From: Anaerolineae bacterium
Lineage (GTDB): Bacteria; Chloroflexota; Anaerolineae; Aggregatilineales; Phototrophicaceae
NCBI GenBank assembly: GCA_022841825.1
Contig: JALHQT010000006.1
Location: 62,001-126,000, forward strand
DNA: 64,000 nt
Reading direction: 5' to 3'
Program-made: the position numbers and the translations under genes
Shown: positions 1 through 64,000 of the stretch, one piece after another
Position numbering within the stretch: position 1 is the stretch's first letter
How the letters are laid out: each line of letters starts with the position of its first letter
The notes under the pieces: model-generated
The model's database searches: none
What the model was told of the DNA's origin: nothing
Seen by the model: only the letters and a program-made list of their open reading frames with translations

Positions 1-245
1 AGATTCTCGCGGATGCGCGCGAATCCTGCGACCGGATCATGTGCGCGCACCAGGCAGTGAATGTGCGCGCTCGTCTGATCGAGCAGTTCACGCAGCAAAT
101 ACGCGCCGACGAAGCCTGTCGCGCCTGTCAGAAAGATATGGTGCGGCGGTTTGTTCAGGTCAACCGCTGTGGGCAGCGGCTGGATCGCCGGGTCGAGCCG
201 CGCTTCGGCATCCAGATCAAACCCCGGCTGTTGTGATGGAAACAT
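1..245 (-). CDS. Thioester reductase / fatty acyl-CoA reductase-like protein, N-terminal part
   Basis: Reading leftwards from an ATG at 245, an open frame of 81 codons runs off the window edge. Residues about 38-70 hold the NAD(P)-binding start of an extended SDR fold: a hydrophobic strand, the glycine motif TGATGFVGAYLL, a helix, then HCLVRA, which is typical of Lys2-type thioester reductases and 'male sterility' fatty acyl reductases that reduce acyl-CoA or acyl-ACP with NADPH. About 37 residues precede the fold. A purine-rich stretch (GAGGGGG) lies upstream of the ATG. It is divergent from the patatin gene, and with the wax ester synthase at 1589 this suggests fatty aldehyde or alcohol supply for wax esters. 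That role is inferred; the catalytic YxxxK part lies outside the window, so an unrelated NAD-dependent epimerase is not excluded. Confidence 0.75.
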   Translation of the reverse strand, partial: MFPSQQPGFDLDAEARLDPAIQPLPTAVDLNKPPHHIFLTGATGFVGAYLLRELLDQTSAHIHCLVRAHDPVAGFARIREN

Positions 246-473
246 GCAAAACCCCCTCGTGGTTCGCCAGAAACACTATCTCCTTACCGATATACCGCGC
301 TTCTGCCCCCCGCCATAGTGTCAGAGGGAGGGTTTAAGGGCGGAGATTCATCATGTTTCTTCCACGAGAGTGTCATCCAGCGTAGCGAACAATGATCTTT
401 GTCGGTAACCACAATGACAAGAGTGATCTAGACTACAGGAATAAGGCATCGTGTCACAACGGAGCAACCCTTC
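246..473. other. Divergent intergenic region between reductase and patatin genes
   Basis: This gap should hold the promoters of the leftward reductase and the rightward patatin gene. I see no well-matched -35/-10 pair on either strand. A GGAG at 461-464 serves as ribosome binding site for the patatin start at 474. Confidence 0.4.
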
Positions 474-1526
474 ATGCGCGAACTGCCACTTCTGCAACGC
501 AAGCCCGGTACCGCGCTCGTCCTGAGCGGCGGTGCAACCAAAGCGTTTTATTTCCACCTGGGTGTGCTCAAAGTGCTCGGCATCGATGATGTCTCGTCCA
601 TCGTCGGGACCAGCGCGGGTGCCGTGATCGGCGCATTTGTCGCATCCGGCATTGACCTGCACACACTTGAAAGCGCGATTCACCAGAAGCAGGTCTATCT
701 GCCGCGCTTCGATACCTGGATGCGCACGATGACCTCCGACATGCTGTTTCGCCCGCAGTACGGGGATGTCCTGCGTCAGGTACTCGCGACGGGGTGGAGC
801 GGCTTCCGCTTCGCGTTATCGCTGCCGCGCCTCTTCAACAAGGATATGCTGGCAGAGTTGATCGACTCCATCCTGCACAGCCAGTCGCATGTTTCGGCGT
901 TCTTCGACGAAGGCGCACTGGAAAAGCTGGTGCAGGCGTCACTGCCTTCATCGAATTTCGCCGATGCCGAGATCGACCTCTATATCACCGCGACCGCCCT
1001 CGACCGCTCGCAGCGGGCGGTCTTTAATGCCAGATATGACTTTGAAGACGATCACAACCTGTTCATGACCGGCGTCCCGATCCACACCGCCGTTCGCGCC
1101 AGCAGCGCCATCCCCGGCATGTTTGAGCCGGTGCGTATCGCCGGGCGCTATTTCATTGATGGCGAATTCAAGCAGACGCTTTCGGCGGACGTTGGCATTC
1201 AGGTGGCAGATCGAGTCGTCATTTCGCACACCTACCAACCGCTCCAGTTGAAAACCGGCAGCGTGCGCGACCTGGGCTGGGTCAACATCCTCAAACAAAG
1301 CACATTCATGGTTCTGCGCGAGCGGATCGCCACCTGGCACGAAATCTACGAACGGGAACACCCGGACAAGAAGATCCTCTGGATCGAACCCGATGTCGAT
1401 GATGTCGAATTCTTTCTTGCACCGGAGTTCTCATTCCGTCCCGAAATCCAAACGATGCTGATTCAAACAGGCGAGCGTGCTGCATTGCGCGCTTTGGAAC
1501 AGGTCAGCGTGCGAGAGCGCAATTAA
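474..1526 (+). CDS. Patatin-like phospholipase / acylhydrolase
   Basis: A 350-residue patatin-family protein, expected to hydrolyse acyl esters of glycerolipids with a Ser-Asp dyad. Near the N-terminus are the oxyanion motif LVLSGGATKAFYFHLGVL and, about 30 residues later, the nucleophile elbow GTSAG. The aspartate is probably in YFIDGEF near residue 230, which replaces the usual DGG/DGA. No signal peptide or membrane segment is seen, so it is likely cytoplasmic or lipid-surface associated. The ATG at 474 has GGAG at a spacing of 9. It sits 62 bases before the wax ester synthase on the same strand, suggesting an operon in which it releases or remodels fatty acids from stored neutral lipid. 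The family is secure; the substrate is inferred. Confidence 0.85.
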   Translation: MRELPLLQRKPGTALVLSGGATKAFYFHLGVLKVLGIDDVSSIVGTSAGAVIGAFVASGIDLHTLESAIHQKQVYLPRFDTWMRTMTSDMLFRPQYGDVLRQVLATGWSGFRFALSLPRLFNKDMLAELIDSILHSQSHVSAFFDEGALEKLVQASLPSSNFADAEIDLYITATALDRSQRAVFNARYDFEDDHNLFMTGVPIHTAVRASSAIPGMFEPVRIAGRYFIDGEFKQTLSADVGIQVADRVVISHTYQPLQLKTGSVRDLGWVNILKQSTFMVLRERIATWHEIYEREHPDKKILWIEPDVDDVEFFLAPEFSFRPEIQTMLIQTGERAALRALEQVSVRERN

Positions 1527-1588
1527 GGACTTGGGCATGTCCAGCGGCGAGCTGCCGACTCGCTGTTGATGAAGGGGAGAAGTGAGCG

Positions 1589-3616
1589 ATGAAACAAGAG
1601 CCGGAATTCTTAGGTCCTGTCGATACTGCATTCCTGCATGTCGAAAGCGATGTCGCGCCCATGAACATCGGCGCAGTTTCGCTGTTTGAAGGCAGGATCA
1701 CCTTTGAAGCGTTCATCAAACATGTGGACGACCGCATTCACCAGGCACCGACATACCTCAAGCGTCTTGTCATCCCACCCTTCAATGTGGGGCAGCCGCG
1801 CTGGATGGATGACCCGATGTTTGATGTTCGCAGTCACGTTTTCAAGGCGCGTGTGGATGCGCCGGGCGGTGAGGAGCAGATACGCCGTTTGGCGGGCAAG
1901 CTGATCAGCAGCCGCCTTGACCGGAACAAGCCGCTGTGGGAGATCTACTATCTCGATGGGCTGACCGATGACCGTACCGCGCTGCTCTTCAAAGTCCATC
2001 ATGCGATGGTCGATGGCATCGCCGCCATCGAACTCTTCACCGTGCTGCTCGACCTGACGCCCACCGCGCGTTACACCAGCGACAAACCGTTCGTCCCGCC
2101 AGAACCCCTGCCCGAACCCACGCAGCTCCTCGTCGACTCGCTCATGCAGGAAGTGAGCTACAAGGTCGAAATCCTGGGCAAACTCAGCCAGAATCTCAGC
2201 TTCCTCGGCTCAGTCCTGGGCGACTCCGAGAAGCGGCGGCGGATGTTCCTGGGCGCTGCAAACCTGCTCAACGATGTCCTCACGCCTCTGCAACCGCTGG
2301 CGATCACGGGTCGCAACACGGGTGACCAGGAAGTGGCGTGGACGGATTTCTCGCTTCAGGAAGTCAAGGCGATCCGCGCGGCGACAGGCGTATCCGTCAA
2401 TGACGTGATGCTGGCAGTGCTGGCAGGCGCGGTTGATCGCTACGAAGCCCTCCAACACGGTCTCGCCGGTCGCAAGAAGCGCATCATGCGCGTACTCGTC
2501 CCGGTCAATATGCGCGACCGCGATGACCATGAGCAGCACAACCGCATCTCCGTCCTGCCGATTGACGTGCCGCTGGGCGAAGATGATCCGGTCAGGCGGC
2601 TGCGTACCATCGGCGAGTACACGCGCACGATGAAGGCGTCGTATCTCGCCAACGAACTCGACACCGTGTTATCGCTGCCCTCGCTCTCGCCTGCCATCAC
2701 CCAACCGCTGATCTGGTCGCTCGCGCCGTCGATCTTCGCCGCAGTCGCCCACACCTGGTGCACGAACGTTGCAGGTCCCGATCTGCCCGTCTACCTGATG
2801 GGGCATCCAATGCTGCGCAGCTACGGTTTCTTCCCGCTCAACCCGTCCATGGGGCTGGCGTGTGTCATCATGAGCTACGACGGGCGCATCAGCATGAACC
2901 TGATCGCCGACAAAGGCATCGTGGACGATGTCCGCACGATCCGTGAATACGCCCACGAAAGCTTCCGGGCATTGCGCGAGGCGGCGGGCGTGCGCCCAGT
3001 CGAAGTCGTCGTCATTCAGGAGACGCGCGTCGTCATCGAAGAACTGGTGAAAGTGCCCACAGCGCCTGTTCTCAGCGAAACGCCGCCGGAACCCCCGCTT
3101 GCCCCGCCTAATGGCAGCCACACCGCGCAAGAGGCAGTGTTTGACGCCCATCCCGAAGCGGTGGTCGAAACCGTCGTGGAAGACAATACCCAGGACGATG
3201 CCGAGCAAGGCTATCCGCTTTTTTCACAGGCATGGGCGGACGCCTTCCGTACCGCCATCAACCAAAATCCCAACTACAAACGCACGTCCACGCACTGGCG
3301 GGCGGGCGCGCTGGCATTCCTGCTGCGGGCATCGGCGGGCAAGCCAAGCGCCGCCGTCCTGCTCGACCTGCATCAGGGTGACTGCCGCGATGCGCGCAGC
3401 CTGCCTTTATACGAGGCGACCAACCGCGCAGCATTTGCCATCGAAGGCGACCATCACGCCTGGATGCGCGTCCTGCATGGAGAGGTCGCGCCGCTGGCAG
3501 CGTTGATGCGCGGCGATTTGCGGCTGGCGAAAGGCTCGCTGCTCCGGCTGCTGCCCTTCACGCAGTCAGCGGAACAGTTGGTGATGAGTGCGCAGCATGT
3601 GCCGTTGGAAGGATAA
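1589..3616 (+). CDS. Wax ester synthase/diacylglycerol acyltransferase fused to a C-terminal SCP2-like domain
   Basis: A 675-residue protein. Residues 1 to about 465 form a full-length WS/DGAT, which transfers acyl groups from acyl-CoA to fatty alcohols or diacylglycerol. The N-terminal VDTAFLHVES...APMNIGAV motif, the catalytic HHAMVDG (residues 137-143) and the late PLNPSMGLACVIMSYDG motif are all present. Usual family length is 450-480 residues, so the remaining ~200 are extra. A Pro/Glu-rich linker (about 466-539) leads to residues 540-675, which resemble a sterol carrier protein 2 fold: a W-x-A opening, a central AFAIEGDHHAWMRVLHGEVAP strand pair, then MRGDLRLAKGSLLRLLPF and a terminal helix. 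An SCP2 domain would bind acyl-CoA or lipid for the enzyme; the fusion is read directly from one uninterrupted frame. GGGGAG precedes the ATG. Acyltransferase call strong, SCP2 call moderate. Confidence 0.88.
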   Translation: MKQEPEFLGPVDTAFLHVESDVAPMNIGAVSLFEGRITFEAFIKHVDDRIHQAPTYLKRLVIPPFNVGQPRWMDDPMFDVRSHVFKARVDAPGGEEQIRRLAGKLISSRLDRNKPLWEIYYLDGLTDDRTALLFKVHHAMVDGIAAIELFTVLLDLTPTARYTSDKPFVPPEPLPEPTQLLVDSLMQEVSYKVEILGKLSQNLSFLGSVLGDSEKRRRMFLGAANLLNDVLTPLQPLAITGRNTGDQEVAWTDFSLQEVKAIRAATGVSVNDVMLAVLAGAVDRYEALQHGLAGRKKRIMRVLVPVNMRDRDDHEQHNRISVLPIDVPLGEDDPVRRLRTIGEYTRTMKASYLANELDTVLSLPSLSPAITQPLIWSLAPSIFAAVAHTWCTNVAGPDLPVYLMGHPMLRSYGFFPLNPSMGLACVIMSYDGRISMNLIADKGIVDDVRTIREYAHESFRALREAAGVRPVEVVVIQETRVVIEELVKVPTAPVLSETPPEPPLAPPNGSHTAQEAVFDAHPEAVVETVVEDNTQDDAEQGYPLFSQAWADAFRTAINQNPNYKRTSTHWRAGALAFLLRASAGKPSAAVLLDLHQGDCRDARSLPLYEATNRAAFAIEGDHHAWMRVLHGEVAPLAALMRGDLRLAKGSLLRLLPFTQSAEQLVMSAQHVPLEG

Positions 3617-3635
3617 CCCGCGAATCGCGGATGAT
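3617..3635 (+). other. Short hairpin just after the acyltransferase stop
   Basis: CCGCG-AAT-CGCGG at 3618-3630 forms a 5-bp stem with a 3-base loop. No T-run follows, so it is probably not an efficient terminator. Confidence 0.35.
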
Positions 3636-3656
3636 TGTGACAAATATCACATGTGA
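3636..3656. promoter_or_regulatory. CRP/FNR-family operator (perfect TGTGA-N6-TCACA)
   Basis: TGTGACAAATATCACA at 3636-3651 matches the symmetric CRP consensus half-sites exactly, and an overlapping palindrome TCACATGTGA follows at 3647-3656. It lies about 116 bases upstream of the chosen start at 3767. A Crp/Fnr-type regulator is the natural reader, so expression of the small gene may follow carbon or redox status. No such regulator is encoded in the window. Confidence 0.6.
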
Positions 3657-3672
3657 GGACTGATGTTCGGCA

Positions 3673-3688
3673 CGAACTGCGCAGTTCG
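3673..3688. promoter_or_regulatory. Perfect 16-bp palindrome CGAACTGCGCAGTTCG
   Basis: Two exact 8-base arms meet without spacer. It lies between the CRP-type box and the small gene. The half-site CGAAC/GTTCG recalls LexA sites, but the spacer is 6 rather than the usual 4 bases, so I do not call it an SOS box. A second, unidentified dimeric regulator is likely. Weak -10-like sequences (TACACT, TATAGG) follow at 3697-3707. Confidence 0.5.
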
Positions 3689-3766
3689 GTGAGGAGTACA
3701 CTATAGGAAATTGAGGGTATGCGCTGCCTGCGCAGCCCAGCCTCGAAGCGTGAAAGGTATCGCTTT

Positions 3767-4075
3767 ATGCCAACCAAAACTCCAACCCGCGCCCGCACTC
3801 CGGATGTCAAGACACCGGTCGAGACCGATGTTGTCGCAGAACAGATGGAAAAGGCGGTTGAGACCCCATTCGATGAATTCCTAGAACACCAGCGCCACGC
3901 GCTGCGTGAGACCACGAGCGCACTCCGCGCACTGCTGCCTAAAGAGGTGCAAAAACATTCGCGCACCGCTTACAAGGAAGCAGTCGAGGGCTATCGTGGG
4001 CTGTTCAACGCTGTGATGGACGACCTGATCGACACTATCGAAAAGATCAAGCTGCCCGACACACCCAAAAACTAG
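3767..4075 (+). CDS. Small helical protein, possibly lipid-inclusion associated
   Basis: A 102-residue protein with a Thr/Pro/Lys-rich N-terminus (MPTKTPTRARTPD) followed by predicted amphipathic helices from residue ~20 to the end, with no signal peptide, cysteine or catalytic motif. I place the start at the ATG at 3767 (GAAAGG upstream), not at the earlier in-frame ATG at 3719, whose 16 extra residues look non-native. Size and character recall phasins, the helical coat proteins of storage granules, and the gene follows a wax ester synthase; but I see no diagnostic phasin motif, so this is a contextual guess. It has its own upstream operators and is followed by a terminator, so it is probably expressed as a single gene. 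Confidence 0.6.
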   Translation: MPTKTPTRARTPDVKTPVETDVVAEQMEKAVETPFDEFLEHQRHALRETTSALRALLPKEVQKHSRTAYKEAVEGYRGLFNAVMDDLIDTIEKIKLPDTPKN

Positions 4076-4101
4076 AAGACCATCTCCTTCTCCCTCATAG
4101 G

Positions 4102-4140
4102 CTCGCCTCCGGCATTAAACACCGGGGGCGAGACCTTTTA
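4102..4140 (+). terminator. Rho-independent terminator
   Basis: CTCGCCTCCGG (4102-4112) pairs with CCGGGGGCGAG (4122-4132) over 11 positions with one G-T pair, around a 9-base A-rich loop, and is followed by CCTTTT. It closes the lipid locus before the SorC promoter. Confidence 0.7.
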
Positions 4141-4160
4141 AGCCACACAGCGCAAAATGC

Positions 4161-4189
4161 TTGACAGTGCCTGTAGAACTGGATATATT
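4161..4189 (+). promoter_or_regulatory. Sigma-70-type promoter of the SorC regulator
   Basis: TTGACA at 4161-4166 and TATATT at 4184-4189 are separated by exactly 17 bases. Between the expected start site (~4196) and the gene lies an imperfect palindrome TGAAAAATTGTTCA (4208-4221), a reasonable candidate site for autoregulation by SorC; that part is speculative. Confidence 0.75.
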
Positions 4190-4242
4190 GATAAAAAGTA
4201 CAGTACATGAAAAATTGTTCAGAATGAAAGCAAACCCGTAGA

Positions 4243-5193
4243 ATGCTTGATCTTCACACTCATGAATTGCTGGCGCGCGTCGCCCTGATGTATTACGAGC
4301 AGGAAATGACGCAGGCTGAGATCGCCGATGAACTCGGTCTTTCCCGCATCAAGGTGCATCGCCTCCTGCGCGAATCGCGTGAACGCGACATCGTCCACAT
4401 CACAATCGACTGGCCCATCCGCCGCGACACCGTGCTGGAAGAGGCGCTTCAGCAATCCTTTGGGCTGGCAGAGGCGCGCGTCTTCAGGACGGGCTATGAA
4501 CAGCCGATGACCGACCTGCGCATGCTGGGACATCTGTGCGCGCGCTTCATGGAAGATCTGATGGGCGGCATTTCGCGTTTCTCCATCTGCTGGGGACGCT
4601 CCACCTACGAGGTCGTCAACGCGCTGCGTCCCGGTCTGCGCGCCAATATCCAGATCGTCCAGGCGGTTGGCACCATCCCCCAGTCGCGCGGAGATTTCGA
4701 CAGTTCGATGCTGGCGCGCCAGCTCGCGCACAAAGTCGGCGGGCAGGTGTTGTACCTGACGTCTCCGCTGATGGCGGATAGCGCCAGCGCTGCGCAGGTC
4801 ATTCGCAGTCAGAGCAGCATTCAGCACACGCTGACGATGGCGAGCAGCGCCGACATCGCGCTCGTCGGCATTGGGCAGCTTGACCCGCAGACATCAGGCT
4901 TCGTGCGCGAAGGCATGATGACAGAAGCCGAACTGCAAAGCGCCATCGCGGACGGCGCGGTGGGCGATGTCGCCTGGCGCATCTACACCTCGACGGGTGA
5001 TCTCTACCCCTGCGCGCTCAACGACCGCATCATCGGCATTACGCTGGACGAGCTGCGCCAAATCCCGATGACAATCGGGGTGGCAAGCGGCGCGTCCAAA
5101 GTGCCCGCCATTGCCGGTGCCCTGCGCACGGGCGCGATCGATGTGATGTGTACGGACGATAGAACGGCGCATGCAGTCCTCAACCTGGCATGA
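4243..5193 (+). CDS. SorC-family sugar-responsive transcriptional regulator
   Basis: A 316-residue SorC/DeoR-type regulator. Residues ~10-60 form the N-terminal HTH (YYEQEMTQAEIADELGLSRI, then VHRLLRESRERDIVHI). The rest is the sugar-phosphate-binding domain related to sugar isomerases, including WGRSTYEV and, late in the protein, IGVASGASKVPAIAGAL followed by the closing TDDRTAHAVL. It sits 33 bases before the epimerase gene and heads the sugar-utilisation cluster, so it probably senses a phosphorylated intermediate of that pathway. The ATG at 4243 has no clear Shine-Dalgarno sequence, while the promoter upstream is near consensus. Confidence 0.88.
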   Translation: MLDLHTHELLARVALMYYEQEMTQAEIADELGLSRIKVHRLLRESRERDIVHITIDWPIRRDTVLEEALQQSFGLAEARVFRTGYEQPMTDLRMLGHLCARFMEDLMGGISRFSICWGRSTYEVVNALRPGLRANIQIVQAVGTIPQSRGDFDSSMLARQLAHKVGGQVLYLTSPLMADSASAAQVIRSQSSIQHTLTMASSADIALVGIGQLDPQTSGFVREGMMTEAELQSAIADGAVGDVAWRIYTSTGDLYPCALNDRIIGITLDELRQIPMTIGVASGASKVPAIAGALRTGAIDVMCTDDRTAHAVLNLA

Positions 5194-5226
5194 GGGCGTC
5201 ACGCCATACAACAGGAGTTCATCGAC

Positions 5227-6024
5227 GTGAGCGATACGATTGGAAAAGTCGGTCAAAAGTGCAAGATCGCGGCAGGGTTATTTTGGGCAGATTACGCAGT
5301 CCTCGGCGCACAGGTGCATGAACTTGAAGCAGCCGGCGTCGATTGGCTGCACATCGAAGTCCGCGACGGGAAATACATGGACTTCGGCATGCCGCGCGGC
5401 GGCTTCGACATCATCGAGGCGACGCGCGCCAGCAGCGGGCTGGAGATCGAAGCGCAGCTTCAGATGGTGCGCCCGAACTTCGACGTGTTTACACAGCTCA
5501 AGGACCTGGGCGTCAACCTGATCTCACTGCCCATCGAGACGATGGGCGAGACGATGATGCAAAGCATCACGTACATTCGGGAGAAGCTCGATTTGAAAGT
5601 CGGCGTCTGGGCATGGCAGGGGACACCGTCCAGCGCCTTCGAGCAGTACATCCATCCGTATGTGGACATCATCGAATACGAATGCCGCGCGCCATTCTGG
5701 GTCAACCCGGTCGGCGGCAGAAGCCCGCACACGATGGACCCGATCATGCTGACGACGATGCGCAAGCTGCACGACATGATCGTCGAGGCGGGTATGGAAG
5801 ACCGCATCGAGCTGATGGAAGACGGCGGCTTGAACGTAGGCAACGTCGCAGACTTCATCGGCGTCGGCATGACGGTTGGCGAGTTTTCATCACCGCTGCT
5901 TAAGGGACCCAATGGCAAGCTGAAGCCGGGCACAGGCGAAATCGCGGCGGCGGTCGGCAAGCTGCGCGCGGTCATGGATGCGGCGAGCGAGCAGTATCGC
6001 AGCCCGCAAGGCAAGCTGTTGTAG
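5227..6024 (+). CDS. Ribulose-phosphate 3-epimerase-family protein (possibly D-allulose-6-phosphate 3-epimerase-like)
   Basis: A 265-residue TIM-barrel protein. The opening KIAAGLFWADYAVLGAQVHELE, then DWLHIEVRDGKYMDFG with its acidic and basic metal/phosphate residues, and the late MEDGGLNVGNVADFIGVG phosphate-binding loop match the ribulose-phosphate epimerase superfamily, which interconverts C3 epimers of ketose phosphates. At 265 residues it is longer than typical Rpe (about 220-230). The start is GTG at 5227, supported by AGGAG at 5211-5215. The stop codon lies inside the repeat at 6021. It is flanked by a sugar regulator and a sugar oxidoreductase, pointing to catabolism of an imported sugar; the precise substrate cannot be read. 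Confidence 0.75.
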   Translation: MSDTIGKVGQKCKIAAGLFWADYAVLGAQVHELEAAGVDWLHIEVRDGKYMDFGMPRGGFDIIEATRASSGLEIEAQLQMVRPNFDVFTQLKDLGVNLISLPIETMGETMMQSITYIREKLDLKVGVWAWQGTPSSAFEQYIHPYVDIIEYECRAPFWVNPVGGRSPHTMDPIMLTTMRKLHDMIVEAGMEDRIELMEDGGLNVGNVADFIGVGMTVGEFSSPLLKGPNGKLKPGTGEIAAAVGKLRAVMDAASEQYRSPQGKLL

Positions 6025-6092
6025 GGGCGACGCTGTGTCATCGCCCGCTTTAAGAGATTACGAAAAACGGACGCGCCGTGGCGCGTCCCTAC
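6021..6092. repeat. Two copies of the GTAGGGG/CCCCTAC palindromic repeat
   Basis: Copy one (6021-6048) starts GTAGGGGCGA and closes TCGCCC; its TAG is the stop codon of the epimerase gene. Copy two (6069-6092) is GGACGCGCC-GT-GGCGCGTCC followed by CTAC, with perfect 9-bp arms. The two copies carry the conserved tail on opposite sides. Confidence 0.75.
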
Positions 6093-6103
6093 AGAGGTGA
6101 ATA

Positions 6104-7255
6104 ATGACTTTTCGTATTGGCTTAATCGGTTACGGCGGCATCGGGCGCGTTCATGCGCTCGCCTATCGCTCGATCCCCTTCTATTACGCGCTGCCAAACG
6201 ACGCGATCCAGGTCGCCGCCGTTGCGACGACACGCGCGGAGACCGCCGAAGTCGCGGCGCGCGAGATCGGCTGCGAAAGCTGGACGGCGGATTACCGTGA
6301 GCTGCTCGCGCGTGAAGACATCGACGCCATCGACTGCTGCACCCCCAATGACTCGCACGAAGAAGTCCTGGTCGCCGCCGCCCGCGCGGGCAAGCACATC
6401 TACTGCGACAAACCGCTCTCGATGGGCATCGCCGACGGTCAGCGCATTGTCGCCGCCGCGCGTGAGGCAAAGATTCTCGGCGGCATGACGTTCAACGTGC
6501 GCTTCTACCCTGCGATGCAGCGCGCCAAACAGCTCATGCAGGAAGGCTTTGTCGGGCGCATCTTCTCGTTTCGTGGGCGCTACTACCGCAGTTCCTATAT
6601 TGACCCGCTCAAGCCAACGAGCTGGCGATTGAGCAAGGAGCGCAGCGGCGGCGGCGCGCTGCTCGACCTCGGCGCGCATGTGCTCGACCTGCTCTACTAT
6701 CTGCTCGGCGACTTCGCCTCTGTGCAGGCGACGCTCGACACGCTCATCAAGGAACGTCCGGCAGCCGCAGGTTCGAGCGAGCGCATCCCCGTCGATGTGG
6801 ACGACATCGCCCTGCTCCACGCCCGCACCGCCGATGGTACGCTGGGACTGGTCGAAATCTCGCGCATGGGCACGGGCAAGACCAACGAGCTGATCGTGGA
6901 AATCTTCGGCGAAAAAGGTTCGATCCGTTTCGACGCGACCGACCCTGGCTGGCTGGAAGTCTACGATGTGCGCGACCCGGATAAGCCGATGGGCGGGATG
7001 CGCGGCGTGCGCCGTATCGAGACTGGCGGGCGCTATGAGGGCGCGCGCGCGCCCGACTGGACGATGGCACCGGATTTCGTGCGCTCGCACGCCGAGTGCC
7101 AGTACCAGTTCTACAAGGCGGTCAGCGCGGGACACAGCCCCGTGCCAAGCCTGGAAGATGGATTGCATATACAAGCGGTCATCGCTGCCGCCGAACGCTC
7201 CTCGCAGGAGGAGCGCTGGGTTCGCGTCGATGAAGTCATGTCCGCTTTTCCCTGA
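6104..7255 (+). CDS. Gfo/Idh/MocA-family NAD(P)-dependent oxidoreductase
   Basis: A 383-residue cytoplasmic dehydrogenase of the glucose-fructose oxidoreductase/inositol dehydrogenase family. The N-terminal Rossmann motif GLIGYGGIGRVHA (from residue 6) binds the nucleotide, and HIYCDKPLSMGIADG contains the family's conserved E/D-K-P lysine. The C-terminal part is the alpha/beta domain for the sugar or cyclitol, with GGGALLDLGAHVLDLLYYLLG carrying the catalytic-region DxGxH pattern. It lies between the epimerase and the sugar-binding protein and is probably in the same operon. Members oxidise sugars, inositols or amino sugars; the substrate is not evident. The ATG has GAGGTG upstream. Confidence 0.88.
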   Translation: MTFRIGLIGYGGIGRVHALAYRSIPFYYALPNDAIQVAAVATTRAETAEVAAREIGCESWTADYRELLAREDIDAIDCCTPNDSHEEVLVAAARAGKHIYCDKPLSMGIADGQRIVAAAREAKILGGMTFNVRFYPAMQRAKQLMQEGFVGRIFSFRGRYYRSSYIDPLKPTSWRLSKERSGGGALLDLGAHVLDLLYYLLGDFASVQATLDTLIKERPAAAGSSERIPVDVDDIALLHARTADGTLGLVEISRMGTGKTNELIVEIFGEKGSIRFDATDPGWLEVYDVRDPDKPMGGMRGVRRIETGGRYEGARAPDWTMAPDFVRSHAECQYQFYKAVSAGHSPVPSLEDGLHIQAVIAAAERSSQEERWVRVDEVMSAFP

Positions 7256-7351
7256 CGGTAATCACCCAACAGGAAGGAGGTCCGCTGCAAAAGACTCTGA
7301 CGCATGATTCGTCTGTACTTAGTTGTCGCACAGATTGGGAGTATACAGAAA

Positions 7352-8659
7352 ATGAAAACGAAGATTCTTCTCCTCCTCATCGTACTGCTCGCCGCGCTCG
7401 CGGTCGGAGCCGTCAATGCGCAGGACGACGGCATGGTCCCGGTTGACGAGAGCGTCACCGGTGACCTGGAAGTCTTCTCATGGTGGACATCCGGCGGCGA
7501 AGCTGCCGCACTTCAGGCACTCTTCGATAGCTACGCGGCTTCTTTCCCGAACGCCAACATCGTCAACGCGACCGTCGCGGGCGGCGGCGGCAGCGCGGCG
7601 CGTCCCGTGCTGCAAACCCGTCTCGCGGGTGGCGACCCGCCTGATACGTGGCAGGTTCATCCCGGTTGGGAGCTTCTGGGGCAGTACGTCGATCCAGAAT
7701 ATGTCGTCCCGATCAACGACCTGTACGAAGAAATGGGTTGGAACGATGTTGTCCCGGAACAGCTCCGCGACATGATGACCCGTGACGGCAACATCTACCT
7801 GGTGCTGGCAGGCGTCCATCGTGGGAACGGCTTCTGGTACAACAAGCCCATCCTCGATGAACTCGGCGTCACGATTGGCGAAACCCTGAGCGTTGACGAA
7901 TTCATCGCCATTGCCGACCAGATCGTCGCGGAAATGCCGGATGTCGCGCCGCTGTGTGTGGGCGATTCGGGCATTTGGGCGACGGCACAGTTGTTCGAGA
8001 ATACGCTCCTCGGCGTACTCGGACCGGAAGGCTATCGTGGTCTTTGGGATGGCAGCGTATCGTTCGACTCGGATGAAGTCAAGCAGGCGATGACTGTCTA
8101 TGGGCAGATGCTCGACTACCAGAACTCCGACCATGCCGCCCTCTCCTGGGATCAGGCGGTCGATGCGCTGATGGAAGGTCGCTGCGTCTTCAATTCGATG
8201 GGTGACTGGGCATACGGCGAATTCGTCGCAGCGGGCATGGAAGACAACGTCGATTTCGGCTGGGTCAGCCATCCGGGTACGGCGGGAAGCTTCATGGTCG
8301 TCGCCGATGGTTTCGTGATGGCGAATGGTGCGCCGAATGAAGCCGCCAACGCGGGTTGGCTCTCCGTCATCGGCAGCCGCCCGGCGCAGGAGGCATTCAA
8401 CCCGCTCAAGGGGTCGATCTGCGCACGCACTGACTGCGACCGCGAACTGTTCGGACCGTATCACAACTGGTCGATGGACTCGTTCTCCGCCGACGAACTT
8501 GTCGCCTCGGTCGTTCACGGAACCGCCGCGCCCGCCGACTTCCAGCAGGCGATGAACGACGCGGTGACGCTGTTCGTGGTTGACCGCGATGTCGATGCGT
8601 TTGCTGCGGCGCTGGTCGATGCCGTGGCTGCGTCCGGCTTCACCGAAGCAGGCATGTAG
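7352..8659 (+). CDS. ABC sugar transporter, extracellular substrate-binding protein (CUT1 type)
   Basis: A 435-residue exported binding protein. The signal peptide is MKTKILLLLIVLLAALAVGAVNAQ with cleavage near VNA-Q; there is no lipobox. The mature part has family-1 features: LEVFSWWTSGGEAAALQALF, a Gly-rich AGGGGS segment, GGDPPDTWQVHPG and FNSMGDWAYGEF. I choose the ATG at 7352 (GGGAG nine bases upstream) over the in-frame ATG at 7304, which would put 16 residues ahead of the signal peptide. Oddly, a near-perfect SD-like AGGAAGGAGGT sits at 7270-7280 with no start near it. It is followed by a double hairpin and then by the two permease genes. Confidence 0.9.
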   Translation: MKTKILLLLIVLLAALAVGAVNAQDDGMVPVDESVTGDLEVFSWWTSGGEAAALQALFDSYAASFPNANIVNATVAGGGGSAARPVLQTRLAGGDPPDTWQVHPGWELLGQYVDPEYVVPINDLYEEMGWNDVVPEQLRDMMTRDGNIYLVLAGVHRGNGFWYNKPILDELGVTIGETLSVDEFIAIADQIVAEMPDVAPLCVGDSGIWATAQLFENTLLGVLGPEGYRGLWDGSVSFDSDEVKQAMTVYGQMLDYQNSDHAALSWDQAVDALMEGRCVFNSMGDWAYGEFVAAGMEDNVDFGWVSHPGTAGSFMVVADGFVMANGAPNEAANAGWLSVIGSRPAQEAFNPLKGSICARTDCDRELFGPYHNWSMDSFSADELVASVVHGTAAPADFQQAMNDAVTLFVVDRDVDAFAAALVDAVAASGFTEAGM

Positions 8660-8667
8660 CTTCGTGA

Positions 8668-8736
8668 GATGCGTTCACGCTATGTGAACGCATCGGATTT
8701 GTAGAGTGTTGGGGACGAAGGTCAGGTTTCGTCCCC
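8668..8736 (+). repeat. Two strong hairpins between binding-protein and permease genes
   Basis: GATGCGTTCAC (8668-8678) pairs perfectly with GTGAACGCATC (8684-8694) around a 5-base loop, and GGGGACGAA (8711-8719) pairs with TTCGTCCCC (8728-8736). Neither has a T-run. Such structures after binding-protein genes commonly stabilise the upstream mRNA or partly stop transcription, giving more binding protein than permease. Confidence 0.7.
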
Positions 8737-8757
8737 GCTTACAATAGAGTACACCTT

Positions 8758-9807
8758 ATGGCACAAACGTCCTTTGCGAATGAAACTGTTCTGCGCGCCG
8801 TGACTGAAAAACCGCTGCGCCAAAAGTGGCACCCGGAGCAGATCCAGTCGTTTCTGTTCCTGCTGCCGTCGATGCTGGCGATCATCATCTTCGTCTACGT
8901 CTTCATCGCCGTCACATTCTATATCTCACTGTCAAATTGGCGAACGGCAGTGCAGGACTGGACGCTGCGCGAGCCACTGTTTGCGACCTATGGCGATCTG
9001 TTCAATAACACGCGCTTTCAGATCGACCTGCGCAATACAATTGTCTTCACACTGCTCTTCATCCTGCTGGCGGTGCTGCTGGGGCTGATGCTGGCGATCC
9101 TGCTCGATCAGAATCGCAAGATGTTCGGCATCCCGCTTTTCCGCAACGCCTTTCTCTTCCCATACGCCCTGTCCTTTATCGTGACGGGCGTCGCCTGGCG
9201 CTGGATCTTCAATCCCGAAACAGGCATCAACCTCTTCTTTGAAATCTTTGGCGTCAACGCCCTGCTTGCGTCACAGGGGCTTGATCCGCTCAAACCTGGA
9301 TGGGCAACCGACCCCAGCGTCGTGCTGCAAGTCAACGATGCGCTCAACGTCATCATCCCCGGCGCGAGCGATTGGCGCGTCGCGCTCGGCATCCCGGTCG
9401 CGCTCATCCCGGTCGCCATCGCTGCGACCTGGCAGCTATCGGGTTTCGTCATGGCGATGTATCTGGGCGGCATGACAAGCATCTCGCAGGAGGTGCGTGA
9501 GGCAGCACGCATCGACGGTGCCAGCGAATGGCAGGTTTACCGCCATGTCATCATCCCGATGCTCAATCCGGTCACGATCAGCGTGGTCGTCATCCTGCTC
9601 CACACCTCGTTCAAAATATTCGATCTGGTGATTTCGATGGCAGGCAGCGGTCCCGGCTTCGCGACAGACATGCCCGCCATCTTCGTCTTTGACCAGATGT
9701 TCAAAGGCACCAAGCCCAACCTCGGCACCGCCGCGTCGATCATCATGCTGCTGATGGTCGCCGTCATCATCATCCCCTATCTGCGCAGCCAGACGCGGGA
9801 GGACTAG
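8758..9807 (+). CDS. ABC sugar transporter permease (MalF-like)
   Basis: A 349-residue inner-membrane permease with a first membrane segment at about residues 30-55 (FLFLLPSMLAIIIFVYVFIA) and five or more later ones. The EAA loop that docks the ATPase is visible as EVREAARIDGASEWQVYRHVIIPML, with the conserved EAA...G...F/Y..I..P pattern. It is the first of a permease pair and is followed after three bases by the MalG-like partner. No ATPase gene occurs in this operon, so a shared MsmX/MalK-type ATPase encoded elsewhere is likely. Confidence 0.9.
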   Translation: MAQTSFANETVLRAVTEKPLRQKWHPEQIQSFLFLLPSMLAIIIFVYVFIAVTFYISLSNWRTAVQDWTLREPLFATYGDLFNNTRFQIDLRNTIVFTLLFILLAVLLGLMLAILLDQNRKMFGIPLFRNAFLFPYALSFIVTGVAWRWIFNPETGINLFFEIFGVNALLASQGLDPLKPGWATDPSVVLQVNDALNVIIPGASDWRVALGIPVALIPVAIAATWQLSGFVMAMYLGGMTSISQEVREAARIDGASEWQVYRHVIIPMLNPVTISVVVILLHTSFKIFDLVISMAGSGPGFATDMPAIFVFDQMFKGTKPNLGTAASIIMLLMVAVIIIPYLRSQTRED

Positions 9808-9810
9808 ACC

Positions 9811-10680
9811 ATGGCAGCACAAGCGCGCCTCGCCGACTCGCACGAGTCTTCTCCGATTGGCGGCAGCCGCATCGGAAAAGTACTCACGATCATCGTCCTC
9901 CTCATGGCGCTCGTCTTCTACATGACGCCCGTCTTCATCATGGTCAACAACGGCTTGAAGGACGCGACCAACGTCAGCCTTTCGACGATGTGGAATCTGC
10001 CGGAAACCTGGACGGGCGGCGGCTTCGTCGAAGCGTGGGACAAACTGCGCCCGAACATGATCAACAGCATCATCATGGCGCTCCCGGCGACGATCATCTC
10101 GGCGCTGCTGGGCGCGATCAACGGCTACCTGTTCAGTAAGTGGAAGTTCAAAGGCTCGGACACGCTCTTCACGATCATGCTGTTCGGCTTCTTCATCCCC
10201 TACCAGAGCGTGCTGTTCCCAATGGTGCGCTTCTTGCAGGAGATCGGCTTATACGGCACGACGGCGGGCTTGGTACTCGTCCACGTCGTCTATGGTCTGC
10301 CCGTGACGACGTTGATCTTCCGCAACTTCTACGCCAATGTACCGACCGAGCTGGTCGAAGCAGCGCGCGTGGATGGTGCAGGGCTGGTCAAGATCTTCAC
10401 GCGCATCATGATGCCCGTCTCGATCCCGGCATTCGTCGTGGTCGGCATTTTCCAGTTCACCAACATCTGGAACGACTTCCTGTTCGGGGTGATCGTCGTC
10501 CAGAACCCCGACGCGCAGCCTGTTACCATCGCGCTCAACAACTTATCCGGCTCATTCTCGGTCGATTGGAACGTCGTCATGGCAGGTGCCATCGTGGCGG
10601 CGCTGCCGACCATCCTCGTCTATGTGTTCCTGAGCCGTTACTTTGTGCGCGGGCTGCTGGCAGGCTCCGTAAAGGGCTGA
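9811..10680 (+). CDS. ABC sugar transporter permease (MalG-like)
   Basis: A 289-residue permease with about six membrane segments; the first is at residues 20-42 (GKVLTIIVLLMALVFYMTP). The EAA motif is VEAARVDGAGLVKIFTRIMMP. The C-terminus YFVRGLLAGSVKG is the standard ending of MalG-type CUT1 permeases, so the gene is complete. It starts three bases after the MalF-like gene and ends four bases before the GMC oxidoreductase, indicating one transcript. Confidence 0.92.
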   Translation: MAAQARLADSHESSPIGGSRIGKVLTIIVLLMALVFYMTPVFIMVNNGLKDATNVSLSTMWNLPETWTGGGFVEAWDKLRPNMINSIIMALPATIISALLGAINGYLFSKWKFKGSDTLFTIMLFGFFIPYQSVLFPMVRFLQEIGLYGTTAGLVLVHVVYGLPVTTLIFRNFYANVPTELVEAARVDGAGLVKIFTRIMMPVSIPAFVVVGIFQFTNIWNDFLFGVIVVQNPDAQPVTIALNNLSGSFSVDWNVVMAGAIVAALPTILVYVFLSRYFVRGLLAGSVKG

Positions 10681-10684
10681 GATC

Positions 10685-12208
10685 ATGGCTACCGCGTTCG
10701 ACATCATCATCATCGGCACAGGCATGGGCGGCGGCACGCTGGCGTATGCGCTGCGCGACAGCGGCGCGCGCGTGCTGCTGCTGGAGCGCGGCGATACGCT
10801 CCCGCGCGAGGCACAGAACTGGCAGGTTGGCGCGGTCTTCGACGAGAAGCGTTACAAGCCCGCCGAGCAGTGGATCGACGCCCGTGACGGTACGACGTTC
10901 CAGCCGGGCGTGCATTACTTCGTGGGCGGCAATACGAAAGTCTACGGCGCGGCGCTGCCCCGGCTGCGCGTGCGCGATTTCGAGGCGATCGAACACGAGG
11001 GCGGCACATCGCCCGCCTGGCCTATCCGCTACGCCGATCTCGAACCGTACTACGCTCAGGCGGAGCGCATCTACCATGTGCATGGGCAGAGCGGCGACGA
11101 CCCAAGCGAGCCACCGCGCTCCGGCGATTTCCCCTTTCCCGCCGTCCCCAACGAACCCTACATGGACAACCTGGCGGGCAGCCTGCGCGGGCAGGGGCTG
11201 CATCCCTTCTTCCTGCCGATGGGCATCGACCTGCGCGAAGGCGGTCGCTGCATCCGCTGCAAAACCTGCGATGGCTTCCCCTGCCGCGTCGATGCGAAAG
11301 GCGACGCCGATGTCTGCGCGGTGCGCCCGGCGCTCACGACAGGATCGGTCACGCTGTGGACGCGGACGAAGGCGCTGCGCATCCTGACGGACGAGAGCGG
11401 ACGGCGAGCGGTCAGCGTCGAGATCGAACGCGACGGCGAGCGCCAGATCGTTTCGGCAGATGTGATTGTCGCCGCGTGCGGCGCGGTCAATTCGACGGCG
11501 CTGCTGCTGCGCTCGGCAAACGACCAGCATCCGCGCGGCTTGGGCAACTCGTCCGGGCTGCTGGGGCGCAACTACATGGTGCACAACAACAGCGCGATGA
11601 TGGCGGTCAATCCGCTTAAGCGCAATCCAACCTTCTTCCAGAAGACGATGGCGGTCAATGACTATTATTTCGGCAGCGAAGACTTCCGCTATCCGATGGG
11701 CAATATCCAGCTCCTGGGCAAGCTGCAAGCCGGGATGCTGGCGGCGTCACAGCCGCTCGTGCCCAAGCCGCTGCTCGGCGAGATGGCAAAGCGCAGCGTG
11801 GACTGGTGGATCATGAGCGAAGACCTGCCGGACGAGAACAACCGCATCGAACTCGCGCCTGCTGGCGGCATCCGCGTGCACTGGCAGGCGAACAACCTGG
11901 TCGCGCATCAGAAGCTGATCGAAGCATCGGTCAGAATGATGCGGCGGGCGGGCTATCCGTTCGTCTTCATCGAACGGATGGGTATCGCTACCAATTCGCA
12001 TCAGTGCGGCACCGCGCGCTTTGGGGCAGACCCGGCGGCGTCGGTGCTTGACCCGTACTGCAAAGCGCACGACCTGCATAATCTCTATGTGGTCGATTCG
12101 TCGTTCTTCCCATCGTCCACCGCCGTCAACCCGGCGCTGACGATTGCGGCGCAGGCGCTGCGTGTGGCGGAGCATCTGCGGGCAAAGTACAATTTTTCGA
12201 GCAAATGA
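10685..12208 (+). CDS. GMC-family FAD-dependent oxidoreductase
   Basis: A 507-residue flavoprotein of the glucose-methanol-choline oxidoreductase family. The N-terminal FAD-binding motif is DIIIIGTGMGGGTLAYAL. A Cys-rich segment at about residues 190-215 (CIRCKTCDGFPC) marks the subfamily that acts on sugars, cyclitols or related alcohols. The C-terminus carries the catalytic-region histidine motif (NSHQCGTARFG) and the closing YVVDSSFFPSSTAVNPALT with its conserved Asn. There is no signal peptide, so oxidation is cytoplasmic, with an unknown electron acceptor. It is translationally packed behind the sugar permeases and followed by the GlcG-like gene, implying it oxidises the imported sugar or a derivative. 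Confidence 0.9.
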   Translation: MATAFDIIIIGTGMGGGTLAYALRDSGARVLLLERGDTLPREAQNWQVGAVFDEKRYKPAEQWIDARDGTTFQPGVHYFVGGNTKVYGAALPRLRVRDFEAIEHEGGTSPAWPIRYADLEPYYAQAERIYHVHGQSGDDPSEPPRSGDFPFPAVPNEPYMDNLAGSLRGQGLHPFFLPMGIDLREGGRCIRCKTCDGFPCRVDAKGDADVCAVRPALTTGSVTLWTRTKALRILTDESGRRAVSVEIERDGERQIVSADVIVAACGAVNSTALLLRSANDQHPRGLGNSSGLLGRNYMVHNNSAMMAVNPLKRNPTFFQKTMAVNDYYFGSEDFRYPMGNIQLLGKLQAGMLAASQPLVPKPLLGEMAKRSVDWWIMSEDLPDENNRIELAPAGGIRVHWQANNLVAHQKLIEASVRMMRRAGYPFVFIERMGIATNSHQCGTARFGADPAASVLDPYCKAHDLHNLYVVDSSFFPSSTAVNPALTIAAQALRVAEHLRAKYNFSSK

Positions 12209-12219
12209 GGAGAATTTGA

Positions 12220-12627
12220 ATGAAAACGACGACCGTTTTGACCCTTGCCGACGCGCAGAAAGTCCTGAGCACCATTCAGGCGGAACTTGAGCAGCACAAC
12301 GAAGGCGCTGCTATCGCCGTCGTCGATGAGCATGGTGAGCTGCTCGCCTTCGCGCGCACCGACGGCTGCCCGTTCACGTCGATCTATATCGCCATGAACA
12401 AGGCGTACACCGCCGCACGCGAACGTAAGCCAAGCAAGCAGGTCGGCGATGCATCGCGGGCGCAGGGCTTCCCAATGAGCAATTACGGCGAACTGCGTTA
12501 TGTCACCTGGGGCGGCGGCGTGCCGATCAAGCATGAGGGCGTCGTCATCGGCGCGGTCGGCGTGAGCGGCGTGCCGGAAGAACGCGACATGGCGCTGGCA
12601 CAGATGGGCGTGGAGGCTCTGCAATAA
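12220..12627 (+). CDS. GlcG/HbpS-family protein (DUF336)
   Basis: A 135-residue protein of the GlcG/HbpS family. Visible motifs are GAAIAVVDEHGELLAFARTDG in the first half and GGVPIKHEGVVIGAVGVSG in the second, spanning the whole domain. Relatives are found with glycolate oxidation, diol metabolism and haem binding; the biochemical role is generally unclear. The ATG at 12220 is preceded by GAGGAG. It closes the sugar operon 11 bases after the GMC oxidoreductase, so an accessory role for that enzyme is plausible but unproven. Confidence 0.82.
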   Translation: MKTTTVLTLADAQKVLSTIQAELEQHNEGAAIAVVDEHGELLAFARTDGCPFTSIYIAMNKAYTAARERKPSKQVGDASRAQGFPMSNYGELRYVTWGGGVPIKHEGVVIGAVGVSGVPEERDMALAQMGVEALQ

Positions 12628-12630
12628 CGT

Positions 12631-12695
12631 GTAGGGGCGATGCCGTGTCATCGCCCGCGAGTGACGATTCCTCGTTACTCACCACTCGTGACTTG
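12631..12695. repeat. Palindromic repeat followed by a GAGTGACG/CGTTACTC repeat
   Basis: GTAGGGGCGATG...CATCGCCC (12631-12658) is a copy of the main palindrome with 8-bp arms. It is followed directly by a diverged copy of the second family (GAGTGACGATTCCTCGTTACTC and CACTCGTGAC). The same two families adjoin again at 30880 and 63420. Confidence 0.65.
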
Positions 12696-12724
12696 ATCCC
12701 GAATCATCGCAGCAGAGGACGTTT

Positions 12725-13660
12725 ATGACACACGTGTTGGGCGTTGACCTCGGCGGGACGAAGATCGACATCGGTCTGATCGCACCCGACAACACCATCC
12801 TGGCGCGCACACGCATTCCTACCCATCACGAGCAGGGTGGCGCTGCCGTCGTCGAGCGCATCGCCAAAATCGCCGACGACTTCGCGCGCGAGCTGCCCGC
12901 TGGCGAGCGCACCGCCGCGCTCGGCATCTGCACGCCGGGTCCGGTCGATCATGTCGAGGGCAAGCTGCTGACGCTCGTCAACCTGCCCGGTCTCTCGCAA
13001 ACGCCGCTGCGCGCCATGCTCTCCCAACGTCTGGGCATCCCCGTGCGGCTGGAACATGATGCGAAGGCGGCGGCGCTCGGCGACTTCCACTATGGCGCAG
13101 GCAAAGATGCGCGCAGCATGACCTACACCGTGATCGGCACGGGCGTCGGCGCGGCGATCATCCTCGACGGCGCGCTTTACTATGGCGAAGGCAATGCGGC
13201 GGGCGAAGTCGGGCACATCACGATTGACCGCGACGGCGAGATGGAGAACAGCGGCGTGCGCGGTGCCGTCCAGCGCTACACCAGCGGACCGAACCTGGCG
13301 CACCGCTACGCACAGGCGATGCTGACGACGACCACGCCCGACGGCGAGCCGATCACGGGCGAGTATGTAGCGCTGCGCGCGCGTGAGGGCGATCCGGTCG
13401 CGGTGCGCCTGATCGCGGAGGCGGGCGAGGCACTGGGCATCGCCGTCGCGTCAATGGCGATGATCCTCGACATCGAGCTGAACGTGATCGGCGGCGGCGT
13501 CTCGGCGCTGGGCGATTTGCTGCTGGCGCCTGCGCGCGCCGCGATGCGCCGCTACACGTTTGCGGCGCTCGGCGAGCGCGTGCGCATAGTTGCTTCGACA
13601 TTGGGCGACCGCGGCGCGCTGCTCGGCTGCGCGTACATGGCGCGCACGTTGCTAAGTTGA
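12725..13660 (+). CDS. ROK-family sugar kinase
   Basis: A 311-residue ROK protein (repressor/ORF/kinase family) without an N-terminal HTH, so an enzyme rather than a regulator. The phosphate-binding motif GVDLGGTKIDIGL is at residues 5-17; LEHDAKAAALGDFHYG carries the catalytic aspartate region; GTGVGAAIILDGALYYGEGNAAGEVGHI is the second glycine-rich motif with its substrate-contacting E-x-G-H. The usual Cys-rich zinc motif (CxCGxxGC) after that is absent, replaced by ENSGVRGAVQRY. Likely phosphorylates glucose or an aldose from the importer just upstream. The last 9 bases overlap the end of the convergent FGGY kinase gene. Confidence 0.85.
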   Translation: MTHVLGVDLGGTKIDIGLIAPDNTILARTRIPTHHEQGGAAVVERIAKIADDFARELPAGERTAALGICTPGPVDHVEGKLLTLVNLPGLSQTPLRAMLSQRLGIPVRLEHDAKAAALGDFHYGAGKDARSMTYTVIGTGVGAAIILDGALYYGEGNAAGEVGHITIDRDGEMENSGVRGAVQRYTSGPNLAHRYAQAMLTTTTPDGEPITGEYVALRAREGDPVAVRLIAEAGEALGIAVASMAMILDIELNVIGGGVSALGDLLLAPARAAMRRYTFAALGERVRIVASTLGDRGALLGCAYMARTLLS

Positions 13661-15139
13661 TCCGATTTGTTGGAACAATTCCCTGAGCGCCGTGTACGCC
13701 GACCTGAACCCTGCGTATTTCTCGCCATAGGCGGCGGCGCGCGCCGTATCGGGCACATACGACGCGCTGATGGCAAGCTCTGGCAGCGCATAATCGCTCC
13801 GTTCGCCGCGCGCGACCTGCGCCGCCAGCAGCGCGCCGCGCATCCCCACGTTCGCCGCATCTTCCGCGACGGCGACCTCGACCGCCGTCACATCGGCAAG
13901 CATCTGGTTCCAGCCGGGCGAACGCGCGCCGCCGCCCGTCAGCACCAGCCGCGAGACAGGGGCGCTGATAAGCGCATCGAGCGCGTGCCTGTAGGCGAAC
14001 GCCACGCCTTCCAGCACCGCACGTACCATATCCGCCTGGGTATGCGCGCCGCTCAAGCCGATGAATGCGCCGCGCGCCAGCGGGTCACTGATGGGCGAGC
14101 GTTCGCCATTCAGATAGGGCAAATAGAGCAGCCTGCTTATCGGCGCAGCGACCGCCGCCTCCATCATGCCCGCGTGCGTGTCTGCGCCGACAATGCGCTT
14201 GATCCAGTCAAAGTTGCCCGCCGCCGTCAGCAGCGGCGCAACGCAGATGTAAGCGCCTGGTCGTGGATGTGCCAGCGTGAAAACGCCCGTCGCGGGATCG
14301 CCGCGCTCTGCCGACGTGTAGGCGACCCACCCGCTGGTGCCGACGTAGCCATACACTTTACCTGACTCGCCACTGCCCGCACCGAGCGTAGCTGCCCCCG
14401 CATCGCCGGGACCGAGATGCACGGGGATGCCCGCGTGTATGCCCAGCGCCGCCGCCATTTCCTCACTGACTTCGCCCACTTGCGCGCCGCCTGCGACCAG
14501 GCGAGGGAGGATCGACACGATATTCACCCCGGTCGCTGCTGCAAGGTTGTCGCTGCGTAAGCCACCACTTTCGATGATCAGCCAGTCGCGGGCATCCAAT
14601 GCCATCAGTCCCGTGGTCGAAACGGTCGTCATGTCGCTGGCGGCGCTCCCCGTCAGGTGATAGGCGATGACATCCGCAGCACCCATCAGAAGATGGCGCG
14701 CACAGAGCAAATGATGACGCTCCTGGTTCGCCAGCCAGCGCAGCTTTGCCAACAGCCCGCCCGCGCCCTGCTCATTGCCCGTCAAGCGCCTGAGGCGCTG
14801 CCCGCCCAACATCGCGCTGACTTCATCCGCCTCTGTGCGGGCGCGGCTGTCGCTGTACAGGATGACAGGTCGCAGCGCCTTGCCCTCCTGATCGAGCAGG
14901 ATGACATTCTGCATCTGCCCGGTGATGGCGATGGATTCCGCGCCTGAAGCATCGATCTCACGCGCCGCATCGCAGGCAGCGCGCCACCAATCGCCCGCGT
15001 TCTGCTCTACAATGCCGCCGTCGGCACTGTGCGTAGCATAGTCCCGCGTGGCGCTGCGCAGTACGCGACCCCCTGCATCCAGAAGCGCCGCCTTCGTCCC
15101 TGTTGTGCCGATGTCAAACACCAGCCATGTCCTGATCAT
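13652..15139 (-). CDS. FGGY-family carbohydrate kinase (xylulokinase-like)
   Basis: A 495-residue kinase with the N-terminal FGGY motif VFDIGTTGTKAALLDAGG, the middle AITGQMQNVILLD, and the C-terminal ATP-binding signature LTGGGARSPGWNQMLADV. It phosphorylates a ketose or polyol; xylulokinases are the closest general match, but erythritol or other polyol kinases cannot be separated by eye. I start at the ATG at 15139 (AGGAAGAG nine bases upstream) rather than the GTG at 15148, which abuts the ribosome binding site. It lies 14 bases after the ribose-type permease gene and is cotranscribed with it. Confidence 0.88.
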   Translation of the reverse strand: MIRTWLVFDIGTTGTKAALLDAGGRVLRSATRDYATHSADGGIVEQNAGDWWRAACDAAREIDASGAESIAITGQMQNVILLDQEGKALRPVILYSDSRARTEADEVSAMLGGQRLRRLTGNEQGAGGLLAKLRWLANQERHHLLCARHLLMGAADVIAYHLTGSAASDMTTVSTTGLMALDARDWLIIESGGLRSDNLAAATGVNIVSILPRLVAGGAQVGEVSEEMAAALGIHAGIPVHLGPGDAGAATLGAGSGESGKVYGYVGTSGWVAYTSAERGDPATGVFTLAHPRPGAYICVAPLLTAAGNFDWIKRIVGADTHAGMMEAAVAAPISRLLYLPYLNGERSPISDPLARGAFIGLSGAHTQADMVRAVLEGVAFAYRHALDALISAPVSRLVLTGGGARSPGWNQMLADVTAVEVAVAEDAANVGMRGALLAAQVARGERSDYALPELAISASYVPDTARAAAYGEKYAGFRSAYTALRELFQQIGST

Positions 15140-15153
15140 CGGTAACACTCTTC

Positions 15154-16122
15154 CTACTTTCGTTTGCTCAGGCTGCTGAAGGTGACTGCGCCAATGATGA
15201 TCGCGCCGATCAGAATCTCCCGCACATAGCTATCGACGCGCATCTGTGTCAAACCGTTGTCGAGTACACCCAGGATCAGCACCCCCAGCAGCGTCCCCAA
15301 CACATGCGGCTCCCCTTCTTCACTCAGCGTCATGCCCAGAAAGACGGCGGCGATGGCATCCAGCATCAGCCCGGCTCCCTGCGTCGGGTTGGCGCTGGCG
15401 ACACGGCTGGCGTACATCAAGCCTCCCACCGCCGCGCCAACCCCCGTGATCATGAAGGCGAACAGGCGGAGTAGGCGCACACGCACGCCACCCAGACGCG
15501 CCGCTTCGGCATTGCCACCGATGGCATACAGGCGGCGACCGAATGGCGTCTGTTCGAGCAGCACCCAGATCACCACAAGGACGAAAAGCGCCAGGAGGGT
15601 GAGATTTGGGAAGACGAGCACACGCTCGCCAACCATCCCAATTGGAATACCGCCGCGCGCGAACATGCCGAACGCCTCCGGGATGTCTCGCCCGAAGATC
15701 GTCTCGCCGCCGCTGATCAGAAACGCCGTGCCGCTGAACATCGTCAGCGTGCCGAGGGTCGCCACAAATGGCGTGATGCCCACATAGGAAACCAGCACGC
15801 CGTTGACGATGCCCCCCAGCAGCCCCGCTGCCAGCGCCGCGATGATGCCGACCAGGATCGGCTGCTCGGCGCGAAAGAGGATGGCGGCGATGATCCCCGC
15901 CAGGCTCGCCATCGAGCCGACGCTGAGGTCAAAATCGCCCATCACCATGACGACCGTCATCGTGAAGGCGACGACCGCCAGCATACTCACCTGCTGCGAG
16001 ATGTTGAGCCAGTTCGGGAGTGTCAGAAAGGTATTCGGGATATTGAGGCTGAAAAAGACGATGATCGCCAGAAAGCCGAGCAGTGTTCCGGCACGACGCA
16101 GCGTGAGCAGTGTTGCGGACAT
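15154..16122 (-). CDS. ABC ribose/polyol-type permease (RbsC-like)
   Basis: A 322-residue CUT2-type permease with 8-10 membrane segments, starting LLGFLAIIVFFSLNIPNTFLT. The family motifs are clear: VVMVMGDFDLSVGSMASLAGI, GGIVNGVLVSYVGITPFVATLGT and, late, RVASANPTQGAGLMLDAIAAVFLGMT. I start at the ATG at 16122; the frame extends upstream to 16209 but those codons run through an intergenic repeat. The Shine-Dalgarno signal is weak. No cognate ATPase or binding protein adjoins it; an RbsA/RbsB pair lacking a permease lies at 39.9-42.5 kb and could be its partner. Confidence 0.88.
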   Translation of the reverse strand: MSATLLTLRRAGTLLGFLAIIVFFSLNIPNTFLTLPNWLNISQQVSMLAVVAFTMTVVMVMGDFDLSVGSMASLAGIIAAILFRAEQPILVGIIAALAAGLLGGIVNGVLVSYVGITPFVATLGTLTMFSGTAFLISGGETIFGRDIPEAFGMFARGGIPIGMVGERVLVFPNLTLLALFVLVVIWVLLEQTPFGRRLYAIGGNAEAARLGGVRVRLLRLFAFMITGVGAAVGGLMYASRVASANPTQGAGLMLDAIAAVFLGMTLSEEGEPHVLGTLLGVLILGVLDNGLTQMRVDSYVREILIGAIIIGAVTFSSLSKRK

Positions 16123-16148
16123 GAGCAGGAATCCGAATGTGATCCGAA

Positions 16149-16214
16149 TAACGAGTGACGGGTAACGAGGACGCCTCGTGAAGTCGAATCTACACTCGTT
16201 ACTCGTCACTCGTT
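16149..16214. repeat. Inverted repeat of the AACGAGTGACG family
   Basis: AACGAGTGACGGGTAACGAG (16149-16168) and CTCGTTACTCGTCACTCGTT (16195-16214) are inverted copies with one mismatch in 20. It lies upstream of the RbsC-like gene. Related copies are at 12662, 17502, 30903 and 63420. Confidence 0.7.
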
Positions 16215-16286
16215 ACTGATCAAAAGATACCCCGCCCGCCTCAGAGGATGCAAAAAGCGCGCCGGGTGGACGCGCTTCCTGTCGTG

Positions 16287-16359
16287 AGGGGCTGCCGGGA
16301 TTCCAACCCGGGACACAGCGCTTAGGACGCGCTTGTTCTATGCACTGAACTACAGCCCC
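16287..16359 (-). tRNA. tRNA-Arg (anticodon CCT) with exchanged 19/56 tertiary bases
   Basis: On the minus strand a full cloverleaf reads: acceptor GGGGCTG/CAGCCCC, D stem GTTC/GAAC, anticodon stem AGCGC/GCGCT with loop GTCCTAA (anticodon CCT after T33), variable loop GTGTC, and T stem CCGGG/CCCGG. All stems pair perfectly and CCA is not encoded. The T loop is TTGGAAT instead of the near-universal TTCGAAT, and the D loop is AGTGCATA where bacterial tRNA-Arg(CCT) commonly has AGTGGATA. The two changes swap the conserved G19-C56 tertiary pair for C19-G56. The gene stands alone between the RbsC-like and epimerase genes. Confidence 0.9.
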
Positions 16360-16392
16360 ATTCCCTCTGTTGTATCACGCATCCCGTAGATT

Positions 16393-17340
16393 TCAAGCCT
16401 GGGGCTGCGCATGATGCTGACGGAACCACGCGACCGTCTCGCGGATGGCGTCGGCGGTCGGGGTCGGCTTCATACCGAATGTGCGCTCGAAGCGGCTGCT
16501 ATCGACCACGAATGGCTTCTCGAACTCGTAAAGCATCTCAATGATTTCCTTCGCCGGTTTGTTGAACAGTCCCAGGACAGACAGGATGAAGCGTGTGCCC
16601 ACCTGTGCTTTCACTGGGTGACCCAGCTCTGCCTCGACCCGTTTCTTGATTTGGTTTTGTGTCGTCGGCGGCGCGGTGGGCACGATCCACGCCTGCCCAA
16701 GCGCCTCGTCGCGCGTGCCCAGGATCGCCAGCGCGCTGCCGAAATCGCGCACGTAGGTGAAGCTGTGCGGCATCTCCGGATTGCCGAGCAGGTTTGCTGG
16801 CTTGCCCGTCAGCGCGGGGATGTAGAGCTGTTCACCCTGAACCATATCGTAAGGTCCGAAGAAGTCGGATGCGCGCCCGGCGGTCACGCGCAGCTTCCCC
16901 GCGCGATGCGCCGCGAAAGCTGTTTCGGTCATCGCCTGCCGCACTTTGCCTTTGCGTGTATGCGCGTTGTACGGCATATCCTCCGTGATAGGCTTGCCGT
17001 CGGGGTCGCCGTACATATACAGGTTTTCGCACAGGATCAGATTCGCGCCTTCACCCGCCGCTGCCTCCAGAATGTTCGCCTGCAGCGGCGGGAATTTCTC
17101 GACCCATTCGTGATACTCCGGCTGCGCGCACTGGTAGACAGCGACTGCGCCGCGCACCGCCGCGCGCACACTCGCCAGATCGTAGGCGTCTGCTTTCACG
17201 ACTTCCACGCCGCTCGGCATGTCCGCCTTGCCGCTGCGGTTGACCATCCGCACCGACTTACCCAACTCGACCAGCTTACGCATCGTCCAGATGCCAACCG
17301 GTCCCGTTCCAAAGATCACATGCAGTTCGTGGGTATTCAT
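16393..17340 (-). CDS. NAD(P)-dependent epimerase/dehydratase-family protein
   Basis: A 315-residue extended-SDR/NAD-dependent epimerase-like protein. It opens with the Rossmann strand HVIFGTGPVGIWTMRKLVELG and VRMVNRSG; the glycine motif is GxGPVG rather than the classical GxxGxxG. ILCENLYMYGDPDGKPITED resembles the family's substrate/cofactor loop with its Tyr, and SFTYVRDFGSALAILG the 'V.D.A.A' segment. The start at 17340 has GGAG about ten bases upstream. A TetR gene lies upstream on the same strand and may control it. Substrate unknown; similar proteins act on nucleotide sugars or as quinone/flavin reductases. Confidence 0.75.
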   Translation of the reverse strand: MNTHELHVIFGTGPVGIWTMRKLVELGKSVRMVNRSGKADMPSGVEVVKADAYDLASVRAAVRGAVAVYQCAQPEYHEWVEKFPPLQANILEAAAGEGANLILCENLYMYGDPDGKPITEDMPYNAHTRKGKVRQAMTETAFAAHRAGKLRVTAGRASDFFGPYDMVQGEQLYIPALTGKPANLLGNPEMPHSFTYVRDFGSALAILGTRDEALGQAWIVPTAPPTTQNQIKKRVEAELGHPVKAQVGTRFILSVLGLFNKPAKEIIEMLYEFEKPFVVDSSRFERTFGMKPTPTADAIRETVAWFRQHHAQPQA

Positions 17341-17357
17341 GATCATTCTCCATTTGA

Positions 17358-17381
17358 GTAGGGGCATAGCGTGCCATGCCC
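17358..17381. repeat. GTAGGGG-family palindrome
   Basis: GTAGGGGCAT...ATGCCC with 6-bp arms (GGGCAT/ATGCCC), just upstream of the epimerase-family gene. Confidence 0.55.
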
Positions 17382-17501
17382 TTGTTTGGACACTAACAGG
17401 CGCGTTGAAGAAACCTGATGCGCAGTGGCATCAGCCGTGATAAAGCGGATAAGGTGTTCGCAGCCAGGCTTAAGAACGAGGGCGCTGGTGATCGGGCTTC
17501 T

Positions 17502-17530
17502 CTCGTTACCCGTCACTCGTCACACGTTAC
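17502..17530. repeat. CGTTACTCGTCAC-family repeat at the end of the TetR gene
   Basis: CTCGTTACCCGTCACTCGTC followed by ACACGTTAC is a copy of the second repeat family. The TAG stop of the TetR gene (17530-17532 on the plus strand) begins exactly at the repeat edge, suggesting the element inserted beside or reshaped the gene end. Confidence 0.5.
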
Positions 17531-18234
17531 TACGGCTCCCATCGCATCCCCATCGTCGTCAGGAGCTGGCGCAGCGTCGTGTGATAGAACGTTTCGACAT
17601 CGCCGACGTTGGGACCGATGTGATTGAATAGCTCCAGCATGATGATTCCGTGCATCTGTGACCAGCAGATCATCGCCAGGTGGTACGTTTCGACCGAGAT
17701 CGGGAAGCCACCCGTCGTCACCAACTGCTGCTCATGCGCACGGATGTGTTCCGGGATGCTGTTGAAAGGTAGCTGCGGCTGAAACGCGCTGCTCTCCACC
17801 GCCTGTGTCATGCAGCGCATGAGCGGCACGAACGTGCGCACGACTGCCGGGACGGTGATCTCGCTGGGCGCGACGTAACCGGGGATCGGATTTCCGTAGA
17901 TGAGTTGGAAATCCGTCGGATGTTCCAGCGCCCAGCGCCGATAGGCACTCGCCACCTGGATCAACTGCTCTTCCGGCGGGAGCACACGCGCCTTGTATTC
18001 CGCCCGCTCCAGTGCATCAGCCAAGGCGTTGAAGGCGTCCACGATCAGCGCGGTGATCAGGTCGTCGCGTGTCGGATAGTAACGATAAAGCGCGGGCGCG
18101 CTCAACTCCATGTCTCGGGCGATGGCGCGCAGCGAAATACCGGCGGTGCCTTCGGTCGCCATTTGTTTTCGCGCCAGCAGCTTGATCGTCGCCTGCGTCT
18201 CCTCATAGACTGTTTCGTCGCGTGTGCGAGGCAT
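17530..18234 (-). CDS. TetR-family transcriptional regulator
   Basis: A 234-residue TetR protein. Residues ~12-62 form the N-terminal DNA-binding domain: ATIKLLARKQMATEGTAGIS, LRAIARDMELSAPALYRYYPTRDDLITALI, with the recognition helix SAPALYRYY. The C-terminal ligand domain carries a WALEHPTDFQLIYGNPIPGY segment typical of one broad TetR subfamily (TetR_C_33-like). It lies between the polyamine importer and an epimerase-family gene, all on the same strand, and has its own promoter overlapped by a perfect inverted repeat, so autorepression is likely. The ligand is unknown. Confidence 0.88.
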   Translation of the reverse strand: MPRTRDETVYEETQATIKLLARKQMATEGTAGISLRAIARDMELSAPALYRYYPTRDDLITALIVDAFNALADALERAEYKARVLPPEEQLIQVASAYRRWALEHPTDFQLIYGNPIPGYVAPSEITVPAVVRTFVPLMRCMTQAVESSAFQPQLPFNSIPEHIRAHEQQLVTTGGFPISVETYHLAMICWSQMHGIIMLELFNHIGPNVGDVETFYHTTLRQLLTTMGMRWEP

Positions 18235-18250
18235 ATGGACACCCCATTGA

Positions 18251-18279
18251 GTAAACAGTGTTTCAGTTACACTGTTTAC
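18251..18279. promoter_or_regulatory. TetR operator: perfect 10-bp inverted repeat
   Basis: GTAAACAGTG (18251-18260) and CACTGTTTAC (18270-18279) are exact inverted copies separated by 9 bases, 17 bases upstream of the TetR start and touching its -10 box. Position and symmetry fit the autoregulatory site of the TetR protein. Confidence 0.75.
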
Positions 18280-18306
18280 TTTACGACGTTTATTTTATTT
18301 TGTCAA
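18278..18306 (-). promoter_or_regulatory. Promoter of the TetR gene
   Basis: On the minus strand, TTGACA (18306-18301) and TAAAGT (18283-18278) are spaced by 17 bases. The -10 box overlaps the distal arm of the operator by two bases, so repressor binding would block transcription. Confidence 0.65.
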
Positions 18307-18315
18307 GGGGAGGGG

Positions 18316-19518
18316 TTACTGCGTCAGGACGCGGACGGTTTCGGCATCCCAGAAGACATTCACGCGCTGCCCCTGGGTAAAGCTTGTATCCGAGCGCAGC
18401 CCGTAATTCTGCACGCGCACGACGACATCATGCTGCCCGCCAACATTGACGGTATAGCGCGTATCGGTGCCGATGTAATTGGCGCTCTTGATGTAGCCCT
18501 CGACGATGTTGATATCGGGGTCGCGCCTTAAGCCGGTCTTGTAGACCTCTGCGCTGTCGCTGCTGCCATCCGGGAACTTGACGTTGCCATCGGCGGCGAA
18601 CAGGTTGATCTTCTCCGGGCGCACCGCGAGAGTGACATTGGCGTTCAGCGCGATGTTGGTGTCCGACAGCGCTGCTTTGGTTTCAATTGTGGTGCCGTCG
18701 AACTGCACCCATCCAAACATCCCATCCTTGCGCGTCAGGCATCCTGGAAGGAAGACCGTCTCGCCAATGAAGTCGGCGACGAAACGGCTGTTCGGCGCAT
18801 CATAGATTTCTTCCGGCGTCCCCACCTGCAAGACCTTGCCCAGGCTCATGACGGCGATGCGGTCTGCCATCGTCAGCGCCTCTTCCTGGTCATGGGTGAC
18901 GAAGACGAAGGTGATGCCCAGTTCGGTCTGCATGTTCGCCAGCTCGATCTGCATCTCTTTGCGCAGCTTGAGGTCGAGCGCGCCGAGCGGCTCGTCGAGC
19001 AGCAGCACCTGCGGACGCTTGACCAGCGCGCGTGCCAGCGCAACACGCTGCTGCTGACCGCCGGAAAGCTGGCGCGGCTTGCGGTCGCTGGCGACCGGGA
19101 GCTGCACCATCTCCAGCGCTTCGGCAGCGCGTTTGGCAGCTTCGCGCTTATCAACGCCTTCCATCTCCAGACCGAACATCACGTTTTGGAGCACGGACAT
19201 ATGGGGGAACAGCGCGTAATCCTGGAAGACGGTGTTGACTGGACGATGAAAAGGTGGCACATCCTGCATCGCTTTGCCGCGAATCAGGATCTCGCCCGAT
19301 GTCGCCATCTCAAAACCCGCAATCATGCGCAGCATGGTCGTCTTGCCGCATCCGCTGGGACCCAGCAGCGCGAAAAATTCGCCATCCCTGATTTGCAGGG
19401 ACACGTCGTCTACGGCACGGAAGCGCACGTTGTCTTTGCGCGGCACGTCGAATTCCTTGATGACGTGCCGCAGCTCGACATCAATCGCCCCGTCCAGGTT
19501 CTTCGCTTTTGCAGCCAT
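18316..19518 (-). CDS. potA: Spermidine/putrescine ABC transporter ATP-binding protein
   Basis: A 400-residue ATPase powering polyamine import. Walker [10 protein letters not shown] is at residues 53-61, followed by the Q-loop [13 protein letters not shown], signature [15 protein letters not shown], Walker [12 protein letters not shown] and the H-loop [17 protein letters not shown]. From about residue 250 a TOBE-like regulatory domain follows (PEKINLF). This is the last gene of a potB-potC-potD-potA operon, separated from the binding-protein gene by a hairpin. Gene symbol by synteny and family; other CUT1-like ATPases share the sequence, but the neighbours settle it. Confidence 0.92.
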
Positions 19519-19541
19519 CGTCTTCCCCCAACATGCAGAAA

Positions 19542-19563
19542 GGGCGGGCTTGATAGCCCGCCC
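19542..19563 (-). repeat. Perfect hairpin between potD and potA
   Basis: GGGCGGGCT (19542-19550) pairs exactly with AGCCCGCCC (19555-19563) around a TGAT loop. On the transcribed strand TTTC follows. It sits 12 bases after the potD stop and may protect or attenuate the transcript, as at the other binding-protein genes. Confidence 0.7.
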
Positions 19564-19575
19564 TCAAGAATTCAC

Positions 19576-20724
19576 TTACCGACCAATCGCAAGCTTGATT
19601 TCTTCCCACGAATCGCTGTAGAGGATTTCGCCATCGCCTGTGGTCAGCGACTGCACTTCAAACAGCTTGGCGTCGATCTCCGGCGTCGGATAGATGCCAG
19701 GATTGTCCAGCAGCTCCTGGTCGATCAAGCCCAGGTCAATCGATGCCTGATTCGGCGAACCATACTGCACCCAGTTCGCATTGATCGCGGCGATTTGCGG
19801 GTCATACATGTAGTCCATGAAGACCTCCGCCAATGGCGCGTTCGGCGCACCCGCTGGGATGACCATATTGTCCGTCCAGCGAACCGCGCCCTCTTCCGGG
19901 ATCACGTAGCGGAAGTCGGCGGAGCAGTCCGCGCTTTCGGAACATTCCGCCGCGATCTGGAAGATGTCGCCGTTGTACTCAATCGTCATATCGACATCGC
20001 CGCGCGCCAGCAAGACCTGACCATCATCCTGCGCAATCGTCACGACATTCCCACTGTTTGCCTGGAGGAATTCAACCGCCTGGGCGATCTCTGCGGCATC
20101 TTCAGTGTTCGGGTTCAGCCCCAGGATTTCGAGCGCAATGCCCATGACCGAGCGGCGGTCTTCCAACCAGGACACGGGACCCGCGTACTGGAAGAACTGG
20201 TTCCAGCTCGTGATTTCTTCGCCGACCTTGTTGAAGTCGTAGCCGATGGCAATCGTGCCCCAGAAATAGGGCAGGGTATACATCTGTTCCGGGTCATACC
20301 AGGGATTCGCCAGGTTCGGGTTCAGGTTGGCGGCGTTGGGAACGTTCGCCATGTTGATCGGCTGGATCAGTTCTTCCGCGACAAGATCCGGGATGATGTA
20401 GCCCGTCGGCATGGCGAGGTCATAGCCGGGATTGCCACCCCGCAGCAGGGCTTGCAGCGCCTCGCTGCTTTCCATCGTGCCCTCATAGATCACGCTCACG
20501 CCGCAAAGCTGCTCAAAGTTCTGGATCAGGTTCTCGTTGACATCGGCGGTCTCCGCGTCGTCTTCATCCGAGATGTAGGTTCCCCAGTTGAGGATGCTCA
20601 AGGTTTGACCGGCAAACCCCTCTGGGCACACCCAGGGTTGCAGTTCAGTATCCTGCGCTGCGACTGGCAGCGCGAACAGCAGCGCCAAAATTGGCAGCAG
20701 CACCATCAAAACACGCTTAGACAT
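19576..20724 (-). CDS. potD: Spermidine/putrescine-binding periplasmic-type protein
   Basis: A 382-residue exported polyamine-binding protein. The signal peptide is MSKRVLMVLLPILALLFALPVAAQ. Typical PotD features follow: LSILNWGTYISDEDDAETAD, FEQLCGVSVIYEGTMESSE, GGNPGYDLAMPTGYIIPDLV, and the polyamine-contacting WGTIAIGYD region. A conserved tail segment ends with SDSWEEIKLAIGR. AAGGAG lies upstream of the start. Located between the permeases and the ATPase gene on the minus strand. Confidence 0.92.
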   Translation of the reverse strand: MSKRVLMVLLPILALLFALPVAAQDTELQPWVCPEGFAGQTLSILNWGTYISDEDDAETADVNENLIQNFEQLCGVSVIYEGTMESSEALQALLRGGNPGYDLAMPTGYIIPDLVAEELIQPINMANVPNAANLNPNLANPWYDPEQMYTLPYFWGTIAIGYDFNKVGEEITSWNQFFQYAGPVSWLEDRRSVMGIALEILGLNPNTEDAAEIAQAVEFLQANSGNVVTIAQDDGQVLLARGDVDMTIEYNGDIFQIAAECSESADCSADFRYVIPEEGAVRWTDNMVIPAGAPNAPLAEVFMDYMYDPQIAAINANWVQYGSPNQASIDLGLIDQELLDNPGIYPTPEIDAKLFEVQSLTTGDGEILYSDSWEEIKLAIGR

Positions 20725-20857
20725 TCCATTGACTCCTTCCAGTCGATTCGCTCAGTGCGAAAATACGTCGTTTTGTTAAGCGAACAGCGCACGATCTTAA
20801 CGCGGGCAGGCGTTTCATTCCAGCGTCAACGCCCCCAAAAAAGCGGGCATTTCGTTG

Positions 20858-21799
20858 TTATTTGCCACCGGCTGCGTTACGCCCTTGCAGCATCATCGAG
20901 ATGCCAATCAGCACAATCGAAATCACGATCATCAAGGTCGAAATCGCGTTGATCTCCGGTGAGATACCGCGGCGCATCAAGCCGAAGACGAACACCGTCA
21001 GCGTGTTCGTGCCGGGACCGGAGAGGTAGGCAGTGATCAGGTAGTCGTCGAGCGACAGGGTGAATGCCAGCAGCGCCCCGGCAACGATGGCGGGCATCAG
21101 CAGCGGCAGGGTGATGCGCGTGAAGGTCTGCCATTCGTTGGCACCCAGATCGCGCGCGGCTTCCTCCAGGCGGGGGTTCATATCGGCAAGGCGCGCGCGG
21201 ATGACGACGACGACGAAGGCGATGTTGAAGACGACATGCCCAACGATGATAGTCCCAAAGCCGCGATTGGCATTTGGCAAGCCAAGCGAAGCCGCCAGTG
21301 TCGCATTATAGAAATCGAAAATCACGCTGAAGAACAGGACAAGCGATACCGCCTGTGCAATTTCCGGGATGACGACCGGCAGGTACAACAGCCCATCGAT
21401 GAAGCTCTTGCCAGGAAAGCGAAACCGCACCAGCGCCAGCGCCAGAGCCGTCGCCAAAACCGTGGCGATCAGGGTCGAGATGATGCCAATGATGAAACTG
21501 TTGCCCAGTGCGTCGAGCGCGCCCGAAGTGGCGGCGCGGCTGGCACCCCCAGTCACGTTGGCGAAGATGTTCTGATACCACTGGAGGGTGAAGCCCTCCC
21601 AGCGCGCCACCGAGCGCGAGTCGTTGAACGAAAAAACGATCAGGACGACAATCGGTGCCCAGAGGAAGAAGTACGTCACGGCGGCGTTGAAGACGTAGAA
21701 GACTTTGCCCGTCCGTCGAATCGCCATATCTCGCCGGACAGCCCCCATGTCGATGTCGGGCGCGGTAGGCAGCGAAGGAGTCAGTGCGGTCTGAGCCAT
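20858..21799 (-). CDS. potC: Spermidine/putrescine ABC transporter permease
   Basis: A 313-residue inner-membrane permease. The first membrane segment FYVFNAAVTYFFLWAPIVVL is at residues ~33-55; about six segments follow. The EAA motif is LEEAARDLGANEWQTFTRITLPLL, and the sequence ends after FTLSLDDYLITAYLSGPG and further hydrophobic segments, all standard for PotC. An N-terminal tail of about 30 residues precedes the membrane part. It starts three bases after the potB stop. Confidence 0.92.
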   Translation of the reverse strand: MAQTALTPSLPTAPDIDMGAVRRDMAIRRTGKVFYVFNAAVTYFFLWAPIVVLIVFSFNDSRSVARWEGFTLQWYQNIFANVTGGASRAATSGALDALGNSFIIGIISTLIATVLATALALALVRFRFPGKSFIDGLLYLPVVIPEIAQAVSLVLFFSVIFDFYNATLAASLGLPNANRGFGTIIVGHVVFNIAFVVVVIRARLADMNPRLEEAARDLGANEWQTFTRITLPLLMPAIVAGALLAFTLSLDDYLITAYLSGPGTNTLTVFVFGLMRRGISPEINAISTLMIVISIVLIGISMMLQGRNAAGGK

Positions 21800-21802
21800 G
21801 GT

Positions 21803-22672
21803 CTAGCGCTCCCGGTTGCCGTAACGGACGTAGAAAATCAACGCGATCAGCACCAACCCCATCAACACCATCGAGACCGCCGATCCACGTGGGAAGTTGC
21901 GGTCACTGATGAACTGGTCGTTGATCAGCTTGCCGATCATCAGCACGCTTTCGCCGCCGAGCAGTTCCGCCGTAATATACGTGCCGAGGCAGGGCACGAA
22001 GACAAGGATGCAGCCCGCGACCACCCCTGGCAGCGTCATCGGGAAGACGACGCGCCAGAACGCGCGCCAGTCGTTCGCGCCCAGATCATGCGCCGCCGAG
22101 ACGAACTTAAAGTCGAACCGTTCGGCGGCGGCATAGATCGGCAGCACCATGAACGGCAGATAGCCATAGACCAGACCGAGGACGACGGCGAACGGCGTAT
22201 AGAGCAGGGTCAGCGGTTCGCCGCCCAAGCCGACGATGAATTCATTGATCAGCCCCTCGCGCGCCAGGATGGTCTGCATGGCATAGGTGCGGACGAGGAA
22301 GTTCGTCCAGAACGGCAGAATGACGAGGAAGAGCGTGATGTTACGCACCGCAGCGCTCTTTTGCGTACTGATGAAGAACGCCAGCGGGTAGCCAATCAAG
22401 AGGCAGATCACGGTTGTCAGGACGGACACCCAGGTTGATGTCCAGAGGACAGGGACATAGACCTGAAAGACACGCGCATAATGGTCGAGCGTGATGGGAA
22501 GCTCGATCACCCCGCGCGCGCCGCGCGAGAGAAAGCTGACTCCGAGGACAAACAGCAGCGGGATGACGAAGAAGAGGATCAGCCAGACGACGCCGGGCGT
22601 GGCGAGCCGCCAGCCCCCCTTAGACCCTGCTTCTACCGCCTTGCGCCGCCGGAGAGACATCCCAGCCGCCAT
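21803..22672 (-). CDS. potB: Spermidine/putrescine ABC transporter permease
   Basis: A 289-residue permease, first gene of the polyamine importer. Membrane segments begin with VVWLILFFVIPLLFVLGVSF; the EAA-type loop is FVSAAHDLGANDWRAFWRVVFP, where an S-A-A replaces E-A-A. The conserved ILVFVPCLGTYITAELLGG follows. I start at the ATG at 22672 (AGGGGGC upstream); the frame extends to 22729 with Arg/Pro-rich residues that overlap a palindrome. Confidence 0.9.
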   Translation of the reverse strand: MAAGMSLRRRKAVEAGSKGGWRLATPGVVWLILFFVIPLLFVLGVSFLSRGARGVIELPITLDHYARVFQVYVPVLWTSTWVSVLTTVICLLIGYPLAFFISTQKSAAVRNITLFLVILPFWTNFLVRTYAMQTILAREGLINEFIVGLGGEPLTLLYTPFAVVLGLVYGYLPFMVLPIYAAAERFDFKFVSAAHDLGANDWRAFWRVVFPMTLPGVVAGCILVFVPCLGTYITAELLGGESVLMIGKLINDQFISDRNFPRGSAVSMVLMGLVLIALIFYVRYGNRER

Positions 22673-22971
22673 AATCTGCCCCCTGTGACGCCGCGGACGC
22701 CACCCCAAAAATGCACACGGGACACGCATTGGGCGTGCCCCGGAAACGTCGATTGACAGCGGGCTAAATGAGACCGCAAGTCTGGCGAAAATACAAGGGA
22801 TGGCGCGGGAGACTTGACTTAGGTTGGGTCACTCAGGAAGGATGGCTAACACGGTCAAGCTACCACCAGAAACGATTTCTGTGCCCTATAACGCGGGTTC
22901 GCGTAGAAAAATCGCAATAACGGCACATAATGAGTTAGAGATTATTGCATATTGAATTCGGGGGAGTGCAT
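22673..22971. other. Divergent intergenic region with a palindrome
   Basis: About 300 bases between potB (leftward) and the large exported protein (rightward). It holds a GGGACACGC/GCGTGCCCC inverted repeat (22719-22741, one mismatch), a relative of the main palindrome family. Rightward, CATAAT (22926-22931) could be a -10 box, but no good -35 matches; leftward I see no convincing promoter. Confidence 0.4.
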
Positions 22972-25900
22972 ATGCAGCGTTTTTCGATATGGCAAAATGG
23001 TTGGCTGACTATCATGTGCACGCTCCTGCTGACCCTTTTCAGCGGTGCTGTACAGGCGCAATCTGCCATTTCCATTACTCCAACGAGTGGTCCCCCTGGG
23101 ACAACGGTATTCATCACCAACAACAACCCACAAGCCCGTGCACAATGCGTTGCCAATCAGCAGTCAACGACTGTGCCAGCGGGGGGTACTGCCACCTTTG
23201 TCATCAATGATCCTGCTGGCTCCCAGGTCACCATTGGCTGCAGCTTTGGTGGGCAAGGCGGGTTCGCCGCCAGTATCGTCTTCATCGTGACATCGCCGGA
23301 CAGCGATGGCGATGGCGTGCCTGATAGCGCCGACCAGTGCCCGACGGTATTCGCGCAGACCGAAACCGGCTGCCCGGATGTTGTCGATAGCGACCAGGAC
23401 GGAATACCAGACCCTGCCGACCAATGCCCAACGGTATTCGCGCAGACGCGGAACGGCTGCCCGGACACCGACGGCGACGGCGTGCCCGATAACCTGGACC
23501 AGTGCCCACAGGAGTTTGCACAGACGGAGAGCGGCTGCCCGCCGACTTCTCCAGTTACTCCGCTTCCCCCGTCGCCTGTACCCGCGACGCTGCCACCGCT
23601 GCCGCAGCTTTCCCCAACAGGGACATGCCAGCTTGCGACGCTTGATTACAATCCTGTGAACGTGCGCCAGGAGCGTTCGACGGAGTCGACCATCCTGTTC
23701 CGGCTCGATCCGTTCCAGATTTACACGCCGACGCAGTTTGTCGAAGGATGGTACTTCCTCGAAGCCTTGGGCGGCTGGGCTCGCCAGGATGTCGTGCGCA
23801 CAGGTGGCGAAAACTGCGCCACACTGGGCGGCGCGCCAGTCGTACCGACGCCGGAACCCAGTCCTGTGCCGCCGACCAACGGGCTGCCACCCTACATCGT
23901 GCCGTTGAACAACGACCTCTCTGCGTTGTTCGGCGCGTGTCCAGATCTGGCATCGCAGGTTGGACGGCTGGCGATTGCGCAGGTGCTGCGGCTTTCGATC
24001 AGCCCTGACCCTTGCGGAGGTCTACAAAATCTTCTGCGGGAGATTTCATTTGGCGGCTTCCCCCCGCTCGTGCCGGAACAGATCAGCCAGGTGATGAGCA
24101 GTACAGCGCAGTGCAGCACCGAGTCGCGCCCATTCCCCAGCCCCGAACTGCTGGCATTCATCAGCGCGCTTGACCAGATCGACCCCAACCTGGCGATGCA
24201 GCTCAATCTGGCAATCGTCAGCGCCGTTGGCAGCGCGCCCGGCTCGGACGGCGACAATTTCCTGTGCGCACTGATGCGTGGCGACATGTTCGCCGCAAGT
24301 CTTATTCCAGGCTTCCTGAGCTTCCCGACGCAGAATGAATCTCTTGTCTTCGCAGGCGGTCTGTGTGTTCCGCCGCTGGAAGGGTCTGAGATCAGAGCGT
24401 CGGTCGACCGACTGGCGGCTGCGCTGACTGCGGGTGCTGGCTCCGGTATTCCCACGTTCGATGCCTTCGCCCAATCGCTGGCAGATGCCAGCATTGCCTT
24501 CGCAGAGCGGCGCGAGATCTTCTGCGGCGCGCTCAGTGTACGCCCGCTCGGCATCACCATCGACACGCTCACGCCGGAGCAGCGTCTGTCCGTCGATTGG
24601 CTGGTGGGCTGCGGGCTGGTGGCGGAATCGGGACTCGCGGATTTCATCAGGATCGTCAACGAAATAGAGGCAGCCAGCGGCGCGGGCGGTGCTCCCGGCG
24701 CGGGGATTGACTTTGGCACTGGCTTTACCTGGGCGCAGTTGCAGGACTTTTTTGCCAGCTACGCACCGGGGACGTGCCCGTCATTCCTGGACTACCTGAC
24801 GTTTGCGGAGCGCGCTCGCGAGGAAAACGGTGAGTCGCTCGTCATGATGGAAACATCGTTAGACCTTTTCGGTGGGCTGGATGTTCCGCTTGGTATCGGC
24901 GGGATCGTCTACACAGTTGTCTGCGATCCTTCGGGTGCCAGTGCGGATGCGCCTGCACCGCTTGGCTGTAGGTGGTCGGACGATCCATCGCCCTTCCCAT
25001 CAGGCGATCCCTTCCTGAGGCTCCTCTTCCCAGGATTAGGCGGTACCCCAGAAGCGCCCGCGCCACGTTATTTGCAACCCAATTCCATGCGCGATCCGTT
25101 CGAGCCGGGGATTCCAGGCGTCGAAGTCACGATCAACAACGGGGCATGCGCTTCTGCTGGCGCGCCAGCGGCTGTGGTCATGACCGACTCCAACGGGCGC
25201 TTCTTCGTCGAAGATCTCCCCTTTGGCTCGTACTGCGCCAGCATTTCGCCCGCTGCCTTGGGCGAAGGCGAATGGTGGGCGATTGGCTATTCTGGCGGTG
25301 ATGCGGGTCCCTATCGGCTCGATCTTGTCACGTCGCCCGTCATTGGACTCTTCCAGCAGGTTGGATGGTGGCGTCCGAGCGGTGAAGAATTGATCTCCTA
25401 CATCCCAGCGCTGCCATCCGATCTCTTGCTGCCAGACTTCATCCCGACGGTGCCGCCGCCGGAAGGCACGCCTGCACCTGCGCCCATTTCACAGCGGCTG
25501 TCGATGGTGGTCTATGACGACCGCTGCGAGAACACCGCCTACGATGGCGTCACCCTCCCCGCGGGATGCACCAACCTGTACCTCGATACGCTGACCGCCG
25601 ACGGCCTACAAGCGGCGGATGAGACAGGTATCGCTGGCGTGCAGATCGACCTGATCGATGGCGACTGCGACAGTGGAACAGACCTCGGCTTCCTGACGAC
25701 CGATGGTGCCGGGTCTGCGACGCTGGAAGCGCTGCTCATCCCAGGGCGCGACTACTGCATCAGCGTGCAGGCGGACAGTTCTGTCAACGCGCCGATCCTG
25801 GTCCAAGGCGGATGGACGACGATTGCCGGACCGCGTTTCACCTATCGCATCACCGCGCCCGCCATCGCCAGTGAGTACAACATCGGGATGCCTTGGTGGA

Positions 25901-27507
25901 CGCTCGCGCCAGATGTGATCAACGGATTCAATCCCTTCCTGCTGCCGACGCTCCCAACGGACATTCCGCTGACGTTGTTCCCAATCCCCACGGATTTGCC
26001 GTTCGCAATTCCCACCGTTACGCCCATCCCGCACTACAACGTGCCATTCCTGGCAATCGTCTGGGCGGATGTCTGCAACGGCGCGGCGTGGACGGGCGAT
26101 TTCCGCACAGTGCCCCCCGGCTGCGCCATCGTCGCGCCAACCACGCTCGACAGCAATGGCATCGCCGACGACTTCGAGTCGCGGCTGGCAGGCGTGCAGA
26201 TCAGTCTCATGCTCGGTGCATGCGACTCTGGCGCATCAATCGAGCCATTGATCACCACCGATGGCACTGGTCAGGCAGCGGGTAACACCATTCTTGCAGC
26301 GGGCACCTACTGCGTGCTGGTCGATCCGGCGGCAGGAGCCAACCCGGCTGCGCTCGGCATCGGACAGTGGCGCGGCGCATTGGGGACACGCGCGCTCACG
26401 CAGATCACCATTCCATACTTCCAGCCAACAGTCGTGCTCAACTTCCCCTGGCAACCGGCAGGTGCCGTCGTCACGCCCGCTGCGCCGCCGCCCGTGCCCG
26501 CTACGCCGCCGCCCGGCGTCATACCGCCCGCGCCTGCACACGGGGGTCCCATCTGCCCATCGGGCTGTACACCGCCGCCGCTCCCATCCCCGCATGTGCC
26601 GCCATTGGCTCCCCTATCCGGGACGCCGACGACGCTCGAGCAGATCAAGGCTTTGGGTAGAGCGTCTGGGATCAACTGGCGCGACTTCCAGGGCGAAATG
26701 GATGGTCTGGGTGCGTTCCTGGGTGACAACGTGATCGACCCGTCGCTGTTGGAAGGCTTGTACCTGTATGACAGCGGCGAGATCTTCAACCTGATCCTGG
26801 GACCTGGGCAAGACCCCGTCGCCGCCAGCCTCTCGCCGGATGGAAATCTGCTGGCGTACGTCAGTCGCGACGCCAGCGGACGAGGTACCCTGTTCATGAT
26901 GAATGTGGTGAACGGCTTCTACACGCCGATCTTCACCGAACCGGACGGCGCGCTGCTCGACGACGACGCGCCGTTATGGAGCAAGGATGGCAAGCTGCTC
27001 CTGCTGGTGATTGCGGACGTTAACCCGGACGGTACGCAGACGCCGAATGTTTACTCCATCGATCTCACAGTGCTCAATGCAGTTCCGGAGCTGATCCTGC
27101 GCAACTTGTCGAACCCGACCTTCTCCGAAGATGGTGAGCTGCTGGCATTCGTGCGGGATCGCAATGTCTATATCCAGCTTTCGCGCGATTCAATTCCGCG
27201 CCAGTTGACCAATCAACCAGAAGGCACGACCTGCGACAGCCCATTCTTCGACGCGTTGGGCATCAACCTGTATTTCATCTGCCGCAGCGGCGAAGAAGCC
27301 AGCCTGGTCGTGCAGGGTTTTGATGGGTTGCAGCCAGTCTCGACTGGGCTAACCGTTGTGACAAGTGCTGAACTTGGACCGGTTGATGGCATTCTGACGG
27401 TCGGCGATGGTCGCAGGGTCTTCATCGTCGGGATGGATGGTCTGAACCTCAAGCCGCTGATCGACCTGGGCGACCTCGATGTCGATGGGTTCGGTTGGGC
27501 GGACTAG
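22972..27507 (+). CDS. Large exported protein with thrombospondin type 3 repeats, SH3b-like domain, SdrD/Cna-B-like modules and a beta-propeller tail
   Basis: A 1,511-residue secreted protein. After the signal peptide (hydrophobic stretch, cleavage near AVQAQ) comes a ~70-residue beta domain. Three calcium-binding type 3 repeats follow (bases ~23290-23545): DSDGDGVPDSADQCP, DSDQDGIPDPADQCP and DTDGDGVPDNLDQCP, each continued by xxFAQTxxGCP. A Pro-rich linker leads to an SH3b-like domain (~23625-23820; VNVRQERSTESTILFRL). A Cys-containing helical middle of ~400 residues is unfamiliar. Three SdrD/Cna-B-like modules begin near 25105, 25620 and 26180 (PGVEVTINNGACASAG, AGVQIDLIDGDCDSG, AGVQISLMLGACDSG). 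The tail holds TolB/PD40-like propeller blades (ASLSPDGNLLAYVSRDASG). I start at 22972, with GGGGGAG six bases upstream. No anchor is visible. Probably calcium-stabilised and surface-associated; function unknown. Confidence 0.88.
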   Translation: MQRFSIWQNGWLTIMCTLLLTLFSGAVQAQSAISITPTSGPPGTTVFITNNNPQARAQCVANQQSTTVPAGGTATFVINDPAGSQVTIGCSFGGQGGFAASIVFIVTSPDSDGDGVPDSADQCPTVFAQTETGCPDVVDSDQDGIPDPADQCPTVFAQTRNGCPDTDGDGVPDNLDQCPQEFAQTESGCPPTSPVTPLPPSPVPATLPPLPQLSPTGTCQLATLDYNPVNVRQERSTESTILFRLDPFQIYTPTQFVEGWYFLEALGGWARQDVVRTGGENCATLGGAPVVPTPEPSPVPPTNGLPPYIVPLNNDLSALFGACPDLASQVGRLAIAQVLRLSISPDPCGGLQNLLREISFGGFPPLVPEQISQVMSSTAQCSTESRPFPSPELLAFISALDQIDPNLAMQLNLAIVSAVGSAPGSDGDNFLCALMRGDMFAASLIPGFLSFPTQNESLVFAGGLCVPPLEGSEIRASVDRLAAALTAGAGSGIPTFDAFAQSLADASIAFAERREIFCGALSVRPLGITIDTLTPEQRLSVDWLVGCGLVAESGLADFIRIVNEIEAASGAGGAPGAGIDFGTGFTWAQLQDFFASYAPGTCPSFLDYLTFAERAREENGESLVMMETSLDLFGGLDVPLGIGGIVYTVVCDPSGASADAPAPLGCRWSDDPSPFPSGDPFLRLLFPGLGGTPEAPAPRYLQPNSMRDPFEPGIPGVEVTINNGACASAGAPAAVVMTDSNGRFFVEDLPFGSYCASISPAALGEGEWWAIGYSGGDAGPYRLDLVTSPVIGLFQQVGWWRPSGEELISYIPALPSDLLLPDFIPTVPPPEGTPAPAPISQRLSMVVYDDRCENTAYDGVTLPAGCTNLYLDTLTADGLQAADETGIAGVQIDLIDGDCDSGTDLGFLTTDGAGSATLEALLIPGRDYCISVQADSSVNAPILVQGGWTTIAGPRFTYRITAPAIASEYNIGMPWWTLAPDVINGFNPFLLPTLPTDIPLTLFPIPTDLPFAIPTVTPIPHYNVPFLAIVWADVCNGAAWTGDFRTVPPGCAIVAPTTLDSNGIADDFESRLAGVQISLMLGACDSGASIEPLITTDGTGQAAGNTILAAGTYCVLVDPAAGANPAALGIGQWRGALGTRALTQITIPYFQPTVVLNFPWQPAGAVVTPAAPPPVPATPPPGVIPPAPAHGGPICPSGCTPPPLPSPHVPPLAPLSGTPTTLEQIKALGRASGINWRDFQGEMDGLGAFLGDNVIDPSLLEGLYLYDSGEIFNLILGPGQDPVAASLSPDGNLLAYVSRDASGRGTLFMMNVVNGFYTPIFTEPDGALLDDDAPLWSKDGKLLLLVIADVNPDGTQTPNVYSIDLTVLNAVPELILRNLSNPTFSEDGELLAFVRDRNVYIQLSRDSIPRQLTNQPEGTTCDSPFFDALGINLYFICRSGEEASLVVQGFDGLQPVSTGLTVVTSAELGPVDGILTVGDGRRVFIVGMDGLNLKPLIDLGDLDVDGFGWAD

Positions 27508-27535
27508 GGCGAGAGACTTTGAGGAGTCTTCTGTC

Positions 27536-27562
27536 GCCACTTCTCCCTGAGGGAGAAGTGGC
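27536..27562. terminator. Hairpin between convergent genes
   Basis: GCCACTTCTCCC and GGGAGAAGTGGC form a perfect 12-bp stem with a 3-base loop. A smaller stem AGACT/AGTCT precedes it. There is no T-run, so it may act in mRNA protection as much as in termination. It also resembles the CTCTCCCT repeats seen at 54899. Confidence 0.5.
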
Positions 27563-27640
27563 TGCGGGTTGTGGGTGTATTCTTGGTGTTTACTATTCCC
27601 TCGCCTTCATGGCGAGGGGTTATGTGCGGGGTTGAACCAC

Positions 27641-29089
27641 CTACACCAAAAACGTCCCGAACTGCCAGACATCCTCGTCATTTGGACGCTGCCTGCCGTA
27701 ACGCTCGAATGGGTCGAAGCGATTCTTCAGCGGCGTCCAGTCCGTCTGCACCGAGGGCGTCGTGCCCAGATACGGGGTGGCAACGGCGAGGATTTCGTCG
27801 TGCGGCATTTCATCCGGCACCTTCACGCCTTCGCGCGGATGCGCGATCATCCACTTCAGCGCGCCCAATATCGACGCGGCAACCTGCAAGGTCGTCGCGC
27901 TTTGGTGCGGCACATGGCGGCGCGCCTCATGAATATCCAACTGCGAACCGACCCACCAACCGTTGAGATCATGCCCCAGCAGCAGCACACCCAGCTCGTC
28001 GCGCCCCTCGACGATCTCATCGTTCATAATGCGCATCTTGGGCTGCAAATCGAGATTGCGCATCTTGAACTCATGCAGACTGGCGATTGCCGCATCGGTG
28101 GGCATGTACGCATAGTGAACCGTCGGGCGGTAGATGGGTCTATCGCCTTCGCGCACAGTCAGCGTGTCGCTCAACGTGAACGCCTCGCCGTGCCGCACGA
28201 GCATCCCGATGATTTCGCCGCCCAGCGGAACCCACGACCTCACATAGGTGCTGATCCCCATCTGGCTCAGGCAGATCTGGTTGCCGGGACCCGAACGATG
28301 CATCTGCGCGCCGGGCGGCAGCCGCCGCTCATGCGTTCCCCAGCCCAGTTCCGCAGGCGCGACCCCTTCTTCGCGCAGTCCTTCCACCGACCACGTATTC
28401 ACGAACTCCCCAACCTGCTTGGGCACGTTCGCCACCTGGGTATCGCGCTCGGAGATGTGGATAACCTTGACGCCTTCGGTCATCGCCAGCGTCGCCCAGT
28501 CGCCATCCGCCAGCGCACGCTCCAGCGCGGCGTGCTTGTGTGGACTCACGCCGCCCGTCAGCATCGCCTGCGCGATGTCCTTCAGCCCCACCTTCGCCCA
28601 ATGCGAGACCAAGCCCGGGTTCGCACCATGCTCGACCACCGCCGTCGCGCCCAGCTCGCGCCAGGTCGCCACACGGCGGCGCAACTTCATGTGGCGCACG
28701 TAGAGCGTACGCTCGGTCGGATGCGCAGCGAGCATGTCTTCATACGGGTCCCAAGCCTCGACCGAGGTGTTGATGTACAGCACGTCGTGATCGTGGCACC
28801 ACTGGACGATGTCTGTCGCGTCGATGCTGTATGCCAGGTCGATCAGCAGATCGCCCGCGCCAACGTACTGCACCAGCGTCTCCGCCATGTTTTCGCGCGT
28901 GATCTCGTGCTGCACGTAGCGCGCGCCCGCCGCCAGCGTCTGGGCGATGACATGACGCCGATCCAGCATGTCCATGACGGTCAGCTTCGAGAAGTCCATC
29001 TCGAAATGACGCAGAAGCAGAGGTTGTAAGCAGGTTGAGACGGAGCCAGAACCGAGGAGGAGAACACGCCCACCGAAGGGTATCTTCAT
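27641..29089 (-). CDS. hss: Homospermidine synthase
   Basis: A 482-residue homospermidine synthase, which makes sym-homospermidine from putrescine (two molecules, or putrescine plus spermidine) using NAD. The N-terminal Rossmann motif is KIPFGGRVLLLGSGSVSTCL, followed by VMDMLDRRHV and AYSIDATDIVQWC. Family-typical segments include NTSVEAWDPY, HGANPGLVSHWAK and a C-terminal YLGTTPSVQTDWTPLKNRF. I start at the ATG at 29089, which begins MKIPF; a GTG 33 bases further up (29122) is in frame. It lies 6.5 kb from the polyamine importer, on the same strand, with the large exported gene between them. Confidence 0.9.
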   Translation of the reverse strand: MKIPFGGRVLLLGSGSVSTCLQPLLLRHFEMDFSKLTVMDMLDRRHVIAQTLAAGARYVQHEITRENMAETLVQYVGAGDLLIDLAYSIDATDIVQWCHDHDVLYINTSVEAWDPYEDMLAAHPTERTLYVRHMKLRRRVATWRELGATAVVEHGANPGLVSHWAKVGLKDIAQAMLTGGVSPHKHAALERALADGDWATLAMTEGVKVIHISERDTQVANVPKQVGEFVNTWSVEGLREEGVAPAELGWGTHERRLPPGAQMHRSGPGNQICLSQMGISTYVRSWVPLGGEIIGMLVRHGEAFTLSDTLTVREGDRPIYRPTVHYAYMPTDAAIASLHEFKMRNLDLQPKMRIMNDEIVEGRDELGVLLLGHDLNGWWVGSQLDIHEARRHVPHQSATTLQVAASILGALKWMIAHPREGVKVPDEMPHDEILAVATPYLGTTPSVQTDWTPLKNRFDPFERYGRQRPNDEDVWQFGTFLV

Positions 29090-29204
29090 CTTGGGATACG
29101 ACCATCCTTTTTGCACGTACACATATTTGCTTTTAAACAGCGAATTTTAGGGTAATCCGCCGCCTTTTCAACCCCTATTGCCCGTCATTCAGGCACAAGC
29201 AACA

Positions 29205-29264
29205 AACCACGAAGGCGCGAAGAAGTCAGATCTTGACCTTCGCGCGCTTGGCGTCTTCGCGGTT
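29205..29264. repeat. CGAAGGCGCGAAG inverted repeat
   Basis: AACCACGAAGGCGCGAAG (29205-29222) faces CTTCGCGCGCTTGGC plus GTCTTCGCGGTT (29238-29264), a diverged inverted repeat of the same family as 57940-57997. It lies 12 bases beyond the stop of the amidohydrolase gene, between it and homospermidine synthase. Confidence 0.6.
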
Positions 29265-29275
29265 CAAGCTTCTCC

Positions 29276-30859
29276 TCACGCTTCGTAGCGCAGTTCGCCG
29301 CCCACGTAGGTCTGCTGTACGCGCAGGCTGGGCAGCGCGTCCGGCGCTGTCGCCAGCGGGTCGCCGCTCAGGATGACCATGTCCGCCCACTTTCCCGGCG
29401 TCAGGCTGCCGCGACTCGTCTGATCGCCGCTGGCAATCGCGCCGCCCATCGTGTAAGCGTAAAGCGCCTCGCGCGCCGTGATCGCCTGTTCCGGCGTAAT
29501 GGGCGCGCCGTTCGAGTCTTCGCGGTCGAGCGCCGCCTTCATCCCCATCAGGGGGTTGTCGTCAGGCACGACCGGCGCGTCTGAACTCAGCGCCACAGTC
29601 AGCCTGGCATCGATCATCGCGCGCACAGGGTAACAGCGCGGATAGAACACATCCGGCAGATAGCGACGATAGGTCGTCCCCAGGGCGTACAGGAAGATCG
29701 TCTGCGGCACGGCAATGATGTTCAGCGCTCGGCAGCGCGCCAGATGATCGGCGCTCGGCAAGCCGAGATGCTCGATGCGGTGGCGCAATTGCGAGGGCTG
29801 CCGCGCATGGATCGCCTCATAGGCGCGGATCACCTGCTCAATCGCCACATCGCCGATGGCGTGCGTGGCGATGCGGAAACCCGCGCGGTGCGCCTCCCAC
29901 ATCAGCTTGGTCAGCTCGTCGTCGTCAAAGCGCAGGACGCCTTTGTCGCCCGTCACCTTATAGGCTTCGCTGATCGCCGCTGTCGCCCCACTCAAGCCGC
30001 CATCGGCGAAGAACTTCACACAATCGATGCGCAGCGTATCGCTCACATAGCGTTCCGGCAGCGGTATCGTCTCCGTGCCACCGTCGGCGCGCCGAATAGG
30101 CAGACCGTTGATGCGCACAACCAGCTCGCCGCTGGCTTCGAGCTGCCGGTAAATCGACAGGTGAAAAGGCGTCAGCAGCGGATCGGTCGCGCTTGTGATA
30201 CCCAATGCAAGCTGATGGCGCAGACATGCCCGAATCGCATCCGCTATCACCCCCGACTCCTCTGGCGGCATGGCGCGGGTGATCAATCCTTGTGCCGTCT
30301 CCTGCAAGAGTCCGGTCGGCTCACCGTCGGAGTCGCGTACTATCGTCCCGCCGTGTGGGTCTGGCGTGTCACGGGTGACGCCCGCCAGCGCCAGCGCGCG
30401 GCTGTTGGCGACGATCATATGCCCGCAGGTGCGCGTCAAAGCAATCGGATGTTCAGTGCTGGCGGCGTCGAGATCGGCGCGCGTGAGATGGCGTTTCTCC
30501 GGCAGTTCCGCCTCGTTGTATCCTCGCCCGGTCAGCCACGTCCCTGGCGCTGTCGTCTCGGCGCGCGCGCGAAAGCGCCCGACGATGCTCGGAATATCCG
30601 GCGCGACCGCTTTGCGCGCGTCCACCTGCACCGTCAGCAGCAAGCCCAGCTTCCAGATGTGGATGTGGGCATCATTGAACCCCGGCAGCAGCGCCGCCCC
30701 GCCCAGATCCACACGCCGCGCGCCGGGGGCATGAGCGGCGAGATCGGCAAGATCGCCGACTGCCGTGATGCGCCCATCGTCGCCCACCAGAACAGCCTCT
30801 GGCGACGGGTAGCGCCAATCCACCGTGTGAATGATGCCGTTGTAGAAAAGCTGAGGCAT
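29276..30859 (-). CDS. Amidohydrolase family protein (YtcJ-like)
   Basis: A 527-residue metal-dependent hydrolase of the amidohydrolase-3 type. The N-terminal beta domain (FYNGIIHTVDWRYP) is followed by the metal motif LPGFNDAHIHIWKLG, the second-site HRIEHLGLPS, the later catalytic-aspartate segment VALSSDAPVVPDDNPLMGM, and the closing SLTPGKWADMVILSGDPL of the C-terminal strand. YtcJ-like proteins hydrolyse N-acyl or cyclic amides; the substrate here is not evident. No signal peptide is present. No clear ribosome binding site precedes the ATG. Confidence 0.88.
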   Translation of the reverse strand: MPQLFYNGIIHTVDWRYPSPEAVLVGDDGRITAVGDLADLAAHAPGARRVDLGGAALLPGFNDAHIHIWKLGLLLTVQVDARKAVAPDIPSIVGRFRARAETTAPGTWLTGRGYNEAELPEKRHLTRADLDAASTEHPIALTRTCGHMIVANSRALALAGVTRDTPDPHGGTIVRDSDGEPTGLLQETAQGLITRAMPPEESGVIADAIRACLRHQLALGITSATDPLLTPFHLSIYRQLEASGELVVRINGLPIRRADGGTETIPLPERYVSDTLRIDCVKFFADGGLSGATAAISEAYKVTGDKGVLRFDDDELTKLMWEAHRAGFRIATHAIGDVAIEQVIRAYEAIHARQPSQLRHRIEHLGLPSADHLARCRALNIIAVPQTIFLYALGTTYRRYLPDVFYPRCYPVRAMIDARLTVALSSDAPVVPDDNPLMGMKAALDREDSNGAPITPEQAITAREALYAYTMGGAIASGDQTSRGSLTPGKWADMVILSGDPLATAPDALPSLRVQQTYVGGELRYEA

Positions 30860-30879
30860 AAGATTTTATCCAAAAGATG

Positions 30880-30903
30880 GGCGAGGCGTGCCTCGCCCCT
30901 ACG
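30880..30903. repeat. GGGCGAGGC-GT-GCCTCGCCC palindrome with CTAC tail
   Basis: Perfect 9-bp arms with a 2-base centre, followed by CTAC and then a fragment of the second repeat family (CTACTCGTCACTG). It lies between the metalloprotease and amidohydrolase genes. Confidence 0.75.
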
Positions 30904-30919
30904 CGCTACTCGTCACTGC

Positions 30920-31921
30920 CTAACACGCCGATACGCCCTGCTCGAAGCCATCGACGAATGCTTGAACACGCTGGTCGCCTGTGCCATGTGCCTGCGAGTC
31001 CCACCAGGGCGTGCCATCCGGGTCGCCCGCATTGAAGAGCGCCACCGCGCCCTCGCGGATGTCCGACTCGTCAAGACGAATGTTCAGGCTGCGGCTGTTG
31101 GCATACTGCGCATAAGCACCTGCGAAGCAGTCCGCCTGCAATTCCAGATCAATGGTGTAGCCACCCGTGTTGAGCGCGCCCAGCAAACTCTGGATGGTGT
31201 GTCCCCACTCGTGAGCGATGATCGTCACGACGGCGAAATCACCGAACTGTTTCCACTGCCCATCCATGAAGCGGAAGGGGTAATACTGCGAATGATCGGC
31301 GCTGCAATAGAACGGACCGACCTGCGCGGGCGCGGTGCCGCATCCTGTGCTGACCTGCGAGCGATCGTGCAGCACGATGCGGGGTTCACGATAGGGATAC
31401 CCGTACTCCTGGAATGTCTCGATCCAGAAGGTGTTGATGTCTTCGGCGGCGATGTCGAAAATTTGCTCCAGCGATGTGGGCACGACACCCTCTACCTGAT
31501 TACGATTCGCCTCAGTGACCGAAGCCGTCTGCGGGCGCACTGCCGGTACTGGTGTGGGAGGGATGGGTGTCGGCTGCACGGGCGCAGGCGCGCTCACGGC
31601 GATGGTGCCGAGGAACTGCCAGTTGAGCTGATTGACGCTGGTCGCGCCGGCTGTGCTGGCAGCATAAACCTCGCCGGAACTCGTGACCCGCAGCGCATAA
31701 TCGCCGTACAATCCCACGCCTTCTGCCTGCCGCAGTCGCACGGTTTCGTCCAGGAGCGCCTGAGCGCAGCCTTCGAGCGTGACATAGAGCGCGCCGCTCA
31801 GGCTGCCATCCAGGTTGATATATCGACAGGCATCGGTCGATTGGGCACCTGCCGCGCTCCAGGGAATGAGCAGCACCACGAGCGTCGTCACGATCATCCA
31901 GCGCCAACGGTTGAGCTTCAT
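30920..31921 (-). CDS. Exported neutral zinc metallopeptidase (YpfJ-like)
   Basis: A 333-residue secreted protease-like protein. The signal peptide is MKLNRWRWMIVTTLVVLLIP... with cleavage near SAAGAQ. After an N-terminal domain of ~110 residues and a Pro-rich linker (VQPTPIPPTPVPAVRP) the catalytic domain shows QVSTGCGTAPAQVGPFYC, the zinc motif HEWGHTIQSL and, downstream, ELQADCFAGAYA with the third ligand region. These match the putative neutral zinc metallopeptidase family. Substrates are unknown. It is divergent from the J-domain gene. Confidence 0.87.
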   Translation of the reverse strand: MKLNRWRWMIVTTLVVLLIPWSAAGAQSTDACRYINLDGSLSGALYVTLEGCAQALLDETVRLRQAEGVGLYGDYALRVTSSGEVYAASTAGATSVNQLNWQFLGTIAVSAPAPVQPTPIPPTPVPAVRPQTASVTEANRNQVEGVVPTSLEQIFDIAAEDINTFWIETFQEYGYPYREPRIVLHDRSQVSTGCGTAPAQVGPFYCSADHSQYYPFRFMDGQWKQFGDFAVVTIIAHEWGHTIQSLLGALNTGGYTIDLELQADCFAGAYAQYANSRSLNIRLDESDIREGAVALFNAGDPDGTPWWDSQAHGTGDQRVQAFVDGFEQGVSAC

Positions 31922-31975
31922 AGGACCCCCACATCCAGATTATTGCTACGCATAATAGTACCTTAGACGTAGATT

Positions 31976-32003
31976 TTCGCATCCCCGGATAGCGCGGTAT
32001 CAT
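31976..32003 (+). promoter_or_regulatory. Possible promoter of the J-domain gene
   Basis: TTCGCA (31976-31981) and TATCAT (31998-32003) lie 16 bases apart, with AAGGA before the ATG at 32032. Matches are moderate (4/6 and 5/6). Confidence 0.4.
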
Positions 32004-32031
32004 TTCTGAATCAGGTACAAGGATCAACAAG

Positions 32032-32781
32032 ATGGGGTCATATCGCTACGAGACCGCGTTTGTCAGCGGCTACATGGTCGATATGCTGGCACGCAACGGG
32101 AAGCTGGGGCTGATGCGCGCGAACGGCGGCGATATTGTGCTGTTCGAGACCCCGCAGCGTGAACTCGTCAGCATCCATATGATCGAGAGTGCGCTGCCAC
32201 TCTATGAAATCCGCAACACGCTCGTCGCCAACAGCAGAAAGAACATTCATACCCTGTTCGTCCTGTGGTGCGACATGATGCTGCCGCACAATGGGCAGGT
32301 CTACACCAGCGACGACTGGATGGAAGCGCTCTACACGCTCTACAACGGCTGCATCTATGCCTACGAAGTAATGGACAAAGAGCACTACGTCTTCCCGGTC
32401 TATTTTCGCGGCACAACCCCCGTGCGCTCCATCGAATATGGGGTAACCGTGCGTTACCGCGACTTGACCTGTCGCAGCGTCAGGACACACCTGCCCGGTT
32501 TGAACGACGCCTGGCGCGTGGCGGATTTTGGCGGACTGCGTGGCAACGCGCACGACCCGAAAGCTGCTGCCACCTACGGCATCGCTCTGAGCAGCCATTA
32601 TGTGCTGCTTGGCGTCACGCCGCAGGATGACCGCGACACCATCAAGAAGGCATACCGCCATCTGGCGCGACTGTATCACCCCGACCTGAACAAATCGCCG
32701 GAAGCGCATGGCAAGATGCAGGAGATTAATCGGGCATATCAGGCGATACTGGGGGATGTGCCGGAAGCAGCGAAGGAGTAG
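32032..32781 (+). CDS. J-domain protein with a novel-looking N-terminal domain
   Basis: A 249-residue protein. Residues ~189-242 form a DnaJ domain: HYVLLGVTPQDDRDTIKKAY, then RHLARLYHPDLNK with the HPD tripeptide at 216-218, needed to stimulate DnaK/Hsp70, then EINRAYQAIL. It lacks the Gly/Phe and zinc-finger regions of DnaJ. The first ~170 residues form a globular domain I do not recognise (FVSGYMVDMLARNGKLGL, IVLFETPQRELVSIHMIES), with no signal peptide. It presumably recruits Hsp70 to a specific client. Its stop is two bases before the SDR start, so translation is coupled. Confidence 0.82.
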   Translation: MGSYRYETAFVSGYMVDMLARNGKLGLMRANGGDIVLFETPQRELVSIHMIESALPLYEIRNTLVANSRKNIHTLFVLWCDMMLPHNGQVYTSDDWMEALYTLYNGCIYAYEVMDKEHYVFPVYFRGTTPVRSIEYGVTVRYRDLTCRSVRTHLPGLNDAWRVADFGGLRGNAHDPKAAATYGIALSSHYVLLGVTPQDDRDTIKKAYRHLARLYHPDLNKSPEAHGKMQEINRAYQAILGDVPEAAKE

Positions 32782-32783
32782 AG

Positions 32784-33497
32784 ATGTCGCACGAATTCAA
32801 AGACAAAGTCGTCCTCGTCACGGGCGGCGCGGGCAATCTGGGGCAGGCGGTCGCGCGGCACTTCGCCCAGGGCGGGGCGCAGTTGGCGCTGGTGGATCGC
32901 AGCGAAGAACGCTTGTTGGCTGCCGCCGCAGAACTTCCAGGCGGCAGCCTGACGGTAGCGGCAGACCTGGGCGACCCAGCGTCGGTTGATGCGATGATCG
33001 CGCAGGTCGAAGCGCGCTATGGGCAAATCCACATCCTGGCGCACACCGTCGGCGGCTTCACGTCGGGCACGCCTGTCCATGAGACGCCGCTCGACGTATG
33101 GGATCACATGTTCGCGCTCAATGTCCGCCCCGTCCACATCGTCTGTGGGCGTGTGGCGCGGCACATGCTGGAGAATGCCGTCGCCGGTAAGATCGTCATC
33201 GTGCTGGCGCGCGCGTCACTGGCGGGTGCCGCCAACAGCGGCGCCTACACCGCCAGCAAAGCCGCTGCGCAGCGCATCATGCAGAGTATGGCGCTTGAAC
33301 TGCGTGACCGGGGGATCAACGTCAACGCCGTGCTGCCGAGCATCATCGACACACCGCCCAATCGCGAATCGATGCCTCATGCCGACACCAGCAAGTGGGT
33401 GACAACTGACGACCTCGCCAACGCCATCGGCTACCTTGCCTCAGACGCCGCGCACAGCCTACACGGGGTGAGCCTGGAGGTCTACGGGCGGGTGTAA
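32784..33497 (+). CDS. Short-chain dehydrogenase/reductase
   Basis: A 237-residue classical SDR. The nucleotide motif VVLVTGGAGNLGQAVARHF has TGGAGNLG at residues 13-20, followed by LVDRSEE (acidic residue suggesting NAD preference). The catalytic region has ARASLAGAANSGAYTASKAA, with YTASK as the YxxxK motif. VNAVLPSIIDTPPNRESMPH follows, as in most SDRs. It overlaps no neighbour but starts two bases after the J-domain gene. Substrate unknown. Confidence 0.9.
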   Translation: MSHEFKDKVVLVTGGAGNLGQAVARHFAQGGAQLALVDRSEERLLAAAAELPGGSLTVAADLGDPASVDAMIAQVEARYGQIHILAHTVGGFTSGTPVHETPLDVWDHMFALNVRPVHIVCGRVARHMLENAVAGKIVIVLARASLAGAANSGAYTASKAAAQRIMQSMALELRDRGINVNAVLPSIIDTPPNRESMPHADTSKWVTTDDLANAIGYLASDAAHSLHGVSLEVYGRV

Positions 33498-33559
33498 GCA
33501 GGTCGATGTGCCGCGCCAAGACTCATCATGTTTTCATGCGCGTCGTTTTAACTTCTGGC

Positions 33560-33582
33560 TATAATTCTACATAGGTGTAGAA
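33560..33582 (+). promoter_or_regulatory. -10 box and TetR operator abutting the start codon
   Basis: A perfect TATAAT lies at 33560-33565 (the -35 region is poor). Immediately overlapping it, TTCTACA (33565-33571) and TGTAGAA (33576-33582) form an exact 7-bp inverted repeat with a 4-base spacer, ending at the base before the ATG. The implied leader is only about 11 bases and has no Shine-Dalgarno sequence. The same operator recurs at 34193. Confidence 0.75.
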
Positions 33583-34173
33583 ATGGAGCAGCGAAACAAC
33601 AAAACCTATCGCCGCATCGTGGACGCAGCCGAGGCGCTGTTTGCCGAACGCGGATATGCGGGTGTCTCTCTTCCGGATATTGCCGGGGCAGTCGGGATGC
33701 GTCATGCATCGCTCTACTACTATGTTCCCAATGGCAAGGAACAGCTGTATGTAGATGTGATGGAACGCAGCTTCAGACAGCACCGGGAAGGGTTGACGAA
33801 CGCCATTATCGAGGCGGGCGATGACTTCCGGGCACAGATCCATGCTATTGCAGCGTGGTTTGCCACCCACCGCCCTATCGATCTGGGTCGTATGGTTCGG
33901 TCGGACATGCCAGAACTTGCGCCAGAAAACGCCCGTAAGCTGACGGAATGGAGTCTCGATGCCCTGCGCATGCCGATTTCAGCGGTCATCCGCAACGGTA
34001 TCAAAAAGGGGCATATCCTCGTTCCAGATATTGATTTCGCGGCGATGGGGCTGGTCGCGCTGGTGCAAAGCATCCACAACATTCCGCGTACGTATTTGCC
34101 CGATGAGGATGACGTGATCAAGGCGGCAAAGGCAGCGGCGGATATGCTGCTGGATGGGTGGTATCGGCGATAG
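33583..34173 (+). CDS. TetR-family transcriptional regulator
   Basis: A 196-residue TetR repressor. The DNA-binding domain spans residues ~6-60: TYRRIVDAAEALFAERGYAG, then VSLPDIAGAVGMRHASLYYYVPNGKEQLY, with the recognition helix RHASLYYY. The C-terminal helical domain is about 130 residues. The gene begins at the first ATG after the -10 box, with no ribosome binding site, so it may be translated from an almost leaderless mRNA. The same 7-4-7 operator lies in front of this gene and of the downstream acetyltransferase gene, so it likely controls both. The inducer is unknown. Confidence 0.9.
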   Translation: MEQRNNKTYRRIVDAAEALFAERGYAGVSLPDIAGAVGMRHASLYYYVPNGKEQLYVDVMERSFRQHREGLTNAIIEAGDDFRAQIHAIAAWFATHRPIDLGRMVRSDMPELAPENARKLTEWSLDALRMPISAVIRNGIKKGHILVPDIDFAAMGLVALVQSIHNIPRTYLPDEDDVIKAAKAAADMLLDGWYRR

Positions 34174-34192
34174 GTGTTTTTTTACCAATCCA

Positions 34193-34210
34193 TTCTACAG
34201 CTATGTAGAA
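34193..34210. promoter_or_regulatory. Second copy of the TetR operator, upstream of the acetyltransferase
   Basis: TTCTACA-GCTA-TGTAGAA: the same 7-bp arms as the site at 33565-33582, with the same 4-base spacing but a different spacer sequence. It lies 16 bases before the acetyltransferase start and just before its AGGGAGA ribosome binding site. Confidence 0.8.
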
Positions 34211-34226
34211 AATAGGGAGAGTGCAT

Positions 34227-34904
34227 ATGTTGAGCGAAGCAGTGTCGATGCGGGTGCGAGGGGCAACAATCGCGGATATTCCGTTCCTGGCGTGGTGCAA
34301 CTACGAGGCATCGTCCCCCCATCCCGGATTTTGCTACTGGGACCCGCTGCTTCAAGAGATTGGGGCAGAGACTATCCCCTTCATCGAAGCCGTCTTTCGT
34401 GTGCGCGCCCTCGCCTGGGGCGATCCGGAAGACTTCATGATCATCGAAGATGATGGCAAGCCGATTGGCGGCGCATCAGGGTTTACGATGAGCAGCGAGG
34501 ATTACCGCCCTCTCCGCCTTGACCGGATGCAGCAGGTCGCGGACGCGTTGGGCTGGCGAGAAGAACAACTCGCGACGTTCCTGGGCGGCTATCAGGGTGT
34601 CTGGTCTGACCCGCACGACATCACGCTTGCACCGAGCGCACCATGGATTATCGAGTGCGTTGCCGTCGTTCCAGAATCGCGCGGAAAAGGGGTCGCCAAG
34701 AGACTTCTCAATGCCCTACTGGATGAAGGGGCGCGCCGGGGCAACAGTCACGCTGGAATCTCGGTGACACTGGGTAATGCCCCAGCGGAGCGCGTGTACG
34801 AGAGCATCGGCTTCCAGCGCTATGTCACCTATTGGTCGGAATACTTCGACGGCTACTTCCCCGGCACCATGAAGTACAAGATGCGCCTTGTTCAGCGTTC
34901 GTAA
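34227..34904 (+). CDS. GNAT-family N-acetyltransferase
   Basis: A 225-residue GNAT protein. The acetyl-CoA-binding motif A is ECVAVVPESRGKGVAKRLLN with the R-G-K-G pattern, followed by VTLGNAPAERVYESIGFQRY, the conserved end of the fold. Residues 1-110 include an unusually long substrate region (YEASSPHPGFCYWDPLL). I start at the ATG at 34227, six bases after AGGGAGA, rather than the GTG at 34221. It is preceded by the operator shared with the TetR gene, so acetylation of the inducing compound (a drug, amine or metabolite) is an attractive inference. Its last 13 bases overlap the convergent nuclease gene. Confidence 0.87.
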   Translation: MLSEAVSMRVRGATIADIPFLAWCNYEASSPHPGFCYWDPLLQEIGAETIPFIEAVFRVRALAWGDPEDFMIIEDDGKPIGGASGFTMSSEDYRPLRLDRMQQVADALGWREEQLATFLGGYQGVWSDPHDITLAPSAPWIIECVAVVPESRGKGVAKRLLNALLDEGARRGNSHAGISVTLGNAPAERVYESIGFQRYVTYWSEYFDGYFPGTMKYKMRLVQRS

Positions 34905-35431
34905 TTCCCGTCGTTGAAGATGCCCGTCGGGTGGCAGCCACGGTTCGCCGCCGCTGCCGCCTGTTCAAGCGGGATGAACGCGCCTGCGAACGCCACATTG
35001 GGCGGATACTGCACCACTTCCGCCCACCCCTCTTCGATCAGCCGCGCGTTCACGAAAACGCCATCCGCATAGATGTAGCGCAGCAGCCGCCCGAAACGGT
35101 CGGTGTTTTCGCGGTCGGCGACCAGCGTCACCGTCCGGTTTTCGACCAGCGCCACGTTCGCCCGGCGTGCCTCGCTGTAACAAACCTCGTCGCGCTCCGG
35201 CGTGTTGATGCCGATGTAACGCACGCGATAGCCCACCCCACCAATCTGCACCTCGATGGTGTCGCCATCGGTGACGGACGTGACGACCGCCAGATCGCCA
35301 GCGGGCACATTGACGCTGCCCGGCGGCTGCTCGGTATAAATCGAACCAGGACTGTTGGGCGTAAACCCAATCGAGCAGGCAAGGCTGGCGAGCGCGAGCA
35401 AGACCAGGGCGAACAATGCATGTGGGCGCAT
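34892..35431 (-). CDS. Staphylococcal-nuclease-like (thermonuclease) lipoprotein
   Basis: A 179-residue exported nuclease-like protein. The N-terminus MRPHALFALVLLALASLAC carries a lipobox (LASLAC), so it is probably a membrane-anchored lipoprotein. The SNase fold follows: VTSVTDGDTIEVQIGG with the calcium aspartates, YRVRYIGINTPERDE with the catalytic Arg-region, then DRFGRLLRYIYADGVFVNARLIEEGWA. The catalytic set looks intact. It would degrade extracellular DNA or RNA. The 3' end overlaps the acetyltransferase gene by 13 bases on the other strand. Confidence 0.88.
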   Translation of the reverse strand: MRPHALFALVLLALASLACSIGFTPNSPGSIYTEQPPGSVNVPAGDLAVVTSVTDGDTIEVQIGGVGYRVRYIGINTPERDEVCYSEARRANVALVENRTVTLVADRENTDRFGRLLRYIYADGVFVNARLIEEGWAEVVQYPPNVAFAGAFIPLEQAAAAANRGCHPTGIFNDGNYER

Positions 35432-35557
35432 AACAAACGTACCTTAACTAGGTGCACACTCAGGAGTGAAAACAGAGGAAACGTGAGACGCAGAATAGCC
35501 CACAGCATCGAGCAGACAGACATCTTCTTAGCGAGATGATCTATTGTACTACGATCT

Positions 35558-36802
35558 TTATGCCAGTTCATCCAGCTTGCGCCGCAGATAGGCGTGTTCC
35601 AGATTATTCTGGCACAATTCCAGCGCCCGTTCATAGGCATCTGCGGCGGCTTCACGCTGATTTGTGCGGCGTAAGAGGTCGGCGTGGGCAACATGAAACG
35701 GAAAAAATTCTTCCATTTCTAGCTTCAGGTGGTGCAGAATTCGCAGCCCTGCCTGTGGGTTTCCCGCCATCGCCATCGCCACTGCCCGGTTGACTTCCAC
35801 GACTGGCGAAGCGGTCATCTGGAAGAGCGTCTGGTAGAGTTCTACGATTTGCGCCCAGTCAGTCTTTTGGGCGGTTTCTGCCCGTGCGTGTACGGCACTA
35901 ATCGCTGCCTGTACCTGATAAGGACCGGGATTGAGCAGCCGCAGGGCGTAATCGAGGATCGCTGTCCCTTCGTTTATGCGGTCGTGATCCCACTTTGCGC
36001 GATCCTGATCTTCCAGCACAACCAGTTCACCATTGCCGTTCACACGGGCATCTCGCCGGGAGTCATGCAAGAGCATCAGCGCCAGCAGTCCCCGTGCTTC
36101 CGCGCTGATCGGCTTATCGGGCAGGAGTTCCACCAGAATCCGGCACAATCGGATCGCTTCGCTGCACAGTTCGTGGCGGATGAGCATATCGCCGCTGGTG
36201 GCGACGTAGCCCTCATTGAAGATCAGATAGATCACGGTCAGCAGCGCGTCCAACCGCTGCGGGAGCAGTTCGGCGGGAGGAACACGGTAGGGGATGCCTG
36301 CGTCCCGAATTTTGGTGCGTGCTCGCGCCAGACGCTGTGCCATCGTCGTCGGCGGGATGAGAAAAGCGCGGGCGATTTCGTGCGTGGATAAGCCGCCTAA
36401 CGTACGCAGGGTGAGTGCGACCTGTGCATCCAGATTGAGCGAGGGATGGCAGCAGGTGAACATCAGCTTCAGGCGTTCATCCGGGATAGTCTCCATTTCT
36501 TCTTCCTCATCGTCTTCATCCCCTTTAAGGGAGTCGAGGATGACCTGCTGGTTGCGGGTGAAGTTCGAGTCGCGGCGGATGCGTTCAATCGCTTTACGTT
36601 TCGCAATCGTGGTGATCCATGCACCGGGATTACGGGGTACGCCGTCCTGCTTCCACTGTTCTAATGCCGCGATCAGCGCATCCTGCAAAGCATCTTCTGC
36701 CAGCGCGAAATCACCCAGCGTGGCGATCAGCACCGCGAGGACTTTGCCATGCTCCTGCCGGAAGGTGGTCTCGATTTGTGCCGCAATCTGTCCTGTGGTC
36801 AT
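35558..36802 (-). CDS. ECF42-type RNA polymerase sigma factor with C-terminal extension
   Basis: A 414-residue sigma factor, about twice normal ECF length. Region 2 is at residues ~10-75 (LGDFALAEDALQDALIAALE, WITTIAKRKAIERIRRD) and region 4 at ~120-180 (ALTLRTLGGLSTHEIARAFL, MAQRLARARTKI). The ~200-residue C-terminal extension has helical, TPR-like character and conserved MLLHDSRRDARVN and EVNRAVAMAMAGNP segments, as in group ECF42. There is no anti-sigma factor nearby; ECF42 factors are instead found with DGPF/YCII-related proteins, and one lies immediately upstream here. A palindromic repeat separates the two genes. The extension is thought to regulate sigma activity in this group. Confidence 0.9.
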   Translation of the reverse strand: MTTGQIAAQIETTFRQEHGKVLAVLIATLGDFALAEDALQDALIAALEQWKQDGVPRNPGAWITTIAKRKAIERIRRDSNFTRNQQVILDSLKGDEDDEEEEMETIPDERLKLMFTCCHPSLNLDAQVALTLRTLGGLSTHEIARAFLIPPTTMAQRLARARTKIRDAGIPYRVPPAELLPQRLDALLTVIYLIFNEGYVATSGDMLIRHELCSEAIRLCRILVELLPDKPISAEARGLLALMLLHDSRRDARVNGNGELVVLEDQDRAKWDHDRINEGTAILDYALRLLNPGPYQVQAAISAVHARAETAQKTDWAQIVELYQTLFQMTASPVVEVNRAVAMAMAGNPQAGLRILHHLKLEMEEFFPFHVAHADLLRRTNQREAAADAYERALELCQNNLEHAYLRRKLDELA

Positions 36803-36821
36803 TCTCTATCCGTCATCAGGT

Positions 36822-36846
36822 GGGCGGATTTTAAATCCGCCCCTAC
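36822..36846. repeat. GGGCGGATTT palindrome with CTAC tail
   Basis: GGGCGGATTT and AAATCCGCCC (10-bp arms, one-base centre) followed by CTAC, in the 52-base gap between the DGPF and sigma factor genes; it would form a hairpin in their joint transcript. Confidence 0.75.
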
Positions 36847-36854
36847 ATGCACGT

Positions 36855-37205
36855 TTATTCAAATGTGACCACTGGGCGGATTTCGACGCTGCCCTCTCGC
36901 GCAACGGGGATTTTCGAGGCGATTTCGATGGCTTCATCAAGGTCTTTGCAGTCGATGACGTAGAAGCCGGCCAGACCTTCGCGGGTTTCGACAAACGGAC
37001 CATCGGTGGTTAGCGTTTTGCCATCGCGGACGCGGATGGTGGTGGCAGCAGAGGTGGGGCGGACGGCTTCGCCTGAAATGATGGTGGCGCGCTGGCGAGC
37101 ATATTCAAAAAAGGCGTTGTAGTCCTGCATCTCCTGCATCTGGTCTTCCTTCGTCATGTTGGCGGCTGCGGCTTCGTCTCGATAGTTGAGCATCATGTAT
37201 TTCAC
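36855..37205 (-). CDS. DGPF-domain (YCII-related) protein, sigma factor partner
   Basis: A 116-residue YCII-related protein with the signature LTTDGPFVETREGLAGFYVID near the middle and the typical start MKYMMLNYRDE. The start codon is GTG at 37205 with AAGGAG upstream. Such proteins are dimeric alpha/beta barrels of unknown reaction, recurrently encoded next to ECF42 sigma factors. Here the gene is upstream of the sigma gene in the same direction, behind an AT-rich regulatory region. Confidence 0.88.
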   Translation of the reverse strand: MKYMMLNYRDEAAAANMTKEDQMQEMQDYNAFFEYARQRATIISGEAVRPTSAATTIRVRDGKTLTTDGPFVETREGLAGFYVIDCKDLDEAIEIASKIPVAREGSVEIRPVVTFE

Positions 37206-37213
37206 GGGAAGTT

Positions 37214-37323
37214 CTCCTTATTGGCTTGTGTGAAATGCAGGTTTTCGCATTTCTATCAATACGTCGAATGAGAGTCCATCAAAATGACATCTTTGTTCTC
37301 ATTTTAATCATTCTCTCATTTTA
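37214..37323 (-). promoter_or_regulatory. AT-rich leader with hairpin and repeated sites before the DGPF gene
   Basis: GAAATGC (37232-37238) and GCATTTC (37247-37253) form a hairpin just upstream of the ribosome binding site. Further out, TCTCATTTTA occurs twice as a direct repeat (37297-37306 and 37314-37323; 17 bases centre to centre), and AATGAGAG (37267-37274) is an inverted copy of CTCTCATT (37313-37320). The stretch is far more AT-rich than its surroundings. It may hold the target promoter of the sigma factor, which I could not identify with confidence. Confidence 0.45.
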
Positions 37324-37364
37324 GATATTCGAATTTACATTCACTTCTCAAATGTCAACACAAC

Positions 37365-39563
37365 CTACAAATCCAGGGTGCGCAAGTGGTTGACGATGTC
37401 CCAGCGCGCAGCGTCGTCAAGATCGGCGGCGCAGGCGGGCAGCGTGCGCCAACCCTCGCGCGTGAAGGCGAATAACTCCTCATCGCGCAGGCGGGACAGG
37501 CGCTCGACCAAATCTCCCAGGCTATCGGGCGCTGCGCCCCAACCACATGAGGCACTATACGTCAAACGCCCACGCGCCAGCGATTCGGCATCCGGCAGCA
37601 CAGTATTGACGATCTGCGGCGGCGGGAACAGCGCCAGCTCCGTCCGACGATTCGAGTCGTCCGATAACCGGACCGCGACGACGACCACCGCGACCCCCGC
37701 CGCCACCCCCAACACGCCGACCAGCAGCGCCGCCGGGGTCAGATCGAGTTTGCGGTAGACCACACGCAGGGTTGGCAACAACACGACACCCACAACCGCC
37801 AGGACAAGCCCGAATGCCGCGAGATTCAGAATGTTGGGGTCGCGCGTCAGGCTGACCGCCGCCTCATCGCGGATCGGCATGACGAAGGCGGCACGTTCCG
37901 TACCCTGCGCCCCCACCACATCGACCACCGCCCACCACTCGCCCGACCGCGCAATCTCCGCGCCCGCCGCCACGTACAAGCCGCCGCCGGCGCTTTCGGC
38001 GACGTGACGCTGTCCACGCCGCTCCAACGTCGGGTTGACGAGTTGGATGCGCACATCCTCGTCGTCTACTGGAACCCCTCCGCGCATCACTTGCACATCA
38101 TAGGTATTCGCGCCCGGACCGCCTGGCGTGATGGTCGTCGTCACCTGCAAATCGCCCAGTGTGGTGCTGCCGCTCGGCGGCGGAATTTGCGCCATCAGCG
38201 TCGGCTGCGGCACGGGTGTCGAAGCGACCAGCCCCGCCAGGACAACGGTCGCAATCCCGACGACGCCTTCGACCCGTAGTGTGCCTGCGAGGCTGCCGAT
38301 GGGGCGAGCAAACGCCCGCCAGCGCGCGTATCGTTCGGGCGTCAGGCTGACATGATGCGCGCCTGCCAGCGCGACCAGACCGCCGACCATCACCAGCTTG
38401 AGCGCCAGCGATGCGCCGTAGGGCGTTGCCAGGTCATCGGCTTCTGTGAACCAGTTGCTGGCGTTGTAGGCGCCCGTCGCCACGACAAGCAGCGCGCAGG
38501 CGAATGCCAGGCGTGAGAAGCGACTTAGAACCGCACGCAGCGCGCCGCGTTTGCCCTCGGCATCCAGCGGGGCGAGCGCGGTCGGCAGCACCAGCACGAG
38601 TGCTGCCAGACCGCCCGCCCAGATGCCAACCATCGTCCCGTGCAGCCAGTCGCTCAGGATGGCGAGCCAGGGCAGGACGAGCGCCCCCGCCGCGTGTGCC
38701 CCGATGCTGAATGTGAAGAACACCAGCGGCATCGCCCACGCCCCCGCCGTCCAGAAGGCGCGCACCAATCCGGGCTGCTCACGGCGGAAATAGCGCGCGG
38801 CGACCAGCAGCGCGGCGACAATGCCCAGCAGCACCACGCGCGCGTTCCAGGTATCGCCGAAGCGCGTCCCACTGCGAACCGTGTCCCACAATCCCTCGCC
38901 GAGGACGCGCGCGGCATCCGCGCCAAAGAAGACCATCGACTGCTGCACCAGCGCGATCAGGCTCCCGATCAGCAGCACCACCAGCGCAACGAACGCGAGG
39001 GCGTCGAGGCGGCTCATGACGCGCGGCGGCAGCAGCCCCGCCGCATACGAACGATTCCCCCACGCTGGGACGAGCACCCAGGCGTAAAGCGAGAAGACGC
39101 CCGCCAGCAGCGTCGCCGCCGCCAGCGAAAGCGCGCGCCAGACGACTTCCAGCGCTACCGCCTGATCCGCCGCCAGCACGCCAGTCACGCCTTCGACCGC
39201 AGCGCCGACAAAGAACAAGCGACGCTCGGCGATGACGTGCCCATCGCTGGCAAACGCCAGGCGCAGATCCACAAAGTACACGCCGTCAGGCAGGTCATTG
39301 GGCAGACGTGCCGTCAACAGCTTGTCGTCATTCGGCGACAACCCGCCAGACGCGACGACACTCCCCGCCTGATCGACCACCTGGATGGTGCTGAATTCCG
39401 GCTCCAGCCCTTCGCTGAACCAGTACTGCACACGCACGGGAGCGCGGTCGAGCACGGCGCGTTCTTCGGGGATGGCGCGGATGAGATAGCCATGCGCCAG
39501 TGTGGGCGCAGGTGCGCTAAAGAGCAGCAGTGTGAACAATGCGATGAAGAAGCGTCGGAACAT
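37365..39563 (-). CDS. CopC/CopD copper-resistance fusion protein with a degenerate cytochrome c-like tail
   Basis: A 732-residue membrane protein. The signal peptide ends near PTLAHG; mature residue His begins the CopC domain (HGYLIRAIPEERAVLDRAP, VQYWFSEGLEPEFS, FVDLRLAFASDGHVIAE), with the N-terminal His that binds Cu(II). Then come 8-9 membrane segments of the CopD type (to about residue 420), a soluble beta domain (~440-570), one or two further membrane segments, and a ~75-residue tail SLARGRLTYSASCGWGAAPD...WDIVNHLRTL. The tail resembles cytochrome c (ARG..Y...C, then W.IV.YLR) but lacks CxxCH, so it should not bind haem covalently. Likely in copper uptake or handling. A small membrane protein gene precedes it. 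Confidence 0.85.
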   Translation of the reverse strand: MFRRFFIALFTLLLFSAPAPTLAHGYLIRAIPEERAVLDRAPVRVQYWFSEGLEPEFSTIQVVDQAGSVVASGGLSPNDDKLLTARLPNDLPDGVYFVDLRLAFASDGHVIAERRLFFVGAAVEGVTGVLAADQAVALEVVWRALSLAAATLLAGVFSLYAWVLVPAWGNRSYAAGLLPPRVMSRLDALAFVALVVLLIGSLIALVQQSMVFFGADAARVLGEGLWDTVRSGTRFGDTWNARVVLLGIVAALLVAARYFRREQPGLVRAFWTAGAWAMPLVFFTFSIGAHAAGALVLPWLAILSDWLHGTMVGIWAGGLAALVLVLPTALAPLDAEGKRGALRAVLSRFSRLAFACALLVVATGAYNASNWFTEADDLATPYGASLALKLVMVGGLVALAGAHHVSLTPERYARWRAFARPIGSLAGTLRVEGVVGIATVVLAGLVASTPVPQPTLMAQIPPPSGSTTLGDLQVTTTITPGGPGANTYDVQVMRGGVPVDDEDVRIQLVNPTLERRGQRHVAESAGGGLYVAAGAEIARSGEWWAVVDVVGAQGTERAAFVMPIRDEAAVSLTRDPNILNLAAFGLVLAVVGVVLLPTLRVVYRKLDLTPAALLVGVLGVAAGVAVVVVAVRLSDDSNRRTELALFPPPQIVNTVLPDAESLARGRLTYSASCGWGAAPDSLGDLVERLSRLRDEELFAFTREGWRTLPACAADLDDAARWDIVNHLRTLDL

Positions 39564-39582
39564 GGAGGTTGCGGGATTTTCT

Positions 39583-39606
39583 GTAGGGACGAGGTGTGCC
39601 TCGCCC
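39583..39606. repeat. GTAGGGACGAGG...CCTCGCCC palindrome
   Basis: A copy of the main family with one mismatch in the arms (CGAGG/CCTCG core), between the CopCD gene and the small membrane protein gene. Confidence 0.6.
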
Positions 39607-39622
39607 GTCTTCTATGTTGTGG

Positions 39623-39808
39623 CTACTGCAAACGGAAACGGTCGCCTTCTTGCGGTGCGGGTTCAGTGGCGGCTTCGTCGTCGTCGAGCGGGGCATTGCG
39701 GCTGCGCAGCCAGCTCACGCCCATCATGACCAGGAAAGCGACCCCAACCGCCGCGAAGATCAACTCATCATAGATACCCAACGCGCCGTGCGCGAGGACA
39801 ACAGGCAT
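39623..39808 (-). CDS. Small single-pass membrane protein
   Basis: A 61-residue protein beginning MPVVLAHGALGIYDELIF, with one membrane helix at about residues 15-35 (LIFAAVGVAFLVMMGVSWL) and an acidic, polar C-terminal tail (DDDEAATEPAPQEGD). I start at the ATG at 39808; the open frame runs further upstream without plausible coding character. It is 60 bases before the CopCD gene on the same strand, with a palindrome between, so it may assist that protein. I do not recognise a family. Confidence 0.55.
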   Translation of the reverse strand: MPVVLAHGALGIYDELIFAAVGVAFLVMMGVSWLRSRNAPLDDDEAATEPAPQEGDRFRLQ

Positions 39809-39866
39809 TGCAGAATCCTTTGCACATCTGGCGTCATTGTAGCAGAAAAACGATTTGTGAGGAACT

Positions 39867-41393
39867 TCACGAAGAGAGATTCGGCTGTGCCTGCTCGCCA
39901 TAACACAGCGAAAGCAGATCATGCTGCGTCAGCCCCGCAGACTCCACAATCGTCGTCTGCCTCCGATCGCGCATGACCAGCACACGGTCGCATAAACCGA
40001 TCAGCTCGCCCAGGTCGGACGAGACCATGATGACGCTCACACCGTCCGCGCTCATCTGACGGATCAGCGTATAAATGTCGTACTTCGCGCCCACGTCCAC
40101 GCCGCGCGTCGGTTCGTCTAGAAGCAGCAGGCGTGGCATACGCGCCATCCCACGAGCGAACAGGATCTTCTGTTGGTTGCCACCACTCAACTCGCGCGTC
40201 GTCTGGGCGACACCCCGCGCCTTCAGGCGGACGGACTCGCCTAACGTCTTCGACTCGCGCGCCTCACGTGGCGGGTCGAGCAGCAGTCCGCCTCGGCTGA
40301 TCGCGCTCAGATGCGGCAGCGTGACGTTGTCGCGGATGCTGCGCGAAAGGATGAGACCCTGCGCGCGGCGCTCCTCCGGGATGTAGGCGACACCCTGCCG
40401 CCATGCCCAGGTCAATCCGCGACCCAATGCCGTCTCCTCGTCCAACACGACGCTGCCCGCCAGAATGCGATCCGCCCCTGCCAGCGCGCGAAGCAGTTCC
40501 GTCCGCCCCGACCCCGCCAGCCCTGCCACGCCCACGATTTCGCCCGCTCGCACGTCCAGATCGGCATGGTGAACATGCGCCGTCGCAAAATCGCGCACGC
40601 GCAGCCGAACAGCCGAGTCCGCTGCCTGAGTGCGCGGCGGATAAGCGTGCGTCAGGTCACGCCCGGTCATCAGACGGATCAAATCCTGCTGGTCAACTTC
40701 GCCGATGGGCGCAGTGGCGACCACCCGCCCGTCACGCATGACCGTGACCACATCGCAAATCTGAAAGACCTCTTCCATACGATGCGACACGTAGAGGATC
40801 GCCGCGCCCTGCGCCTTGAGTTGAGCGACCGCCGCGAACAGCCGTAGCGACTCGTCGCTCGTCAGCGCTGCGGTCGGCTCATCCATGACATAGATCGATG
40901 CGGACTGGCTGCCGATGTTCAGGAACGCGCTGGCGATCCTGACGAGCATCTGATCGCCCATGCTCAGGCGCGCCATGGCAATTCGTGGGTCGATATGGGT
41001 GATGCCGAGCCGCGCCAAACCCGCGCGCGCTTCATCCGCCAGCCGCCGCCAATCGACCAGCACACCCGCGCGGCGCGGATAGGGCTGCCCGATGAAGAGG
41101 TTCTCCGCAACGGAAAGCTGCGGGACGACATTGAGTTCCTGATGGATGAAACGCAGCCCGGCGTCAAATGCCGCCTGTGGCGTGTCGATAGTCACGGGCT
41201 GCCCATGGACGAGGATCGTCGCGCGGTCCGGCGCGACGACGCCCGCCAGAATTTTGATCAGCGTGCTCTTGCCCGCGCCGTTTTCGCCCATCAGCGCATG
41301 GACGCGCCCAGGCAGCAGGTCAAGCGCCGCGTCGATCAGGACAGGCGTCTCGCCATAGGTCTTGCTGGCGTGGCGGAGGGAGAGGAGGGACAT
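39867..41393 (-). CDS. ABC ribose/polyol-type importer ATPase (RbsA-like, tandem domains)
   Basis: A 508-residue ATPase with two ABC domains, as in RbsA/XylG/MglA. Domain 1 has Walker A GENGAGKST at residues 36-44, then signature LSMGDQMLVRIASAF and Walker B YVMDEPTAAL. Domain 2 has a variant Walker A region GLAGSGRTELLRALAG, signature LSGGNQQKILFARGMA and Walker B LLLDEPTRGVDVG; the weak second Walker A is normal for the family. It follows the binding-protein gene after a 160-base inverted-repeat region. No permease gene adjoins; the RbsC-like gene at 15154 is a candidate partner. Confidence 0.9.
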   Translation of the reverse strand: MSLLSLRHASKTYGETPVLIDAALDLLPGRVHALMGENGAGKSTLIKILAGVVAPDRATILVHGQPVTIDTPQAAFDAGLRFIHQELNVVPQLSVAENLFIGQPYPRRAGVLVDWRRLADEARAGLARLGITHIDPRIAMARLSMGDQMLVRIASAFLNIGSQSASIYVMDEPTAALTSDESLRLFAAVAQLKAQGAAILYVSHRMEEVFQICDVVTVMRDGRVVATAPIGEVDQQDLIRLMTGRDLTHAYPPRTQAADSAVRLRVRDFATAHVHHADLDVRAGEIVGVAGLAGSGRTELLRALAGADRILAGSVVLDEETALGRGLTWAWRQGVAYIPEERRAQGLILSRSIRDNVTLPHLSAISRGGLLLDPPREARESKTLGESVRLKARGVAQTTRELSGGNQQKILFARGMARMPRLLLLDEPTRGVDVGAKYDIYTLIRQMSADGVSVIMVSSDLGELIGLCDRVLVMRDRRQTTIVESAGLTQHDLLSLCYGEQAQPNLSS

Positions 41394-41411
41394 GAAGGTG
41401 ATAGGTGATCA

Positions 41412-41539
41412 GCGGATTAGCTTTGCAGCCTGATAGCCCATTAGCTTGATAGCTTTTGCTGCGCTGGGTCTTGCTCGCTATCTGGCTATAGAGCAGAGCT
41501 ATCAAGCTAATTTGCTAATTTGCTTCCCCGCTAATCCGC
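41412..41539. repeat. Nested inverted repeats rich in GCTAATTTGC
   Basis: Outer arms GCGGATTAGC (41412-41421) and GCTAATCCGC (41530-41539), and inner arms TTAGCTTGATAGCT (41441-41454) and AGCTATCAAGCTAA (41497-41510), are all perfect. Short units such as GCTAATTTGCTAATTTGC repeat in tandem between 41506 and 41556. The block fills the gap between the binding-protein and ATPase genes and could form a large cruciform or RNA structure. Confidence 0.8.
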
Positions 41540-41554
41540 TTCCGTGCTAATTTG

Positions 41555-42493
41555 CTATTCTCCGACGAACTCCGCCACATTCGCGCTGGTCACGAGCACC
41601 GTCGGCATATAGATCACCTGTTGGTTGATCGTCTCGCCGCCGAGGACGCGCTCGACCGCATCCGCCGTCGCGGCGCCGATCCCTGCAAGATCCTGCGCTA
41701 CGGACGCTTCAAAATTACCGCCCGCCGCGATGGCGTCCAGCGCCTGCGGGTTGGCGTCGATGCCGACGATCACGATGCCTTCGCCTTCACGCCCTGCCGC
41801 CTCAATCGCCTGGAGCGCGCCCAGCGCAGGCTGATCCCACGCCGCCCAGACCGCGCTAATGCTGCCGGGGTCGGGGTTCGCCGCCAGCACCGCTTCCATC
41901 TGTGCGCGCGAGTCAGCGATGCCGCCATCGGTCACGTCCGGCGTGATGCGGTCGATGATCTCGATGTCGGGGTTGTTGGCGAAAATCGCGTCGGCGATGA
42001 TGCCGCGCATCTGCACGGGTGGGAACGGATCAAAGACGAACATGACGACGCGCCCCTGCCCACCGATGCGGTCGGTGACATAGGTCGCGGTCTCCGCCGC
42101 CATTGCGTAGCCGTTGCTGGTCACGTTGGTGACGAGCAGCGGGTGCGTGCCCGCGTCCATGCCGAAGACCGGCACACCCGCATCGGACGCGACCTGCAAG
42201 CCCGCCTCGACCTGCGCAGGATCGACATTGATGACGATGGCATCGACACCCTGGTTGACGACATCTTCGATGCGGCTGATGACCGCCGCGACATCGCCCG
42301 CTGTGTCGATGACATTGACCGTCCAGCCCTTTTCGCTCGCCGCCGCCTCGAAGCCCTCGACGACGAACTGAGAACCCGGCTGCGCCAGGTACGGCGTGAT
42401 GACGGCAACCGTCGGCGCGTCCTGCGCCATGACGCCCGCGCCAAACAGCGCGAACACAATCAGCAATGCACTCACTATCAAGAAGCGACGCAT
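41555..42493 (-). CDS. ABC ribose/polyol-type substrate-binding protein (RbsB-like)
   Basis: A 312-residue exported periplasmic-binding-protein-1 type protein. The signal peptide is MRRFLIVSALLIVFALFGAGVMAQ. The mature sequence has the RbsB pattern: VAVITPYLAQPGSQFVVEGF, VVNQGVDAIVINVDPAQVEA, GVPVFGMDAG, then the hinge and GEGIVIVGIDANPQALDAI. I start at the ATG at 42493, with GGGAG ten bases upstream. It is the first gene of an RbsB-RbsA pair and lies downstream of an erythritol/threitol-type dehydrogenase gene, so its ligand may be a polyol; that is inference. Confidence 0.9.
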   Translation of the reverse strand: MRRFLIVSALLIVFALFGAGVMAQDAPTVAVITPYLAQPGSQFVVEGFEAAASEKGWTVNVIDTAGDVAAVISRIEDVVNQGVDAIVINVDPAQVEAGLQVASDAGVPVFGMDAGTHPLLVTNVTSNGYAMAAETATYVTDRIGGQGRVVMFVFDPFPPVQMRGIIADAIFANNPDIEIIDRITPDVTDGGIADSRAQMEAVLAANPDPGSISAVWAAWDQPALGALQAIEAAGREGEGIVIVGIDANPQALDAIAAGGNFEASVAQDLAGIGAATADAVERVLGGETINQQVIYMPTVLVTSANVAEFVGE

Positions 42494-42614
42494 GGTAACA
42501 ACTCCCTTAAGCGCAAATGGGTTGAATATGCGGAACGGCACGAGCGCGCAAGCTTATCGTGCCGACCATCATGCCGCAAGCAGCACGCGCAAAACGCAGC
42601 CGACACGCAGAATG

Positions 42615-43715
42615 TCACGGTGTCAGCGCCACCTTGATCGACTGCTTGCCCGATGCAACCATCGCCATGCCGTCGTGTAATTGAGACAACGGAAGCTGAT
42701 GCGTGATGATGCGTTCCATCGGCAGCAGGTTCTTTTCCAGCATGTTGATGGCAATCGGGTAGCAATACGGGCTGAGATGCGAGCCGTGAATGTTGAGTTC
42801 CTTCGAGTCGCCGATGATCGTCCAATCGACGGTCACCAGTTCACGCATCACGCTGAACTCGACAAATGTCCCCAGCTTGCGAATCATGCGCAGCCCCTGC
42901 TCGACCGCGCCCGGGTAGCCAGTCGCCTCAATATAGACATCGCAGCCATAATTCTCTGTCATCTTCAATACTTCATCCACGACATCGACTCTGGCGGGAT
43001 TGAAGACAATATCCGCGCCGCACAGCCGGGCGACTTCCAGCCGCTCGTCGCTCATATCGATCACGACCAGGTAGCGCGGGTTCTTGAGGCGAGCGGCAGC
43101 GATCATCCCTAAACCGAGCGGTCCCGCACCTGCGATCACGACCACATCGTCGAGTTGGATTTCGCCGCGCTGCACGGCATGAATGCCGCAGGCGAGCGGC
43201 TCGATGTAGGCGGCATGATGCGCCGGAATGGAGGCGGGCACTTTGTAGTTGAGCGACCCAACCGGGAATTTCATATATTCCGCCATCGCGCCAAAGGTCG
43301 CCTGGCGAAACCCATAAACATCATGCTTGTCCTGGCACATCCAGTACTGCCCGCGCTTGCAGAAGCGGCACTTCCAGCACGGCACGATCTGTTCCGAAAT
43401 CGCCAGATCGCCGAGTTGCAGCCCATACTTCTCGCCAGCGCCTTCGCCCAGCGCCACGACTTCCCCGACGAATTCATGACCGGGGATGACGGGCGGCTGG
43501 CAGTAGCCCTGGCGATGCTGGTCTCCCCAGAAGAGCGGCGCGCCCTGATAACACTTGAGGTCGCTCGCGCAGATGCCGACCGATTGCACACGCACGACCA
43601 CTTCTTCCGGTCCCGGCTGCGGCACATCCCATTCCTGAAAGCGGTAATCTTCTGCGCCCCAGCAGACAATCGCCTGCATCGTCTTCGGCAGGGGTTGATG
43701 TGCCTGATAATTCAT
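42615..43715 (-). CDS. Zinc-dependent alcohol dehydrogenase, erythritol/L-threitol dehydrogenase-like
   Basis: A 366-residue MDR-family dehydrogenase. Catalytic zinc ligands are in GICASDLKC and PGHEFVG; the structural zinc site is CWKCRFCKRGQYWMC (four Cys); the Rossmann motif is GAGPLGLGMIAAARL. Remembered sequences of mycobacterial erythritol/L-threitol dehydrogenase share YQGAPLFWGD-like, SEQIVPCW and HLSPYCYP-like segments, so a tetritol dehydrogenase is the best specific guess; no alignment was run. GGAGAAA precedes the ATG at 43715. It is followed on the same strand by RbsB and RbsA, so the three genes probably import and oxidise a polyol. Confidence 0.82.
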   Translation of the reverse strand: MNYQAHQPLPKTMQAIVCWGAEDYRFQEWDVPQPGPEEVVVRVQSVGICASDLKCYQGAPLFWGDQHRQGYCQPPVIPGHEFVGEVVALGEGAGEKYGLQLGDLAISEQIVPCWKCRFCKRGQYWMCQDKHDVYGFRQATFGAMAEYMKFPVGSLNYKVPASIPAHHAAYIEPLACGIHAVQRGEIQLDDVVVIAGAGPLGLGMIAAARLKNPRYLVVIDMSDERLEVARLCGADIVFNPARVDVVDEVLKMTENYGCDVYIEATGYPGAVEQGLRMIRKLGTFVEFSVMRELVTVDWTIIGDSKELNIHGSHLSPYCYPIAINMLEKNLLPMERIITHQLPLSQLHDGMAMVASGKQSIKVALTP

Positions 43716-43953
43716 GTTTTCTCCTTCGTGGGTACTTTTCGGTGGACTATAACAACAAATCATCGGTGTTGCGCGCTGCTCTTGGCGTCCTTCGCGCATT
43801 GGCGGTTATATTCTGCTTAAACCGCCACCATGCCATGAACGCCAACCATACTCAGCACGGGCTAATCGGCATTCTTGGACCCTCTGCGGTTGATTTACAC
43901 GAGAATGAGTATGATTGACGATGTTTGACGGTTCACTTATGGAGATGTGTGTT
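43716..43953. other. Divergent intergenic region
   Basis: About 240 bases between the dehydrogenase (leftward) and SDR (rightward) genes. Leftward, TATAGT near 43747-43752 could be a -10 box without a matching -35. A fragment of the CGAAGGACGCC repeat family lies near 43783-43798. Nothing else is recognisable. Confidence 0.35.
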
Positions 43954-44685
43954 ATGGAGAACAATCTTTCTGGCAAAGTGGTCATCGTTACAGGCGCAAG
44001 CTCCGGCATTGGGGCGGCGACCGCGCAGATGCTGGCGGAACACGGATGCAAGCTGACGCTGTCGGCGCGTTCGGAGGATAAGCTCCATGCGCTGGCGGGC
44101 AAGTTGAACGCCGAGACACTGGTCATCGCAGCGGACATGACCAACCCCCAGGACATCCTGGCGATGGTCGCGCAGACGGTCGAGAAATTCGGGCGGATTG
44201 ACGTGATGTTCGCCAACGCAGGCATCTACATCCCCGGTCAGGTTGCCGAAGGTGACCCCGCTGCCTGGACACGACTGTTCCAGATTAACGTGGATGCGGT
44301 CTTCCGCTGTGTCCATGCTGTGCTGCCGCATATGACGGCGCAAAAGTCGGGCGACATCCTGGTCACCAGCTCGATTTCGGGGTTCCTCGATATCCCGTGG
44401 GAACCGATCTACAGCGCGTCCAAGCACGCCATCCAGGGGTTTGTCCACACCCTGCGCCGTCAGGTGGCAGCAGACAATATCCGCGTGGGTGCGGTTGCGC
44501 CGGGCGCGGTCGCCAATGAACTGTGGGGGTTCAGCGATCCTGCCGAGATCGACCGGGTTTCATTCGGCGAGCATGGCTATCTGCGCTCGGAAGATGTGGC
44601 GCGGGCGGTCATCTACATGCTGTCGCAGCCGCCGCATGTCACCATCCGCGATCTGGTCATGCTGCCGCAGAAACAGGATCTATAG
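43954..44685 (+). CDS. Short-chain dehydrogenase/reductase
   Basis: A 243-residue classical SDR. The cofactor motif is KVVIVTGASSGIGAATAQML at residues ~8-27, then NAGIYIPGQ, the catalytic serine region VTSSISGFLDIPW and PIYSASKHAIQGF with YSASK as YxxxK. An Arg/Ser-containing second strand (LSARSED) suggests NADP. I start at the third in-frame ATG (43954), which has GGAGATG upstream and gives a standard length. Substrate unknown; the dehydrogenase is divergent from the polyol genes and may belong to the same metabolism. Confidence 0.88.
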   Translation: MENNLSGKVVIVTGASSGIGAATAQMLAEHGCKLTLSARSEDKLHALAGKLNAETLVIAADMTNPQDILAMVAQTVEKFGRIDVMFANAGIYIPGQVAEGDPAAWTRLFQINVDAVFRCVHAVLPHMTAQKSGDILVTSSISGFLDIPWEPIYSASKHAIQGFVHTLRRQVAADNIRVGAVAPGAVANELWGFSDPAEIDRVSFGEHGYLRSEDVARAVIYMLSQPPHVTIRDLVMLPQKQDL

Positions 44686-44755
44686 GGTTAAGTCGCCATG
44701 ACAAGCGCGCATTTCACCGCGTGTTGCAGGGGTTGCTGCGCACAGGGGGGCGGCT

Positions 44756-45913
44756 ATGCCTGAGGTCGTTCTTATTCCAACCGTCACCGATGTGGAGAAG
44801 GTCGCCCCTCTGAGCGATCCGGTCATCCGCAATTTGCAGATCTCGCAGTGCTACTACGAGCTGGCACTGGCGATGACGACGCGCCTGGGTGGGATGGCGA
44901 ATTGGTGCACCTTCGCGACGTGGGCATCCAGGCAGGCGGGGCAGACCATCCGCAAAGAGGATATGAAGCGCATGTTCGAGCATGGCGCGCTCGCGGCGCA
45001 AACTGCGGAAACCCTCGCGACAAATGCCCAGGCTGCCGGGTCGATACGAAGCGGCATGGAAATCCAGCAGATCGTCACCAGCGCCATCGACCCGTTAGGC
45101 GCTGTTGACCGCGCAAGCGCTGCCGTCGCGCGCGGCAACAAGAAGGTCTATGAGGAGATCGGTCGGGAATTCGCGCGCTTCTGCGCGTCCTGCCTGCAAG
45201 ACACCCATTTCGACGAGGCAAACATCGTGCCATTCTGCGCGGCGCTGCGCCCGGGCGACCCGCCCGACGGGCAGCAGTACCTGCGCCAGGCGTTTTACCA
45301 CTACTATCAGGCGCAGTTTGAGGCAGATGCCAAGCAGCGCGCCGAGCTAATGCTGCTCGCCAATATCGAGATCGGCTTTCACGAGCAGACGCGCTTGCAG
45401 CCAGAAATCGCCGAAGCGCTCGATGCAGTATTTGTCGATGAGCGGCAGGTTCGCGCGCAGGTGTTGAAGCGTCTGTTCCCCTTGTGGGCACGGGTGCGGC
45501 TGTTCATCCTCAGGCTGCTCGGTCGCCCCAGTTCCTTCGACAGGGCGTTGAACGACCTGCTGGCAGAGTTTCGGCGTCTTATGCACCGCATAATCACCCA
45601 CGCCATGATGTCGCTGGAGATACCCCCTGGGCTGCGGCTGCGCCTGGGCGACGATGTACCAGGCGACTTCCCTGCGTCGCTGCGGCAGATCACGCTTCCC
45701 GAACTGCGCGACCTGCTTCAGAAGATCGACCCGACGCCCGACAGCATGCGCGAGTCGGGCGCGGTCGATTGGGCGGAGCTGCCGGATCGCGTTCACTTCA
45801 TCGTCGATATGTTCCGGCGCTACCACGAAGCGGGTGAACTGTTCGAGCCGCCGTTCACCGCGGAGCAGGTGGCGGCGATGAAGGCGGGGCGTCTGCCGGA
45901 GGGGAGATTGTGA
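44756..45913 (+). CDS. Conserved-looking protein of unknown function
   Basis: A 385-residue, mostly helical protein that I do not recognise. Residues ~35-65 contain a striking [20 protein letters not shown] motif followed by [16 protein letters not shown]. Around residues 195-230 a helical stretch [18 protein letters not shown] continues to [16 protein letters not shown], where E and H residues could bind metal, though no family motif is complete. Residues ~255-275 ([13 protein letters not shown]) could associate with membrane. No signal peptide. The GGGGGG before the ATG is an irregular ribosome binding site. It stands between an SDR gene and DUF427, with a 70-base gap upstream. Confidence 0.7.
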
Positions 45914-46004
45914 AGTCACACCGAAGACTCAGGTCGCGCTAGTGTTGCTCGGCTATGCTATAGAGAGCTTTTCCATGCACGTCAGACTATGAGGCAGTAC
46001 CCTT

Positions 46005-46508
46005 ATGTTCAACCGCATTCAACGACAGGAGCCTGGTGAGAATCAGGAGTCTGTTTGGGATTATCCCCGCCCGCCGCGCGTCGAAGCTGTGCCCGAACGC
46101 ATCCGCATCGTCTTCAACGGCGTGACTATCGCCGACAGCACAAATGCCCTGCGCGTCCTCGAAACCAGCCACCCGCCCAGCTACTATATCCCGCCTGCGG
46201 ACATCCTGATGCAGCATCTTGTGCTCGTGCCACGCTATCACACCTTCTGCGAATTCAAAGGCGAGGCGAGCTACTGGACGCTGACCGTCGGCGAGCGCAC
46301 GGTGCCCAACGTCGCCTGGAGCTACGCGCAGCCGAGCAAGGGCTATGAGGCGATCCGCGATCACCTCGCCTTCTACGCCAGCAGAGTCGATGAGTGTTAC
46401 GTTGGTGACGAGCGCGTGCAGGCGCAGGACGGCGACTTCTACGGCGGTTGGATCACGTCGCGCATCGTGGGTCCGTTCAAGGGCGGACCCGGCACACGGG
46501 GATGGTGA
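46005..46508 (+). CDS. DUF427 family protein
   Basis: A 167-residue protein whose core (residues ~30-150) matches DUF427: RIVFNGVTIADSTNALRVLE, SHPPSYYIPPADI, FCEFKGEASYWTLTVGERTV and WSYAQPSKGYEAIRDHLAFY. The family folds as a beta-barrel-like unit with unknown activity. The ATG has GAGGCA upstream. It ends three bases before the HAD hydrolase gene, so the two are likely co-translated. Confidence 0.85.
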   Translation: MFNRIQRQEPGENQESVWDYPRPPRVEAVPERIRIVFNGVTIADSTNALRVLETSHPPSYYIPPADILMQHLVLVPRYHTFCEFKGEASYWTLTVGERTVPNVAWSYAQPSKGYEAIRDHLAFYASRVDECYVGDERVQAQDGDFYGGWITSRIVGPFKGGPGTRGW

Positions 46509-46511
46509 TGT

Positions 46512-47192
46512 GTGACTCCACGCCTGTATCTCTTTGACATCGACTGTACGCTGCTGTGGACAGGCGGCGCGGGGCGCGAGGCAATGCGCCATGCCATGCT
46601 CGAAGTCTTCGGCACCAACGACGGCATCGACGACCACCCTTTTGGCGGCAAGACCGACTGGCTCTCCCTGAACGAGCTGCTCACCCCGCGCGGCTTCAGC
46701 CGCGACGAGATCGCCCGCAGCATCCCCGCCTATGACCGGGCGATGGGTGTGCATCTGGAGCGCGTTATCGGCGCTTTCGACGTGACGCCCTGCCCCGGCG
46801 CGCTCGACCTTATCCATCATCTGCATGTGCACGAACACGCGGAGCTGGCGCTCGTCACGGGCAACTGTCGCAGCAGCTCGCCCGTCAAGCTGCGCGCGGC
46901 GGGCTTCGATCCGTCGTTGTTCCCGGTCGGGGCGTATGGCAGCGAGGCAATCGACCGCGACGCGCTGCCGCCGATGGCGCTGGCGCGCGCCGTCGAATAC
47001 TACGGGCATGCTTTCCGCGCGCACGAAGTCGTCGTCATCGGCGATACGCCTGCCGATGTGCAGTGCGGGCGCGCGCTCGGCGCGATCACCGTTGGCGTGC
47101 ACACGGGCTTCTGCAAGCCCGGAGAACTCGCCTCCAGCAACCCCGATTACCTGCTGGATGACCTGACGCAGTTTTCCATGATTACACTCTGA
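46512..47192 (+). CDS. HAD-superfamily hydrolase (phosphoglycolate phosphatase-like)
   Basis: A 226-residue HAD phosphatase. Motif I is LYLFDIDCTLLWTGGAG with the nucleophile DxD; motif II is LALVTGNCRSSSPVKL; the lysine region is GAYGSEAIDRDALPPMALAR (with no obvious Lys in the usual place) and motif IV is VVVIGDTPADVQCGRALGA. The cap of ~80 residues after motif I is of the type seen in phosphoglycolate phosphatase. Start codon is GTG at 46512. Likely dephosphorylates a small metabolite. Confidence 0.88.
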   Translation: MTPRLYLFDIDCTLLWTGGAGREAMRHAMLEVFGTNDGIDDHPFGGKTDWLSLNELLTPRGFSRDEIARSIPAYDRAMGVHLERVIGAFDVTPCPGALDLIHHLHVHEHAELALVTGNCRSSSPVKLRAAGFDPSLFPVGAYGSEAIDRDALPPMALARAVEYYGHAFRAHEVVVIGDTPADVQCGRALGAITVGVHTGFCKPGELASSNPDYLLDDLTQFSMITL

Positions 47193-47388
47193 CAATTCCG
47201 CAGAGATTCGTTATGTCTTTCTCTGCGTCCCCTGCGCCTGTGGGCGGACACATGGGTCCGCCCCTACAACCAACGTGCGACCGTAGGGGCGCACCCGTGT
47301 GTGCGCCCGCATCCGGTCTTTTATCCATAAACGTGATCCCCGAATCATCGGTGCCTTCGCGGTTCAATCCCTCCGACGCCGAAACGGC
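47193..47388. other. Intergenic region with two palindromes and a repeat fragment
   Basis: GGGCGGAC-acatgg-GTCCGCCC with CTAC tail (47242-47266) and GTAG plus GGGCGCAC-ccgtgt-GTGCGCCC (47283-47308) are adjacent copies of the main palindrome with conserved tails facing each other. A fragment of the third family (GTGCCTTCGCGGTTCAAT) follows at 47351-47368. The PadR promoter begins at 47389. Confidence 0.7.
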
Positions 47389-47451
47389 TTGACATAATCT
47401 ATTCACCGGGTGTATAGTTTTCAAGTGTAAATCTAACCACCCGGTGTCTAG
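47389..47451 (+). promoter_or_regulatory. PadR promoter with two copies of a CACCSGGTG operator
   Basis: TTGACA (47389-47394) and TATAGT (47413-47418) are 18 bases apart. CACCGGGTGTATAG (47404-47417) and CACCCGGTGTCTAG (47438-47451) form a direct repeat 34 bases apart, with the first copy covering the -10 box and the second lying just before the gene. The first nine bases of each copy are palindromic apart from the central base. This fits autorepression of the PadR/ABC operon. Confidence 0.7.
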
Positions 47452-47457
47452 GTTTTT

Positions 47458-48087
47458 ATGTCGGTCAAATTCACCCTGCTCGCACTCCTTCATCAGCGCC
47501 CGATGCATGGCTATGAACTCGGCAAACAATTCTCGTCCATTATGGAAGCGGATTGGGATGTCAAACCGGGGCAGATCGCCAGCACGCTCGCGCGCATGAA
47601 AGATGGCGGGCTGGTCGATTACGAGATCGCCGAGAGCAGCGACGCGCCCGACCGCAAGGTGTACTCCATCACCGACGAAGGGCGCGCCGACCTAGAGCTG
47701 TGGTACCGCACGCCCGAAGTGCGCGATTATCGCCTGAGCGACACCTTCTACATCAAGCTCGTCCTCAGCATCCTCGGCGGTCCCGTGCCGCCCGAACAGG
47801 TACTCTCTGCACAGCGGCGCGAGCTTTACCAGCAGCTTCACAATGTCACCGAGATGCTGCGCAAGACCGATGCGCGCAAGCAGCTCCCCTGGGTGCTGCT
47901 GCTGGAAAGCGCCACGATGCACCTTGAGGCGGATCTGCGCTGGATCGAGATGTGCGAGGCGCATCTGCCCGACCTGAAGCATTACACCCCACCCAAACCA
48001 CCGCCCAGGCAGCGCGGGAGACCCCGCCGCCACGCCACGCCCGAACGCGAGAGCGACGGGGCATTGGGCGGTTCATCCGAAGCATGA
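47458..48087 (+). CDS. PadR-family transcriptional regulator
   Basis: A 209-residue PadR repressor. The winged helix occupies residues ~1-85: FTLLALLHQRPMHGYELGKQ, then VKPGQIASTLARMKDGGLVDYE and RKVYSITDEGRADLELWY, which is the classical PadR pattern. A C-terminal coiled-coil dimerisation region (VLSAQRRELYQQLHNVTEML) follows, ending in an unusual basic Pro/Arg-rich tail (PPPRQRGRPRRHATPERE) that may add DNA contacts. It heads an operon with the MacB-like ATPase and FtsX-like permease, so it likely represses that exporter and responds to its substrate. No Shine-Dalgarno sequence is seen. Confidence 0.9.
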   Translation: MSVKFTLLALLHQRPMHGYELGKQFSSIMEADWDVKPGQIASTLARMKDGGLVDYEIAESSDAPDRKVYSITDEGRADLELWYRTPEVRDYRLSDTFYIKLVLSILGGPVPPEQVLSAQRRELYQQLHNVTEMLRKTDARKQLPWVLLLESATMHLEADLRWIEMCEAHLPDLKHYTPPKPPPRQRGRPRRHATPERESDGALGGSSEA

Positions 48088-48111
48088 TCTCTGCAAGCGA
48101 AGGAGCTATCG

Positions 48112-48858
48112 ATGTTCATCTTGAAGACCGAATCGCTGACCAAGAAGTACGGCAGCGAAAGCCAACCCATTTATGCGCTGCGCGACCTGAATATGTCGGT
48201 CGAGGCAGGCGAATTCGTCGCCATCATGGGACCAAGCGGCAGCGGTAAAAGCACCGCGCTCTACCTCATGGGCGGTCTGGATCGCCCGACCAGCGGTCAC
48301 GTCTGGCTGCGCGACAAAGACATCACGACCATGAACGACGACGCACTCTCAAAAGTCCGCCGCGAGTCGATTGGCTTCGTCTTCCAGTTCTTTAACCTGA
48401 TCCCAGTGCTGACGGCGGTCGAAAATGTCGCCATGCCGCTCATTCTCGACGGTGTGCCGCGTCCGCAGGCGCTTGAACGCGCAGAAGCCGCGCTGAAGCA
48501 GGTCGATCTAGCGAACCGCGCCTCACACCGCCCATCCGAGCTTTCCGGCGGGCAGCAGCAGCGCGCCGCCATCGCCCGCGCGTTGGCAGCGAAACCCGCC
48601 ATCATCCTGGCGGACGAGCCGACCGGCAACCTGGACTCGCGTTCCAGCGATGAGGTCGTCGCTGTCCTGCGGCGCACGGTCGATGACTTCGGGCAGACGC
48701 TCGTCCTCGTCACGCACGACCCGCGCGTCGCCGCCCACGCAGACCGCATCGTCTTCATCAAGGATGGAAACATCGTGGATGAAAACCGACTCAAAGGCGC
48801 GGATCGCGCCGAGCAGATTCGAGAAAAATTAGGCAGAGTCGCCATGAGCGAGGGCTAA
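48112..48858 (+). CDS. ABC transporter ATPase, MacB/LolD type
   Basis: A 248-residue ATPase. Walker A GPSGSGKST is at residues 40-48; Q-loop region FVFQFFNLIPVLTAVENVA; signature [18 protein letters not shown]; Walker B IILADEPTGNLD; H-loop LVLVTHDPRVAAHADRIV. These are the traits of the FtsE/LolD/MacB group, which drive mechanotransmission permeases rather than classical import. It follows the PadR gene after 24 bases and precedes the permease after 6, forming a three-gene operon. Probably exports a peptide, lipid or drug, or acts in envelope stress. Confidence 0.92.
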   Translation: MFILKTESLTKKYGSESQPIYALRDLNMSVEAGEFVAIMGPSGSGKSTALYLMGGLDRPTSGHVWLRDKDITTMNDDALSKVRRESIGFVFQFFNLIPVLTAVENVAMPLILDGVPRPQALERAEAALKQVDLANRASHRPSELSGGQQQRAAIARALAAKPAIILADEPTGNLDSRSSDEVVAVLRRTVDDFGQTLVLVTHDPRVAAHADRIVFIKDGNIVDENRLKGADRAEQIREKLGRVAMSEG

Positions 48859-48864
48859 TGCATC

Positions 48865-51399
48865 ATGAACAACCTCGGACAAATGACCCTGATGGCGCTG
48901 CGCTATCTGAACGGGCGCAGGCTGCGCACAGCGCTCACGACACTGGCAATCGTCTTTGGCGTGGCGTTGATCTTCGCCATCAACATCACGCTGCCCGGCG
49001 CAATCGCCGCCTTCACACAATCGCTCTCGTCGCTGACAGGCGCGGACATGACGATCACCAATGTCACCGGTGCCTCGTTCGCGCCGGAAAGCGCGCTGCC
49101 GCTTGTGCAGGATGTCGAGGGTGTTGCGGCGGTGACGGGCGTGCTGCGCCGCAGTTTCACGCTGCCCGCCATCGGGAGCGAGCTGGGCAGCGCGACCTCG
49201 ATAGAAATGATCGGCATTGAGCCAGAGACCATGCAGCAGGTGCGCCAGTTCACCATCAGCGACGGACGCTTCCTGCAACCAGATGACCGGGGCGCGGTCG
49301 TCGTGCCCGCCGGGATCGCGGAAATCGCCCCGCAGATCGAGATCGGCTCCACCTTCCCGCTGATCTCCGCCGCCGGGCTGCGCACCTACACCGTCGTCGG
49401 CTTCTCCGCTGAGCAGGGCAGCCTCTCACAGCCGACGCTCTATCTCAACCTGCCGGATGTGCAGGCAGCTTTCGGGCAGCCGGGGCAGATCAATACCATC
49501 GAAATCGCGCTGTCGCCCGGCGCAGACGCAGCAGCCGTCAGCGAGGCAGTGTTGGCGGCGCTCGGCGATACCTACATCGTCGATGGCGGCGCGGCAGGGA
49601 ATGAGGCATTCGCCGCCGTGCAGGCGTCGCTGCTGGTGCTCAATCTAATGGGCGTGCTCGCGCTCTTCCTGGGCGCGTTCCTGATCTTCAACACCTTCCG
49701 CACCATCGTGATCGAACGCCGCCGCGATTTGGGAATGCTGCGCGCTATCGGCGCGACGCGCGGGCAGATCACGACGATGATCCTGGTCGAGAGCCTGCTG
49801 CAAGGCGTGATCGGCACGCTGATCGGGTTGCTCCTCGGCTACCTGATGGCATCGGCGATGATCTATGGATTGGCGGGGGTCTATCGCAGCTACTTCAGCG
49901 GTGTCTCGCTCGGCATCACGATGAGCGCGGGCGCGGTCATCTCCGCCGTCGCACTCGGTTTGCTGACGGCGCTGCTGGCGGGCTACTTCCCCGCGCGCGC
50001 CGCTGGCAGGATCAGTCCACTAGACGCACTGCGCCCGCCGACACCCGTCAGCGTCAACCGCGCGACTCGCAGCAGCCTGATCGTCGGCATCGTGCTGATG
50101 GTGCTGGCAATCGTCATGCTGCTTGCCGGCGGGCAGACCGCCGTCGGCGGCGCGGTTGTCTTCCTGGTCGGCATGGTCGCCGCCGCGCCGGGGTTGATCA
50201 TGCCGCTGGCGCGCCTGTTCAGCCCGCTGCTCACGCTGTGGTTCGCGCGAGAAGGCGACCTGGCGCGCAGCAACCTCCAGCGCCAGCCGGGGCGCGCCGC
50301 GATCACTGCCAGCACCCTGATGATCGGACTTGCGGTGCTCATCCTGATGGCGGCGATGGTGCTGGCGCTCGGTCAGCTCGTCAATACGCTCGCCGACCGC
50401 AACTTCGCGAGTGATGTCTTCATCACGCCGCCGTCGATCAGCGTCTATAACAACGTCCTCGGCGCGGATGCGTCGCTGGAAGACCGCCTACGTGCCCTGC
50501 CGGAGATCGAGACGGTCGCATCGCTGCGCTACGCCTCGTCTGGGCTGGATGGGACGCGGCTAGAAGTGCTGGGCATCGATCCGGCGACCTATCCGCAGGT
50601 GGCATCGCTGGAATTCAGTGCAGGAAGTGAAGTGGAGTCGTTCGCGGCATTGGGCGAAGGACGCACGGCGATCGTCACCGGTCTGGCAGCATCTACGCTC
50701 AATCTCGAGATGGGCGACGAGATATCGCTGCAAACGGCGAATGGGGCGCAGACCTACCGCATCGTCGGCATCGGCGAAGACATCCTGACGTTCAAGCTGG
50801 CGACGCTCTTCATCTCGCAGGCGAACATGGCGGCGGACTTCAACAAGACCGAGGATGTGCTGCTGATGGCGAACTTCAGCCCCGGCGTCGAAGACGCGGC
50901 GGGCTTGGCGGCGGTGCAAACCGTCATGGCGGATTACCCGCAGTTCACCGTCCATCTGACCGGGCAGTACCGCCAGACCCTGGTCGATACCACCAGCGCC
51001 GCCTTCGTCATCTTCTACGGGCTGGCGGGGCTGATCCTACTGCCGGCGGCGCTCGGTCTGCTCAATACGCTGACGATCAACATCCTCGAACGAACACGCG
51101 AGATCGGTGTCATCCGCGCGGTCGGCGGCAGTCAGCGCCAGGTGCAGCGGATCGTGACGGCGGAGGCGCTGCTGCTCGGCATCTTCGGCGCGGCGCTCGG
51201 CGTGCTGGCGGGCGTGGCGATGAGCTACGGTTTCATCGGCGCGTTCTCGGCGCTCGGTTGGGAAGTGCCCTACATCTTCCCGGTCGCAGGGATCATCGCC
51301 GCCATCGTGGTTGGCGTGCTGATCGCGCTGTTCGCGGGCATCCTGCCCGCCCGCAGCGCCGCCCGGCTGGACATCATCCGCGCGCTGCAATACGAATGA
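48865..51399 (+). CDS. FtsX-like ABC permease (MacB-type, two FtsX modules)
   Basis: An 844-residue membrane protein. One membrane helix near residue 30 (LTTLAIVFGVALIFAINITL) is followed by a large extracellular domain, then a three-helix FtsX module around residues 255-395 (LLVLNLMGVLALFLGAFLIF), a second N-terminal-like helix near residue 490, another extracellular domain and a second FtsX module at ~715-840 ending ARSAARLDIIRALQYE. The repeated RTREIGVIRAVGGSQRQVQRI and ERRRDLGMLRAIGATRGQ segments are the ATPase-coupling helices. Permeases with two FtsX modules in one chain are common in Gram-positive-type exporters; the pair with the upstream ATPase is clear. Confidence 0.9.
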   Translation: MNNLGQMTLMALRYLNGRRLRTALTTLAIVFGVALIFAINITLPGAIAAFTQSLSSLTGADMTITNVTGASFAPESALPLVQDVEGVAAVTGVLRRSFTLPAIGSELGSATSIEMIGIEPETMQQVRQFTISDGRFLQPDDRGAVVVPAGIAEIAPQIEIGSTFPLISAAGLRTYTVVGFSAEQGSLSQPTLYLNLPDVQAAFGQPGQINTIEIALSPGADAAAVSEAVLAALGDTYIVDGGAAGNEAFAAVQASLLVLNLMGVLALFLGAFLIFNTFRTIVIERRRDLGMLRAIGATRGQITTMILVESLLQGVIGTLIGLLLGYLMASAMIYGLAGVYRSYFSGVSLGITMSAGAVISAVALGLLTALLAGYFPARAAGRISPLDALRPPTPVSVNRATRSSLIVGIVLMVLAIVMLLAGGQTAVGGAVVFLVGMVAAAPGLIMPLARLFSPLLTLWFAREGDLARSNLQRQPGRAAITASTLMIGLAVLILMAAMVLALGQLVNTLADRNFASDVFITPPSISVYNNVLGADASLEDRLRALPEIETVASLRYASSGLDGTRLEVLGIDPATYPQVASLEFSAGSEVESFAALGEGRTAIVTGLAASTLNLEMGDEISLQTANGAQTYRIVGIGEDILTFKLATLFISQANMAADFNKTEDVLLMANFSPGVEDAAGLAAVQTVMADYPQFTVHLTGQYRQTLVDTTSAAFVIFYGLAGLILLPAALGLLNTLTINILERTREIGVIRAVGGSQRQVQRIVTAEALLLGIFGAALGVLAGVAMSYGFIGAFSALGWEVPYIFPVAGIIAAIVVGVLIALFAGILPARSAARLDIIRALQYE

Positions 51400-51403
51400 A
51401 CGT

Positions 51404-51437
51404 GTGTGTGGGGTGCTATACATTGCGCCCCACACAC
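51404..51437 (+). terminator. Hairpin after the ABC exporter operon
   Basis: GTGTGTGGGG (51404-51413) pairs perfectly with CCCCACACAC (51428-51437) around a 14-base loop that includes ATTGCG, as in the palindrome at 53793. There is no T-run. It sits five bases after the permease stop and may end or protect the transcript. Confidence 0.5.
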
Positions 51438-51509
51438 CACGTATCGCGCAAAAAAGCATCCATCGCTATAATTCTAAGCAAATAGCAACTTGCCGATGGG
51501 AGCATTGCC

Positions 51510-52703
51510 ATGCCGCAGTGGGCTTCATTCGACGCATTCCTCGAAGATACCAATCGCGCCAAGACCGACCGCGAACGCCAGATGATGGTGGATGAGTTGT
51601 TTTCCGAGCGCCCCCATTGGCCCTGGCTTGAACACGACAAAGCGGTCTTCGCCTACAACGGTGCCAGCGCACAGACGGTTGCTCTCAACCTCGACACCAT
51701 CCACGCCGACCCACCCTTCGCGCCGATGACCCGCATTCTGGGGACATCCATGTGGTACGTCGAGCGCAGTTTCCAGCCTGACGACCTGCTCGACTACCTG
51801 ATCGCGGTCGATGACCCCATGACGCCGCTGTCGCAGGAGCGCGACATCGTCGGGCGCATCGCCCGCCACTGGCGCGACGACGGGCTGAACCCCACGCGAA
51901 TGAACACCGCGCAGGCGACCGTCTCCATCCTGCGCATGAGATACGCGCGTCCGTTCCCCGATTGGGCGTCGATGCGCCATGTGCAGCGCGGGGACGTGCA
52001 GGAACACACCCTCAACAGCAATGCTTTAGGAATCCAGGGGCGCAAACTGTGGGTCTACACGCCTGCCGGTTATGAAGACTCAGGCTTGGATTACCCGCTT
52101 CTCATTCTCCAGGATGGGCAGTGGGCGGTGGGGGCGCTGCAAGTGGCAGAGATGGCGGATGCGCTCATCAAGCACGAGCGCGTACAGCCGCTGATCATTG
52201 CGATGGTGCAGAGCGGAACACAGTCGGAACGCGAACGCGAATATGTCGTCAACGACGCGCATTATCAATTCGTCGCCGACGAGCTGATACCGCTGCTCCA
52301 GAGCAGCTACCGCATTGCCGCCGAACAGGTCGGCATCGGCGGGGTCGCCATCGGCGCAACAGCAGCGATGCACGCCGCGCTGATCAACCCTTCGCTCTTT
52401 TCCAGCCTGATCATGATCTCGCCGCCTCTCGGCAAGGGCGCATACGCCGAGCAGGTGCGCGCCTTCGCCGGGCGCTTTGCCGAGTCCGCCGTGCTGCCGC
52501 GCCGCATCTTTCAGTCCGTTGGGCGCTACGAAGCCACAGGACGTTTCGTGAAGCCTGCCTTCGCACTGCGCGAAACGCTGTCCACGAAGTCTGGCGTGTA
52601 TTACCGCTTCTGCGAAATCGGCAGCGGGCATGGGCTGGCGGCATTCCGCAGCATCCTGCCGGAAGCGCTGGCGTGGGCGTATCCCGGTGCGGCGTTCTCC
52701 TAA
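51510..52703 (+). CDS. Esterase-like alpha/beta hydrolase lacking the nucleophile serine
   Basis: A 397-residue protein related to enterochelin-esterase/esterase D-type hydrolases. Residues ~1-170 form an N-terminal domain; the hydrolase fold starts near KLWVYTPAGYED and YPLLILQDGQ. ERERE...YQFVADELIPLLQ is typical of the family. The nucleophile elbow, normally G-x-S-x-G, is GVAIG at residues 278-282, with Ala280 (GCC at 52347-52349) in place of Ser. The C-terminal histidine is retained (GSGHGLAAF). It may be a non-catalytic binding protein. GGGAG precedes the ATG. The 3' end overlaps the convergent permease gene by four bases. Confidence 0.82.
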   Translation: MPQWASFDAFLEDTNRAKTDRERQMMVDELFSERPHWPWLEHDKAVFAYNGASAQTVALNLDTIHADPPFAPMTRILGTSMWYVERSFQPDDLLDYLIAVDDPMTPLSQERDIVGRIARHWRDDGLNPTRMNTAQATVSILRMRYARPFPDWASMRHVQRGDVQEHTLNSNALGIQGRKLWVYTPAGYEDSGLDYPLLILQDGQWAVGALQVAEMADALIKHERVQPLIIAMVQSGTQSEREREYVVNDAHYQFVADELIPLLQSSYRIAAEQVGIGGVAIGATAAMHAALINPSLFSSLIMISPPLGKGAYAEQVRAFAGRFAESAVLPRRIFQSVGRYEATGRFVKPAFALRETLSTKSGVYYRFCEIGSGHGLAAFRSILPEALAWAYPGAAFS

Positions 52704-53746
52704 TCGACGCCGCGCATCCGGGGGTCAAGCGCGTCGCGCAGACCATCGCCGAGGAAGTTGAAGGCGAACATGATGAAGAACAGCGCCAGCGCCGGGAAGA
52801 TCGCCTGATTGGGATAGCTGGTGATGGCGCGCGAACCTTCGGCGATCATACTGCCCCAGCTTGGCTGTGGCTGCTGTACGCCCAAGCCGATGAAACTCAG
52901 GAACGCCTCGTAAGAGATGTAGGTCGGGATGGTCAGCGTCTCGGCGACGATCAGCGGACCCAGAATATTGGGCAGGATGTGGCGGAACATCAGCCCCGGC
53001 GTGCGCACGCCCATGCTGCGCGCTGCCTCGATGTATTCCTTCTCGCGCGCGGACAGCACCTGCCCGCGCACCAAGCGCGCCATCTGCATCCACGACGTTA
53101 AGCCGATGCCGATGAAGATCAGAAACATACCGCCCCATGCTCGGTCAAGTTCCCCAAGTATCGCCTGGAGAGACCCCGGCTCCGGTGCTTCGGTACTGAA
53201 GCGGAAGAACGTCATCAGCAGGATGATAAAGAGCAGTGTTGGGAAGGCGTACATGATATCGACGATTCGCATCAGCAGCGTATCGACCCAACCCCCAAAG
53301 TAACCCGCCGCCAGCCCAACCCCTAACCCCACCGCGATAGCGACCACTGGACCGACAAAGGCGACCATGAGCGAGACCCGCGAGCCATAGATGATGCGGC
53401 TCAGGAGATCGCGTCCCAGCGTATCCGCGCCGATGGCATAGCTGTTGTCGATGTCCACATAGCCGCCGCGCTCCTTGGGCACCATGCTGGGGAACACATA
53501 GGTCACCCATTCCGGGACAGTATCCTTGGCGCGAAAGTCCGTTTGCTGGAACGGGCGCGGCGCAATGACCGGCGCGAAGATGGCGATCAGGATCGCGACG
53601 ATGATGATGATCAAGCCGATGATCGCCAGCCGATTGCGAAACAGGCGCTTCATGGCGCTCGCCCACAGACTCTCACCTTTGATGTGTGTTTCGAGCTGTG
53701 CAACGCCCGAAGGGGAGACCTGTCCCTGTGTTTTCACTGCCGACAT
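52700..53746 (-). CDS. Oligopeptide/dipeptide ABC transporter permease (OppC/DppC-like)
   Basis: A 348-residue permease. A cytoplasmic N-terminus of ~45 residues (LWASAMKRLFRNRLAIIGLI) leads into the first membrane helix, followed by the periplasmic loop AIGADTLGRDLLSRIIYGSRVSL, typical of OppC, and a C-terminal EAA-type motif EYIEAARSMGVRTPGLMFRHILPN. It ends in FNFLGDGLRDALDPRMRGVD, the standard OppC tail. I start at the ATG at 53746, since the upstream frame crosses a palindromic repeat. It is the last of the binding-protein/OppB/OppC set; no OppD or OppF ATPase follows. Confidence 0.92.
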   Translation of the reverse strand: MSAVKTQGQVSPSGVAQLETHIKGESLWASAMKRLFRNRLAIIGLIIIIVAILIAIFAPVIAPRPFQQTDFRAKDTVPEWVTYVFPSMVPKERGGYVDIDNSYAIGADTLGRDLLSRIIYGSRVSLMVAFVGPVVAIAVGLGVGLAAGYFGGWVDTLLMRIVDIMYAFPTLLFIILLMTFFRFSTEAPEPGSLQAILGELDRAWGGMFLIFIGIGLTSWMQMARLVRGQVLSAREKEYIEAARSMGVRTPGLMFRHILPNILGPLIVAETLTIPTYISYEAFLSFIGLGVQQPQPSWGSMIAEGSRAITSYPNQAIFPALALFFIMFAFNFLGDGLRDALDPRMRGVD

Positions 53747-53792
53747 ACCATTAAGTCCTTCCCCTGCGCCGTTGTAACAACATTTTATTGCC

Positions 53793-53822
53793 TGTAGGGG
53801 CGCAATGCATTGCGCCCCTACA
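53793..53822. repeat. Archetype of the palindromic repeat: 30-bp perfect palindrome
   Basis: TGTAGGGGCGCAATG directly abuts its exact inverse (CATTGCGCCCCTACA), so both GTAG and CTAC tails are present. It lies between the OppB-like and OppC-like genes in the same transcript. Confidence 0.85.
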
Positions 53823-53848
53823 ACCAAATTTTCTGCGCCAAATGCCCA

Positions 53849-54865
53849 TCATGTATACCGAATGCGCGGGTCAAGCCACGCATACACAATATCGACGACC
53901 AGGTTCGCCAGCACGAGGAAAGCCGCGTACAGCAAAATCGTCCCCATGACGACCGTGAAGTCACGGTTGCCAACGCTGGTCACAAAGTAGCGCCCCATGC
54001 CCGGCACAGCGAAGATCGTCTCCGTCACGAAGGTCCCGGTCACCAGGATGGCGAACAACGGACCAATCACGGTCACGACCGGGATGAGCGAGTTCTTGAG
54101 CGCGTGCAGCAGCACCACCACGCGCTCGGATAAGCCTTTGGCGCGCGCGGTGCGGATGTAATCTTCGTTGAGGACTTGCAGCAAACTGGCGCGGGTCAGG
54201 CGCGCCATCAACGCCGACTGCGCGAACCCCAGCGTGAAGGCGGGCAGGATGATGTGCTCAGGTCTGCCCCAACCGGACGCAGGCAGGACTTTCCAGACTG
54301 CGCCAAAGATGTACTGGAGTATCGGAGCCATCACGATGATCGGCACCGAGACGCCGATGATGGCGACGCCCATGCTGGAATAATCGACCCAGGTATTGCG
54401 CCGCAGCGCCGCCACGATGCCCAACGGCACGCCAATCGCGATGGCGACGACCAGCGCCGCGCTCCCCAACTGGATCGAGATCGGCAGGTTTTCGGTGAAG
54501 ATCATGTTGACGGTGCGGCTGCGCACGCGCAGCGACGGGCCGAAGTTCATCCAGCGAAACGCGGCTTCTTCGCCCAGAAATGGAAGGTCGATGTTGATCA
54601 GGAAGTCGGTCGTCAGTGTGCGGCGGTATTCGGGACCTGTGATCGTAGGGACAAGAATGTCGGATAAGTATTTAAGATATTGGTCTATCAGCGGTGCATT
54701 CAGATTGAATTTTTCTTCGAGCGCGCGCAAAACCGGCTCCGGCACGCCGCGCTCCGTCTGAAACGGACCGCCCGGCACCGCGCGCAGCAGGACAAACGTA
54801 ATTGCTGATACGACCAGCAAAACGACTGCCAGCCACAAAAGCCGTCGAACAATAAATTTTGCCAT
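53849..54865 (-). CDS. Oligopeptide/dipeptide ABC transporter permease (OppB/DppB-like)
   Basis: A 338-residue permease beginning MAKFIVRRLLWLAVVLLVVS, the usual OppB start, with about six membrane segments. The mid-sequence LGSAALVVAIAIGVPLGIVAAL and EAA-type loop DYIRTARAKGLSERVVVLLHALKNSLIP are characteristic, as is the closing YAAFLVLANLVVDIVYAWLDPRIRY. Between it and the binding-protein gene lies a 96-base inverted repeat. The substrate class (di/oligopeptide, nickel or oligosaccharide) cannot be fixed from sequence. Confidence 0.92.
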   Translation of the reverse strand: MAKFIVRRLLWLAVVLLVVSAITFVLLRAVPGGPFQTERGVPEPVLRALEEKFNLNAPLIDQYLKYLSDILVPTITGPEYRRTLTTDFLINIDLPFLGEEAAFRWMNFGPSLRVRSRTVNMIFTENLPISIQLGSAALVVAIAIGVPLGIVAALRRNTWVDYSSMGVAIIGVSVPIIVMAPILQYIFGAVWKVLPASGWGRPEHIILPAFTLGFAQSALMARLTRASLLQVLNEDYIRTARAKGLSERVVVLLHALKNSLIPVVTVIGPLFAILVTGTFVTETIFAVPGMGRYFVTSVGNRDFTVVMGTILLYAAFLVLANLVVDIVYAWLDPRIRYT

Positions 54866-54898
54866 ACCGCCCCCCAGCGCCCGCGATTTGTTTTGACT

Positions 54899-54994
54899 AA
54901 ACCCTCACCCCTGCCCCTCTCCCTCAGGGCGAGGGGTTTTCACGAGTCGCAAAAGTCCCTCTCCATGAGGGAGAGGGATTTAGGGTGAGGGTTT
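54899..54994. repeat. AAACCCTCACCC inverted-repeat element
   Basis: AAACCCTCACCC (54899-54910) and GGGTGAGGGTTT (54983-54994) are exact outer arms. Inside are two smaller hairpins: CCTCTCCCTC-AGGGCGAGGGG and CCCTCTCC-ATGA-GGGAGAGGG. The right end is eight bases from the binding-protein stop. This type of CTCTCCCT element is a separate repeat family. Confidence 0.8.
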
Positions 54995-55002
54995 AAAGTA
55001 TC

Positions 55003-56679
55003 TTAGCGGTTGATCGACCACTTCTCATAACGCTCGCGGGTGATGAACGAGTGCGTGCGTTCCACCCAGGGCTGCGTCAGATCGTTGGTGACATAGTAGT
55101 ACATCGGCGCGATAGCGGCTTCGGTGTTGACGAGGATGTTGTCCGCCTGCGCGTACAGCTCGGTGCGCTCTTCGACCGTCGGCGCGACGAACGCTGCGTC
55201 GATCAGCGAGTCGTATTCCGCATTCGCCCAGTGCGTATCGTTTTCCGCCAGCAGGTCGCTGTGGAACGGCACGTCATAGTGGAAGTTGTGGCTGTCCGGG
55301 TAGTCGAAGCACCAGGCAGCGCGGAAGACATCGTAATTGCCGCGCGTGTCGAGATAGGTGGCAAAGTCCGCAGTGGCGATGGTCACGCTGACGCCCAGCG
55401 TCTCCGCCCACATCTGCTGAACTGCCTGCGCGATCGTGCCGTGCAGACTGCTCTCGTTGTGGAAGATCGTCAGGTTGAAGTCGGCAGCAGATTGTCCGGT
55501 CTCGGTCAGATACTCGTTCCACAGGGTGGAAGCAGCTTCCGGGTCGCTGAAGATGCCGAGTTCAGGATACGCCTCGGAGGTCGGCGCGGCGTTCAGCGTC
55601 GGCAGCGTCCACAGGTTGGACGGGATTTGACCAGCGCCCAACACGTCGTTCGCCAACGCATCGCGGTCAATCGCCATCGAGAAGGCGCGGCGGGCGCGCA
55701 CATCGTCAAACGGCGGGCGTTCGACGTTGAAGCCGTAGTAGTAGGTGCAGGTGCCAGGACCGGTGAAGTATGCCGCGCTCAATGCTTCGTTGGAAAGAAC
55801 ACGTTCGAGTTCGGTGTCCGGCATTTCGGCAACGTCAATCGTGCCCGCCTCGAACTCGGTGAGCTGAACTTCCTCGTCGAGGAAGCGGAAGACCACTTCG
55901 TCAATCTGGGGCTGCGGAATGTTGGCGGTTCCGGGCCAGAAGGGGTTCTTGATCATGGTCAGGCTGCCGCCGTCACCACGCACCCAATCCTTGAGCGCGA
56001 ACGGACCGTAGGTGGTGATGTTTTCCGGATTGATCCAGAAATCCGCCTGCTCTTCGATCAGCCACTGGGGCTGCGCGTTCACCAGCCACAGCGACGCCAT
56101 GACCAGCTCCGTAACTGCCGACGGCTGGGCGGCGGTGATTTCGAGCGTGTACTCATCGACCACACGCACGCCGACATCTTCAGCAGCGCCTTCGCCATTG
56201 AAGAAGGCTTCGCCGCCGGCGATCCAGGGCGCGAGCACGCCGCCATACGGGGCAGCGGTTTCAGCCGCAATGCCGCGCAGAATACCGTAGGCAAAGTCCT
56301 GCGCCGTCACATAGCGCGGGTTGCCATCGGCATCCAACACCTGCTCAACCGCGCCGCTGTCTGCGTTGTAACGCACCCAGGAGATTTCTGGCATGATAGA
56401 GTAGGTCAGCACGAGCTGATCGTCCGAGATTGATACGGTCGCAATGCCGTCTTCGACGGCGGATGTTTCTTCGTTGATGCGCCCCAAGCCGACGAAGATC
56501 TGATCGATGATCTGCACCGATGGCACGTCTTCTGCCAGCGCCGGGTCGATGGTCGGGATATCGCTCGACCCCATCTGTCGCCCTGTCACCAGGACGACTG
56601 GACCGTCCTGGGCGGCGACGATGCCCCCAGCCAACGCCAGTGTCAACAATCCCAATAAGAGCAAGCCGAATATCTTCTT
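55003..56679 (-). CDS. ABC transporter substrate-binding protein, family 5 (oligopeptide/dipeptide type)
   Basis: A 558-residue exported binding protein. The signal peptide is MKKIFGLLLLGLLTLALAGG with cleavage near IVAAQ and no lipobox Cys. The mature part has family-5 features: IPTIDPALAEDVPSVQIIDQ, the EYTLEITAAQPSAVTELVMA strand pair, YYGFNVERPPFDDVRARRAF and SMAIDRDALANDVL, the classical family-5 signature. I start at the ATG at 56679 with GGAGGGG upstream. First gene of the operon, followed by the inverted-repeat element, OppB and OppC. Confidence 0.92.
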   Translation of the reverse strand, partial: KKIFGLLLLGLLTLALAGGIVAAQDGPVVLVTGRQMGSSDIPTIDPALAEDVPSVQIIDQIFVGLGRINEETSAVEDGIATVSISDDQLVLTYSIMPEISWVRYNADSGAVEQVLDADGNPRYVTAQDFAYGILRGIAAETAAPYGGVLAPWIAGGEAFFNGEGAAEDVGVRVVDEYTLEITAAQPSAVTELVMASLWLVNAQPQWLIEEQADFWINPENITTYGPFALKDWVRGDGGSLTMIKNPFWPGTANIPQPQIDEVVFRFLDEEVQLTEFEAGTIDVAEMPDTELERVLSNEALSAAYFTGPGTCTYYYGFNVERPPFDDVRARRAFSMAIDRDALANDVLGAGQIPSNLWTLPTLNAAPTSEAYPELGIFSDPEAASTLWNEYLTETGQSAADFNLTIFHNESSLHGTIAQAVQQMWAETLGVSVTIATADFATYLDTRGNYDVFRAAWCFDYPDSHNFHYDVPFHSDLLAENDTHWANAEYDSLIDAAFVAPTVEERTELYAQADNILVNTEAAIAPMYYYVTNDLTQPWVERTHSFITRERYEKWSINR

Positions 56680-56821
56680 CATGTGTCCCCTCCGTGCAAA
56701 AAGTACCGCCCGCAACACAGTGGTTATGGCGAGCAAAGCACGCGAATGCTAGCATGAAACATATCAGCATTACTTACCGAATGCAAATTTGATTTTCACC
56801 AAAGATTCAGGTTGTGGCTTG

Positions 56822-57148
56822 TTAGGGGAGAGCATTTTTCAGCAGAACCAGCGCAGCCATCCCCATGATAATCGTGAGCAGCGTGTTCTTACTGCGCCAT
56901 GCAACCAGGAACGTCACAATTCCCGCCAGCAGGTACTCGTTATTCAGGTTGAGCGCCACTTCCCCTCGCTCCCCCACGACCATCGCCGGCAGGATGATGG
57001 CGGCAAGCACGGCGGGCGGCACGTAACGCAAAGCGCGAAAGACCGCTTCTGGCAGCGGCAGCTTGCCGACCAGCGCCAGCACCGGGTAGCGCACGCCGAA
57101 CGTCACAAGGAACATCCCCAGGATAAGCAGGATTTCTTGCTCACTCAT
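56822..57148 (-). CDS. azlD: AzlD-family branched-chain amino acid exporter subunit
   Basis: A 108-residue membrane protein with three to four helices, typical of Azl[21 protein letters not shown], then [17 protein letters not shown] and [20 protein letters not shown]. AzlC and AzlD together form a branched-chain amino acid (and analogue) exporter. Its ATG overlaps the AzlC stop by four bases (ATGA), implying coupled translation and a fixed ratio. Confidence 0.9.
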
Positions 57149-57921
57149 CGTCCAACCTCTTCCTGAGCAGCGTTGTGCTTCGCCACAGCCATCGCCTCCT
57201 GGAGCGGCGTGCGTATGAATCGCTCGGTGGCGACGCCTGCCACCAACCCCAGCAGCGCCGCGATCAGCAGCCCCAGCAGGTTCGGCAGGTCTCGCAGTAC
57301 AACAGCCGCGACCCCGGCGACGAGCGCCGCCGCCAGCATGGGCTTGGCGACCAGGAGCGGCACCAACATGGCGATGAACGTCGCAATCAGCGCGAAATCC
57401 AGCCCCCAGTTCTGCGGATTGGGGATCGACTGCCCCGCCACGATGCCGACCAGGGTACTGAGCTGCCAGAAGCTGTACATCGCCAGCGCCGAACCGAGAA
57501 AGAAGTAGTGCTTGTAGGGCGACGAATCGGTTTGCTGAAACCGCTGGACGACGACGACAAAGCTCTCATCCGTCAGCCAGAAACCGAGCGGGATCAGCCA
57601 GCGCTGTGACAGATGGCGCATGTACGGCGCAAGCGTCGCCGCATACAGGCTGTGGCGCAGATTCACCACGAACGTCGTCAGGACGATAAACGGGATCGGC
57701 GCGCTGCCCGCCACCATGTTGGAGGCGATGAACTGCGACGACCCGGCGAAGACGAAGGCTGACATGCCGAGCGCCGCCGCTGGCGACAAGCCGTTCGCAA
57801 CCGCAAGCGCGCCAAAGATGATGCCAAATGGCACTGCCCCCACAACCAGCGGGAGAGTCGCACGGACGCCCGCCAGAAGCTCTGCGCGTGGCGTCCCTTG
57901 TGGAATAGTCGTCGTCGCCAT
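57145..57921 (-). CDS. azlC: AzlC-family branched-chain amino acid exporter subunit
   Basis: A 258-residue membrane protein with about six to eight helices. Family motifs are [20 protein letters not shown] near the start, then [17 protein letters not shown] and [20 protein letters not shown], all diagnostic of AzlC. TGGAGC precedes the ATG. It is followed by overlapping AzlD and preceded (same strand) by the BenE transporter after a perfect inverted repeat. Confidence 0.92.
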
Positions 57922-57939
57922 AATGCTCCAGTGAAAACA

Positions 57940-57997
57940 AACCGCGAAGGCGCGAAGATCAGGAAACCTTTTTCGCGCCCTTCGCGCCTTCGCGGTT
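57940..57997. repeat. 18-bp inverted repeat of the CGAAGGCGCGAAG family
   Basis: AACCGCGAAGGCGCGAAG (57940-57957) and CTTCGCGCCTTCGCGGTT (57980-57997) are exact inverted copies. The right arm contains part of the BenE stop codon (57996-57998) and the element lies between BenE and azlC, where it may act as a terminator-like structure. Confidence 0.8.
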
Positions 57998-59216
57998 AAC
58001 GCTTCTTCCCTTTACCCCAATGAATGATGCCGTGCGTGAGCACACCAAAAACCAGCCCCCAGAACGGCGCGCCGATCCCGAACAGGCTGAAGTTCGCCGC
58101 CGTACACAGCAGCGCAATCAGTCCCCCCTCACGCACATCAGGATCGTTCATCGAAGCGGACAGCGCGCCAATGATCGCGTTCGCCAGCCCCAAGCCCGCT
58201 GTCGCCGCGATCAGTGCGTGCGGCAGGATCGTGAACAGCGAGACGAGCGTTGCGCCGAAGACGCCGATGACCAGATACCAGACGCCCGTCGCTACCCCTG
58301 CCGAGTAGCGCTTATCAGGGTCGGGATGTGCCTCAGGTCCGGTCACCAGCGCCGCCGTGATCGCAGCCAGCGTTACACCATGCCCGCCGAAAGGCGCGGT
58401 CAACAGAGACAGCACGCCTGTGATGACCAGCGCGCCATCGATGCGCAGTGTGTAGCCCGCGCTGCGTAATACCGCCAGCCCCGGCGCGTCCTGCGACGTC
58501 AGCGCCAGCGCGGTCAGCGGCAGCGCCAAGCCAAGCAGCGCGGGCAGCGTGAATGCAGGCGGCGTCCATAACGGAGTCGCCAGAGAAAGGGTCAGCGGTT
58601 CCGGCTGGATCGTGCCGCCGAGCGCGGCGATGACCAGCCCGACCCCCAGCGCGATCACCGTCGGCGCGCGAAAATTAACGCGCCGCAGGAGGAAATAGAC
58701 CGCGATCATGCTGATGACCATCAAGGGGTTTTCCGGGATGACATCGAACAGCCCGAAGCCAAACTTGATCAGCACGCCCGCCAGCATCCCCATCACAACC
58801 GGCTGTGGGATGCGCGCCATAATCCAGCCAAACAACCCGGTAAACCCGATCAGCATCACTACAATGGCGGAGATGAGATAGGCACCCACCGCCTCGGCAA
58901 ACGTGTAATCCGCCAGGCTCGTCACCAGAAGCGCAACGCCAGGCGTAGACCAGGCGGCGATGACGGGCATCCGATACCAGAGGCTCATGGCGATACTGGC
59001 GATCCCGCTGCCGATGGTGATCGCCACCACCCACGAAGAGATCTGCGCCTCAGTCAAGTCGCCATTGTTCGCCGCCTGAAAGACGATGACGAGCGACGCT
59101 GCCGTGCCGATGACGATCACCAACAGCCCGGACAGCACCGCCGACAGACTCATGGCGCGCGGCAGATCACGGAGATTGGCAATCACCGAAGTCGATGAGG
59201 TCTCGATGGCAGACAT
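57996..59216 (-). CDS. BenE/YdcO-family transporter (benzoate-type secondary transporter)
   Basis: A 406-residue membrane transporter with roughly 11-12 helices. Motifs of the benzoate transporter family are visible: [56 protein letters not shown], and [21 protein letters not shown]. Such proteins resemble UraA/SLC26-type fold carriers and move benzoate or related anions with protons. AAGGA precedes the ATG. No aromatic catabolic genes occur nearby, so the substrate may differ. Confidence 0.88.
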
Positions 59217-59236
59217 AGCAGTAATCCTTCAAGAAC

Positions 59237-59300
59237 GGACGAGGCACACCTCGTCCCTACAGCATCCTATGGTTTCGTAGGGACGAGGCATGCCTTGTCC
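59237..59300. repeat. Two palindromes of the GTAGGGG/CCCCTAC family, tail to tail
   Basis: GGACGAGG-caca-CCTCGTCC with CTAC (59237-59260) is followed by GTAG and GGACGAGGC-AT-GCCTTGTCC (59278-59300, one G-T pair). The conserved tails face each other, as at 47242-47308. The gap lies between the BenE and flavin oxidoreductase genes. Confidence 0.75.
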
Positions 59301-59348
59301 GCCCGCCGTCCATCCGCACACGCACCGGACTTTTCACCCCATCGCGGC

Positions 59349-59921
59349 TCAATCCCCGTTCTCTTTCAGGGAGATTGGATAGACAAACGCGCCTGGAAAG
59401 TCTGGCGGGGCGACCTTGCGCTTGCCGCTCCACGCCTCGATTTCGATCTTGAACACGGAGGTCCGCGCCAGTTCGTCTTCGGTAACGCCGCGATAATCGC
59501 GCCCCGGACGCAGGTGCGGCGCGTACTTGTCGAGCAGCAGTTGCAGCGCTTCCGCCGCTTCCTCGCCTTGGATCACCAGCGCCCTGCCAAACACCGTCAC
59601 ACCGGAGTATTCGACGCTGAACTCCAACGCCTCGTCCGCGGGCAGCAGCCGACCAATGTCGCTGACGCTGAAGCAAACACGCTCATCCGCCTCGACATTG
59701 CCGCGCGTGCGCCCGACGCGCGCCGTATGAAGGTAGATGGCATGGCGCGCTTCGTCGTAAACGAACAGATTGGTGTTGATGAACGGCTGCCCTTCGTGAA
59801 CCGTCGCCAGGGAGCCATGCGCCGCCGCTCGCAGATACTCGCGTATCCAGCTTTCATCTTCAACCACTCGGTCGCTGCGCCGCACGGTTTCGGGCGGGAG
59901 TTTGGTGTAATCCTTCGCCAT
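59349..59921 (-). CDS. Pyridoxamine 5'-phosphate oxidase-family flavin-binding protein
   Basis: A 190-residue split-barrel FMN-binding protein. Motifs include IREYLRAAAHGSLATVHEGQ near the start, FINTNLFVYDEARHAIYLHT, ARVGRTRGNVEADERVCFSV and VTVFGRALVIQGEEAAEAL, matching the PNPOx-like/flavin reductase family that includes nitroimidazole- and haem-related members. I start at the ATG at 59921 (AAGGAAAG upstream). Substrate cannot be inferred; such proteins often bind F420, FMN or haem. Confidence 0.83.
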   Translation of the reverse strand: MAKDYTKLPPETVRRSDRVVEDESWIREYLRAAAHGSLATVHEGQPFINTNLFVYDEARHAIYLHTARVGRTRGNVEADERVCFSVSDIGRLLPADEALEFSVEYSGVTVFGRALVIQGEEAAEALQLLLDKYAPHLRPGRDYRGVTEDELARTSVFKIEIEAWSGKRKVAPPDFPGAFVYPISLKENGD

Positions 59922-60286
59922 CGTCTTTCCTTGCAACATCCTGTGTGCGTGTGTATTCCGGAGGATCAGCGCTACAGACGGTTCAGAGTAACGAAGTTAT
60001 GCTTGTCCTAAAAGCGCCGATTAAGTCCATTGATGTACGTGAAAGGTAGATCGACCAGAATCCGACCATAGGCACTTTACCCAATAAACGGGGGGCATGG
60101 GCAATTGCTCAGGAGCGAAACCCAGAGTACAATACACCCTAATGATCAACATCTGCGAACGTTTCCCTACCCTGCTGTTCAGCCACCAAACCCGATATGG
60201 TGCGCTGGGCGCTGGAACCCAAGACCCGTGTAAACGATGCGCAACACCACTCAGCCGTGTTCCAACGAGACAGGAGCGCCTTCTGT
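59922..60286. other. Divergent intergenic region of about 365 bases
   Basis: Between the leftward flavin protein and the rightward acetyltransferase-like gene. Rightward, TACAAT (60128-60133) with TTGCTC (60105-60110), 17 bases apart, is a possible but weak promoter with a ~150-base leader. A six-G run lies at 60090-60095. AGGAG (60270-60274) precedes the start at 60287. I see no RNA gene, repeat or small ORF with coding character. Confidence 0.4.
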
Positions 60287-61306
60287 ATGCCATCCCATGA
60301 AACCCAGACCCGTTCAGTGATGCTCGTCGATCTGCCGCTGGTGCGGCGCGTCTGCGATAAAGGCGTCCTCCTGGACAGCGAACTGGCTTATGCGCGTGCA
60401 GCGGGGGGACCGCAAGGTGCAATTCTGTCGAGCATCATCCTGCCACAGCGCAACATCCAGACGCTGATCTCCAAGTGCGATAAGCAGAGCGTCATCGGGC
60501 AGTTCCGCATGAAGCCGGATGACCAACTGGCACAGATCGTCACGATTGCGCCCGCGCTCGAAGAAGAGACGGAAGACAACACCGTCTGGCTGCACGCCAT
60601 CGACGCGATGACGATAGCAGCAGGTAAGCGCGGCGCACACATGATCACCGCCGAAATTGACGAACGCAGCGCCATGTTCACGACACTGCGGCGCGCTGGT
60701 TTCGCCGTCTACGCACGCCAGGAAATCTGGCGGCGCGAACCAGGGCAGCCGACTCCCGCCAACATCACGCCCGCCATGCTGACGGACGAGACCGACGCGG
60801 ATGCCATGGACATTCAACTGCTCTACAGCAACATCGTCCCCCGCCTGGTGCAGCCTTTTGCCGTGCCTTCGAGCGAAAGCGAAGGACTGGTCTACCGCCA
60901 GAACGGGCAGGTTCAGGGCTACATCGCCCTTTCGGAAGGCAAGTACGGCATCTACATCATGCCGTTCCTGCATCCCGACATTCTCTTTAGCGAGGCATCC
61001 GCCATTATCGCCGCGGCAATTGCCCATACGGCGAAGGCGGAAAAGCTGCCGGTATATGTCTGCGTGCGTCGGTTCCAGGACTGGTTGGAAGACGGGCTTG
61101 CCGTCCTCGGCTTTGCACCGATCAGCCAACAGGCAGTCATGGTGCGGCATATCGCAGCCGGGGTGCGTCACGCAGTCTTCGCACCCATTTCGCACACGCT
61201 GGAGGTCATCCCCAACACGGTGCGCCCGCCGACGAGCCGGGTCGGCGACTTATCGGATTTTTATGCACCAGGGGTGGACAGCGATACTGAATGGAACGCC
61301 GGATAA
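60287..61306 (+). CDS. GNAT-like protein upstream of the R3H/AAA ATPase
   Basis: A 339-residue cytoplasmic protein with a two-part layout. Residues ~60-150 look like a degenerate GNAT domain (AAGKRGAHMITAEIDERSAM, FTTLRRAGFAVYARQEIWRR), and the second half (LQPFAVP, EGLVYRQNGQVQGYIALSE, LPVYVCVRRFQDWLEDGLAV, then LGFAPISQQAVMVRHIA) again has GNAT-like strands. The usual R/Q-x-x-G-x-G/A acetyl-CoA loop is not visible, so catalysis is doubtful. It overlaps the next gene by 16 bases, suggesting coupled translation and related function. Start chosen at 60287 by AGGAG and loss of coding character upstream. Confidence 0.7.
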   Translation: MPSHETQTRSVMLVDLPLVRRVCDKGVLLDSELAYARAAGGPQGAILSSIILPQRNIQTLISKCDKQSVIGQFRMKPDDQLAQIVTIAPALEEETEDNTVWLHAIDAMTIAAGKRGAHMITAEIDERSAMFTTLRRAGFAVYARQEIWRREPGQPTPANITPAMLTDETDADAMDIQLLYSNIVPRLVQPFAVPSSESEGLVYRQNGQVQGYIALSEGKYGIYIMPFLHPDILFSEASAIIAAAIAHTAKAEKLPVYVCVRRFQDWLEDGLAVLGFAPISQQAVMVRHIAAGVRHAVFAPISHTLEVIPNTVRPPTSRVGDLSDFYAPGVDSDTEWNAG

Positions 61307-62949
61307 CCGACAACATCTCCGAACTCAAGCGCGTCCTGCCGACCCACATCACGCGCCGACTGGAAGAATTGGGTCGTATTGATGATCTTCTGGAGGTCGT
61401 TCTCGACCTGGGGCGCGTGCCTACTGCGCGCTATATCACCGGTGAGGTCGAACTCACCGACAAGGAAGTCGCCCGTTTCGACCTCGACGCTATCGTCGAA
61501 AGCATCGGCGATTTCGACGCGGACAACCGCGCGGGCATCGAACGCACGCTGCACCGTATCTCCGCGATTCGCAACCGTCGCGGCGATGTCGTCGGTCTGA
61601 CGTGCCGCGTCGGGCGTGCCGTCTACGGCACCATCGACATCATCCAGGATTTGATTGACTCCGGTCAAAGCCTGCTCATGCTCGGACCGCCCGGCGTCGG
61701 TAAAACGACCATGCTGCGCGAAAGCGCGCGTGTGCTCGCCGAGTCGCGCCGCGTGGTCATCGTCGATACATCCAACGAGATCGGTGGCGACGGCGATGTG
61801 CCGCATCCCGCCGTCGGCAAGGCGCGCCGGATGCAGGTGAGCAAGCCGGAACGCCAGCACGAGGTCATGATCGAAGCGGTCGAAAATCACAATCCCGAAG
61901 TCATCGTGATCGATGAAATCGGGCGCGAGCTGGAAGCGCACGCGGCGCGCACGATTGCCGAACGCGGCGTCCAACTTATCGGCACCGCGCACGGCACCGC
62001 GCTGGAAAACCTGCTGATGAATCCGACACTCTCGGATCTCGTCGGCGGCATCCAGACGGTCACGCTTGGCGACGAAGAAGCGCGCCGTCGCGGGACGCAG
62101 AAGACGGTGCTGGAACGTAAATCGCCGCCCACCTTCGACGTGCTGATCGAGATTCAGACGCGCGACCGCCTGATCGTGCATGAAGATGTCGCCGTAGCCG
62201 TCGATGGCATTCTGCGGGCGCGCCAGGTACAGGCGGAACTGCGGTACCGCAATCAGGAAGGCGAACTGATCTACGAGCCGCACTTTCCGGAGGTGCGCGC
62301 GCTCAACGAGCAGCGTGGACGGGACGGGCGTGCGCTCGGCGGCGACCGCGGCGCATCGGGCAGCAGTCGGCGAGGCAGTTACACCAACGGCAGCACGCGA
62401 AGCCCGAACAGCGATCCGGACATGCGTGAGTCGCGCCCGCTTGCACGCCCGGAAGTCCTGGGTGAAAGCCGCCCTCAGGGGATGCGTGTCTATGCCTATG
62501 GCGTCGCGCGCAATCGTCTGCAGCAGGCGTCTCGGCGGTTGCATGTGCCGCTGACGGTGGTCGATGAAGTGAGCGGTGCCGACTCCATCGTCACGCTTAA
62601 GAACTACTACCGCCGCCGCCCCAAGGTGCTGGTGGATGCCGAACGACGTGGCACGCCGATCTATGTCCTGCGCGCCAACACCGTGTCACAAATGGAGAGC
62701 TTCCTGGGCGACATGTTCAATCTGGAAGGCAGCGCCGACGATGGCGGCGATCCATTTGAGGAGGCGATGCGTGAGGCGCGTGCCGCCATCCTGCGCGTGC
62801 AATCCGGCACACAGTCGGTCGATCTGACGCCGCAGGACGCGCATATCCGCCGCATTCAACATCAGATGGCGCGCAAGGCGCGGCTCGAAAGCGAGAGCTA
62901 CGGCGAAGAGCCGGAACGCCGTGTGCGTATTTCTCGTCGCGCCGGATAA
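61291..62949 (+). CDS. R3H domain-containing AAA ATPase (Ycf45/SpoIIIAA-like)
   Basis: A 552-residue ATPase with a single-stranded nucleic acid-binding R3H domain. Residues ~1-110 form an N-terminal domain resembling SpoIIIAA. The P-loop is GPPGVGKTT at 132-140; Walker B is PEVIVIDEIGRELEA; GTAHGTALENLLMNP is a conserved sensor region. A linker rich in Ser/Arg (~350-375) precedes a beta-rich middle (LNVPLTVVDEVSGAD-like region) and the C-terminal R3H domain with IRRIQHQMARKARLESESYG and PERRVRI. The homologous chloroplast protein is Ycf45; cellular role unknown, possibly RNA or ssDNA handling. It overlaps the upstream gene by 16 bases. Confidence 0.92.
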   Translation: MERRITDNISELKRVLPTHITRRLEELGRIDDLLEVVLDLGRVPTARYITGEVELTDKEVARFDLDAIVESIGDFDADNRAGIERTLHRISAIRNRRGDVVGLTCRVGRAVYGTIDIIQDLIDSGQSLLMLGPPGVGKTTMLRESARVLAESRRVVIVDTSNEIGGDGDVPHPAVGKARRMQVSKPERQHEVMIEAVENHNPEVIVIDEIGRELEAHAARTIAERGVQLIGTAHGTALENLLMNPTLSDLVGGIQTVTLGDEEARRRGTQKTVLERKSPPTFDVLIEIQTRDRLIVHEDVAVAVDGILRARQVQAELRYRNQEGELIYEPHFPEVRALNEQRGRDGRALGGDRGASGSSRRGSYTNGSTRSPNSDPDMRESRPLARPEVLGESRPQGMRVYAYGVARNRLQQASRRLHVPLTVVDEVSGADSIVTLKNYYRRRPKVLVDAERRGTPIYVLRANTVSQMESFLGDMFNLEGSADDGGDPFEEAMREARAAILRVQSGTQSVDLTPQDAHIRRIQHQMARKARLESESYGEEPERRVRISRRAG

Positions 62950-63005
62950 TTCTGAATCCTACACACCCCACTCGCTCCGAGCGGGGCGCATGAGGAGCGA
63001 ACACC

Positions 63006-63389
63006 ATGTCACGATACCCGTCATTGCTGCGCAGCCTGTTGTTCGCTCCTGCGCTGATGCTTGTCCTGGTTGCCTGCAACCTGACGAACGTGCCGCGCAC
63101 CCCCACGCCGCAGCCCACCCCCATCCCGCTCATCCTGCCCACGACCCCACCCATCATCGCGCCGGGCACAATCATCACGCCGGTTGGCGGCGGCGCGACG
63201 ACAGGCGGTTCGCCCTGCCCGCTGACACCGATCACATGGGTGGCTTATACCGTCCTGCCTGGCGACAGCCTCGGCGCGATTTCGGTCGCGGTCGATACCC
63301 CTTTGCAGGAACTTGTGATCAACAACTGCCTGGCGGACGCCAACTCGCTGTTTGTCGATCAGGTCATCTACCTGCCGCGCTTTCCGTGA
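63006..63389 (+). CDS. Lipoprotein with a LysM domain
   Basis: A 127-residue exported lipoprotein. The N-terminal LRSLLFAPALMLVLVAC contains a lipobox (LVAC). A Pro/Thr-rich spacer (TPTPQPTPIPLILPTTPP) leads to a C-terminal LysM domain: TWVAYTVLPGDSLGAISVAV, then LQELVINNCLADANSLFVDQ and VIYLPRF. LysM domains bind N-acetylglucosamine polymers such as peptidoglycan. GAGGAG precedes the ATG. Confidence 0.88.
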   Translation: MSRYPSLLRSLLFAPALMLVLVACNLTNVPRTPTPQPTPIPLILPTTPPIIAPGTIITPVGGGATTGGSPCPLTPITWVAYTVLPGDSLGAISVAVDTPLQELVINNCLADANSLFVDQVIYLPRFP

Positions 63390-63419
63390 TGCAACCCAAT
63401 GTCAGCCTGCGTCGTAAAG

Positions 63420-63499
63420 TAACGAATGACGAGTAACAAGTCTCCACTTGTTACCCGTTACGCGGGACGACACATGGGTCGTCCCCTACTCGTTACTCA
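63420..63499. repeat. Composite of the second and first repeat families
   Basis: GAGTAACAAGT and ACTTGTTAC flank a short loop (63431-63453; second family), followed by GGGACGAC-acatgg-GTCGTCCC with CTAC tail (63464-63489; first family) and then CTCGTTACTCAACAC. Confidence 0.65.
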
Positions 63500-63513
63500 A
63501 CACTGAGATCACT

Positions 63514-64000
63514 ATGAACAACCCTCCACATCACTGGCTGGATGCCCTGACCGACGGGCAGTGGGTGCGCGATTGGACGAGCCTGAATGCGAACCTTGTC
63601 TTTGGCATCTTTTACTGGACGGCGCTTTCGGTCGTGTTTGGATTGGGGATCAGCCTGGCAATCGTCATCATCGGCATTCCACTGGTGCTGCTTGCCTTCC
63701 ACGGCGCACGCTCGCTCGCCGCGCTCGATCATCAGGTGACGGCGGCGCTGCTCAACCGCGCGCCCCGCATCATCGAAGAAGACCTCGACATGGCAGGCAG
63801 CGGTCTGTTGGGACGGCTGGGCATGGTGCTGCGCAGCGCGCGAACCTGGCGCAGCCTGATCTACCTCGCGCTCAAGCTGCCGCTTGGCGCGCTCACGGCG
63901 AGCGTCGCCTGGACGCTGCTGCCGTTCATGGCATTCGAGGCGCTCATCCTGGGACCGCTGACCATCAACACGGGCATGGTCACCTTCCGCCTCCTCCACG
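63514..64000 (+). CDS. Sensor-domain protein, N-terminal part
   Basis: An open frame from the ATG at 63514 to the window edge, 162 codons. After a short polar start (MNNPPHHWLDALTDGQWVRD) come two membrane helices (LVFGIFYWTALSVVFGLGIS and LAIVIIGIPLVLLAFHGARS), a polar segment with RAPRIIEEDLDMAGSGLLGR, and further helices (LIYLALKLPLGALTASVAWT). This matches the putative membrane sensor domain found at the N-terminus of some two-component histidine kinases in actinobacteria and Chloroflexota. The kinase part would lie beyond the edge and is not visible. Confidence 0.75.
   Translation, partial: MNNPPHHWLDALTDGQWVRDWTSLNANLVFGIFYWTALSVVFGLGISLAIVIIGIPLVLLAFHGARSLAALDHQVTAALLNRAPRIIEEDLDMAGSGLLGRLGMVLRSARTWRSLIYLALKLPLGALTASVAWTLLPFMAFEALILGPLTINTGMVTFRLLH

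Follow-up and report, generated by a model that had tools for sequence, protein, structure and literature searches.

Structure of the tRNA-Arg(CCT) gene and its locus

The minus strand of the window, the whole 64,000-nucleotide stretch of DNA that was analysed, carries a tRNA-Arg(CCT) gene of 73 nucleotides at positions 16287..16359, with the discriminator base U73 and no encoded CCA. The gene was recognized by ARAGORN, which called it on the minus strand at 16286-16359, by RNA folding, and by the Rfam family RF00005, whose match (16359-16287; 55.3 bits against a gathering cut-off of 29 bits, E 3.5e-09) covered model positions 1-71 of 71. RF00005 aside, no Rfam family reached its gathering score in the window. 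The anticodon CCT, which reads AGG, was placed by ARAGORN at 16324..16326. The transcribed strand folds into a cloverleaf (-33.9 kcal/mol, z -3.26) in which the four stems are intact and all 21 stem pairs are Watson-Crick, in agreement with the preliminary description of this DNA, which had reported a complete cloverleaf free of stem mismatches. The exact tRNA motif occurs once in the window and in none of 100 shuffled versions of it.

The D loop of this tRNA is AGTGCATA and the T loop is TTGGAAT (16306-16300). In place of the near-invariant G19-C56 pair, the gene has C19 at 16342, as determined from the sequence, the cmscan alignment and the position table, and G56 at 16304, as determined from the sequence and the position table, both on the minus strand. 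The elbow pair is thus retained as a Watson-Crick pair in reversed form, as the preliminary description had proposed. The flanking G18 (16343) and A20 (16341) are unchanged, as is U55. Two further features, G at position 32 and the discriminator U73, had escaped that description. The G19-C56 pair is a consensus feature of tRNAs rather than a condition for tRNA status, since other accepted tRNAs lack G18G19/TpsiC, according to the available portion of PMC7609411.

A coincidence of two separate sequencing errors, one at 19 and one at 56, that left the bases paired is unlikely. An origin of the swap in a loss of the pseudouridine-55 enzyme was rejected, given the presence of the TruB family in all four genomes searched, including that of the window. 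The genome yielded 45 RF00005 matches, among which ARAGORN assigned one CCT anticodon and, for the other arginine tRNAs, the anticodons ACG, CCG, TCG and TCT. A normal CCT copy elsewhere in the genome had been raised as a possibility at the outset; among the 45 matches of this 95.67%-complete assembly, the swapped gene alone has a CCT anticodon.

The tRNA gene lies among ordinary chromosomal genes. Directly upstream, on the same strand, is an NAD-dependent epimerase/NmrA-like gene (16393..17367; Pfam PF01370, PF05368), followed farther upstream by a gene for a TetR-type regulator (17530..18234, minus strand; Pfam PF00440, PF13305), and these two genes served as syntenic anchors; a permease gene and a carbohydrate kinase gene lie downstream. 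Just 3' of the tRNA, RNA folding identified a hairpin running into a U run (16248..16282, minus strand; -19.6 kcal/mol, z -4.46, with none of 200 shuffles as good), which is a probable intrinsic terminator. This hairpin was absent from the list produced by the consensus scan, which also gave no promoter.

The interval that separates the permease gene from the tRNA gene holds, at 16145-16215, an inverted repeat of the motif ACTCGTTACTCGTCACTCG with 21-nucleotide arms. The motif also occurs at 12670, 17501 and 63423; it has six matches in the window with up to three mismatches, compared with none in 100 shuffles, and is perhaps a dispersed repeat.

Divergence among relatives and decoding of AGG

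The genomes of 98 family members were surveyed with an Arg(CCT) pattern in which positions 19 and 56 were left free. Matches were obtained in 75 genomes (10 of the 15 in the genus), and 23 genomes gave none. Only the window's genome had C19/G56; G19 and C56 were kept in the other 74 matched genomes. In two relatives from the genus, G013 and G002, the TetR-type regulator, the epimerase and tRNA-Arg(CCT) occur in the same order and orientation, and this conserved gene order ruled out a phage insertion at the tRNA locus. Because the same-locus tRNAs of both relatives have G19/C56, the swap is, on this comparison of sequences, taken as derived in place in the window's genome. A class-wide survey of tRNAs with TAGYTCA and T54 T55 found a base other than C56 in 2 of 249 genomes, namely the window's genome and one with a G19/U56 tRNA of anticodon CAC (read as Val).

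The gene has diverged rapidly. DNA searches at E 0.001 gave no match to the tRNA in the 14 other members of the genus, and gave matches in 7 of the remaining 46 relatives, not always to an Arg tRNA. The window's genome and G013 have 42 tRNA types in common, and Arg(CCT) shows the greatest divergence among them, at 68% identity, compared with 77% for the next and a median of 91%. Relative to one of the same-locus tRNAs, 12 of the 21 stem pairs have changed, 10 of them on both sides. When 22 stem changes were placed randomly in simulations, 15 pairs at most were kept, and in none of 300,000 trials were all pairs kept. Outside the stems, differences are confined to positions 16, 19, 32, 47, 56, 59 and 73, and the core bases at positions 8, 9, 14, 15, 18, 20, 20a, 21, 26, 33-38, 44-46, 48, 54, 55, 57, 58 and 60 are unchanged.

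The survival of Watson-Crick pairing in every stem, after changes in 12 stem pairs of which 10 are changed on both sides, indicates a tRNA-Arg(CCT) that is probably maintained and not a pseudogene. The preliminary description had taken the double change at 19 and 56 as an argument for function and selection. The gene does look maintained, but the lone double change is poor evidence of this, as a pair results from 3 of the 9 double changes that are possible; support for function comes instead from the compensated stems, together with the covariation of 19-56 in other tRNAs described below. The same chance of pairing, the odd U73, and the possibility that tRNA-Arg(TCT) alone might read AGG would agree with chance pairing of the elbow bases, either in a pseudogene undergoing decay or through an error of assembly. 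This explanation is nevertheless hardly credible in view of the intact stems, the outcome of the simulations, an Rfam score well over the cut-off, and the downstream hairpin with its U run.

The tRNA retains the arginine features CCU (anticodon), A20 and C35, and departs at U73 from the discriminator A/G73 that belongs to the bacterial arginine identity set in the accessible text of PMC9976931. None of the 34 CCT tRNAs listed from the same family or order has U73, compared with 5 of 10 viral tRNA-Arg genes with C19-G56. As a separate observation, this tRNA with an arginine anticodon resembles tRNA-Gly, with 82% identity to a tRNA-Gly(TCC) from another family of the order.

In order to examine how AGG is read, 176 gene models were compared with aligned segments of the G002 and G013 genomes, after removal of reading frames that overlapped others or were interrupted by stops in the relative. 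AGG proved to be rare, with 108 occurrences among the 63,907 codons aligned (1.69 per 1000). At these 108 sites the relative's residue was Arg in 34 cases, Lys in 17, Gln in 11 and Gly in 5; by comparison, Arg was kept at 66-78% of CGN codons. Because Arg occupies 34 of the 108 sites in the relative, these alignments indicate that AGG is read as arginine, at sites that are weakly conserved. Rare, weakly conserved AGG sites fit a low demand on tRNA-Arg(CCT). Reassignment of AGG to glycine, hinted at by U73 and the likeness to tRNA-Gly, was ruled out by the presence of Gly at only 5 of the 108 sites.

Altered elbow pairs in other bacteria and in viral contigs

A scan of 84,980 species genomes, limited to the D-loop shape of the window's tRNA, identified 10 further loci with C19/G56, all of them tRNA-Arg genes, in four Acidobacteriota records (one of Holophagaceae), five cyanobacterial records and Flagellimonas pelagia. 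The swap is therefore not unique to the window's tRNA. Nine of these loci are arrays of 3 to 23 tRNA genes, and the tRNA of F. pelagia is a lone gene amid ordinary chromosomal genes. Four C19-G56 tRNAs in cyanobacterial arrays were called tRNA-Pyl(CTA) by ARAGORN and are read here as tRNA-Arg(TCT), the former being likely a misnaming. In viral contigs, the same D-loop shape gave 10 C19-G56 loci, again all tRNA-Arg; nine of them hold three or more tRNAs, and the C19-G56 tRNA encodes CCA in all ten. Searches of the open-access literature turned up no account of bacterial or phage tRNAs that naturally have C19-G56 or A19-U56. In one cryo-EM paper the elbow pair of an A-site tRNA is given as C19-G56, possibly as a slip.

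A rival explanation is that a different tRNA gene, either a tRNA-Gly or one from a phage or mobile array, settings in which swapped elbows are common, took the place of the original tRNA and brought the swap with it. Such a replacement would account for the identity of only 66-67% with same-locus relatives over 73 positions, for a V loop of 5 instead of 4 nucleotides, and for the resemblance to tRNA-Gly, which includes U73; U73 is also shared with half of the viral C19-G56 tRNAs, and arrays of at least three tRNAs predominate among the bacterial and viral loci alike. Replacement of the whole gene is nonetheless unlikely given that locus and orientation are conserved in G013 and G002, that the gene is single and without the CCA encoded by its viral counterparts, that the best viral match reaches only 79.5%, that the D loop and A20 are Arg-like, and that Arg(CCT) in a sister genus also has the 5-nucleotide V loop and G32. 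Since the closest tRNA among those compared, by identity over the whole tRNA, is the tRNA-Gly(TCC), replacement rather than drift may account for part of the gene.

A second natural case was found in the Flavobacteriaceae. F. pelagia has 44 tRNA matches, including two Arg(ACG) genes, one with C19-G56 and the other with A19-U56, and no normal G19-C56 ACG copy is among them. When 60 Flavobacteriaceae genomes were searched at the DNA level with the A19-U56 gene, all but one of them (59) contained a match. All of the 30 closest loci (27 ACG and 3 TCG, the query's own locus included) have A19-U56; these loci were picked by similarity to an A19-U56 query and are no measure of how common the pair is.

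Three scans of viral contigs, covering every non-G-C combination at 19/56 within one D-loop shape, gave at least 178 matches, of which 173 passed stem checks; the five left out for poor stems had A-U (3), C-C (1) and G-U (1). Double changes among the matches listed were A-U 95, U-A 12, C-G 9, A-A 2 and U-G 1 (19-56), that is, 116 of 119 were Watson-Crick where one third would be expected, in rows that are related and not independent. Single changes among the matches listed were H19/C56 (39), G19/U56 (14) and G19/A56 (1), and in 29 of the 34 unique H19/C56 rows listed the following D-loop position is G, readable as a G19 that is kept.

The other tRNAs of the 178 listed viral loci (1040 unique, being related sequences and not independent events) showed the same correspondence. 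GG was present in 859 of 887 tRNAs with TTC and GA in 26 of 28 with TTT; GC was present in 6 of the 8 tRNAs with TTG, and all 8 tRNAs with TTA had GT. Because the loci were chosen for an altered tRNA, the frequencies of altered elbows are inflated, whereas the pairing itself was unselected in these rows; the 28 of 887 TTC tRNAs without GG in the allowed places imply that mismatches or other registers exist. These patterns suggest that in nature the pairing of 19-56 tends to be kept and the particular letters are not. Cellular tRNAs may follow other rules of change at 19-56 than viral ones do.

The neighbouring elbow contact, 18-55, is also altered in the window's genome. Its only tRNA-Phe(GAA), called by ARAGORN on the minus strand of contig C10 (135347-135418), has the D loop AGCAGTA and the T loop TGCGAAT, and thus A18 and G55 for G18 and U55; no other altered elbow, that of tRNA-Arg(CCT) aside, was found among the genome's 45 tRNAs. 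Of the 83 family genomes matched (of 98), three have this A18/G55 tRNA-Phe, namely the window's genome, G002 and G013. In the listed viral loci, AG replaced GG in 25 of 27 TGC tRNAs, compared with 6 of 887 TTC tRNAs.

Interpretation and comparison with other tRNAs

Taken from the sequence comparisons, a reading that we hold as probable is that the gene is authentic, that it is maintained as a functional, little-used tRNA-Arg(CCT) isoacceptor descended at this locus from a G19-C56 ancestor, and that it is weakly constrained and drifts under a pairing constraint, with the geometry of the elbow pair mattering and the identity of its bases not. The weak constraint and fast drift would follow from AGG being rare and probably also readable by tRNA-Arg(TCT) through wobble, with drift confined to changes under which all stem and tertiary pairs survive. 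The sequence, the single copy, the shared locus, the compensated stems and the covariation in other tRNAs are observed; that the tRNA is expressed and arginylated, that the TCT tRNA reads AGG by wobble, and that selection has been relaxed as the cause of the change, we infer.

RNase P and T-box RNAs are among the partners that use the flat face of the G19-C56 pair. This face at the elbow is contacted by the ribosome and by other RNAs and proteins that recognize tRNA, according to the available text of PMC4810234. C19-G56 could replace G19-C56 because the pair would act as a Watson-Crick platform, with the ribosome, RNase P and synthetases stacking on its flat face or needing its geometry. In human and bovine mitochondrial tRNA-Ser(UGA), as described in the part of PMC10412605 that is accessible, breaking G19:C56 abolished charging, and A19:U56 or C19:G56 restored it. 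The same reversed pair was thus functional there, in engineered mitochondrial mutants and with one synthetase, whereas the tRNA in the window is natural and bacterial.

The preliminary description suggested that the swap may change how the tRNA is recognized by enzymes that read G18G19/C56; G18 and U55 are unchanged, and the TruB family is present in the genome. It was also considered that the swap is adaptive, concealing the tRNA from an enzyme, either a nuclease or one that modifies tRNA, for which G18G19/C56 is the recognition feature. Phage-like and array tRNAs are where swapped elbows are concentrated, and phage tRNAs have been proposed to evade tRNA-cutting defences, by way of changes in the anticodon loop (PMC10264068, as far as its text is available); however, the available main text of that paper makes no mention of the T loop, the D loop or the elbow, only tRNA-Phe among the genome's other tRNAs is altered at the elbow, and an attacker that reads the elbow is hypothetical. 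We regard the adaptive explanation as very unlikely. A broader proposal, which seems doubtful, is that 19-56 (in all four Watson-Crick pairs) and 18-55 (as A18/G55) form a covarying code that has been rewritten in phages with large tRNA sets, in Flavobacteriaceae and in this genus, selected in phages to hide tRNAs from elbow-reading enzymes, and that the window's tRNA is a cellular instance of it.

In comparison with known systems, the maintained tRNA-Arg(CCT) shares with the canonical bacterial tRNA-Arg(CCU) the cloverleaf, the anticodon, A20, C35, U36, G18-U55, and the 15-48 and 54-58 partners, and differs from it in C19-G56 and U73. The tRNA-Arg(ACG) of Flavobacteriaceae likewise occurs naturally on the chromosome and has at 19-56 a Watson-Crick pair other than G-C, which is A19-U56 and found in many genomes of the family, whereas C19-G56 in the window's tRNA is found in one species. 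Phage-like and array tRNAs also share compensated 19-56 changes with the window's tRNA, but the phage-like ones lie mostly in arrays, encode CCA in the viral C19-G56 cases, and in some instances also alter 18-55. The tRNA-Pyl and type II mitochondrial tRNAs, in the accessible part of PMC7609411, similarly depart from the elbow consensus; they lose or rebuild the contact between the loops, whereas the window's tRNA keeps it.

Natural tRNAs with a reversed or replaced 19-56 pair, including one whose chromosomal locus is conserved, offer a direct test of whether the machines that handle tRNA need the letters or only the pair. They also show that genuine tRNAs can be overlooked or given a wrong name when a search insists on GG and TTC. 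As a minor observation, two viral contigs were rich in altered elbows, with 11 of 11 and 9 of 13 tRNAs in the pieces examined flagged as lacking GG or TTC.
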